From: Streptomyces coryli
Lineage (GTDB): Bacteria; Actinomycetota; Actinomycetes; Streptomycetales; Streptomycetaceae
Assembly: GCF_011044975.1 (NCBI RefSeq)
Contig: NZ_JAAKZV010000067.1
Location: 1-33,969 of the forward strand
Length of the DNA stretch: 33,969 nucleotides
Direction: 5' to 3'
In this document: one piece after another, positions 1 to 33,969 of the stretch
Layout of the letters: every line of letters starts with the position of its first letter
Numbering within the stretch: position 1 is the first letter of the stretch
Position numbers and translations under genes: made by a program
Notes under the pieces: model-generated
Databases searched by the model: none
What the model was told of the DNA's origin: nothing
What the model saw: the letters and a program-made list of their open reading frames with translations, nothing else

Positions 1-26
1 GCCCGCCCGTACCAAGGAGCACCACC

Positions 27-428
27 ATGGAATTGCTGACCAAGCAGCCGACGATGAAGCTGCCCGCCGAATGGTTCACCGGCGACGCCTGGGCCGACGT
101 GATCCACCGCGGCGAGGAGCCCTCCCGGGCCCGCGCCAACGCGGTGCGTTTCGCCCCCGGCGCCCGCACCGCCTGGCACAGCCACGGCCTGGGCCAGACC
201 CTCTACATCGTCGAGGGCATCGCCCTGATCCAGTCCCGCGCCGGCGAGATCCTCGAGGCCCACCCGGGCGACGTGATCTGGACCCCGCCGGGCGAGGAGC
301 ACTGGCACGGCGCCGCCCCGGACCACTTCATGACCCACATCGCCCTGTGGGAGACCGACGAGGTCGCCTGGCTCGACCACGTCACCGACGCCGAGTACGG
401 CGGGCCGCGCACAAGCACCCGCCGCTGA
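27..428 (+). CDS. Cupin-domain protein
   Basis: A 133-residue single-domain cupin. The first cupin motif is seen around residues 49-64 (WHSH, then a Gln, then the YIVEG turn) and the second around residues 80-95 (HPGDVIWTPPGEEHWHG). The His pair in WHSH and the His in EEHWHG are the expected metal ligands. Such small stand-alone cupins are often dioxygenases, isomerases or simple metal-binding proteins of unknown substrate; nothing here fixes the reaction. No signal peptide, so cytoplasmic. The ATG is preceded by AAGGAG at 14-19 with a 7-nt spacer, which supports this start. The promoter and any upstream operon partner lie outside the window. It converges on the SnoaL-like gene with a 27-nt gap. 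Confidence 0.85.
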   Translation: MELLTKQPTMKLPAEWFTGDAWADVIHRGEEPSRARANAVRFAPGARTAWHSHGLGQTLYIVEGIALIQSRAGEILEAHPGDVIWTPPGEEHWHGAAPDHFMTHIALWETDEVAWLDHVTDAEYGGPRTSTRR

Positions 429-455
429 CCCGACCCGCCGGTCCGGTCCGGTCCG

Positions 456-845
456 TCAGAACATGCCATTGGCGTTCGCCGACTTGGCCGGCACCGCCTG
501 AATGACGTCCCAGTGCTCGACGACCTTCCCGTCCTCCAGCCGGAAGTAATCCGCCAGCGCCTGGCCGGGGTTGTCCGGGTTGCCCGGCTCCAGGTCCAGG
601 TGGGAGTGGGTGACCACCATGTCGCCCTCGGCGATGACGCGCTTGATGTCGAGCCTCAGCTCCGGGTACGCGCCGCGCAGCCACCGCACGAAGCCGATGA
701 AGGCCTCAGGACCGTCGGCCGCGTCGGGGTTGTGCTGGACGTAGACCGGGCCGAAGTGGTCGGCGATCGCCCGCTCCGGGTCGCCGGCGAAGGCGGTGCG
801 GTAGTAGTCGACGACGATCTGCTTGTTGCGCTCGATGTCAGACAT
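456..845 (-). CDS. SnoaL-like / NTF2-fold protein
   Basis: A 129-residue protein with the SnoaL-like polyketide cyclase pattern: an N-terminal helix (NKQIVVDYYRTAFAGDPERAI), then YVQHNPDAADGPEAFIGFVR, then strands with VTHSHLDLEP and a C-terminal FRLEDGKVVEHWDVIQ. This is the family of small cone-shaped NTF2 folds. Members range from true aldol cyclases to proteins with no known reaction, and this short free-standing type is usually annotated only at family level. The start has GGAG 8 nt upstream on the minus strand. No antibiotic biosynthesis genes lie nearby, so a polyketide role is not supported by context. It is transcribed away from the long non-coding stretch to its right. Confidence 0.85.
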   Translation of the reverse strand: MSDIERNKQIVVDYYRTAFAGDPERAIADHFGPVYVQHNPDAADGPEAFIGFVRWLRGAYPELRLDIKRVIAEGDMVVTHSHLDLEPGNPDNPGQALADYFRLEDGKVVEHWDVIQAVPAKSANANGMF

Positions 846-1010
846 GAAAAATGCTCCGATTCTGCTCGGGAGGATTCCCGGGAGAACGGAGCCTTGGATA
901 AGGCAAGAGAGAAGTACCGGGAATCCAGGATGCTTCGACTGGATCGGCCCGCGCGCGGAAAACTCAGGCGGCTGGGCCGGCCGCCTCGCGCTGGTACAAC
1001 TATCCCTTGC

Positions 1011-1029
1011 CGATCACACAGGGTGATCG
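1011..1029. promoter_or_regulatory. 7-bp inverted repeat, possible operator
   Basis: CGATCAC and GTGATCG are perfect inverted arms separated by the 5-nt spacer ACAGG. It lies about 165 bases upstream of the SnoaL-like gene start and far from the discoidin gene. It could bind a dimeric repressor, but there is no adjacent regulator gene and no poly-T run to suggest a terminator. Confidence 0.3.
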
Positions 1030-1443
1030 TACGGCGGGATCTACCGCAACCTGTGCGGCGATTTCCCCTCGCACTTTCACGCTACGTGCCGCCACCGCCG
1101 GCGGCGACCGGCCGAAGGTCCCCCGTCGCAGAGCCCTTCGCCCTCACCATCGCCGGGAACCCGAGGAATCGTTTCTGCTACGCGCATGCGTGCCGCCGCC
1201 ATGCCCGTCCACCAGTCGTAACTCGTCGCACCACACGCAGGCACCGGGCTCATGCCGAGGCGCGTTGAGCCATGTCATGACGCTGAGCAGGCCCAGGATC
1301 TCCGGGGTGGGGGACGGGGTCTCGATTGCATCCATGCACCGACCAACGAAGCTCCGGAGGCCGGGACACGGCGGTCGGGCCGACTGTAAGACAACCCGTC
1401 ACTGATGAACACGATCGTTCAGAGGTACGTCAAAGCACGACCG

Positions 1444-1473
1444 TTGACGGTCGCCCGTACAACGTTGAAGAAT
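1444..1473 (+). promoter_or_regulatory. Putative promoter of the discoidin-domain gene
   Basis: TTGACG at 1444-1449 and AAGAAT at 1468-1473 with an 18-nt spacer form a plausible vegetative-type promoter. The -35 element lies in the hairpin 1438-1453, and the first LacI-type box (1459-1467) lies between the two elements. This placement would let a bound repressor block RNA polymerase. No transcription start is known. Confidence 0.4.
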
Positions 1474-1500
1474 GTGCGACACCTTTCTGACAACGTTGTC
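1459..1500 (+). promoter_or_regulatory. Pair of LacI-type operator boxes
   Basis: A perfect 12-bp palindrome GACAACGTTGTC lies at 1489-1500 and a second copy of its core, ACAACGTTG, at 1459-1467. Their centres are about 31 bp, three helical turns, apart. The AACGTT core with a central CG is typical of LacI/GalR-family operators, which commonly control carbohydrate genes in Streptomyces. No LacI gene is in the window, so the regulator would act from elsewhere. The second box sits just upstream of the ribosome binding site GAGAGGA (about 1507-1513). Confidence 0.55.
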
Positions 1501-1519
1501 CAGCCCGAGAGGACCCTCC

Positions 1520-4500
1520 GTGCCGCACCACCCTCCCCCGGTCGATCGCCGACGGTTCCTGCAGCTCATCGGCCTTGCGGGCGCCGTCACCGCGCTACCC
1601 GCCGCGCTGGGCGGCGCGGCGGCGCGGGCCGCCGGGGGCGCCGACACGCCGCCCGACGAGATCGCCGCCACGTACCACCGCGTCCTGCTGCACCACACCA
1701 AGTGGTCCGAGACGCAGTGGGACGCGACCAAGGGGCACTACACCAACAAGGACTTCGGCTTCGCCGTCGTGCTCGGCAATGCGGTGCTGCTCACGCACGG
1801 CAGCTACGACGCGGACGTCGCCGGGATCGACCGCGAGACCCTCAAGAAGCGCACCCTCGCCTCCATCCGCCACTTCGCCGCGTCGAACCGGCTCACCGGC
1901 GGCACGGAATGGGGCCGCAAGCTGTTCTTCGACACGACCTTCCAGTCGTACTTCATCCTCGCCGCCCGCCTGCTCTGGGACGACCTGGACGGCACCACCC
2001 GTAAGAACATCGACACCATCACCCGCGAACAGGCCGCCTACACCACCTCGCTGGGCACCGGCGACGACCCGGACTCCGGCGACTGGACGCCGAACGGGCT
2101 GAAGGGCCGCTACATAGGCGACACCGCGCTGGAGGAGATGGGGCTCTACGCGCAGACCCTCGCGCCCGCCCTCGCCTGGGCGCCCGACGACCCGCGCGCC
2201 GCCGCCTGGTCGGACGGCTACGGCACCTGGTCCCGTAACGAGGCCGGACTGCCGCCCGCCGACCTCGCCAACCCGGCCCGGGTGGACGGCGTCGCCGTCT
2301 CGGAGAACACCGCCCACAATCTCTACGACACCTTCATCGTGGAGAACCACGAGTCCTTCGGCCCGCACTACCAGGAAGAGCTGTGGCGCACCTCCGCCCG
2401 TAACTCGATCCACTTCCTGACGGCACAGCAGCCGCTGCCCGAGGTCCTCACCCGCCAGCCCAACGCGGACCCGCTCTGGCGCACCCTGCTCGGCGTCATG
2501 AGCGACGCCGGCGAGCCGCTGATGCCGATGGTCAACGACCGCGAGCACCTCTACGGCCGGGACGTGATCCCGCTGGCCTTCCTGGCGCAGGTGGCGGGCG
2601 ATCGCGCCGCCGCGCGGGCGGAGCAGGAGCTGGCCGAGCGGCTGGAGGCGTACCAGAAGTACCCGCCCGAGTACCGGCTCGCGAAGTTCTCCGGCGAGCC
2701 CAAGTACGAGCCGGAGGCCCGGGCCGAGGTCGCGATCAGCTATCTGCTGCACGTCTGGGCGGCGGCCGAAGGACGGCAGGTGCAGCCGCTGTCGCGGGCC
2801 GAGTTGTTCGCGCAGGCGTCCGGGGTGACGGACTTCGGCACCGGGCCCGGGCTGGTGTCGCACCAGTCGCCGGCGGCGTGGGCCGGGGCCGTATCGAAGG
2901 CCGGGTTTGTGAAGTTCGCCTGGCAGCCCGCCCATGACGACTGGCTGTTCAGGCTCAGCGGCGGCACGCCGATGTTCCTGCCGGACACGGGCGCCAAGGT
3001 CGAGCGGCGGGCGGTCAGGGCGTACGGGAAGGTGCGCGACGGCTTCGACGGCTCCGCCACGATGCTGCGCCTCGACAGCGGCTACGCGGGATTCACGACC
3101 CTGCCGACGGGTGCCGTCGTCTACGCGAGCAGCGGAACGGGCGCGGGGGAGGGGCGCCTTGAGGTGCACAACCTCACCATGCCGGGGGTGGCGGGCCTCG
3201 ACGGCTCCCGCACCTACCGGTTCGAGGAGGGCGAGGCGACGGTCCGCGCGCAGGACGCCTCCGCCGAGGCCAAGGCCACCGGACGCGTCGACCGGCTGAC
3301 CTTCGACCGCACCTCGGTGCGGCACCTGCGCATGCTCGGCGTCCGCCCCGACCCCACCTACGGCTACTCGCTTTACGCCTTCGAGGCGCGCGCCGATGCC
3401 GACGGTACGGACCTGGCCCGTGGCAAGGCCGCCACCGCGTCCTCCGCCGAAAGCGGCAGGGGTGCGGAGCTCGCGGTCGACGGCGACGCCGCGACCCGCT
3501 GGGCGGTGGCGAAGGCCGAACGCCCGCGCGCTGACAGCTGGCTGGCCGTCGACCTCGGCGACGCCCAGGACATCGCGGAGGTCACCCTGCGCTGGGAGGC
3601 CGCCGCGGGGCGTGGCTATCGCATCCAGGGCTCCGCCGACGGCAAGGACTGGACCGACCTGGTGACCGGGCCGACCCCGTCCGCCCGCAGCCGCGGCGGC
3701 TGGCTGGACATCGACGGCCGGGCGGGTGTCGTCGTACGCGGCACGGAGCAACCACTGGCCGTGTACGGCGACACGATCGTCCTGGCGGACGGCGCGGCGG
3801 AGCCCGTCGTGATCGAGGGATTCGCGGACGCTTCCGCTACGGCGCTGCGTGCCGCCGCGCGCAAGGCGGCGCCGGTGGCCGAGCAGGCGGAGGTGCGGGC
3901 GGCGCTCACCGATGACCATCTGAGTCTCTTCAACCTTTCCGGAGACCAGGCCGCCACCCGTATCGAGGTGCCCCAACCCGGCCGTGAGCTGCTGGTCTTC
4001 GAGGGCGAGCAGACCGTCAGCGGCGAGGGCACGACCTACGAGGCCCGACTGGAGGCCGGCGCCGCGGTGCTGCTCCCGCCCCGCTTTAAGCTCTCCTCGC
4101 CGTCGGGCGCGGCGCTGCCGGCCGGGCTGCGGGTGCGGGTGGAGGACGGCGCGCGGCTGCGCCTGTCCGGGGCCAGTTGCCGGGTGCGCGTCGAGGGGCA
4201 GGGACACAGCACGGTCGCGTCGGTACGGGCCGGCCGGGAGACCACGGTCACCGTGCCTGGCGCCGTGGCGTACCCCCACGACGACTTGGCCCTGGGCCGC
4301 AATGTCTTCCCCACCAGCCCACTGCCGGACGGCATGTCGGACCCGGCCGCGGCGGTCGACGGCGACCCGGCGACGGCGTGGCGCCCCGGCAGGGACGGCC
4401 GCCTGGTCGTGGACCTGGGCGCCGAGCGGCAGATCCGCACCGTGGAAGGGGAATGGACCACGGCGGGCGCCCCGGCCGCAACGGTTGAATTCAGTAAGGA

Positions 4501-4648
4501 CGGCATCGACTACCGCGACGCGGGACGCCTTTCGGGGCGCGGACGCACGCGGACGCTCGACGCCACGGGTTCGGCGCGCTACGTCGCCCTGCGGGTGGAC
4601 GGCACGCCCGACAGCGGCGCGAAGCTGATGCGGCTGTCGGTGCGCTGA
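1520..4648 (+). CDS. Tat-exported discoidin-domain protein, probable polysaccharide-active enzyme
   Basis: I place the start at the GTG at 1520 (1042 residues) because GAGAGGA lies at the right distance upstream and the Tat signal begins at once (RRR at residues 10-12, FLQLIGLAGAV, then an ARA cleavage-like site near residue 37). A longer frame opens at 1472. Residues about 40-400 are mainly helical and resemble the toroid part of polysaccharide lyases; about 430-620 look beta-rich. Two coagulation-factor 5/8 C-type (discoidin, sugar-binding) modules follow: about 630-760 (LARGKAATASS, AVDGDAATRW) and about 921-1042 (LALGRNVFPTS, AVDGDPATAW). I do not see the usual PL8 catalytic signature. 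A stretch around 275-285 with His277, His283 and Tyr284 is a candidate active-site region. LacI-type boxes upstream also point to carbohydrate use. Export and carbohydrate binding are well supported; lyase activity is inference. Confidence 0.7.
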   Translation: MPHHPPPVDRRRFLQLIGLAGAVTALPAALGGAAARAAGGADTPPDEIAATYHRVLLHHTKWSETQWDATKGHYTNKDFGFAVVLGNAVLLTHGSYDADVAGIDRETLKKRTLASIRHFAASNRLTGGTEWGRKLFFDTTFQSYFILAARLLWDDLDGTTRKNIDTITREQAAYTTSLGTGDDPDSGDWTPNGLKGRYIGDTALEEMGLYAQTLAPALAWAPDDPRAAAWSDGYGTWSRNEAGLPPADLANPARVDGVAVSENTAHNLYDTFIVENHESFGPHYQEELWRTSARNSIHFLTAQQPLPEVLTRQPNADPLWRTLLGVMSDAGEPLMPMVNDREHLYGRDVIPLAFLAQVAGDRAAARAEQELAERLEAYQKYPPEYRLAKFSGEPKYEPEARAEVAISYLLHVWAAAEGRQVQPLSRAELFAQASGVTDFGTGPGLVSHQSPAAWAGAVSKAGFVKFAWQPAHDDWLFRLSGGTPMFLPDTGAKVERRAVRAYGKVRDGFDGSATMLRLDSGYAGFTTLPTGAVVYASSGTGAGEGRLEVHNLTMPGVAGLDGSRTYRFEEGEATVRAQDASAEAKATGRVDRLTFDRTSVRHLRMLGVRPDPTYGYSLYAFEARADADGTDLARGKAATASSAESGRGAELAVDGDAATRWAVAKAERPRADSWLAVDLGDAQDIAEVTLRWEAAAGRGYRIQGSADGKDWTDLVTGPTPSARSRGGWLDIDGRAGVVVRGTEQPLAVYGDTIVLADGAAEPVVIEGFADASATALRAAARKAAPVAEQAEVRAALTDDHLSLFNLSGDQAATRIEVPQPGRELLVFEGEQTVSGEGTTYEARLEAGAAVLLPPRFKLSSPSGAALPAGLRVRVEDGARLRLSGASCRVRVEGQGHSTVASVRAGRETTVTVPGAVAYPHDDLALGRNVFPTSPLPDGMSDPAAAVDGDPATAWRPGRDGRLVVDLGAERQIRTVEGEWTTAGAPAATVEFSKDGIDYRDAGRLSGRGRTRTLDATGSARYVALRVDGTPDSGAKLMRLSVR

Positions 4649-4658
4649 GGTCAGCGGC

Positions 4659-6131
4659 TCAGTGACTGCTCAGCGGCTTGCCGTACTTGAGCGCGGAGGC
4701 CGGGGACGGGAGGCCGAGGGAGGTGGGGTGGAACGCCGTTGAGCCGTTGGCCGATGCGGCGGGGAAGAGCCACACCGCGCCCGCCGAGGCGTTCTCGCCG
4801 GGCGAGCCGACCGTGACGTCCGGGACGCCGTTGCGGTCGTAGTCCGCCGTGGCGGCCGCGGCGCCGAAGGCGTCGCCCGCCTCGGCGACTCCCGGTACGT
4901 TGGCCGAATCCTGGTTCCAGGCAACGGCCTTGGCCGCGCCGGCGGAGTCGAGCAGGCCCTGCGCGCTGCCGCTGAGCCGGGTCACGGCACCGGCCCCCGC
5001 CCGGTCGCCGATGGCCTCGCCGGGAGCGCCGGCGAGCAGGTCGTCGCGGCCGTCGCGGTTGACGTCCGCGACGCCCAGGGCGGCGCCGAAGCGGTCGCCG
5101 GCCTCGGCCACGCCCGGCACCCCGGCGGTGTCCTGGTAGAGGGTCTCCGTACCGGTGCCGAACCAGTTGCCCGCGGCGGCATCTCCGTAATGGAGGTGGA
5201 TGCCGCCGCCCTTGGCGACCGCCTCGGGGCCGCAGGGATCGTCGATGTTCTCGTCGGCGATCTCGCGGCACTCGCCGAGCGCCAGGTCGTCGTTGCCGTC
5301 ACCGTTGAAGTCGCCGGCGGCGAGCGCTGTGACGCCCGCGTTGTCGGTGTTCCAGACGTTGGCCAGCTGCGACGCGCCCGCGTCCCAGCTCCACACGCGT
5401 ACGTGGGACTGGGTGAAGGGGTCGCCCGCGGTCCAGTACCCGACCGCCAGCTCGGCCCTGCCGTCGTTGTCGAAGTCGCCGGTGGTGAGGATCGGGGCGC
5501 GGCCGCCCATGGGGGCGGCGACGACGGTGCTGACCACGCTGTCCTCACCCAAGATGACGCGGGCGACGACCTTGTCGGTGCCGCCGATCAGGATCTCCAG
5601 GTTGTCGTCGCCGGTCATTTCGGCCGCGGCGACGGACTTCCCGTACGCCGCCGACGCCGCCGGGCCGCTGAGGACGTTGGCCCCCGGCCCCGGGCCGCCG
5701 GGCGCGCCGGTCACGACGGTGACCAGCCCGGCATCCGTACCGCGGTCGGTGACGTCCTCCCCGGGTACGCCGGCCAGCAGCTCCGCGATGCCGTCGCCGC
5801 TGGTGTCGGCGAGGGTCACGGAGGCGCCGAAGCGATCGCCCGCCTCCGGGGTCCCGGGCACCTCGGCGGTGGCCTGGCTGATCCGGATGCTGCCGTGCTT
5901 GCCCACGCCCTTCGGGCCGCCGAAGACGACGTTCACATATCCGGCCTTCGCCGCGCCGCCGACGGTTCCGTCCGGGACGCCGACGGCGAGGTCCGCGTAG
6001 CCGTCACCGTTGAAGTCACTGGTCTCGGGCGGCGGCGCGGCCGACGTGCTGCCGGGCAGCAGCACGATCCCCGCGGTGGCCGCCGCGGCGGCGACGGCGA
6101 TGGCGGTCCGGAGGCGGAGGGTGTACGACAC
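4659..6131 (-). CDS. Secreted FG-GAP / VCBS beta-propeller protein
   Basis: A 490-residue exported protein. The start is taken as GTG at 6131, 6 nt after GGAG; the frame can be opened 4 codons earlier at TTG, but that start overlaps the ribosome binding site. A Sec-type signal (RLRTAIAVAAAAATAGIVLLPGSTSAA) is followed by repeated integrin-alpha-type FG-GAP blades, each with a calcium-loop pattern such as DFNGDGYADLAVGVP, DFDNDGRAELAVG, DFNGDGNDDLALG, DVNRDGRDDLLAGAP and DYDRNGVPDVTVGSP. Several blades end in GVPEAGDRFGA-like loops. This fold is a calcium-stabilised propeller used for binding, sometimes with enzymatic activity; no catalytic motif is evident. It converges with the discoidin gene, with only 10 bases between the stops and no terminator visible. 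Two Cys near the middle (GECRE...DPCG) could form a disulphide. Confidence 0.85.
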   Translation of the reverse strand: MSYTLRLRTAIAVAAAAATAGIVLLPGSTSAAPPPETSDFNGDGYADLAVGVPDGTVGGAAKAGYVNVVFGGPKGVGKHGSIRISQATAEVPGTPEAGDRFGASVTLADTSGDGIAELLAGVPGEDVTDRGTDAGLVTVVTGAPGGPGPGANVLSGPAASAAYGKSVAAAEMTGDDNLEILIGGTDKVVARVILGEDSVVSTVVAAPMGGRAPILTTGDFDNDGRAELAVGYWTAGDPFTQSHVRVWSWDAGASQLANVWNTDNAGVTALAAGDFNGDGNDDLALGECREIADENIDDPCGPEAVAKGGGIHLHYGDAAAGNWFGTGTETLYQDTAGVPGVAEAGDRFGAALGVADVNRDGRDDLLAGAPGEAIGDRAGAGAVTRLSGSAQGLLDSAGAAKAVAWNQDSANVPGVAEAGDAFGAAAATADYDRNGVPDVTVGSPGENASAGAVWLFPAASANGSTAFHPTSLGLPSPASALKYGKPLSSH

Positions 6132-6237
6132 GGGTGGCTCCAACCGGTTCGGCAGGTGACGCGGATGTGTACCCCGTGTGACTGCCGAAGGATGCGCCGG
6201 GTTGTACGCAGTAAAGCGGAGATGGCGGGCCCGGGCG

Positions 6238-6978
6238 TCAGGTCGTGTAGCCGCCGTCCACGGCGAGGGTGGTGCCGGTGACGTAGCGGCCGCCGGGGCC
6301 CGCGAGATAGGCCACCGCGGCGGCGATGTCGGCCGGCTCGCCGTAACGGCCCAAGGCGGTGAGGGCGCGCTGGAAGTGGGCCGTCTCTCCGTCCGCGGGG
6401 TTCATGTCCGTGTCGATCGGACCCGGGTCCACGAGGGTGGCGGTAATGCCGCGCGGGCCCAGCTCGCGGGCGAGGCCCTTGGTCAGCCCGAGCAGCGCGG
6501 ACTTCGCCGTCGCCTGCAGGACGAAGTTCGCGCCGGGCACGCGCCCGTTGAAGCACGAACCGATGGTGATGATCCGCCCGCCGTCGCCAAGATGCGGGGC
6601 GGCAGCCTGGGCGGCCAGGACCACCGATTTCACGTCCACGGCGAGCACCCGGTCCAGCTCCGCCGCCGACACCTGCGCCAGCGAACCGTAGGCGAGATAG
6701 CCCCCATTGCTGACCAGAATGTCGATGCCGCCCAGCTCCCGCACCGTCCGCTCCACCGCCTCCGCGGCCGCCTCCGGCCGGGCCAGGTCGGCCTCAATGA
6801 TGAGGGCCCGGCCGCCCCCGGCCTCGATCTCCTTGGCGACCTCGCGTGCTTCGTCGGCCGCCTGTACGTAGGTAAGCGCCACCGCCGCGCCGTCACCGGC
6901 CAGCCGCCGTGCGATCGCCGCGCCGATGCCGCGACTGCCGCCGGTCACCAGCGCCACCTTGCCTGTCAGTTCGCTCAT
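6238..6978 (-). CDS. SDR-family oxidoreductase lacking the catalytic Tyr
   Basis: A 246-residue Rossmann-fold protein of the short-chain dehydrogenase/reductase type. The cofactor motif GGSRGIG is at residues 13-19, the NNAG-type motif is SNGG at 90-93, and the C-terminal PGPIDTDM and VDGGYTT motifs are normal. The active-site Ser (141) and Lys (159) are present, but the expected Tyr of YxxxK is Gln155 (codon CAG, read on both strands). Family members with this surrounding sequence normally read YAT(S/T)K here. The protein may therefore be catalytically impaired, use another acid, or act as a ligand-binding protein. The start ATG has no good ribosome binding site and lies just where transcription should begin, so the mRNA may be leaderless. 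It is divergent from a MerR gene with a shared operator. Confidence 0.88.
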   Translation of the reverse strand: MSELTGKVALVTGGSRGIGAAIARRLAGDGAAVALTYVQAADEAREVAKEIEAGGGRALIIEADLARPEAAAEAVERTVRELGGIDILVSNGGYLAYGSLAQVSAAELDRVLAVDVKSVVLAAQAAAPHLGDGGRIITIGSCFNGRVPGANFVLQATAKSALLGLTKGLARELGPRGITATLVDPGPIDTDMNPADGETAHFQRALTALGRYGEPADIAAAVAYLAGPGGRYVTGTTLAVDGGYTT

Positions 6979-6984
6979 GCCGCT

Positions 6985-7016
6985 ACGCTAAAAGTTGACA
7001 CCGGTGTCAGATTCAA
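6985..7016 (-). promoter_or_regulatory. MerR-type promoter with long spacer and 14-bp palindrome
   Basis: On the minus strand TTGAAT (plus coordinates 7011-7016) and TAGCGT (6985-6990) are separated by 20 nt; shifting the -10 by one base gives 19. A perfect palindrome TGACACCGGTGTCA (6996-7009) fills the spacer. An over-long 19-20 bp spacer with a dyad inside is the hallmark of MerR-activated promoters, in which the regulator twists the DNA. The -10 element ends 7 nt before the SDR ATG, which predicts a leaderless transcript. Confidence 0.6.
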
Positions 7017-7044
7017 GTCCTCGGGCAGAGCGCAGGGGTGGGAT

Positions 7045-7407
7045 GTGCGGATCGGCGAACTGGCACGGCGCAGCGGCGTGAGTGAGCGCTCGCTGCGCTA
7101 TTACGAGAAGCAGGGCCTGCTCACGGCCGAACGCACCCCGGGCGGCCACCGCGAGTACGGCGACTGGGCCGTCGACCGGGTCATCCGCATCCAGACCCTC
7201 TACGCCGCGGGCCTGAACAGCAAGAAAATCGCCCTGCTGCTGCCGTGCCTGAAGGACGGCGACGGCGCGCCGAGCGAGGCCGCCACGCCCCGGCTGGTCC
7301 GCGAACTCACCGCGGAACGCGCCCGCATCGACCGTACGATCACCGAACTGCTCCGCTCGCGCGAGGTCCTGGACGAGGTCATCACGACCGCGACCGCCAC
7401 TCCGTAG
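7045..7407 (+). CDS. MerR-family transcriptional regulator
   Basis: A 120-residue MerR protein. I use the GTG at 7045, where the family's conserved start (RIGELARRSGVSERSLRYYEKQGLL) begins; the open frame extends far upstream but without homologous sequence. The winged-helix domain covers residues 1-70 (TPGGHREYGDWAVDRVIRIQTLYAAGL) and is followed by a dimerisation helix (TAERARIDRTITELLRSREVLDEVI). There is a Cys in the LLPCLKDG segment but no metal-binding Cys cluster, so a small organic effector is more likely than a metal. It is divergent from the SDR gene and probably activates it through the long-spacer promoter. The 3' end is 3 bases from the convergent TetR gene. Confidence 0.9.
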   Translation: MRIGELARRSGVSERSLRYYEKQGLLTAERTPGGHREYGDWAVDRVIRIQTLYAAGLNSKKIALLLPCLKDGDGAPSEAATPRLVRELTAERARIDRTITELLRSREVLDEVITTATATP

Positions 7408-7410
7408 GGA

Positions 7411-7992
7411 TCAGCGCAGGACCACACCCTCCAGCATCAGCTGCAGCACCCGGGTGCCGGCGTCGCGGCCCGGTGCCGAGTTCTCGCGTACCCAGCCCGC
7501 GGCGGTCAGGAGGTCGAAGAGCTCGTCGGGGGTGAGGTCGGCCCGGACCCGGCCCGCGTCCTGTGCGGCGCGCAGCAGGTCGGCGCCGCAGCGGTGCATC
7601 GCCGCGCACGCCACGTGGGAGGGCGTGCCCTCGTCGTACATCGCCTCGGTGAGGATGCCGACCAGGCCGCGGAAGGTGCTGATGTGCGCGACGGCCTGCT
7701 CCATCCAGTGGGTGAGCGCGTCAAGCGGGTCGGTGGCCGCGTACGCGCCGGCCTCGGCGACGAGCGTGTCCAGGCCGTCGCGGGTGGCGGCCTCCACGAG
7801 GGCGGCCCGGGTGGGGAAGTGCCGGTAGAGGGTGCCGATGGCGACGCCCGCCTGGCTCGCGATGTCCTCGAGGGAGGCGTCGGAGCCGGTGGCCGCGAAG
7901 GCCTTGCGGGCCGCGGCGAGGATCGTGTCGTAGTTGCGCCGGCCGTCCGCCCGCTTGGGGCGCTGGGCGATGTAGGGCGTCGTCGCCGCCAT
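7411..7992 (-). CDS. TetR-family repressor, probable regulator of the MFS transporter
   Basis: A 193-residue TetR protein. The helix-turn-helix covers about residues 22-66 (YDTILAAARKAFAATGSDASLEDIASQAGVAIGTLYRHFPTRAALVEA written in part), and the C-terminal domain is the ligand-binding type seen in SbtR-like regulators (GLVGILTEAMYDEGTPSHVAC, MHRCGADLL). The ATG at 7992 has GGGAGGA upstream. It is divergent from the DHA2 efflux gene, and the 123-bp gap holds two copies of TGAGGNNNCCTCA, so autoregulation and control of the transporter are the likely roles. Ligand unknown. Confidence 0.9.
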   Translation of the reverse strand: MAATTPYIAQRPKRADGRRNYDTILAAARKAFAATGSDASLEDIASQAGVAIGTLYRHFPTRAALVEAATRDGLDTLVAEAGAYAATDPLDALTHWMEQAVAHISTFRGLVGILTEAMYDEGTPSHVACAAMHRCGADLLRAAQDAGRVRADLTPDELFDLLTAAGWVRENSAPGRDAGTRVLQLMLEGVVLR

Positions 7993-8009
7993 GGCCGTTC
8001 CTCCCGCTG

Positions 8010-8065
8010 TTGACTACATGAGGCTGCCTCAGCTTAACTGACGCCGTTAACCTGAGGTGGCCTCA
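8010..8065. promoter_or_regulatory. Double TGAGGNNNCCTCA operator between TetR and MFS genes
   Basis: Two matching dyads are seen: TGAGGCTGCCTCA at 8019-8031 and TGAGGTGGCCTCA at 8053-8065, with centres 34 bp apart. Between them TTAAC (8034-8038) and GTTAA (8046-8050) form a further inverted pair. TTGACT at 8010-8015 and TTAACT at 8034-8039, 18 bp apart, could be the plus-strand promoter; the first dyad would then sit inside its spacer. Confidence 0.6.
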
Positions 8066-8115
8066 CGTTAGGTGATGGGGGTCATCCGTCGATTGACCGT
8101 CGAGGAGGCACCCGT

Positions 8116-9540
8116 ATGTCCACCGAAACCAGCCCGCCCTCCGGGCCGACCGCCCAAGCCCCGCCTGCCGCCTGGGGTCTTGTGCTGCTCGCACTCGTCG
8201 GCGCGGAGTTCATGCTCCAGCTCGACGGCACCATCGTGAACGTTGCGCTGCCCGGCGTCCAAGCCGACCTCGGCCTGAGCGTCACCGGCGCCTCCTGGGT
8301 GCTCAACGGCTTCTTCCTCGCCTTCGGCGGCCTGCTGCTGCTCGCCGGGAGGGTCGGCGACGTGCTCGGTCACCGCCGGGTCTTCCTCGCCGGCGTCGCC
8401 CTGGTCGGCTCCGCCTCGCTGCTCGCCGGTCTGGCCCCGAACTTCCCGGTCCTACTGACCGGCCGCGTGCTGCAGGGTGCCGGGGCCGCGATGGCGGGGC
8501 CGGCCGGACTGGCGCTGCTCACCGCCGAGTTCGAGGGGGAGCGGCGGCAGCGGGCCTTCGGCCTGTACTCCACCGTCACCGGCCTCGGCGCCGCCGCCGG
8601 CATGATCCTCGGCGGGGTGCTGACCTGGGCCGGCGACTGGCGCTGGACCCTGTTGGTGAACGTGCCCATCGCCCTGGCCATCGTCCTGACCGCCGCCAAG
8701 GTGCTCACCCGCACCGCCGCCCCGACCGCGCGCCGCCCCCTCGGCCTCGCCGCAGCCGTCCTGGTGACCGGAGCCCTGACCGCCCTCGTCTACGGTCTGG
8801 TCCGCGCCGCCGAGGCCGGCTGGAGCGACACCGGCACGCTGCTCGCACTCGGCGCCGCCGTCGTCCTGGCCGCCGCCCTGCTCGCGGTCGACGCGCGCGC
8901 GGCCGACCCCCTGCTCCCGCTACGGATCTTCGCGCACCGCGAGCGCGCGGGCGGCTTCCTCGGCCTGATCCTGCTGGCCGCCGTGCTGACCGCGTTCCTG
9001 TTCTACGTGGTCCAGTACCTGGACGCCGTCCTCGGCTTCGGGTCCCTCGAACGCGGCCTGGCCATCCTGCCGTTCGGCCTCGGCATGCTCGCCACCACCC
9101 AGCTGCTCACCAAGTACCTGGCCGGGATCGGCGCCAAGGCCCGCGGCGTGCTCGGTCTCGCCGTGGTCGCCGCCGCCGTGCTGTGGCTGACCCGGCTGGA
9201 CGGCGCCAGCGGCTACGCGGCCGATGTCCTGCCGCCCATCGTCGTCCTCGGCATCGGCGTCGGCCTGGCGATCGTCCCGGTGAACATGACCATCCTCGCC
9301 ACCTCCCGGCCCGAGGACACCGGCATCACGGCGGGCATCCTGCAGGCCGCGCTCACGGTCGGCGGCACCATCGGGCTCGCGGTCCTGCTCATCCCGTTCA
9401 CGTCGGGTAGCGGCGAGCCCGCCGACACGATCTCGACCCTGTTCTGGTGGGCGACCGGGATCGCCGTGGCGGCGGTGCTCGTCGTGGGCGGATTCTGGTT
9501 CGGCGGCCGACCGGCGAGCGGCGATGAGCAGGACGGGTAG
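8116..9540 (+). CDS. MFS drug-efflux transporter, DHA2 (EmrB/QacA) type
   Basis: A 474-residue polytopic membrane protein with roughly 14 hydrophobic segments, matching the DHA2 length class. The hallmark after the first membrane helix, LQLDGTIVNVALPGVQADL (about residues 36-55), is the QacA/EmrB signature. GRVGDVLGHRRVF is motif A, and GRVLQGAGAAMAGPAGLALL with the following RQRAFGLYSTVTGLGAAAGMILGG carries motifs B and C, typical of proton-driven drug exporters. The start is supported by GAGGAGG just upstream. It is divergent from a TetR gene with paired operators, the usual arrangement for drug-inducible efflux. The 3' end faces the DUF3995 gene with 17 bases between the stops. Substrate cannot be told. 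Confidence 0.93.
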   Translation: MSTETSPPSGPTAQAPPAAWGLVLLALVGAEFMLQLDGTIVNVALPGVQADLGLSVTGASWVLNGFFLAFGGLLLLAGRVGDVLGHRRVFLAGVALVGSASLLAGLAPNFPVLLTGRVLQGAGAAMAGPAGLALLTAEFEGERRQRAFGLYSTVTGLGAAAGMILGGVLTWAGDWRWTLLVNVPIALAIVLTAAKVLTRTAAPTARRPLGLAAAVLVTGALTALVYGLVRAAEAGWSDTGTLLALGAAVVLAAALLAVDARAADPLLPLRIFAHRERAGGFLGLILLAAVLTAFLFYVVQYLDAVLGFGSLERGLAILPFGLGMLATTQLLTKYLAGIGAKARGVLGLAVVAAAVLWLTRLDGASGYAADVLPPIVVLGIGVGLAIVPVNMTILATSRPEDTGITAGILQAALTVGGTIGLAVLLIPFTSGSGEPADTISTLFWWATGIAVAAVLVVGGFWFGGRPASGDEQDG

Positions 9541-9557
9541 CGAGCCGGCCCGAGCCG

Positions 9558-9989
9558 TCAACGCCGGATCGCCGCCACCGCGACCGTCGTCGACAGCAGG
9601 CACAGCACCAGGCACAGCGGCGAGTAGAGCACCGAGTTCCAGTGCCGGAACTCGGCGGCGGCACCGGCATTCATGAAGTAGCCGCCGATGCCGCGGACGA
9701 GCATGACCGCGGCGAGGACGGCCATGCCGGTGAGCTGGAGCCAGTCCGGGCCGATCTTCGGGAGGGTGCCGTTGACCATGAGGGTGAGCACCCCGCCCCC
9801 GACCAGCGCGGCCCCGATGAGCACGGTCACCAGCGGGGGCGGCATCTCGCCGGTGTCGATGCCGGCGATCGTCTTGGTGAAGGTCACCTTGTCGCGCCAC
9901 GGCCAGGGCGTGGCAGCCCAGATGAAGTGGAAGATGCCGATCACCACGAGGATGAGGGTGAGCAATCCGGGGACCAATGTGCGGATCAT
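9558..9989 (-). CDS. DUF3995-like four-helix membrane protein
   Basis: A 143-residue integral membrane protein with four hydrophobic segments (residues about 5-25, 47-68, 80-102, 117-140). The features I associate with DUF3995 are present: FHFIWAATPWPW after the first helix and RGIGGYFMNAG after the third. Function unknown. The ATG at 9989 overlaps the stop of the DUF2867 gene in an ATGA junction, so the two are translationally coupled and probably co-regulated by the divergent TetR. The same frame stays open upstream to 10550, but that part is the shadow of the DUF2867 gene. Confidence 0.8.
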   Translation of the reverse strand: MIRTLVPGLLTLILVVIGIFHFIWAATPWPWRDKVTFTKTIAGIDTGEMPPPLVTVLIGAALVGGGVLTLMVNGTLPKIGPDWLQLTGMAVLAAVMLVRGIGGYFMNAGAAAEFRHWNSVLYSPLCLVLCLLSTTVAVAAIRR

Positions 9990-10597
9990 GCGTCCGCCTT
10001 TCCACGTGCTGCCAGCCACTCGCGGCCGATGGAGCGCATCAGCGCCGGGTACACGCCGACGTACCGGAAGGGCTTGATCGCCGCCATGTAGAGCGCGCCG
10101 AGGAACCCGTTCGGCTTCACCAGGACGGCCATCTGACCGCGGTAGCCGCCGGATTCGTCCGGGACCCAGCCGATGTGCATCACCGCGTGCACCGTCTTGT
10201 TGCCCATCTCGGCGGCCCACTCGTCGTCCCGCTGATAGAGGGAGGTGAACGGGGACTCGCCGAGGCCGGGACCTCCCGGCCCCTCGCGAAGGTCTGCCGG
10301 CAACCGGTCGCGCAGGGACGCCACCCGGGCGCCGACGCCCGTACCGGAGGAGTCCCAGCCGAGCAGCGCGCCGAGCTTCCAGCGGACGGCGAAGAGCACG
10401 CGGGAGACCAGGTCTTCGCCGTTCACTCCGCCGCGGATTCCGTCGGCGATCTGGTGCACCAGCAGCGGCAGGTCGTCGGGGCCGCCGGGGGTGGGCAGCG
10501 CCCACACGTCCTCGACCGTGAAGTCGTCGGCGATCTCGTGGATCCGCCACGGGCGGTCGGTGTGCGCAGTTCTCGGAAGCCTCATGCCGACGGTCAT
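9986..10597 (-). CDS. DUF2867 family protein
   Basis: A 203-residue soluble protein. The start is placed at the ATG at 10597, which has GGAG 8 nt upstream; the frame is open to 10708, but the extra codons run through the operator and into the divergent gene. The N-terminal PWRIHEIADDFTVEDVWALPTPG, the LLGWD element, ESPFTSLYQRDDEWAAEMGNKTVHAVMHIGW and FLGALYMAAIKPFRYVGVYPALM are the conserved blocks of DUF2867. This family is often found with TetR genes and small membrane proteins, function unknown. It forms a coupled pair with the DUF3995-like gene and faces a TetR across a 33-bp operator. Confidence 0.82.
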   Translation of the reverse strand: MTVGMRLPRTAHTDRPWRIHEIADDFTVEDVWALPTPGGPDDLPLLVHQIADGIRGGVNGEDLVSRVLFAVRWKLGALLGWDSSGTGVGARVASLRDRLPADLREGPGGPGLGESPFTSLYQRDDEWAAEMGNKTVHAVMHIGWVPDESGGYRGQMAVLVKPNGFLGALYMAAIKPFRYVGVYPALMRSIGREWLAARGKADA

Positions 10598-10625
10598 CTC
10601 ACTCACTCCGTCCATCTGTACGGTA

Positions 10626-10658
10626 GCGTATAAATGGCAGGCTAGCCCATTTATACGC
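10626..10658. promoter_or_regulatory. TetR operator with perfect 12-bp arms
   Basis: Left arm GCGTATAAATGG (10626-10637) and right arm CCATTTATACGC (10647-10658) are perfect inverted repeats around a 9-nt spacer. It lies midway between the divergent DUF2867 and TetR starts and is one of the few AT-rich patches here, so it probably overlaps both promoters. A further half-site-like GCGTATA follows at about 10661. Confidence 0.7.
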
Positions 10659-10683
10659 AGGCGTATATTCGACGAAAGGTGAG

Positions 10684-11271
10684 GTGGAGCACATCGTGGC
10701 CACGGCACGCACGCCCCGTGAGCGGTGGATCGAGGAGGGGCTGCGCGCGCTGGCCGACGGCGGCCCCGACGCCGTCCGCATCGAGGCGCTGGCCAAGCGG
10801 CTCGGTGTCACCAAGGGCGGCTTCTACGGGTTCTTCGCCGACCGCGGCGCGCTCCTCGACGCGATGCTCGACACGTGGGAGCGGGAGAGTACCGACGAGG
10901 TCATCGAGCGCGTCGAGCTGGAGGGCGGCGACCCGAAGACCAAGATCCACCGGGCGGGCCGGCTGACCTTCTCCGACGACCGCCTGCGCCCCATCGACCT
11001 CGCCGTCCGGGACTGGGCCCGGCGCGACGAAGCGGTCGCCGAGCGGCTGCGGCGCGTCGACAACGTACGCATGAATCTGCTGCGCGAGATGATCGGCACC
11101 TTCTGCTCCGACCCCGACGAGGTCGAGGCGCGCAGCCTGCTCGCCTTCTGCGTGGCGATCGGTGAGCAGTTCCTCGCCGCCGACCACGAAGGCCGCACCC
11201 GCGCCCAAGTCCTCGCCCGGGCCGCCGATCTGCTCCTCGACCGCCCCTCCGGGGCAGGCCGCACCCCCTGA
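10684..11271 (+). CDS. TetR-family regulator of the DUF2867/DUF3995 unit
   Basis: A 195-residue TetR protein. The helix-turn-helix runs from about residue 12 to 58 (RWIEEGLRALADGGPDAVRIEALAKRLGVTKGGFYGFFADRGALLDAMLD, read in parts) and the rest is the helical effector domain. The GTG at 10684 gives this length; an in-frame GTG at 10696 has the better ribosome site (GGAG, 6-nt spacer) and would remove four residues. The divergent position over a strong palindrome implies repression of itself and of the coupled pair to its left. It converges on the agmatine deiminase gene with 21 bases between stops. Confidence 0.88.
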   Translation: MEHIVATARTPRERWIEEGLRALADGGPDAVRIEALAKRLGVTKGGFYGFFADRGALLDAMLDTWERESTDEVIERVELEGGDPKTKIHRAGRLTFSDDRLRPIDLAVRDWARRDEAVAERLRRVDNVRMNLLREMIGTFCSDPDEVEARSLLAFCVAIGEQFLAADHEGRTRAQVLARAADLLLDRPSGAGRTP

Positions 11272-11292
11272 CGCGGATCCTTCGTGCGGCCG

Positions 11293-12429
11293 CTACTTCG
11301 GCTGCTGCTGGGTCGCGCAGTGGATGCCGCCGCCGCCCTCGCCGAGCGTGTCGACCGGGAGCTGGACGACCTCGCGGCCCGGGTAGAGGTCGCGCAGGAT
11401 GGCGGCGGCGTCGCGGTCGGCGCGGCGGTCGCCGAAGCGGGGCAGGATGACGCCGTCGTTGACGACGTAGTAGTTGACGTAACTGGCGAGGAACTCCTCG
11501 CTGTGCCCGGTCAGGTGGCCGGGCTCGGGCAGGTCCACGATCTCGAGCCGCTTGCCGTCGGCGTCGACGGCGTCGCTCAGCACCGCGCGGGCCTGGTCGT
11601 ACGCGCGCCGCCACACGTCCTTGGGGGCGCCGTCGGCGGGCTTGCTCATGACGACGACGCCGGGCTCGGAGAAGCGCGCCAGCGCGTCGATGTGGTAGTC
11701 CGTGATGTCCTTGCCCTTGACGCCCTTCACCCAGATTACCTCGGTGACGCCGAAGAGGTTCTGGAGCGCCTTCTCGATGTCGTCCCGGGACTTGCCGGGA
11801 TTGCGGTTGCGGTTGACCCAGGAGCTCTCGGTCGCGAGCAGGGTGCCCGCGCCGTCGACCTCGAGCGCGCCGCCCTCGCCCGTGATCGGGGCCTTGATCC
11901 GCCTGATGTCCGCGTGGTCGAGGACGGCGCGGGCGACGGTGGCGTCGTGGCGGTGGGGCTGCTTGTTGCCCCAGCCGTTGAAGTTCAGATCGACTCCGGC
12001 CATGCCGCCTTCCGGCCCGCGTACGAAGGACGGGCCGGTGTCGCGCATCCACAGATCGTCCACCGCGGCGGGCAGCACCTCGACGCCGCTGCCGCACGCC
12101 TTCCGGGCGGCCTTCGCGTCCGCCTGATTGGCCAGGAGTGTCACCGGCTCGAACTCCGCGATCGCCCGCGCGATGCCGGCGATGTCGTCGCGTACGCCGT
12201 CGACATCCGGGCCCCAGATGCCCCGGGTGGGCCAGGCCATGAAGGTGCGCTCGTGCGGCTCCCGCTCCTCGGGCATGCGCATTCCGGCAGCGGCAGTGGC
12301 AGCCGCGGGCGCCGCCCGCTCCGCCTCGTCCCGCGCCTGGTCCGGCTCTTTCCGGCCGCAGGCGCTCAGCAGCCCGCCGAGGGCCGCGAGGGCGCCGGTC
12401 TGCAGCATCTTGCGGCGGTGAAGAACCAT
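11293..12429 (-). CDS. Agmatine deiminase / peptidyl-arginine deiminase family Tat-lipoprotein
   Basis: A 378-residue guanidino-group-modifying hydrolase of the PAD_porph/agmatine deiminase family, which hydrolyses agmatine (or an arginine side chain) to the carbamoyl product plus ammonia. Expected active-site residues are visible: DLWMRDTGP (Asp130), GEGGALE (Glu185), the His-x-Asp pair in DYHIDAL (His246, Asp248), and the nucleophile in GGGGIHCATQQQP (Cys371). The unusual part is the N-terminus: a twin Arg (5-6), a hydrophobic stretch and a lipobox LSAC with Cys24, followed by a charged, alanine-rich linker. This predicts Tat export and lipid anchoring outside the membrane, while most agmatine deiminases are cytosolic. 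It faces a TetR gene across an inverted repeat that abuts its ribosome site (GGGAG). Confidence 0.88.
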   Translation of the reverse strand: MVLHRRKMLQTGALAALGGLLSACGRKEPDQARDEAERAAPAAATAAAGMRMPEEREPHERTFMAWPTRGIWGPDVDGVRDDIAGIARAIAEFEPVTLLANQADAKAARKACGSGVEVLPAAVDDLWMRDTGPSFVRGPEGGMAGVDLNFNGWGNKQPHRHDATVARAVLDHADIRRIKAPITGEGGALEVDGAGTLLATESSWVNRNRNPGKSRDDIEKALQNLFGVTEVIWVKGVKGKDITDYHIDALARFSEPGVVVMSKPADGAPKDVWRRAYDQARAVLSDAVDADGKRLEIVDLPEPGHLTGHSEEFLASYVNYYVVNDGVILPRFGDRRADRDAAAILRDLYPGREVVQLPVDTLGEGGGGIHCATQQQPK

Positions 12430-12438
12430 GATCTACTC

Positions 12439-12460
12439 CCTGACTGAAAATTTAGTCAGG
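12439..12460. promoter_or_regulatory. TetR operator upstream of the deiminase
   Basis: CCTGACT (12439-12445) and AGTCAGG (12454-12460) are perfect 7-bp arms around an AT-rich 8-nt centre whose two halves are also nearly symmetric. The form (TGACT...AGTCA) is common for TetR regulators. It sits 9 bases upstream of the deiminase start and about 56 bases upstream of the TetR start, and probably controls both. Confidence 0.65.
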
Positions 12461-12516
12461 CCCAGAATACGGCATCATGAGATCTCCAGCCCGCTGTGAT
12501 CGCCCCGGGAGCGCTG

Positions 12517-13071
12517 ATGCCGGACAGGCCCACCCAGATCCTTCAAGCCACGGCCCGCCTCATCGCCCACCGCGGCGTGCGCGGGCTGCGCGTGGAGGAG
12601 GTCGCGGCCGAGGCGGGCGTGTCGACCGCGCTGATCTATTACCACTTCAAGAACCGCGCGGGCCTACTCCGGCACACCCTGGACTTCATCAACCGGCGCG
12701 CCATCCGCTACACCGAGCCCGACGTCCGTGCCCCCGATCCCCGCGCCCAGCTGACCGATATGCTCCTGATGGAGCTGCAGGACGACCCGTCCGTACGGGA
12801 GAACAGCGCGGCCTGGGGCGAGTTGCGGGCCACGGCTGTCTTCGACTCCGGTCTCCACGAGGAACTGGCCGCCGCCACCACGGCCTGGGTCACGGATGTG
12901 GCGGACCTGATCCGCCAGTCCGAGGCCGCCCAGGACACGGACCCGCAGGCCGCCGCCGAACGCCTCGTCGCTCTGGTCGAAGGCCTCAGCCAGCAGTGGC
13001 TGAGCCGCACGCTCACGCTCGAGCGCGCCCGCGAGCTGCTCCGCTCCGCCGTCGACCGCGAGCTGCGCTGA
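12517..13071 (+). CDS. TetR-family regulator divergent from the deiminase
   Basis: A 184-residue TetR protein. I prefer the ATG at 12517 (GGGAG, 5-nt spacer) over the GTG at 12496. The helix-turn-helix is textbook (LIAHRGVRGLRVEEVAAEAG, STALIYYHFKNRAGLLRHTL), and a KstR/BetI-like C-terminal domain follows, with AAERLVALVEGLSQQWLSRTLTLERARELL near the end. It probably represses itself and the deiminase lipoprotein; a polyamine or guanidino ligand is a guess from context. Its 3' end overlaps the convergent permease gene by 59 bases. Confidence 0.88.
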   Translation: MPDRPTQILQATARLIAHRGVRGLRVEEVAAEAGVSTALIYYHFKNRAGLLRHTLDFINRRAIRYTEPDVRAPDPRAQLTDMLLMELQDDPSVRENSAAWGELRATAVFDSGLHEELAAATTAWVTDVADLIRQSEAAQDTDPQAAAERLVALVEGLSQQWLSRTLTLERARELLRSAVDRELR

Positions 13072-14377
13072 CGGCACCGCGCTGCACCGCGTGCAGCGCC
13101 ACGGCGGTCAGCGTCCCCGCCACCACGCCGCTGCCGAGCACCGTCCGCACCCACCCCGGGAACGCGTCGTAGAGCCCGGGCGCGACCACCGGCGCCAGCC
13201 CGACGGCGAGGGCGAGCGCCGCCACCATCGACTGGCCGCGGTCGGCGAGGTCCCCGCGGTGCAGCATGTCCGCGCCCATCACGGCGATCATCGCGTACAC
13301 GACGAGCCCCGAGCCGCCGACCACCGGCGCCGGGATGCCCGCGAGCAGCCGGGACAGTGGCGCGAGCAGGCCGGCCGCGAGCAGCAGCGCGCCCGCCGCC
13401 GCGGTGACGTAGCGGCTGCGTACGCCGGTGAGCTTGGTGATGCCGACGTTCTCGGAGCTGGTGACCATCAGCGAGCCGCCGAAGACGCCGCCTAGCAGGG
13501 ATACGGCCGCGTCCGCCCGCGCGACCCGCGGCACGTCGCGCTCCGGGTGCGGGTCCCGGCCGACGGTCTCGCTGTTGAGCACCGTCTGGCCGGTGATCTC
13601 CGCGAGCGTGGTGAGGCTGAAGATCAGCAGCGGCAGCGCGGCAAGCAGGTCGAACTGCGGGGCGCCGTACGGGAACGGGTCCGGCAGCGCCATCCCCGAC
13701 CCCTCCGCCGGAGCGAAGTCCCCGAGCCCGGTCACCACCGCGACGAGCGTCCCGACCACCATGCCGATCAACACCGCCGTCTGCCGCCACACCCCGCGCA
13801 GCAGCACGTACGCGGCGAAGGTGGCGCCGATGGTGATGCCCGCGAGGGCGACGGCGGCGCGCCCCGGATGCCCCTCGGGGCCGGTGACCAACTGCGCCGC
13901 CACCCGCACCATCGCGATGCCGATGAGCAGCACCGTCACGCCCATCACCAGCGGCGGGAAGAGCCGCACGATACGGGCGTAGAGCGGCGTCACGGCAAGC
14001 AGCAGCAACGCCGCCAGCAGCACCGAGCCGCTCGCCACCGCGGGCCCGTGATCCTGCGCGATCTGCAGGAACAGCGCCGCCGCGGCCCCGCCCGGCAGCA
14101 TCACGAACGGCAGCCGCGCGCCGACCCCGTACCGCCCGAGGGACTGCAGCAGCGCCCCGAGCCCGCACAGCACCAGCACGGCGCTGAGCAGCGAGGCGGT
14201 GCGGGCGGGGGAGAGGTGCAGGGCGGTGGCGGTGAGGAAGACCGTGGAGATGGGCGCCGCGACCATTGCCAGCACGTGCTGGACGGCGAGCGGCGCGAGG
14301 CGGTGCAGCGGCACGCGCTCGTCGACGGGGTCGATGGCGTCGGCGGGCTTGGAGCTTGCGGGCGGGGTCACAGCCAC
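13013..14377 (-). CDS. NCS2-family nucleobase permease (xanthine/uracil type)
   Basis: A 454-residue protein with about 12-14 hydrophobic segments. The family's opening motif LAPLAVQHVLAMVAAPI is near residues 25-40, the substrate-site block ETVGRDPHPERDVPRVARADAAVSLLGGVFGG lies in the middle, and IPAPVVGGSGLVVYAMIAVMGADML matches the NCS2 signature. NCS2 proteins import uracil, xanthine or urate with protons or sodium; the substrate cannot be chosen here. The start is the GTG at 14377, preceded by GAGGAG with a 5-nt spacer; it overlaps the stop of the arylsulfotransferase-like gene by 10 bases, so the genes are coupled. The frame stays open far upstream, antisense-free but in the shadow of that gene. 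The last 20 residues are Arg-rich and overlap the convergent TetR gene. Confidence 0.87.
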   Translation of the reverse strand: MAVTPPASSKPADAIDPVDERVPLHRLAPLAVQHVLAMVAAPISTVFLTATALHLSPARTASLLSAVLVLCGLGALLQSLGRYGVGARLPFVMLPGGAAAALFLQIAQDHGPAVASGSVLLAALLLLAVTPLYARIVRLFPPLVMGVTVLLIGIAMVRVAAQLVTGPEGHPGRAAVALAGITIGATFAAYVLLRGVWRQTAVLIGMVVGTLVAVVTGLGDFAPAEGSGMALPDPFPYGAPQFDLLAALPLLIFSLTTLAEITGQTVLNSETVGRDPHPERDVPRVARADAAVSLLGGVFGGSLMVTSSENVGITKLTGVRSRYVTAAAGALLLAAGLLAPLSRLLAGIPAPVVGGSGLVVYAMIAVMGADMLHRGDLADRGQSMVAALALAVGLAPVVAPGLYDAFPGWVRTVLGSGVVAGTLTAVALHAVQRGAVSAARGRRRSGAARGRARA

Positions 14378-15480
14378 GGCAGCTCCTCGGCCGCGTAACG
14401 GTAGGAGCGGAAGACCGCGTTGGGCGCGGACGGGAAGAGCGAGCGGACCTCGCTCTCCTCGTACGGCGCGAACTGCGGCACCACGTACTCCCAGCACAGA
14501 TAGCCGTCCGCGGTCACCTCGAAGAGGCGCCCGGCGGGGGAGTCGGTGACGAGGGTGTTGCCGTTCGGCAGCCGCTGGGCGGAGCCCATGAACGGCGCGA
14601 AGAAGGACTCCCTCGCCGGATCGTGGTACTCCCACACGACCTTGCCGCTCGCCCGCTCGATCTCGATCACGCGCGAGTACGGGACGTCGGAGCCGCGCCG
14701 GAAGACGCCGTTGTCGAAGACAAGGAGATTGCCGTTCGGCAGCTCGGTGGGATGGTGCTGCTGGGAGACGGCGCCCGGGTCCGTACGCCACACCACCTCG
14801 CCCGTGGCGCGGCTGATCACGATCACGGCGGAGGTGCTGCGCAGCGAGGCGACGATGTCGCCGTCGGCGAGTTCCGCCACGGAGTTGATGAGCGGCCAGT
14901 GCTCGCGGGCGTAATGCGGGTGCAGCGGGAAGTCGTTCCGGTCGAGGTGCTCGGCGGCGCGCCACTCCCACCGCACGGTGCCGTCGGCGTCGAGTTCCTT
15001 GATGGTGTCGGCCCATACGGTGCCGCCCCCGGCCTCCGTGCCCGGCACCCCGCCGCGCACCGCGGCCGCGGCCGCGCCGGTGAGCGGCTCCAGGGCGGTG
15101 TAGAGGATGCGGCCGTCGTCGAGGTGGTTGGCGTCGTGGTGCTGCAGCGGGTCGCGGTGCTCGCGCAGCACGGTGCCGTCCGGGGCGGCCTGCAGCATGA
15201 CGCCGCCGCGGTACTTGTGCCACATCGGGAAGTGCGCGGACTCGCCGGGCAGCACGCCGTTGTAGGCGAGATTCCCGCCGGGGAGGATGCGGGCGTGCCG
15301 GCCCGGACGGTACGGCAACCGCCACTCGTGCACGGCCCGACCGTGCAGGTCGACGAGGTAGACCTCGCCGGTGCCGGTGAGCGGGGCGTAGAGGGTGTGG
15401 CCGGGGAAGGCGGCGGAGTCGTCCAGGGCGATGAGTCCGGTGCCGCGACGGCGGCGGGAGTTCTGGTCGATACGTGGCAT
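14368..15480 (-). CDS. Arylsulfotransferase (ASST)-like beta-propeller protein
   Basis: A 370-residue protein of the ASST-like superfamily: repeated blades of the form GxxxxLPNGNLLVFDNG, ARILPGGNLAYNG, HLDDGRILYTALEP and QRLPNGNTLVTDSPAG, each followed by a strand ending in VWEY or RWEW. True bacterial ASSTs transfer sulfate between phenols using several His and an Arg. Here LQHHDANHLDDG and SQQHHPTELPNG supply His in matching places, but I cannot confirm the full catalytic set. No signal peptide is evident: the N-terminus is Arg-rich (NSRRRRGTG) but lacks a hydrophobic stretch, so it looks cytosolic, unlike periplasmic ASSTs. It is the first gene of a coupled pair with the nucleobase permease, divergent from an XRE-cupin regulator. 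The substrate may be whatever the permease brings in. Confidence 0.75.
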   Translation of the reverse strand: MPRIDQNSRRRRGTGLIALDDSAAFPGHTLYAPLTGTGEVYLVDLHGRAVHEWRLPYRPGRHARILPGGNLAYNGVLPGESAHFPMWHKYRGGVMLQAAPDGTVLREHRDPLQHHDANHLDDGRILYTALEPLTGAAAAAVRGGVPGTEAGGGTVWADTIKELDADGTVRWEWRAAEHLDRNDFPLHPHYAREHWPLINSVAELADGDIVASLRSTSAVIVISRATGEVVWRTDPGAVSQQHHPTELPNGNLLVFDNGVFRRGSDVPYSRVIEIERASGKVVWEYHDPARESFFAPFMGSAQRLPNGNTLVTDSPAGRLFEVTADGYLCWEYVVPQFAPYEESEVRSLFPSAPNAVFRSYRYAAEELPWL

Positions 15481-15514
15481 GGCGAGTGCAGGCCCCCAAG
15501 GTGTGCCGGTGCTG

Positions 15515-15529
15515 TCAAAGTTTCTTTGA
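15515..15529. promoter_or_regulatory. Operator-like dyad between ASST-like and XRE-cupin genes
   Basis: TCAAAG (15515-15520) and CTTTGA (15524-15529) are perfect arms around TTT. It lies 35 bases before the ASST-like start in an AT-rich patch, and TTGACA on the minus strand (15514-15519 in plus coordinates) overlaps the left arm as a possible -35 element. The XRE-cupin protein is the obvious candidate to bind it. Confidence 0.55.
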
Positions 15530-15640
15530 TACGAGCAATTGGGTTAGAACTTAGGGGGCGTTTGTGACAGCGGCGTTGCAGCCGTACGAAGCCCTGTTCT
15601 GCGGGTGCGTAGGCTGCTGGCAGCGGAGGGGAGTTCGGGG

Positions 15641-16216
15641 ATGGCGGACGAGGAGAGCGGCGGGCCGCGCGTGGGCGCGGGCATCCGCCGGCGGCGCAGG
15701 TCGCTGGACCTGACGCTGGCGGAAGTGGCCGCCCGCTCGGGCCTGTCGGCCCCGTTCCTCAGCCAGATCGAGAACGACCGGGCGCGCCCGAGCATGCGCT
15801 CGCTACAGCTGGTCGCGGACGCCCTCGGCACCACGGCCGTACAGCTGCTCGCCGCGGCCGAGCCCGCCCGCGAGGTCGACGTCGTACGGTCCGCCGAGGC
15901 GTCGGCGCTGGACGCGGCGGACGACGCCCGGGTCCGCCCGCTGGTGCGGGGCCATCACCAGCTGCACGCGCTGGAGTTCACCGGCGACCACGACGGGGCG
16001 CGGGAGTTCCGGCACCGTAACGACGAGCTCATGTACGTGGCCGACGGCGCCGCGGAGGTCGAGGCGGAAGGCCGCAGCTACCGCCTCGCCCGCGGCGACA
16101 CCCTCTACCTCACCGGTGGCGTCCGCCATCGCTGGCGGGCGACCGCGCCGGGCACGCGGGTGCTGCTGGTCGCCGTAGCCGACCACATCGAGGCAGCGGC
16201 GGACCCGCGGGCCTGA
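15641..16216 (+). CDS. XRE-type HTH regulator with C-terminal cupin
   Basis: A 191-residue two-domain regulator. An XRE helix-turn-helix occupies about residues 10-70 (GIRRRRRSLDLTLAEVAARSGLSAPFLSQIENDRARPSMRSL read in parts). A cupin follows at about 105-185, with HRNDELMYVADGAAEVEAEG and LARGDTLYLTGGVRHRW; the cupin His pair suggests a bound metal or small ligand. The ATG at 15641 follows GAGGGGAG; the frame also opens at 15605. Regulators of this build (PuuR, SutR types) sense amines or sulfur compounds and usually control a neighbour. The divergent ASST-like/permease pair is the natural target. It converges on the aminopeptidase gene with 14 bases between stops. Confidence 0.88.
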   Translation: MADEESGGPRVGAGIRRRRRSLDLTLAEVAARSGLSAPFLSQIENDRARPSMRSLQLVADALGTTAVQLLAAAEPAREVDVVRSAEASALDAADDARVRPLVRGHHQLHALEFTGDHDGAREFRHRNDELMYVADGAAEVEAEGRSYRLARGDTLYLTGGVRHRWRATAPGTRVLLVAVADHIEAAADPRA

Positions 16217-16230
16217 CAAGGGTCAACCGC

Positions 16231-17211
16231 TCAGATACGGCCGGGTGGTGCCGATCGCGTCGCGAAGCGGTCGATGGCTGCGACGACGGCCGACGCGGTC
16301 TCGCCGCCGCCCGCACCGTGGCCCTCGCGCTCGATGACGGTCAGCTCCGCGTCCGGCCAGGCCTGCGCCATCCGCCACGCGGTGTCCAGCGGGCTGCTGA
16401 TGTCGATGCGGCCGTGGATCAGTGCGCCCGGGATGCCCGCCAGCTTGGCGGCGTCGCGCAGCAGGGCGTCGTCCTCGAGGAACGCCGCGTTCGCCCAGTA
16501 GTGGGTGACCAGGCGGGCGATGCGCATCCGGCACACCGGGTCCGCGTAGCGGGGGTCGGGCTCGTGGCCCGGGTCGGTCGCGACGTGGGTGTCCTCCCAG
16601 CGACACCACTCCAGCGCTGCCTTCTCGCGCACCTGCGGGTCCAGATCGGCGAGCATCCGGGCATACGCGGCCGCCAGGTTGCCGTCGCGTTCGGCCGGCG
16701 GGACGGTATCGCGGAAGCGCGCCCACTCCTCGGGGAAGATCCGGCCCATGTCGCGGGTGAGCCACTCGACCTCGCGGTGCCGGCTGTTGGTGACGCTGAA
16801 CAGCACCAGCTCGCTGACGCTCCGCGGATGCTCCTCGGCGTACGCGAATCCGAGGGTGGCGCCCCACGAGCCGCCGACCACGAGCCATTGCCCGATGCCC
16901 AGATGGCGGCGCAACTGCTCGATGTCCGCGATCAGATGCCAGGTCGTGTTGGCCTCCAGCGAGGTGGCGAAGTCGGCGGCGTCGGGGGTGCTGCGTCCGC
17001 AGCCGCGCTGATCGAAGAGCACCACCCGGTACGCCGCCGGGTCGAACAGCCGCCGCCAGAACGGGGTCGCCCCGCTGCCGGGCCCGCCGTGCAGCACGAG
17101 CGCCGGCTTGCCCTTTGGATTTCCGCAGGTCTCCCAGTAGACGCGATGGCCGTCGCCGACATCGAGCATGCCGTGCTCGTACGGCTCAATCGGCGGGTAC
17201 AGCTCAGCCAT
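16231..17211 (-). CDS. pip: Prolyl aminopeptidase, alpha/beta hydrolase (S33)
   Basis: A 326-residue cytosolic peptidase that removes N-terminal proline. The start ATG at 17211 (MAELYPPIEPY) matches the conserved family start; the frame extends 23 codons further into the operator region. All S33 landmarks are visible: oxyanion motif HGGPG at 41-45, DQRGCGRS at 67-74, nucleophile elbow GGSWG with Ser115, the acid in HGRIDISSP and the His in EREGHGAG. The DTVPPAERDGNLAAAY and LEWCRWEDTHV segments are the typical cap region. Length and motif order fit PIP well. It is divergent from a MarR gene across a perfect 20-bp palindrome, an unusually dedicated control for a housekeeping-type peptidase. 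Confidence 0.93.
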   Translation of the reverse strand: MAELYPPIEPYEHGMLDVGDGHRVYWETCGNPKGKPALVLHGGPGSGATPFWRRLFDPAAYRVVLFDQRGCGRSTPDAADFATSLEANTTWHLIADIEQLRRHLGIGQWLVVGGSWGATLGFAYAEEHPRSVSELVLFSVTNSRHREVEWLTRDMGRIFPEEWARFRDTVPPAERDGNLAAAYARMLADLDPQVREKAALEWCRWEDTHVATDPGHEPDPRYADPVCRMRIARLVTHYWANAAFLEDDALLRDAAKLAGIPGALIHGRIDISSPLDTAWRMAQAWPDAELTVIEREGHGAGGGETASAVVAAIDRFATRSAPPGRI

Positions 17212-17241
17212 TGGCCCCGACCTCCACGTCTCGCCCCGGAT

Positions 17242-17261
17242 ATCTAACAGCGCTGTTAGAT
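17242..17261. promoter_or_regulatory. Perfect 20-bp palindromic MarR operator
   Basis: ATCTAACAGCGCTGTTAGAT reads identically on both strands without a spacer. It lies 30 bases from the aminopeptidase start and 7 bases before the MarR start. Uninterrupted dyads of about this size with TAAC/GTTA ends are usual MarR-family sites. The right end (TTAGAT, 17256-17261) could be the -10 of a leaderless marR transcript. Confidence 0.75.
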
Positions 17262-17268
17262 TAGCAGG

Positions 17269-17748
17269 ATGAAGAACCACCCCGACCAGGCCGCCTTGGG
17301 CACCCTGCTACGCCACGTGCTCGAACTCCTCGACGACGGCGTGGCCAAGGTCTACGTGGACCAGGGCTTGCCGGAGTACCGCCCCCGGTTCTCGCCGGTG
17401 GTCCGCGCGCTGGTCGCCGACGGCCCCCTGCCCATCCGCGCGCTGGCCGAGGCGGTCGGCGTCACCCACTCCGCCGCCAGCCAGACCGTGGCGCAGATGG
17501 TCCGCGCCGGTCTGGCGGCCCAGGCGCCCGACCCCGCCGACGCCCGCCGCCGCCTGGTCAGCCTCACCCCGCAGGCCCGCCGGCTCTTGCCGCAGGTCGA
17601 CGCCGAGTGGACTGCGACGGTGGCGGCGCTGGCGGAGTTGGACGGGGAGCTGTCCATGCCGCTGGGCACCCTGCTCACCGAGGCCGCCGAGGCCCTGGCG
17701 CACCGTCCGTTCGGAGAGCGCATCGCCTCGGTGCTCGGGCGGGACTAG
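17269..17748 (+). CDS. MarR-family regulator
   Basis: A 159-residue winged-helix protein. The DNA-binding region is LPIRALAEAVGVTHSAASQTVAQMVRAGLAA followed by the wing with DARRRLVSLTPQARRLLP (read in parts, about residues 52-105). Helices on both sides would form the dimer interface. Starting at the ATG 17269 gives almost no room for a ribosome site (AGCAGG directly abuts it), so translation may be leaderless. It is divergent from prolyl aminopeptidase and almost certainly binds the 20-bp palindrome between them. Its TAG stop overlaps the TAG stop of the convergent sulfatase in a shared CTAG. Confidence 0.88.
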   Translation: MKNHPDQAALGTLLRHVLELLDDGVAKVYVDQGLPEYRPRFSPVVRALVADGPLPIRALAEAVGVTHSAASQTVAQMVRAGLAAQAPDPADARRRLVSLTPQARRLLPQVDAEWTATVAALAELDGELSMPLGTLLTEAAEALAHRPFGERIASVLGRD

Positions 17749-19166
17749 GAAGCGTATGGCAGCAGGCCGGCGTCGGTCTGCTCCCATGCCGTGCGCAGGC
17801 GGTCGAGGAGCTCCGGCTCGGAGCGGGCCTGGTCGGCGAGTTCGCGCGGGTCGGCGGTGAGGTGGAAGAGCTGGTCGGCGCCCGACTTGCCGCGGTAGTA
17901 CTTCCAGTCACCGCGGCGCAGCGCCCGCTCCCCGCGTACCCGCCAGAAGAGGTCACGGTCGGGTGCGTCCTCGCCGCGCAGCAGGTAGCCGGCCAGGCTG
18001 GCCCCGTCCAGGGGATGGGTGGAGGCCGGGCGGGCGCCGCCGAGCTTGAGCAGCGTCGCCGTCCAGTCAGGGCTGAACACCGGGACATGGCTGACCTGGC
18101 CGCCGCGCAGCCGGGTCGGCCAGCGGGCGATGGTCGGCACGCGGATGCCGCCCTCCTGGAGCGACGATTTATTGCCGGACAGCGGCCAGTTGTACGACCA
18201 GCGCTCGCCGCCGTTGTCGCTGGCGAAGATGACCAGGGTGTCCTCGGCCTGCCCGGAGCGGTCCAGGGCGTCGAGGACGGTGCCGATGGAGCGGTCCAGG
18301 TCCTCGACCATGGTTCGGTAGATCTCCAGTGAGCCGCCGTCGTCGTGCCACAGCGCCCGCTGGTCGCCCGCCTTGATCCGGGCGGTGATCTCGGCCGACG
18401 TCTGCTCGTCGCCGTCCGCGATCCACGGCCAGTGCGGGGTGGTGAAGTTGAGGTTCAGCAGCCAGGGCCGGCTCTGCTCGCGGCGCTCGGAGACGAAGTC
18501 GGCGGCGCGCTCCGTAAGGATGCGGGTGTAGTAGCGCAGGTCCTTGTGCTGCGCGTCGCCCTCGTAGAGGTCGTACTCGCCGTTCCCGCTCAGCTTGGAG
18601 TAGTACTCCAGCGCGCCGCCGAAGTTGCCGAAGAAGGTCTGCCAGCCGGACTTGGTGGGGGAGTAGTCCGGGAGGAAGCCGCAGTGCCACTTGCCGATCA
18701 GCGCCGTGTCGTAGCCGACCCCGCGCAGCAGCGAGGCCAGGGTGGGGTCGCCCGGCTCCAGGCCCACGGACTTGTCCGCTATCGGCTCCGCCAAGCCGCC
18801 CTTCGTACGGCCCGGGTAGCGGCCGGTGTAGAGGCTGAAGCGGGTGGGGGAGCAGGTCGCGGAGCCGGAGTAGGCGTGGGTGAAGCGGACGCCCTGGCGG
18901 GCGAGGCGGTCCAGGTGCGGGGTGCGGATGTGGGTGGAGCCGTAGGAGGACAGGTCGGCCCAGCCGAGGTCGTCGCCGAGGATGAAGAGGATGTTGGGGC
19001 GGCGGGAGCTGGCCTTTGTGTCGGCGCGGAAATCCCGCTCCGGTGGGTGGGGTTGGGCCTGCCGGGTGGCGGCGGCCGCGGTCGTGGGTGCGGCGAGGGC
19101 GCCGGCGGCGGCCGAGGCGGCCGATGCGGCCGTGAAGGCGCGCCGGGACAGGGGAGAGGAGGGCAT
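17745..19166 (-). CDS. Tat-exported sulfatase (formylglycine type)
   Basis: A 473-residue secreted sulfate-ester hydrolase. The start at 19166 has GGAG 8 nt upstream and begins the Tat signal directly (SRRAFTAASAASAAAGALAAP, residues 7-27 in part). The sulfatase fold is clear: metal site NILFILGDDLGWAD at 58-71, the formylglycine motif CSPTR at 105-109 within SATCSPTRFSLYTGRYPGR, GKWHCG, and the second metal/sulfate site FASDNGGERW. The Cys must be oxidised by a formylglycine-generating enzyme, which is not in the window. It probably releases sulfate from extracellular sulfated carbohydrates or aryl esters. Upstream lies a cysteine-type leader peptide, which suggests the gene is switched on by sulfur or cysteine shortage. 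Confidence 0.92.
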   Translation of the reverse strand: MPSSPLSRRAFTAASAASAAAGALAAPTTAAAATRQAQPHPPERDFRADTKASSRRPNILFILGDDLGWADLSSYGSTHIRTPHLDRLARQGVRFTHAYSGSATCSPTRFSLYTGRYPGRTKGGLAEPIADKSVGLEPGDPTLASLLRGVGYDTALIGKWHCGFLPDYSPTKSGWQTFFGNFGGALEYYSKLSGNGEYDLYEGDAQHKDLRYYTRILTERAADFVSERREQSRPWLLNLNFTTPHWPWIADGDEQTSAEITARIKAGDQRALWHDDGGSLEIYRTMVEDLDRSIGTVLDALDRSGQAEDTLVIFASDNGGERWSYNWPLSGNKSSLQEGGIRVPTIARWPTRLRGGQVSHVPVFSPDWTATLLKLGGARPASTHPLDGASLAGYLLRGEDAPDRDLFWRVRGERALRRGDWKYYRGKSGADQLFHLTADPRELADQARSEPELLDRLRTAWEQTDAGLLPYAS

Positions 19167-19319
19167 GGCGGAGCTCCGGTCCGTGGTCGGGGGAGGAGGG
19201 TGCGTGGCAGGTCGGCGGGGGACACTCCGGCTGCGGGCTGTGGCCTGGTGCCGTAAGCAGTCGGGAGCCGGGGCTTCCACGGCCGCCGTCAAGCGGCCGG
19301 ATGCTCACCCGGCGTGAGG

Positions 19320-19412
19320 TCAGCCGCGGCGACAGCAGGCGCTCGCCACGCGACCGAAGTCAACGTGACGGCGCTGGGTGAGCGCGAGGCGCGCTGCACG
19401 GGTCTGCGGCAT
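19320..19412 (-). CDS. Cysteine-type leader peptide upstream of the sulfatase
   Basis: A 30-codon ORF (ATG at 19412, TGA ending at 19320) that translates to a peptide ending in RRHVDFGRVASACCRRG. The RxHVDxxRVAS-x-C core followed by tandem Cys codons (TGC TGT, residues 26-27) is the conserved signature of the tiny actinobacterial peptides annotated as putative leader peptides. In mycobacteria and relatives, Cys-ending upstream ORFs are known to control downstream sulfur genes by cysteine-responsive attenuation. Starved ribosomes would stall at the Cys codons and change access to the sulfatase start 153 nt downstream. On the minus strand TTGACC (19442-19447) and GACGAT (19419-19424), 17 nt apart, place the transcript start at or next to the ATG, so the peptide may be translated leaderless. 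An in-frame GTG at 19436 is a less likely start. Confidence 0.82.
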   Translation of the reverse strand: MPQTRAARLALTQRRHVDFGRVASACCRRG

Positions 19413-19418
19413 CCGGTG

Positions 19419-19447
19419 ATCGTCGCGGCGGCACACCGGCAGGTCAA
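19419..19447 (-). promoter_or_regulatory. Putative promoter of the leader peptide and sulfatase
   Basis: On the minus strand a -35 TTGACC (plus 19442-19447) and a -10-like GACGAT (19419-19424) are separated by 17 nt. The -10 ends 6 nt before the leader ATG. The -35 is good and the -10 poor (3 of 6), which is common in Streptomyces. Confidence 0.4.
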
Positions 19448-19541
19448 ACGGCGTCCGAGCAGCGGGACTCCGCGGGGCGGTAGCCGGATCGCATGGTGGA
19501 CGGGCGGGATGTGCGGGTGCGCCGCGATCTCCGGATAGAGA

Positions 19542-20438
19542 ATGACCCCGTACGCAACACCTCTTGGCGGATGGGGAGTGGCACGGGGCATGGGCGTTTC
19601 ATGGGGCGCGCGCCGCAAGCGGCTTGGCTATCAGGTGCAGATGGACACCGCCGTCGCCGGCATGATCGGCCTGCCGCACGCGAGAAGGCTGGACCGGCTG
19701 CACGAGTACGGTGACCTCCTGCTGCACGATCCGTCCTTCGTCCTCCTGCGGATCGAGAACAACGGTGCGCGACACATCGACACCAGCGACTACACCGCCT
19801 CCGCCGCGGACCAGACCGGCATCCGCATCCACTTTCCCGGCCGCCGCATCGCCGACGTGGCGGTGACCGAGTTCAGCGATGACGTCGTACGCGTCCCCTT
19901 CGAACTCGGCGCCGGCTTCGACTTCGGGCTGAACGTACGGGACGGCGCCATCGAGTTGCCCAAAGTCCCGCTGCACCGCTCCGCGCACTACAAGGTCTTC
20001 GCCGTCCTCGACCGCCTGCCCGGCGACGACCGCCAGGTCCCGAGCGCCCCGAGCGATGCCGTGGTGGTGAGCGGCGGCGTCCGCGACGGCGAGATCCAGG
20101 CGATCCGAGGCCGGCGTGGCACCCCGCGGTCTCCCCGCGCCGAGCGCCGCCGAGCCGCCTGGCTCGCCGCCGCGGCGGCCCTCGCCTACGTGGCCGCCTT
20201 CTTCGCCGCGCGCCCCGTACTCACCGAGATCCGTGCCGACCAACTGGGCCCCGGAGACGCCCCGGACGTCATCACCGCGATCGGCGCCCTGGGCACCGCG
20301 ATCGGCCTGAGCACCGCCGCGATCATCAAGGCGGTCGCGTCCCTGATCCACGCGAAGGCGGACATGGTACGAGCCCGCGCCGGCCTCGAAGCCGCCCAAC
20401 CGGCCGCCGAACCGGAACCGGCTGCGGAACAGGAGTGA
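19542..20438 (+). CDS. Unknown protein with C-terminal membrane segments, coupled to the P-loop gene
   Basis: A 298-residue protein I recognise only by resemblance to a group of Streptomyces proteins that carry ARRKRLGYQVQMDT near the N-terminus, followed by a beta-rich domain with SFVLLRIENNG, GIRIHFPGRRIADVAVTEFS, ELPKVPLHRSAHYKVFAVLDR and SGGVRDGEI (about residues 26-190). In the members I remember, a membrane helix precedes ARRKRLGYQ; here that helix is missing. Instead two hydrophobic stretches follow the domain (about 208-230 and 243-267), then an alanine/glutamate-rich tail. The N-terminal 16 residues may not be translated, since an ATG at 19590 is also possible. The stop overlaps the next gene's possible GTG, and the AGGAG just before the stop serves that gene, so the two are probably one unit. 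Function unknown. Confidence 0.65.
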   Translation: MTPYATPLGGWGVARGMGVSWGARRKRLGYQVQMDTAVAGMIGLPHARRLDRLHEYGDLLLHDPSFVLLRIENNGARHIDTSDYTASAADQTGIRIHFPGRRIADVAVTEFSDDVVRVPFELGAGFDFGLNVRDGAIELPKVPLHRSAHYKVFAVLDRLPGDDRQVPSAPSDAVVVSGGVRDGEIQAIRGRRGTPRSPRAERRRAAWLAAAAALAYVAAFFAARPVLTEIRADQLGPGDAPDVITAIGALGTAIGLSTAAIIKAVASLIHAKADMVRARAGLEAAQPAAEPEPAAEQE

Positions 20439-20443
20439 CCGCG

Positions 20444-21589
20444 ATGACGCCGGCCTTTCCCGTGCTGTGGCTCTGCGGGCCGCCGGGGGTGGGGAAGACC
20501 ACGGTCGCGTGGGAGATGTACTCCCAGCTCACGCGGGCCGGGGTCGACTGCGGCTTTGTCGACATCGATCAGCTGGGCATGTGTTATCCCGAGCCTGCGG
20601 AGGATCCGGGGCGGCATCGCATGAAGGCCCGCAACCTTCACGCGGTGGTCGCGGGCTTCCGGGAGGCGGGTGCTCAGGGGCTCATCGTGTCCGGTGTCGT
20701 CGACCCTGCCCGTGGAGTGCTGGCCGACCGGATTCCGCGTGCGGGGGTGACGGTGTGCCGGATGCGGGCCGACCGGGATGTGCTGCGGGAGCGGTTCCTC
20801 GGCCGCGGCGCTCCTGCCGACCTGGTCGACGACGTGCTGCGCGAGGCGGACGCCCTCGATGCGAGCGACTTCGCGGATCTGTGTGTCGGCACGAGCGGGA
20901 TGGATGTGGCGCAGGTCGTGCGCCTTGTCACGGAGCGCACCGATGGCTGGCTCGCCACCGCTCCGGTCCGGTCGTCCGACGCCCCTGAGCCCCAGCCGGC
21001 GCCTCCCGCCGACGGCACCGTGCTGTGGCTGTGCGGCGCGACCGGTGTCGGCAAGTCGACGGTCGGTTTCGCGGTGTACCAGCGGGTCCTGAGGGCCGGC
21101 GTCGCCGCCGCGTATCTCGACCTCGACCAGCTGGGCTTCTGCCATCCGGTCCCGGAGGACGATCCTGGCAATCACCGGGTCAAGGCCCGTAACCTGGCCG
21201 CCGTCCGGCGCACCTACCGGGCCGCCGGGGCGCAGGTCCTCATCCTGACCGGCCCGGTCGAGGACGAGACGGCAGTCAAGGCGTACGCGGACGCGCTGCC
21301 GGGGGCAGACCTCCGGCTGTACCGGCTCCATGCCGAACGGGAGCACCTGACCGAGCGCATCATGTCCCGTAGAGAAGGCGGCAGTTGGGCTCAGCCTGGT
21401 GATCCGCTACGGGGGAAATCCGTCGCGCACCTGCGCCACGTCGCCGACGAGGCGGTGTCCTCGGCAGCCGCCCTGGAAGCCGCCGGGATCGGCGATCTGC
21501 GCATCGACACCGACGCACGTACCGTCCAGGAGACAGCCGACACAATCGCCGCCCACGCCGGCTTACCGCCCGGCGTCAGGCCTTCTTGA
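20444..21589 (+). CDS. Tandem-duplicated P-loop kinase/ATPase-like protein of unknown function
   Basis: A 381-residue cytosolic protein made of two copies of one P-loop domain. Copy 1 (about 7-170) has Walker A GPPGVGKT at 12-19, [10 protein letters not shown] at 40-49, KARNL at 61-65 and SGVVDPARG. Copy 2 (about 192-375) has GATGVGKS at 198-205, [10 protein letters not shown] at 226-235, KARNL at 247-251 and TGPVEDE. Both begin with VLWLCG. The small domain and the Asp after the second strand resemble nucleoside/gluconate/APS-kinase-like folds rather than large AAA+ ATPases. Both Walker A motifs look intact. I start at the ATG 20444 (AGGAG, 8-nt spacer); a GTG at 20435 overlaps the upstream stop. 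The partner and any substrate are unknown. The 3' end overlaps the convergent zinc-ribbon gene by 14 bases. Confidence 0.8.
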
Positions 21590-21929
21590 CCACGCTGGAC
21601 TTCAGCTGCATGGACCCGAAGCCGTCGATCCGGCAGTCGATGTCGTGGCCGTCCACGCCGTCGACCAGCCGGATGTTGCGCACCTTCGTGCCCGCCTTGA
21701 TGCCGGACGGGCTGCCCTTGACCTTGAGGGCCTTCACGACGGTGACCGTGTCGCCGTCGTGGAGGACATTGCCTACGGAGTCGCGGACCACGCGCTCCTC
21801 GGAAGCCGCGCTCTCGGCGGCCGCCCCCGGCACCCATTCATGGCCGCACTCCGGGCACACCATGAGGGCGTTCATCTCGTAGGTGTACTCGCTGCCGCAC
21901 TGCGGGCAGGCGGGAAGATCTTCGCTCAC
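21576..21929 (-). CDS. YjdM/PhnA-like zinc-ribbon protein
   Basis: A 117-residue protein with an N-terminal zinc ribbon (CPQCG at 8-12 and CPECGHEW at 25-32) and a C-terminal SH3-like PhnA domain: [25 protein letters not shown], then [16 protein letters not shown] and [22 protein letters not shown] (read in parts). This is the YjdM (formerly PhnA) family. Despite the old name it is not a proven phosphonoacetate hydrolase, and the role is unclear. The family length (about 110-115) matches. No phosphonate genes lie nearby. It runs opposite to the P-loop gene and slightly overlaps its end; upstream lies the 217-bp gap before the dehydrogenase operon. Confidence 0.88.
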
Positions 21930-22031
21930 GCCGTCACATTAGGCGGGTCATCCCAGCTCCGCATGTTCCGCCGCGCTCCGCAGCCCGGGGACGCGGCGCC
22001 GGCCCGACGGGTGCGTCCCGGACACCGCCGT

Positions 22032-22056
22032 AGGGGTGTACCGGCACCACACCCCT
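22032..22056. promoter_or_regulatory. 8-bp inverted repeat upstream of the dehydrogenase operon
   Basis: AGGGGTGT (22032-22039) and ACACCCCT (22049-22056) are perfect arms with a 9-nt spacer. It lies about 90 bases before the alcohol dehydrogenase start in the gap shared with the zinc-ribbon gene. It may be an operator or an RNA stem; no poly-T run follows. Confidence 0.4.
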
Positions 22057-22146
22057 CGACGGTGCTTCGCCGCGGGCGTCGCGGGCCGGTTAGCTGGGTG
22101 ATGCAGCACTCCGCTTCCCGGCACGTAAGAAGAAGGAAGACCCCTC

Positions 22147-23163
22147 ATGCGCGGCGCAGTGATCCACGCCCCCGGTGACGTCCGCTTCGAAACCGTCGAT
22201 GACCCGAAGATCGAGAAGCCCACGGACGCGATCATCCGCACGGTGGTGACCTGCGTGTGCGGCTCGGACCTGTGGCCGTACCGCGGTCTGGAGCCGATCG
22301 GCGATCCGCACCCGATGGGCCACGAGTACGTCGGTGTCGTCGAGGAGGTCGGCAGCGAGGTCACCGCCGTCCGGCCGGGGCAGTTCGTCGTCGGCTCCTT
22401 CGCCACCTCGGACAACACCTGCGCCAACTGCCGCAACGGCTGGCAGTCGCACTGTCTGAACCGCGTGTTCATGGGCACCTGCCAGGCCGAATACGTGCGC
22501 ATCCCCAACGCCCAGGGCACGCTGGTCGCCACCGACGAGCACCCGCCCGAGGAGATGCTGCCCGGCCTGCTCGCCGTCTCCGATGTGATGGGCACCGGCT
22601 GGTACGCGGCGCTGGCCGCCGAGGTGCGGCCCGGTGGCACGGCCGTGGTGGTCGGGGACGGCGCGGTCGGTCTGTGCGGGGTGATCGCCGCCAAGGAGAT
22701 GGGCGCCGAGCGGGTCATCGCGATGAGCCGGCACGAGCCGCGGCAGCGGCTGGCCCGCGAGTTCGGGGCGACCGACATCATCGACGAGCGCGGCGAGGAG
22801 GGGGTCGCCCTCGTCAAGGAGATGACGGGCGGGATCGGCGCCGACTCGGTCCTGGAGTGCGTCGGCACCTCGCAGTCCATGCGGCAGGCCCTGCACGCGG
22901 CCCGGCCCGGCGGCAACGTCGGCTTCGTCGGCGTCCCGCACGAGGTGGCCGTCGACGGGGAGGAGCTCTTCCACTCCCACGTCGCCCTGCGCGGCGGCCC
23001 CGCCCCCGTACGTGGCTATCTGCCGGACCTGATCGACCGCGTGCTGGCGGGCCACATCGACCCGGGCAAGGTCTTCGACCTCACCCTGCCGCTGGCCGAG
23101 GTCGCCGAGGGCTACAAGGCGATGGACGAGCGACGGGCCATCAAGACCCTGCTCAAGCCGTGA
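22147..23163 (+). CDS. Zinc-dependent alcohol dehydrogenase (MDR family)
   Basis: A 338-residue medium-chain dehydrogenase. The catalytic zinc site is seen in CVCGSDLWPYRG and MGHEYVGVVEEVG. The structural zinc lobe is DNTCANCRNGWQSHC, where the first of the usual four Cys is replaced by a polar residue, as in several relatives. The nucleotide-binding motif is GDGAVGLCGVIAAKEMGA, and FDLTLPLAEVAEGYKAMDER is the standard C-terminal end. It oxidises an alcohol or reduces an aldehyde with NAD(P). AAGGAAG lies upstream of the ATG. The stop overlaps the start of the Fe-S subunit gene, so it heads the aldehyde oxidoreductase operon; alcohol to aldehyde to acid is a sensible order of reactions. Confidence 0.9.
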   Translation: MRGAVIHAPGDVRFETVDDPKIEKPTDAIIRTVVTCVCGSDLWPYRGLEPIGDPHPMGHEYVGVVEEVGSEVTAVRPGQFVVGSFATSDNTCANCRNGWQSHCLNRVFMGTCQAEYVRIPNAQGTLVATDEHPPEEMLPGLLAVSDVMGTGWYAALAAEVRPGGTAVVVGDGAVGLCGVIAAKEMGAERVIAMSRHEPRQRLAREFGATDIIDERGEEGVALVKEMTGGIGADSVLECVGTSQSMRQALHAARPGGNVGFVGVPHEVAVDGEELFHSHVALRGGPAPVRGYLPDLIDRVLAGHIDPGKVFDLTLPLAEVAEGYKAMDERRAIKTLLKP

Positions 23164-23774
23164 CCGCCGGGACCCGCCCCGGCAAGCTGCCGACCGATCC
23201 CGCACTCCCCACGCGGCGCACCTTCGTCGCCACCACCACCGGCACCGCCGTAGGAGCCATCATGGTCGCTGGACACTCCGCCGCGGCGGCGGGAGCTGCC
23301 GCTGAGGTGCCCGCCACCCGCGTCTCCCTCACGGTCAACGGCACCCGCCGCACCGCGACGATCGACAACCGCACCTCCCTGCTGGACCTGCTGCGCGAGC
23401 ACTTCGGCCTGACCGGCTCCAAGAAGGGCTGCGACGCGGGGGCCTGCGGGGCGTGCACCGTGCTGATCGACGGGCGCCGGGTCAATGCCTGTCTGACGCT
23501 CGCGGTGCGGCTCGAAGGCGCCGACGTCACCACGATCGAGGGCCTGGCGGACGGCAATGAACTGCACGCCCTGCAGCAGGCCTTCATCGACCAGGACGCC
23601 TTCCAGTGCGGCTACTGCACGCCAGGCCAAATCGTCTCCGGTGCCGCGTGCATCGAGGAGGGACACACCGGCTCGCCGGAGGAGATCAGGGAGTGGATGA
23701 GCGGCAATGTCTGCCGCTGCGGCTGCTATCCGAAGATCGTGCGCGCGGTCCAGCAGGCCGCGGGCGGGAAGTGA
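23160..23774 (+). CDS. paoA: Aldehyde oxidoreductase 2Fe-2S subunit, Tat-exported (PaoA/YagT-like)
   Basis: A 204-residue small subunit of the xanthine oxidase family. The GTG start at 23160 overlaps the previous stop (GTGA). It is chosen because it is needed for the Tat signal: TRRTFVATTTGTAVGAIMVAG at 18-38 with twin Arg 19-20. Two [2Fe-2S] sets follow: the plant-ferredoxin type at Cys91, Cys96, Cys99 and Cys111, and the helical type at Cys150, Cys153, Cys185 and Cys187. A Tat signal on the Fe-S subunit is typical of periplasmic PaoABC complexes, where the other two subunits are carried out with it. No strong ribosome site is seen, in line with translational coupling. Confidence 0.9.
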   Translation: MTAGTRPGKLPTDPALPTRRTFVATTTGTAVGAIMVAGHSAAAAGAAAEVPATRVSLTVNGTRRTATIDNRTSLLDLLREHFGLTGSKKGCDAGACGACTVLIDGRRVNACLTLAVRLEGADVTTIEGLADGNELHALQQAFIDQDAFQCGYCTPGQIVSGAACIEEGHTGSPEEIREWMSGNVCRCGCYPKIVRAVQQAAGGK

Positions 23775-23787
23775 GGTGCCGTAAGAC

Positions 23788-24768
23788 ATGCACCCGTTCA
23801 CCTACACCCGCGCCTCGGACGTCCCCGAGGCCATCGCCGCCGGACGCCGCGGCGGCCGCTACATCGCCGGCGGCACCACGCTCGTCGACCTGATGCGCGA
23901 GGGCGTCGAGCGGCCGGAGACCGTGGTCGACATCTCCGGCCTGCCGCTGCGCGACGTCGTCGCCACCGAGCGCGGAGGTCTGCGCATCGGCGCGCTGGTC
24001 ACCATGGCCGAGGCGGCCGCCCACCCTAAGGTGCGCGCCCTGTTCCCGGTCGTCTCCGAGGCGCTGGAGCTCAGCGCCTCGGCACAGCTCCGCAACATGG
24101 CCTCCATCGGCGGCAACATCATGCAGCGCACCCGCTGCCCGTATTTCCGCGACCCGACGGCCGCCTGCAACAAGCGTGATCCGGGCGCGGGTTGCGCCGC
24201 CCGCGGCGGCTTCAACCGCGGTCACGCCATCCTCGGCGCGTCCGACTCCTGCGTGGCCACGCATTGCTCCGACGTCGCGGTGGCCTTCGCCGCGCTGGAG
24301 GCGACGGTGCGGCTGCTGGGCCCGGACGGGCGCCGCCAAGTCCCCATCGCAGAATTTCTGCTCCGTCCAAAGACCTCGCCGGACCGCGAACACGACATTG
24401 GGGATGGCGAGTTGATTACGGCGATCGAGCTCCCCGCGCTCCCTCGTCCGCTGCAGTCCGGGTACCTGAAGGTGCGCGACCGCCAGTCGTACGAGTTCGC
24501 GCTCACCTCCGCCGCCGTCGCCCTGCACGTACACGGCGGCGTGATCCGCACCGCGAAGGTCGCTGCCGGAGGCGTCGGCACCGTTCCGTGGAAACTGCCC
24601 GCCGTCGAAGAGCACCTCGTCGGCGAACGCCCCTCCCAGAGCCTCTGGGCCACCGCGGCCGCCAAATCCGCGGACGGAGCCAGCCCGTTGCAGCACAACC
24701 GCTTCAAGGTCGAGCTGCTCAAGCGCACCGTCGAGCGTCAGCTGCGCATCGTAGGAGGTACGGAGTGA
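23788..24768 (+). CDS. paoB: Aldehyde oxidoreductase FAD subunit (PaoB/YagS-like)
   Basis: A 326-residue FAD-binding subunit of the molybdenum hydroxylase family. FAD-site motifs AGGTTLVDLMREG (27-39) and ASIGGNIMQ (105-113) are seen. An extra loop after it carries Cys117, Cys127, Cys136 and more Cys at 155 and 160; PaoB-type subunits have an added [4Fe-4S] cluster in this loop, which ordinary xanthine dehydrogenases lack. The C-terminal domain (RQSYEFALTSAAVAL) is standard. It has no signal of its own and would be exported in complex with the Fe-S subunit. The last bases overlap the start of the molybdenum subunit gene. Confidence 0.92.
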   Translation: MHPFTYTRASDVPEAIAAGRRGGRYIAGGTTLVDLMREGVERPETVVDISGLPLRDVVATERGGLRIGALVTMAEAAAHPKVRALFPVVSEALELSASAQLRNMASIGGNIMQRTRCPYFRDPTAACNKRDPGAGCAARGGFNRGHAILGASDSCVATHCSDVAVAFAALEATVRLLGPDGRRQVPIAEFLLRPKTSPDREHDIGDGELITAIELPALPRPLQSGYLKVRDRQSYEFALTSAAVALHVHGGVIRTAKVAAGGVGTVPWKLPAVEEHLVGERPSQSLWATAAAKSADGASPLQHNRFKVELLKRTVERQLRIVGGTE

Positions 24769-26966
24769 GCCCGCAGCCGCAGGCAGCCGTCGGCGCGCCC
24801 CTGTCCCGGGTGGACGGGCGGCTGAAGGTCACCGGCGAGGCCCGGTATGCCGCCGAGCACGACGTCGACGGTGCCGCACACGCCGTTCTCGTCGACGCGA
24901 GCATCGGCCGCGGCCGTATCACCGCCGTCGACACCCGCGCCGCGCTCGCCCACCCGGGCGTGCTCCGGGTGCTCCACCACGGCAACGCGCCGCGCCTCCC
25001 GTACCGCGCTAACTCCGGCTCGAACAACCCGCCCGGCCGCCGCCTGCGCGTCCTTCAGGACGACCTGGTCCGCTTCCACGGCCAGCCGGTCGCCGTCGTC
25101 ATCGCCACCACCCTGGAGGCGGCGCAGCACGGAGCGCGCCTGGTCAAGGTCCGTTACGACGCCGAGCAGCCGTCCACGGACCTGGCCGAGGGCGAGCCGG
25201 GCAAGCCGGAGACGTACGCGCGCGGCGACGCCGAAGCCGCGCTGCGCGACGCGGCCGTGCGCCTTGATCTGTCGTACCGGCTGGCCCGCAACCACCACAA
25301 TCCGATGGAGCCGCACGCCACCATCGCCCGCTGGGACGGCGGCAGCCTCACCGTGTGGGACAAGACCCAGTGGGTCGTCGGCACGCAGCAGGAACTCGCC
25401 GCCGTCTTCGGCCTGGCGAAGGACGCGGTGCGGGTCATCTCCCCGTTCGTCGGCGGCGGCTTCGGCAGCGGGCTGCGCTGCTGGCCGCACACGGTCGCCG
25501 CCGCGCTCGCCGCGCGCGTCGCCGAGCGGCCGGTGAAGGTGGTCCTCAGCCGGCGGCAGATGTACGCCGGCACCGGCTTTCGGCCCGCGTACGACTACCG
25601 GCTGCGGCTCGGCAGCGACCGCCGCGGCCGGCTGAAGGGCGCGATCCACGCCATCGACGGCGAGACGTCCTCGTACGAGACCTTCACCGAAGGCATCATG
25701 ACCGCGGGCCAGACGCTCTACAGCCTCGCCGCCGTCCGGCAGGCGTACCGGACGGTGTCGCTGGACGTGAACACCCCGGTCTGGATGCGCGGTCCTGGCT
25801 TCGCCTCGGCGTCCTTCGTCCTCGAAACGGCGATGGACGAACTCGCCGACCGCCTCGGCCTCGACCCGATCGAGCTGCGCCGGCGCAACGAGCCGGACGA
25901 GGACGAGTCGAACGGCCACCGGTTCTCCACCCGCCGGCTGCGCGAGTGCTGCACCGTCGGCGCCCGCGAGTTCGGCTGGGAGAGCCGCCCGCTGCAGCCG
26001 CGTTCCCGGCGGGAGGGGGACTGGCTGATCGGCATGGGTATGGCCGCGGGCGTCTACGACCCCGGGCGCATGCCCGCCAAGGCCCGGGCCCGCCTGGACG
26101 CCGACGGCACGGCGGTCGTCGAGGCCGCGTCGAGCGACATGGGTCCCGGCACGTACACCGCCCAGACCCAAGTCGCCGCCGACGCGCTCGGCCTGACCAT
26201 GCGTACGGTCACCTTCCGCCTCGGCGACTCGCTCTACCCACCGACACCGGCGCACGGCGGCTCCATGACCATGGCCAGCGTGGGCTCCGCCGTCCTGGAC
26301 GCGTGCGACCAGATCCGCCGGCAGGCGATCGAGCTGGCGGTCGCGGATCGCGAGTCACCGCTGCACGGTGCGGACGCGGAGGATGTGGTCGTACGGGCCG
26401 GGCGCCTGCACCTGAGGAGCGACTCGGCGCGCGGTGAGACGTACCGGAGCCTGCTGGGCCGCAATGACCGCGCGCACCTCTCGGCGGACGGCTCCTACGC
26501 AGGGCCGCCCGACTCCGAGCGGCTCACCGTCCACGCCTACAACGCCACCTTCGCCGAGGTCGCCGTCGACGCGACGCTGGGGCTGGTGCGCGTACGCCGC
26601 ATGCTCGGCGTCTACGACGCGGGCCGCATCATCAGCTCCAAGCTGGCCGAGAGCCAGGCCATCGGCGGCATGGTGGGCGGCATCGGCACGGCGCTGATGG
26701 AGCACACGATCACCGACCACCGCGACGGCCGCATCGTGAACGCCAACCTCGCCGACTATCTGGTCCCGGTCAACGCCGACGTCCCTGAGGTGAAGGCGCT
26801 TTATCTGGAGGGCAACGACCCCGACGCCGACCCGCTCGGCGTCAAAGGCCTCGGCGAGGTTGTCCAGGTCGGGGTCGCCCCGGCCATTGCCAATGCGGTC
26901 TTCAACGCCACCGGCCGCCGCGTCCGGGAACTGCCCATCACGATCGAGGCGCTGCTCCAGAACTGA
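24765..26966 (+). CDS. paoC: Aldehyde oxidoreductase molybdenum-cofactor subunit (PaoC/YagR-like)
   Basis: A 733-residue large subunit, the length of PaoC. The GTG at 24765 has an excellent AGGAGGT 5 nt upstream and overlaps the previous stop (GTGA). The frame opens further upstream, but that part is the shadow of the FAD gene. Seen are the N-terminal RVDGRLKVTGEARYAAEHD, NHHNPMEPHATIARW, the molybdopterin loop GGGFGSG (230-236) and, near the end, KGLGEV with Glu698 as the expected catalytic base. The enzyme would oxidise aldehydes to acids. The substrate range (aromatic in E. coli PaoABC) cannot be read from sequence. No PaoD-like chaperone or cytidylyltransferase follows; it must be supplied elsewhere. 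Confidence 0.92.
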   Translation: MSPQPQAAVGAPLSRVDGRLKVTGEARYAAEHDVDGAAHAVLVDASIGRGRITAVDTRAALAHPGVLRVLHHGNAPRLPYRANSGSNNPPGRRLRVLQDDLVRFHGQPVAVVIATTLEAAQHGARLVKVRYDAEQPSTDLAEGEPGKPETYARGDAEAALRDAAVRLDLSYRLARNHHNPMEPHATIARWDGGSLTVWDKTQWVVGTQQELAAVFGLAKDAVRVISPFVGGGFGSGLRCWPHTVAAALAARVAERPVKVVLSRRQMYAGTGFRPAYDYRLRLGSDRRGRLKGAIHAIDGETSSYETFTEGIMTAGQTLYSLAAVRQAYRTVSLDVNTPVWMRGPGFASASFVLETAMDELADRLGLDPIELRRRNEPDEDESNGHRFSTRRLRECCTVGAREFGWESRPLQPRSRREGDWLIGMGMAAGVYDPGRMPAKARARLDADGTAVVEAASSDMGPGTYTAQTQVAADALGLTMRTVTFRLGDSLYPPTPAHGGSMTMASVGSAVLDACDQIRRQAIELAVADRESPLHGADAEDVVVRAGRLHLRSDSARGETYRSLLGRNDRAHLSADGSYAGPPDSERLTVHAYNATFAEVAVDATLGLVRVRRMLGVYDAGRIISSKLAESQAIGGMVGGIGTALMEHTITDHRDGRIVNANLADYLVPVNADVPEVKALYLEGNDPDADPLGVKGLGEVVQVGVAPAIANAVFNATGRRVRELPITIEALLQN

Positions 26967-27561
26967 GGACGCAGTCGACGGCCATGTAGAGGGTCTCCGT
27001 CTCCGATCTCAGGATCGACTCCTCGGCGGGCAGCGCCCGTTCGGTCGCGAGCCCGTTGAGGACGGTCATCAGGAACCTCGCGCGGCGGGTGTTGTCGCCT
27101 GCGGCCAGCGCGCCTTCCTGGGTGAGGGTCGCCAGCCAGGACTCGACGCGGCGTTGCCCTTCCCGGTCCATGGCGAGGTACGCCGCACGCACCTCGTCGG
27201 TCGGCTCGGGGGCGATGAATGCCTCGTAGAGCTTGCGCCAGGCCTCGCGTGCCTGGTCGCCGACTCCGGCGGGCGCGAGCACCTGGCGGAGGCAGTTCAC
27301 GAGCCGGTCCCGGGGCGGTAGTGAGCGGTCGTGGATCCATTCCTCGGAGACCACGTGGTGGTAGATGGTGGCGAGCACCGCGTCGCGCAGCTCGCGCTGG
27401 GTCGGGAAGAAGTGCCTCAGCGATCCGGTGCTCACCCCGGCCCGTGCCGCGACCGCCCGCACGCTGAGGCTCGACGCCGTATCTTCCCCGATCATTGCCG
27501 CCGCGGCCGCGAGGATCTTGTCCCGCGTGCCGAGGGGTTCGCGCGCCTTGTCCTGTGTCAC
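26938..27561 (-). CDS. TetR-family regulator
   Basis: A 207-residue TetR protein. I start at the GTG 27561, which has GGAGGAGG upstream; the open frame goes on 11 codons into the operator. The helix-turn-helix covers about residues 10-60 (TRDKILAAAAAMIGEDTASSLSVRAVAARAGVSTGSLRHFFPTQRELRDAVL read in parts). The ligand domain follows, with a late LNGLATERALPAEESILR. The gene faces the unknown membrane protein across two matching operators, so it most likely represses that gene and itself. Its 3' end overlaps the molybdenum subunit gene by 29 bases, so it could also be in antisense contact with the aldehyde oxidase operon, but control of that operon is not indicated. Confidence 0.88.
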   Translation of the reverse strand: MTQDKAREPLGTRDKILAAAAAMIGEDTASSLSVRAVAARAGVSTGSLRHFFPTQRELRDAVLATIYHHVVSEEWIHDRSLPPRDRLVNCLRQVLAPAGVGDQAREAWRKLYEAFIAPEPTDEVRAAYLAMDREGQRRVESWLATLTQEGALAAGDNTRRARFLMTVLNGLATERALPAEESILRSETETLYMAVDCVLSSGAAPRS

Positions 27562-27588
27562 TGGCCCACCTCCTCCAGCACACTGTAC

Positions 27589-27636
27589 TAGCACATCGTG
27601 CTACCGTGTCATACATGGCACTAGTACAGCGTGCTA
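27589..27636. promoter_or_regulatory. Two TetR operators of the form TAGYACANCGTGCTA
   Basis: TAGCACATCGTGCTA (27589-27603) and TAGTACAGCGTGCTA (27622-27636) repeat with 33-bp spacing, three helical turns. Both are inverted repeats around a 3-nt centre, and the second extends into a wider GCACTAG/CTAGTGC dyad (27619-27639 approximately). They fill the gap between the TetR gene and the unknown membrane protein gene. Confidence 0.7.
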
Positions 27637-27674
27637 GTGCGGGTTCGGGTGAGTGTGCAGAGAGGCTGAGAGCC

Positions 27675-28331
27675 ATGTTCGAGGAGCGGCGCCGACGGCG
27701 AGCGGCGAAGCGCGTGCAGCCGGGGGACGGGCGCCCACTTCAGCGTTTCCGCTGGTGGCAGCTGCCGGGCCGGGCGCTGTTCCACCTCCCGCTGGTGGAG
27801 GCTGACGGGCGGCGGGCGATGTACACCGTGGACGTCCGGCACTGGCAGAACCAGAGCTCCGGCGACGTGAAGGCGCATCTGTACGTCGACGGCAGGCTGC
27901 ACGCCGTATCCAAGATCCCGGCAGCCTTCCCCGCGCCGGGCGGCGGCCGGATCGAGGTGGCCATGAGCGGCTTCGGGATGAAGCGCTGCCATTACGTCAC
28001 CGCCGACGGGGCGGAGCACCAGCTCGTGCCGGATCCTGCCTCCGCGGAGGGCCGTCGCTCGCGCCTCGACCGAGACCACCCGGGGCTGAGCCGTCTGATC
28101 GGCTTCGGCTCCCTCATGATGCTCCTCATCGGTGCCGGCCTTCTCGTCCTGCAGATCGTGGAACCGGTCTCCGAGATACCCCCCATCGCCTCCCGCATCG
28201 GGAGCTTCGAGTCGCCGATCGGCCTGCCGCTGTGGGGCAACATCACACTCGGGTTCGCGGCGGCGCTGGGCAGCATGGAGCGGGCCCTTCGGCTGCGCTA
28301 CAGCCGGCTGCTCGACGGCGCGGCCAACTGA
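27675..28331 (+). CDS. Unknown membrane protein behind a TetR operator
   Basis: A 218-residue protein I do not recognise. The start is set at the ATG 27675 after GAGAGGCTGAGA; an upstream ATG at 27615 lies inside the operator region and is unlikely. The N-terminus is strongly basic (ERRRRRAAKR). Residues about 25-130 form a soluble, strand-rich part with RWWQLPGRALFHLPL, YTVDVRHWQNQSSGD and RIEVAMSGFGMKRCHYVT. Two hydrophobic segments lie near the C-terminus (about 139-164 and 188-207), separated by a proline-containing loop (EPVSEIPPIAS). It would be a membrane protein with a cytoplasmic or surface domain. The dedicated TetR suggests an inducible, membrane-related role. Confidence 0.75.
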   Translation: MFEERRRRRAAKRVQPGDGRPLQRFRWWQLPGRALFHLPLVEADGRRAMYTVDVRHWQNQSSGDVKAHLYVDGRLHAVSKIPAAFPAPGGGRIEVAMSGFGMKRCHYVTADGAEHQLVPDPASAEGRRSRLDRDHPGLSRLIGFGSLMMLLIGAGLLVLQIVEPVSEIPPIASRIGSFESPIGLPLWGNITLGFAAALGSMERALRLRYSRLLDGAAN

Positions 28332-28362
28332 CCGCAAGGCTTCCGCGGCACGGCGCACGCCG

Positions 28363-29283
28363 TCAGCCCACCAGCCGCTTACGCCAGTCGAGCGGCTGCA
28401 CCGCGATCCCCTGCCCGGGGTCGCCGTCCCACTCCACCCCGAGTCCGGCGTCGGCGAGCGCCGCGCTCACCTCGCGGCCTATCGCCGCCGTCGTCTCCTC
28501 CGAGCCGTCGAAGCCGCCGTAGTGCAGCATCAGCCCATGTCCCGCCGCGGCGGCCTCCGTCGACTGCCAGTGGAAGAACACAAAGCCGCGCGCCCCCGGC
28601 CGCACCCCGCCGATCTCCGCGAGCCCGCAGCCGCGGCAGTCCGCGAAGTGCGGGCGCGCCGTGATGCCGGTCTCCTCCAACCCGGCGAAGACCCGCTCCA
28701 CCCGCTCCGGATCCGTCTCCTCGTCGTCCCACCCGGCCTGCTCGGCCACCCGCTCCAGCCACAGCCGGTCGACGAGCTCCGACGCCTGCGGCTGCGATAC
28801 GGACAGCTCGCTGCTGCCTCCGGTGAAGTCCTCGACCCTGCTGACGAGTTCCTGCCGCGTCGCGTATCCGCACAGCACCTGCTCCCGCAGCATCTCCTCG
28901 ACCGGCTCGCGCACCTCGTCGGCGAGCGGCGGCACCGGCTCGGGCTCCGGCATGTCCAGCCGCTCCCACGCCAGGCCCGCGTCCCAGCCGTCCTGCTGCC
29001 GCGCCCATCCGCACATCGCGTCGGCGACCTGCCGGGCCGCCGGCACCCGGGTCCCGTAATGCCGGTCATGGCCGCCGTCGCGATACTCCAGCTGATACTC
29101 CTCACCCGCGTCATGCCACACCTGTATGAACTGGTCCGGCAGATCAGGCACCCGCTGCACGACCAGGAAATGGTCACGGTCGCCGCCGATCCGGCGCACC
29201 AGCGCCACCAGCTCATCGGCACCCGGCCGCAGGACCGACTCATCGGTCTCGGTGAGGACTTTGATGCTCAGCATGCGACTCAT
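28363..29283 (-). CDS. DUF6891-type protein
   Basis: A 306-residue cytosolic protein. I set the start at the ATG 29283, with GGTGG just upstream; ATGs five codons earlier and three codons later are possible. The C-terminal half has the pattern I associate with DUF6891: ITARPHFADCRGCGLAEIGG, RGFVFFHWQSTEAAAAGHGLMLHYGGFDG, and LGVEWDGDPGQGIAVQPLDWRKRL at the end (read in parts). The N-terminal half (LVALVRRIGGDRDHFLVVQR, FIQVWHDAGEEYQLEYRDGG) looks like a separate domain. CRGCG could bind metal, but only two Cys are close together. Function unknown. It lies downstream of the OYE-family gene on the same strand with a 33-base gap, so co-transcription is possible. Confidence 0.75.
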   Translation of the reverse strand: MSRMLSIKVLTETDESVLRPGADELVALVRRIGGDRDHFLVVQRVPDLPDQFIQVWHDAGEEYQLEYRDGGHDRHYGTRVPAARQVADAMCGWARQQDGWDAGLAWERLDMPEPEPVPPLADEVREPVEEMLREQVLCGYATRQELVSRVEDFTGGSSELSVSQPQASELVDRLWLERVAEQAGWDDEETDPERVERVFAGLEETGITARPHFADCRGCGLAEIGGVRPGARGFVFFHWQSTEAAAAGHGLMLHYGGFDGSEETTAAIGREVSAALADAGLGVEWDGDPGQGIAVQPLDWRKRLVG

Positions 29284-29316
29284 CGTGCCACCGGCCACTG
29301 ACAGTGACGGCGAGGA

Positions 29317-30504
29317 CTACCGATCGGTGCCGATGAGCGGGCAGTGCGTGCCGGTGTAAATGGTCGGCATGCAGCGGTTGCAATGGATGCAGCGCGACTG
29401 CGTGGTCGCGTCGCCGCGGATGCGCTCCACCAGATCGGGCTCGCGGAGCAGCGCCCGCGCCATCGCGACGAAGTCGAACCCCTCGCTCATCGCCCGGTCC
29501 ATGCCTGCCCGGTCGGTCACCCCGCCGATCAGCACCACGGGCAGCGTCAGTGCCCGGCGGAACTCCCGTGCCCGCTCCAGCAGATACAGCGGTTCATACG
29601 GATAGGAGCGCAGGAACTTCCGCCCCAGCAGCCGGATGCCCACCCGCTGCGGCAGCGGGAACTGCGCCGCGAACTCCTTGACCGGCGCCTCCCCGCGGAA
29701 GAGATACATGGGATTGAGCAGCGAGCTGCCGGCCGTGAGCGTCAGCGCGTCGACCGACCCCGCGTCCTGCAGCCAGCGCGCGACTTGCAGGCTGTCCGCC
29801 ACGGCCAGGCCGCCGCGCGCGCCGTCCGACATATTGAGCTTCGCGGTGATCGCGATGCGGTCGCCGAGCTCCTCGCGGACGGCCCGGGCGATCTCCAGCG
29901 CCAACCGCGCCCGGTTCCGGAGCGAGCCGCCGTACCTGTCGGTGCGGCGGTTGAGGCGAGGGCTGAGGAAGGCGCTGGCCAGGTAGTTGTGGCCCAGGTG
30001 CAGCTCGACGGCGTCGAAGCCGCACTCGGCGGCTAGGCGGGCGGCGTCGGCATGGGCCCGTACGATCCGGTCGAGGTCGGCGGGCGTGGCCGCGCGGTCG
30101 CGGCGCAGGCTCACGGGGTTGAAGCCGGCCATCGGGGCGAGCGCGGGTGCCCGGTTCGAGCGGGCGTCGGCCACCGGCCCGGCGTGGCCCAGCTGCAGGG
30201 CGACCGCGGCGCCCGTCTCGTGCACGGCCGCGGTGAGCCGGCGCAGCCCGGGCAGTACCTCCGGGCGCATCCATAACTGTCCCCGCTGGGTACGCCCTTC
30301 CGGCGCCACCGCGCAGTACGCCACCGTGCTCATGGCCACGCCACCGGCCGCGGGCCGCCGGTGATAGTCGATCAACTCGTCGGTGACGAGCGCCTCGGGC
30401 GCCATCCCCTCGAAGGTGGCCGCCTTGATGATCCGGTTGCGTAATCGGAGCGGCCCCAGCTGCGCGGGCTGGAAGACGTCGCGTATCTCCGGGTCGGCGG
30501 GCAT
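29317..30504 (-). CDS. Old-yellow-enzyme family NADH:flavin oxidoreductase
   Basis: A 395-residue TIM-barrel flavoprotein. The start ATG at 30504 is placed by the family's N-terminal [16 protein letters not shown]-like block; the frame opens 55 codons earlier over the operator. Seen are [50 protein letters not shown] (read in parts, substrate/FMN region), the RIAITAKLN block, VLIGGVTD and [17 protein letters not shown]. The C-terminus carries CIHCNRC and a later Cys, as in members that bind a [4Fe-4S] cluster, but the protein ends there without the NAD(P)H-reductase domain of 2,4-dienoyl-CoA reductases. It probably reduces an activated C=C bond. Confidence 0.88.
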
Positions 30505-30524
30505 GCGCGGAGCATCCCACAGAC

Positions 30525-30539
30525 CTGACGAAGTGTCAG
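30525..30539. promoter_or_regulatory. CTGAC-N5-GTCAG dyad near the OYE gene start
   Basis: CTGAC (30525-30529) and GTCAG (30535-30539) form a perfect 5-bp dyad, with one mismatch if extended to 6. It sits about 20 bases upstream of the OYE gene and about 90 from the divergent membrane protein gene. Similar CTGACG-N-type dyads are common upstream of acyl-CoA and redox genes in Streptomyces, but no regulator gene is adjacent. Confidence 0.4.
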
Positions 30540-30631
30540 TTATGTTCGCCGCCTCACCTAGGGGAGCGGTCGGGGAGTTCTCCGGGCCTTCCCCGATCGC
30601 CCCACGTGCCACGGCTCGGCACGCTCGGGGG

Positions 30632-31723
30632 ATGGGCTCACTTCGCCTCAGGCGCCAATCCCGACCCACCCTCCTGCGCGCGGCCGACGCCGCCTCCTAC
30701 GCGCAGCTGTTCGCGCTCTCCGGCATCGCCACTGTGCTCGGCACCCGGGCCTTCCTCGCCCAGGCCGGATACCCCAAGATCGGTGGAGGCGGGGCCGGCA
30801 ACCTGCACATCGCGCACATGCTGTGGGGCGGGCTGCTGATGATGGCCGCGCTGCTCGTCCTGCTCTGCTGCGTCGGGCGGGCCGCCCGCGGTGCGGCCGC
30901 CGTCGCCGGCGGGGCCGGGTTCGGGCTCTTCATCGACGAGGTCGGGAAGCAGGTCACGGACGAGCCCGGGTACTTCTACCAGCCCGCCGCCGGGATCATC
31001 TACGGCAGCTTCGCCGTGCTCCTGCTCCTCGCCCACGGCATCAAGCGACGAGCGGCAGAACCCGCCGCCCTCACCCCCGACCAGCGCACCGCCCAGGCCG
31101 CCGACCTCGCCCTCGGCGGCGTCGGCTCCGGGCTCACCGACGAGCAGCGCCGCACGGCGCTCGGCCTCGTCGGGGGGTCCGGGCGCGAGGCCGACCTAGC
31201 TCTCGTACGCCTCCTCGCCGCCCTCCCGGAGCGACCGCCCGCCCCGCACCGCCGGCGTCTCGCGCAGGCCGCTCAAACCCTCCGCCGCGTCGCCAGCACC
31301 CGCGCCGCCGCCATCGTGGCCGTCGCCTGCGTGCTCATCGAGGCCGTGCTGCTGACCGTATGGATCCCTATGGACGCCGTCAGCGGCGAACTCGACCGCG
31401 ACCCGCAGGTCGGCGCCGCCGTCGCGATCCTGGTGACCGCCGCGGCGTCCGTCCTGCTGGGCATGGCCGGGCTGCTGCGGCTCTGGTACGACCGGGCCGC
31501 CGCCTTCCGGCTGTTCCGGCTCGCCCTGCTCGCGGACATCCTCGCCGGGCAGGTCTTCAAGTTCACCGTGAACCAGTTCGCCGCCGTCACCGAGCTTGTC
31601 TTCGACCTCGGGGTGCTGTGGATCGTCTCCGTACACCTCACACAGGCCCGGCGCGACTCCGGCGCCAAGGGCGCCTTGCTGCCCCGGCGCCTCAACGCCC
31701 GTACTGCCGGCACTCCCCGGTGA
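30632..31723 (+). CDS. Polytopic membrane protein with a [11 protein letters not shown] motif
   Basis: A 363-residue membrane protein with roughly seven hydrophobic segments: four in the first half (about 22-45, 50-78, 84-98 and 112-130) and three near the C-terminus. A charged cytoplasmic region (about 135-215) lies between, with [16 protein letters not shown] and [16 protein letters not shown]. The segment [25 protein letters not shown] is striking: acidic and basic residues at the membrane edge, which I recall as conserved in uncharacterised actinobacterial membrane proteins. I use the ATG at 30632, where the basic N-terminus begins, but the ribosome site is poor and the frame is open upstream. 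Function unknown. The 3' end overlaps the convergent TetR gene by 32 bases. Confidence 0.75.
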
Positions 31724-32336
31724 AGACCTCGTCGAGCGCCGCGCGCAGCAGCCGCTCGGCCGCGGAGGCGAGCTTCCGGCGGCCGACCTTGCGGGCCGGG
31801 TCCGCGTAGAGCTGGTCGGCGAGGCCGTCGGTGAGGGCGGTGATGCGGGTGGCGGCCAGGTCGGCGTCGGCGTCGGGTTCGACCTCGCCGCACTCCTTGC
31901 CGTTGGTGACCGCCTGCGCGAGCTGGGCGCGCAGTTCCGCGGCGGTGGTACGGGCGACCTCGGCCAGGTCGGGGTTGTCCAGCGACCGGTCGCGGAAGGC
32001 GCGGGTGACGCGGTATTCGCCGCGGCGCGCCTCATCGAGGGGGAGCAGCTCCTTGAGTGAGGCGAAGACCACCGTGGAGATCGGCTGCTTGCCGGTGATG
32101 CCCTCCGCGATCCGGTCGGCCACCCGGGCGTTGACGTCGGCCATCACCTGCCGGCAGGTCTGCAGCAGCAGCGCGTCCTTGCTCGGGAAGTAGTGCTGCA
32201 CCAGCCCGACCGAGAAGCCCGCTTCCTTCGCCACCCGGGCCACGGTCGCGGCGTCGAGGCCGCCCTCCGCTACGAGCTGGTGCACCGCCGCGGCGATCTG
32301 CCGGCGGCGAGCGTCGTGGTCTGCGGTGCGAGCCAT
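31692..32336 (-). CDS. TetR-family regulator of the serine hydrolase
   Basis: A 214-residue TetR protein with the helix-turn-helix at about residues 10-56 ([47 protein letters not shown]). The ligand domain is BetI/SbtR-like, with [30 protein letters not shown]. It is divergent from the serine hydrolase gene across two related operators. The C-terminal end overlaps the membrane protein gene. Ligand unknown; a cell-envelope signal is possible given the target, but that is inference. Confidence 0.88.
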
Positions 32337-32341
32337 GCCGT

Positions 32342-32388
32342 AACCGTATCAGCGTATGGTTAAATCAAAACCGTATGCGGATACGGTT
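32342..32388. promoter_or_regulatory. Tandem TetR operators, AACCGTAT-N4-ATACGGTT type
   Basis: The right-hand site is perfect: AACCGTAT (32369-32376), a 4-nt centre and ATACGGTT (32381-32388). The left-hand site (32342-32361) has the same left arm and a right arm with two changes (GTATGGTT). Their centres are 27 bp apart. Together they fill the gap between the divergent TetR and serine hydrolase starts and would overlap both promoters. Confidence 0.75.
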
Positions 32389-32404
32389 ATGGATGGGAGA
32401 AGAG

Positions 32405-33892
32405 ATGGGACCTCGTGGATACGGCGCCGTGCTGCTCGCCGTCGTTCTCGCGCTGTGTGCGGTGGTGATCCCCGCACCGGCGGCTCACGCCGGGGGAGCG
32501 GAGCAGGAGATGGACGCGTACCTGCGTGAGCGGATGTCGGACGCGAAGGCCCCCGGCATGGCGTACGCGATCGTCGACCGCCGCGAGGTCGAGCACATAG
32601 GCACCATGGGGAAGGACGGCGACGGCGACCCGGTCACCGCCCGCACCCCGTTCCTGTGGGGCTCGGTCGCCAAACCGGTGACCGCGACCGCCGTGATGAA
32701 ACTGGTCGAGGACGGCAAGGTCGACCTCGACCGGCCTGTACGGGCCTACCTGCCCGACTTCACCCTCGAGGACCGGGCCGCGGCCGCCCGCATCACCGTC
32801 CGGCATCTGCTCCAGCAGACCAGCGGCCTCCCGGAGGTGACCGACGCCACCGACCGCTTCGAGCATCGCCGCGACCCGTACCGCAGCGCCGTCGCAAAGC
32901 TGGCCGACGTCTCCCCGCTCGCCGAACCGGGTGCGAAGCACATCTACGCCAGCGCCAACTACCTGCTGCTCGGCGCGGTGGTGGAGGCCGTGACGGGCCG
33001 GCCCTTCGCCGCGTACCTGCGCACATCGGTGCTCGACCCGCTGCACATGACCGGCGCCATCACCACGCGGGCCCAGGCCGCCCGCCTGCCCGACGGCCAC
33101 GGTTACGTCTACGGCCAACCGGCCGCCATGTCACCGCGCTTCGACGAGACCGGCCCCAGCTACGGCTACCTCGGCGGCACCGTCAAGGACCTCGCCCACT
33201 TCGCCATGGCCCACCTGGACAACGGCAGCTTTCGCGGCACCCAGGTCCTCGAGCCCGGCTCGGCACGGACGATGCACACCGGCACCGTGCGCATCCAGGA
33301 CACCCACCACTACGGCCTCGGCTGGCGCGACGACGACCGCAACGCCGACCTCGGCACCCGGACCATCTGGCACGGCGGCGCGGCTCCCGGCTACCAGGCG
33401 ACCGTCGTGCTCCTGCCGGAGAAGGACCGCGCCCTGGTCGTGATGCAGAACATCTACGGCTACTTCCAGGCCGAGCAGCACGTCTCCACCGCACTCGGCG
33501 CGGCCCGCATCCTTGCCGGCGGCCGGCCCGGCGGCGGTGAGTCCGAAGACCCGATGTACCAGGGCCTGCTGGCCGGACTGACCGCCGTGGCGGTCGCGGT
33601 CACCGCCGCCACCGGCTGGGCGGCCTTCCGGCTCGTGCGCCCGTCGGCGCGGCCGGTGCGATGGCGGCGCACCGTGCCGGCGACGATGGCCTGGGTGCTC
33701 GCCGGGCTCGGTCTTGCCTACGGCGCCTGGTTCGCCGTACCGGAGTCGCTCGGCGGGAGCCGGCAGCTCATCCGCCTCTTCACGCCGGATATCGGCTGGC
33801 TGCTGGCCGCGGTGGCGATCGGCGGGCTCGCACTGGCCGCCACACGGCTCGGCTGCGGGCTGCGGCGACTGGGCCGGTCCAGGGCCCGGTGA
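32405..33892 (+). CDS. Exported serine hydrolase of the class C beta-lactamase fold with C-terminal membrane helices
   Basis: A 495-residue protein. The ATG at 32405 has GGAG upstream; an in-frame ATG at 32375 lies in the operator and is unlikely. A signal peptide (LLAVVLALCAVVIPAPAAHAG, residues 10-30 in part) is followed by the penicillin-binding/beta-lactamase-like domain: SxxK as SVAK (Ser87, Lys90), the third motif as HGG (323-325), and GYLGGTVKDLAHFAMAHL. The usual YxN motif reads YAS (181-183) instead, so the Asn is replaced by Ser. Three hydrophobic segments follow at about 390-412, 428-446 and 455-480. It would face outward from the membrane. Such proteins are D-aminopeptidases, esterases or unknown; the class alone does not show antibiotic resistance. 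Confidence 0.88.
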   Translation: MGPRGYGAVLLAVVLALCAVVIPAPAAHAGGAEQEMDAYLRERMSDAKAPGMAYAIVDRREVEHIGTMGKDGDGDPVTARTPFLWGSVAKPVTATAVMKLVEDGKVDLDRPVRAYLPDFTLEDRAAAARITVRHLLQQTSGLPEVTDATDRFEHRRDPYRSAVAKLADVSPLAEPGAKHIYASANYLLLGAVVEAVTGRPFAAYLRTSVLDPLHMTGAITTRAQAARLPDGHGYVYGQPAAMSPRFDETGPSYGYLGGTVKDLAHFAMAHLDNGSFRGTQVLEPGSARTMHTGTVRIQDTHHYGLGWRDDDRNADLGTRTIWHGGAAPGYQATVVLLPEKDRALVVMQNIYGYFQAEQHVSTALGAARILAGGRPGGGESEDPMYQGLLAGLTAVAVAVTAATGWAAFRLVRPSARPVRWRRTVPATMAWVLAGLGLAYGAWFAVPESLGGSRQLIRLFTPDIGWLLAAVAIGGLALAATRLGCGLRRLGRSRAR

Positions 33893-33916
33893 CCTAGGTG
33901 CGGTCGCGCCCTCCGC

Positions 33917-33969
33917 TCACCAGGAGCCGCCGCCTCCGCCACCACTGTCGCCGCCGCCCGCAGCCGAGC
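33917..33969 (-). CDS. 3' end of a glycine-rich protein, cut by the window edge
   Basis: Reading the minus strand from the right edge gives SAAGGGDSGGGGGGSW and a TGA stop ending at 33917. Long Gly runs ending in Ser-Trp are typical C-termini of actinobacterial membrane or exported proteins such as TPM or DUF2207 types, but 16 residues cannot choose among them. The frame is incomplete. The gene converges on the serine hydrolase gene. Confidence 0.5.
   Translation of the reverse strand, partial: SAAGGGDSGGGGGGSW

Follow-up and report, generated by a model that had tools for sequence, protein, structure and literature searches.

A putative cysteine-sensing leader peptide with a conserved UGU codon upstream of a secreted sulfatase gene in Streptomyces

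In a 33,969-nucleotide stretch of the Streptomyces coryli genome (contig NZ_JAAKZV010000067.1, hereafter the window), a 30-codon ORF upstream of a gene for a secreted sulfatase reads as a member of the actinobacterial family of cysteine leader peptides. We propose, with a probability of roughly 0.7, that a leaderless cysteine-sensing attenuator formed with this ORF controls the sulfatase. The leader is of a known kind; a secreted sulfatase as its target was not found in print, and comparison of related leaders adds a family-wide codon regularity, in that the one invariant Cys codon is nearly always UGU.

Results

The leader ORF lies at 19320..19412 on the minus strand and translates as MPQTRAARLALTQRRHVDFGRVASACCRRG, followed by a stop codon. 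Against the NCBIfam model NF042934 ("putative leader peptide") it scored 28.3 bits, above the curated cut-off of 27, and NCBI rules would therefore name it "putative leader peptide". The original prediction had called this ORF an unannotated leader peptide of the actinobacterial cysteine type. The type is borne out by the NF042934 score and by a core that is kept before close orthologues of the sulfatase, while the word "unannotated" may hold for this record but not against NF042934. The mycobacterial Cys-rich leader models NF042936 (33.1 bits, residues 10-28) and NF042933 (22.3 bits) both remained below their cut-off of 45. A leader profile made from the sulfatase leaders of other species, with the window excluded, matched the ORF at E 2e-11, and the runner-up among the six-frame pieces of the window had E 0.11. 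The stop codon follows three codons past Cys27, and the start of the sulfatase lies 153 nt further on in the same strand; by our own reading, the NF042934 family consists of short ORFs that end soon past the motif and have a same-strand gene downstream. The ORF, the promoter-like boxes, the 153-nt gap, the stem and the palindrome described earlier for this locus were all found in place.

The downstream gene (17745..19166, minus strand) encodes a Tat-type secreted S1 sulfatase of 473 aa. A PF00884 domain (E 1e-56), a C-x-P-x-R active site and an export signal, which together mark an S1 sulfatase, are all present; the formylglycine-type motif CSPTR and the SRRAF of the twin-arginine N-terminus were read by eye. 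The nearest solved sequences are sulfatase 6bia and carrageenan sulfatases. The start codon is the ATG at 19166; TTG and GTG starts upstream of it were set aside, since the ATG has a GGAG. For seven orthologues we assigned the Tat-type start manually, and the starts in L009 and L071 are doubtful.

A search of public genomes gave 265 sulfatase relatives, of which the best 80 were kept (71-81% identity over the best segment, nearly all labelled Streptomyces). A homologous leader was found upstream of the sulfatase in 76 of these 80 loci, or in 76 of the 77 that could be judged. Two of the four loci without a leader (L039 and L044) run into contig ends and one (L058) into a run of N, which leaves L074 as the genuine absence. 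The core-motif leader lies within 700 nt of the sulfatase in 75 of the 80 loci, and somewhat farther upstream in L076. When 700-nt upstream regions were scanned, the core motif was present in 76/77, compared with 3/3850 letter-shuffled copies and 0/77 on the reverse strand; this set of 77 had been picked for motif presence, and the unbiased figure is 76/80. The usual leader in the sulfatase loci is MQPLGDRTVTLVERRHVDLVRVASAICRC or a sequence near it, and the sulfatase leader on the S. clavuligerus plasmid pCLA1 is likewise present, with UGU. Among 150 genomes sampled from the genus, 54 had a sulfatase match at E 1e-60 or better; upstream regions were inspected for 50 of the 57 sulfatase matches, and the leader was present at 30 of the 30 best sulfatase loci, some species of which overlap with the 80-locus set. 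Conservation of the small ORF upstream of sulfatase orthologues, the check set by the original prediction, is thus evident among the close loci. Across 57 unique leader cores, pN/pS was 0.20, and diversity at the three codon positions was 0.10, 0.07 and 0.33; from these values, selection acts on the leader peptide.

Farther out in the sulfatase family the leader thins out. Among 18 further orthologues at 65-74% identity, nine have the leader, several as the variant HVDLCRQSSAVCR, and nine do not. Six relatives at 53-70% identity from a sample of the class (L165-L170) had no leader by a strict motif scan, and the upstream regions of two sulfatase paralogues at 42-43% identity contained no leader. 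Because half of the 65-74% orthologues and L165-L170 are without it, the leader is a feature of one section of the sulfatase family, and control of the sulfatase by a leader, as judged from these loci, is not universal across the family. In the leaderless loci L143, L144, L146, L147, L149, L152 and L153, the gene immediately before the sulfatase has an end resembling that of a glycogen-debranching enzyme, and in these loci the leader was either lost or never gained.

The leader promoter has a -35 box TTGACC at 19442..19447 and, 17 nt after it and 6 nt before the ATG, a -10-like hexamer GACGAT at 19419..19424 (both minus strand), the latter assigned from the sequence and from the geometry of the orthologues. 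In 76 of 77 sulfatase loci, TTGAC stands 35-38 nt ahead of the leader start codon, the value in the window being 35 nt; the sole exception is L015, whose leader start we believe to have been placed seven codons downstream of the real one. A leaderless ORF requires a constant spacing of this kind between -35 box and ATG, which agrees with the earlier suggestion that the leader ORF is probably leaderless.

Related leaders are found widely in the Actinomycetes. In six Streptomyces genomes, all of them represented, NF042934 had 42 matches over its cut-off, and members over the cut-off were found in 17/17 genus genomes and 45/60 class genomes. In 14 control genomes, searching with NF042934 at E 1 gave weak matches in six, none over the cut-off, and searching at E 1e-4 gave no match. 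We scanned the downstream ORFs of 149 of 153 such leaders, leaving out those of L287, L205, L206 and L228. Among the most frequent Pfam families, rhodanese (24) came first, followed by sulfite reductase (19), PALP (cysteine synthase, 18), cysteine dioxygenase (14), luciferase-like monooxygenase (13), SBP_bac_5 (8), ABC permease (6), PAPS reductase (4), SDF (4) and sulfatase (3, behind L173, L175 and L194); the tally is rough, because the ORFs were picked on their GC-position score, some of them are wrong or truncated where the locus ends (that of L174 has no family), and 25 of 42 Pfam and 25 of 90 NCBIfam families were listed. A number of the downstream ORFs show no evident link to sulfur, among them a regulator behind L307 and glutathione S-transferase-like (GST-like) ORFs behind L311 and L314. 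Taken at this resolution, the sulfatase is one target among mostly sulfur genes. Since homologous leaders precede genes of sulfur assimilation, the proposed extension of the regulon to a secreted sulfatase, made in the original prediction, holds at the level of sequence.

The invariant Cys lies 11 codons after the His of the motif (position 11). In the window it is Cys27, whose codon UGU at 19332..19334 (minus strand) is the proposed sensor codon. The sulfatase leaders encode the invariant Cys by UGU in 76 of 77 cases, including the window, and the paralogous leaders that precede other genes do so in 24 of 24. We then read 158 of 215 distinct NF042934-family places across Actinomycetes (224 listed, nine twice), 100 of them hand-picked for variety rather than at random, and found UGU in 149, UGC in three, Ser in four and a stop codon in one, the remaining one being a spurious parse (L287). 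By comparison, UGU makes up 26 of 295 Cys codons (about 9%) in the downstream ORFs, 1/143 in the sulfatase genes, 154/1453 in roughly called neighbour genes, and 32/157 at the remaining Cys positions of these leaders, counted from the His on and with one leader entered twice. When the invariant Cys was compared with the downstream ORFs, Fisher's test gave p 9e-87, a value that was computed with one UGU too many and that overstates the case, since the leaders share a common origin.

Common ancestry by itself leaves unexplained why the third base of this codon remains T when other third positions are free to change; inheritance as the only cause is also unlikely given that UGU to UGC is a single transition and that the genomes favour UGC. 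RNA structure is an unlikely cause as well, since the codons on either side vary. We therefore read the UGU bias as a probable sign of selection on decoding. Position 8 is nearly invariant too, with the Ser codon AGC in 75/77 sulfatase leaders, but nothing was drawn from it, since AGC cannot reach TCN without a non-Ser step. In the window the UGU is preceded by a second Cys codon, UGC for Cys26 (19335..19337, minus strand), and the original prediction had regarded the tandem as a feature of the leader. Among the 77 leaders, however, only the window has Cys here, the others having Ile, Val, Leu, Gly or Ala; what is kept is a single Cys codon.

The exceptions to the rule are few. A group of sulfatase leaders (L008, L113, L116 and L119, with at least one species present twice) has UGC at position 11 and UGU at a Cys at position 4, and the same holds for L304, so that in both exceptional lineages UGU stands seven codons earlier than usual. 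Conversely, leaders with a Cys at position 4 and UGU at position 11 have UGC at position 4 in 46 of 52 cases. L283 and L307 contain no UGU anywhere from His to stop. The sensor Cys is replaced by Ser (AGC or AGT) in L311, L314, L321 and L327, and by a stop codon in L274 (RVCSAI, then TGA); L314, L321, L327 and L274, but not L311, have a Cys four codons earlier that is encoded by UGC. Given the GST-like ORFs behind L311 and L314, these leaders, which lack the sensor Cys, may answer to another signal.

The 153-nt gap from the leader stop to the sulfatase start (19167..19319, minus strand) is rich in C and poor in G (C 0.47, G 0.29) and is a candidate Rho-loading stretch. C exceeds G in 77 of 77 gaps of the sulfatase loci (mean C 0.47, G 0.27), compared with 81 of 133 control regions taken in front of other called genes (C 0.36, G 0.34) and 17 of 76 stretches upstream of the leaders. 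The shift in composition begins at the leader stop codon, as it also does in 64 leaders from the genus and 83 from the class (82 distinct). The length of the gap varies ninefold across the loci, from 58 to 535 nt, which makes it a poor fit to a fixed RNA switch.

No conserved hairpin was found among the gaps of the sulfatase loci. The 7-bp stem CGGCCGC-TTGACG-GCGGCCG (19280..19299, minus strand), the longest in the gap of the window, has no U-run and is followed by TGGAAGCC. The longest stems in the gaps were slightly longer than those of shuffled sequences (mean 3.5 versus 2.6 bp), with none common to the loci, and folding energies relative to shuffled sequences had a mean z of -0.24 near the leader end and -0.06 near the start, L020 alone reaching -5.6. 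A search of Rfam at the gathering threshold gave no match in the window. An intrinsic terminator was therefore rejected, there being no conserved hairpin among the loci and neither a U-run nor an Rfam family in the window. The palindrome GGAGCTCC (19170..19177, minus strand), which holds the Shine-Dalgarno sequence GGAG of the sulfatase, occurs in 1/77 loci, namely the window itself, and was rejected as a functional element. The original prediction had pointed to both the stem and the palindrome; they are present in the window but do not recur, and the comparison of homologous loci that it called for shows the core of the leader kept and the stem not shared.

We also modelled the RNA from the leader through the gap to the sulfatase start in 74 loci. 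The mean accessibility of the sulfatase ribosome site was 0.18 in free RNA, 0.22 with a ribosome stalled at the Cys codon, 0.23 with a ribosome at the stop codon and 0.22 with the block shifted (stalled versus free, p 0.08; stalled versus stop, p 0.17), and in the window it was 0.03 free and 0.02 stalled. A ribosome at the Cys codon thus gave no general freeing of the site in the 74 models, and masking of the ribosome site is not supported as a general rule. The C-rich, G-poor gap after the leaders, together with the lack of a conserved hairpin among them, makes Rho a candidate, and Rho-dependent termination in the gap is our candidate output step.

Discussion

Based on these sequences, we infer the following mechanism. 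RNA polymerase would start at or beside the A of the leader ATG, and the ribosome would translate the leader directly. Near the leader end, behind the nascent RRHVD(L/F)xRVASA, the ribosome would meet the one Cys codon. Bacteria have a single tRNA-Cys, with the anticodon GCA, which reads UGU through a G-U wobble pair. With Cys-tRNA in short supply, the ribosome would wait at the UGU, which is 3 codons before the stop in the window and 0-11 codons before it in the family, and the waiting ribosome would raise expression of the sulfatase. When Cys-tRNA is plentiful, the ribosome would finish the leader and expression of the sulfatase would stay low. Under cysteine shortage the cell would in this way secrete an enzyme that releases sulfate from extracellular sulfate esters. 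A broader form of the proposal, to which we give even chances, is that leaders across Actinomycetes sense cysteine via one wobble-decoded UGU behind a conserved nascent peptide, that the synonymous codon choice is the setting of the sensor, and that the regulon extends to the secreted sulfatase.

The output step could instead be masking of the sulfatase ribosome site. Canestrari et al. in 2020 are said to have described translation attenuation of cysteine genes in M. smegmatis, with the downstream ribosome site reportedly masked by RNA structure. Here the leader RNA or the gap would pair with the ribosome site of the sulfatase, and a ribosome at the Cys codon would open the pairing, with no termination of transcription. 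Besides the mycobacterial precedent, three loci speak for such a step, as a block at the Cys codon frees the Shine-Dalgarno sequence in L027 (from 0.25 to 0.77), L049 (from 0.05 to 0.49) and L035 (from 0.00 to 0.27); however, placing the block at the stop codon has much the same effect in these loci (0.59, 0.56 and 0.39). With no consistent effect over the 74 loci or in the window, structure on average no greater than in shuffled sequences and a gap of such variable length, we regard translational attenuation as possible but distinctly less probable than our main proposal.

The sensor, too, could be of another kind. An arrest peptide might sense a small molecule (cysteine, sulfide or sulfite) in the ribosome tunnel, in which case the peptide motif would be the sensor and charging of tRNA-Cys would be secondary. 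Leaders before unrelated genes share the HVD(L/F)xR motif and keep it at a fixed distance from the Cys, something that plain counting of codons would not need, and the low pN/pS points the same way. Sensing by residue alone, on the other hand, would not explain UGU over UGC, since both encode the same residue, and we consider this reading unlikely. A further reading sets the leader aside altogether and leaves the sulfatase to its promoter, with the ORF as a fixed 5' feature of no regulatory role. The TTGAC box is indeed as conserved as the leader, and promoter elements could carry all of the control, but selection at the level of the peptide, the conserved UGU and the presence of such leaders ahead of a wide variety of genes make control by the promoter alone very improbable. 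Stalling at the wobble-decoded UGU in a leaderless attenuator therefore remains the reading that we favour.

The direction of control may differ between targets. Cysteine dioxygenase genes, whose products break down cysteine, have a variant-core leader of the type VHMDLVRYAGCVCRPSC (checked for L195 and L233). Because an enzyme that destroys cysteine has the same kind of leader, either the direction differs between targets or the signal is not simple starvation; the same direction at cysteine dioxygenase as at cysteine synthase makes little sense, and the output may thus be reversed at the cysteine dioxygenase leaders.

The mycobacterial polycysteine leaderless sORF attenuators (NF042933 leader_Ms5788A and NF042936 leader_Ms4527A) have the core motif in common with the sulfatase leader, as well as the leaderless-type geometry and a short ORF ahead of a sulfur-related gene. 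They differ in having a polycysteine run where the sulfatase leaders have one invariant Cys (two in the window); moreover, the target here is a secreted sulfatase, and there is no general sign of ribosome-site masking. NF042934 (cis_reg_atten), whose cut-off the window ORF passes, is a protein profile and is silent on targets and on UGU. A classical transcription attenuator has an intrinsic terminator hairpin with a U-run, which is not found in the window. The tnaC leader of the E. coli tryptophanase operon bears no sequence relation to the sulfatase leader and is a model only of how it could work, with a ribosome near the leader end shielding the RNA from Rho. It senses tryptophan through an arrest peptide.

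Terminator-less leader peptides before the cys operons of Mycobacterium and P. acnes and before cbs of B. longum were described by Seliverstov et al. in 2005 (PMC1262725), where tnaC is named as a model. In the passages of that paper on these leaders, as here, the Cys codons lie near the stop, there is no terminator hairpin, the gap is pyrimidine-rich and Rho is suggested for the mycobacterial cys leaders. The same passages, however, have the Cys codons in runs, call the pyrimidine motifs not conserved and treat Rho as a weak prediction, whereas here C exceeds G in every gap. The Rhodobacterales cysS attenuator uORFC-8-2, in the account given of it in PMC8632094, also has Cys codons in a short upstream ORF; those are tandem and mostly UGC, an intrinsic terminator follows, and the system is unrelated to the sulfatase leader. 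In the part of the S. lividans reannotation that deals with leader peptides (PMC8079986), eight are given, none described as Cys-dependent, and a sulfatase is not mentioned. Smith et al. (PMC9094748) noted a G/C skew in such M. tuberculosis ORFs that is reduced by their Cys codons, and the relevant main text does not name UGU. Our full-text literature searches found no secreted sulfatase as a target of a cysteine leader or of cysteine attenuation, nor, by title among the matches listed, of Streptomyces leader peptides, and a search on UGU in cysteine leader attenuation returned matches on RNA modification only.

More than 95% of soil sulfur is organic, according to the figure quoted in PMC4267179. 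Streptomyces live in such soils, and sulfate esters are among the organic sulfur. If the sulfatase is linked to cysteine, its export would join nutrient release outside the cell to ribosome-based control of sulfur assimilation. The UGU bias further offers a marker of the sensor codon, both simple and testable, for a leader family that is large and apparently little studied: if UGU is the sensor, one synonymous base change should weaken or abolish the control.

Several other genes lie around the sulfatase in the window. A xanthine-permease-like protein and subunits of a molybdenum oxidoreductase are encoded at 13013-14500 (minus strand), 22257-23774 (plus strand) and 24192-26966 (plus strand); the subunits resemble PaoA/PaoC and xanthine dehydrogenase, and these matches score under the curated cut-offs of the corresponding models. 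An ORF near the sulfatase on the opposite strand (20435-21589, plus strand) encodes a protein with two parts that resemble P-loop kinases, both of them weakly similar to adenylyl-sulfate kinase. On the same strand as the sulfatase and 464 nt downstream of it, the gene at 16231-17280 (minus strand) encodes a prolyl aminopeptidase (TIGR01249, over the cut-off).
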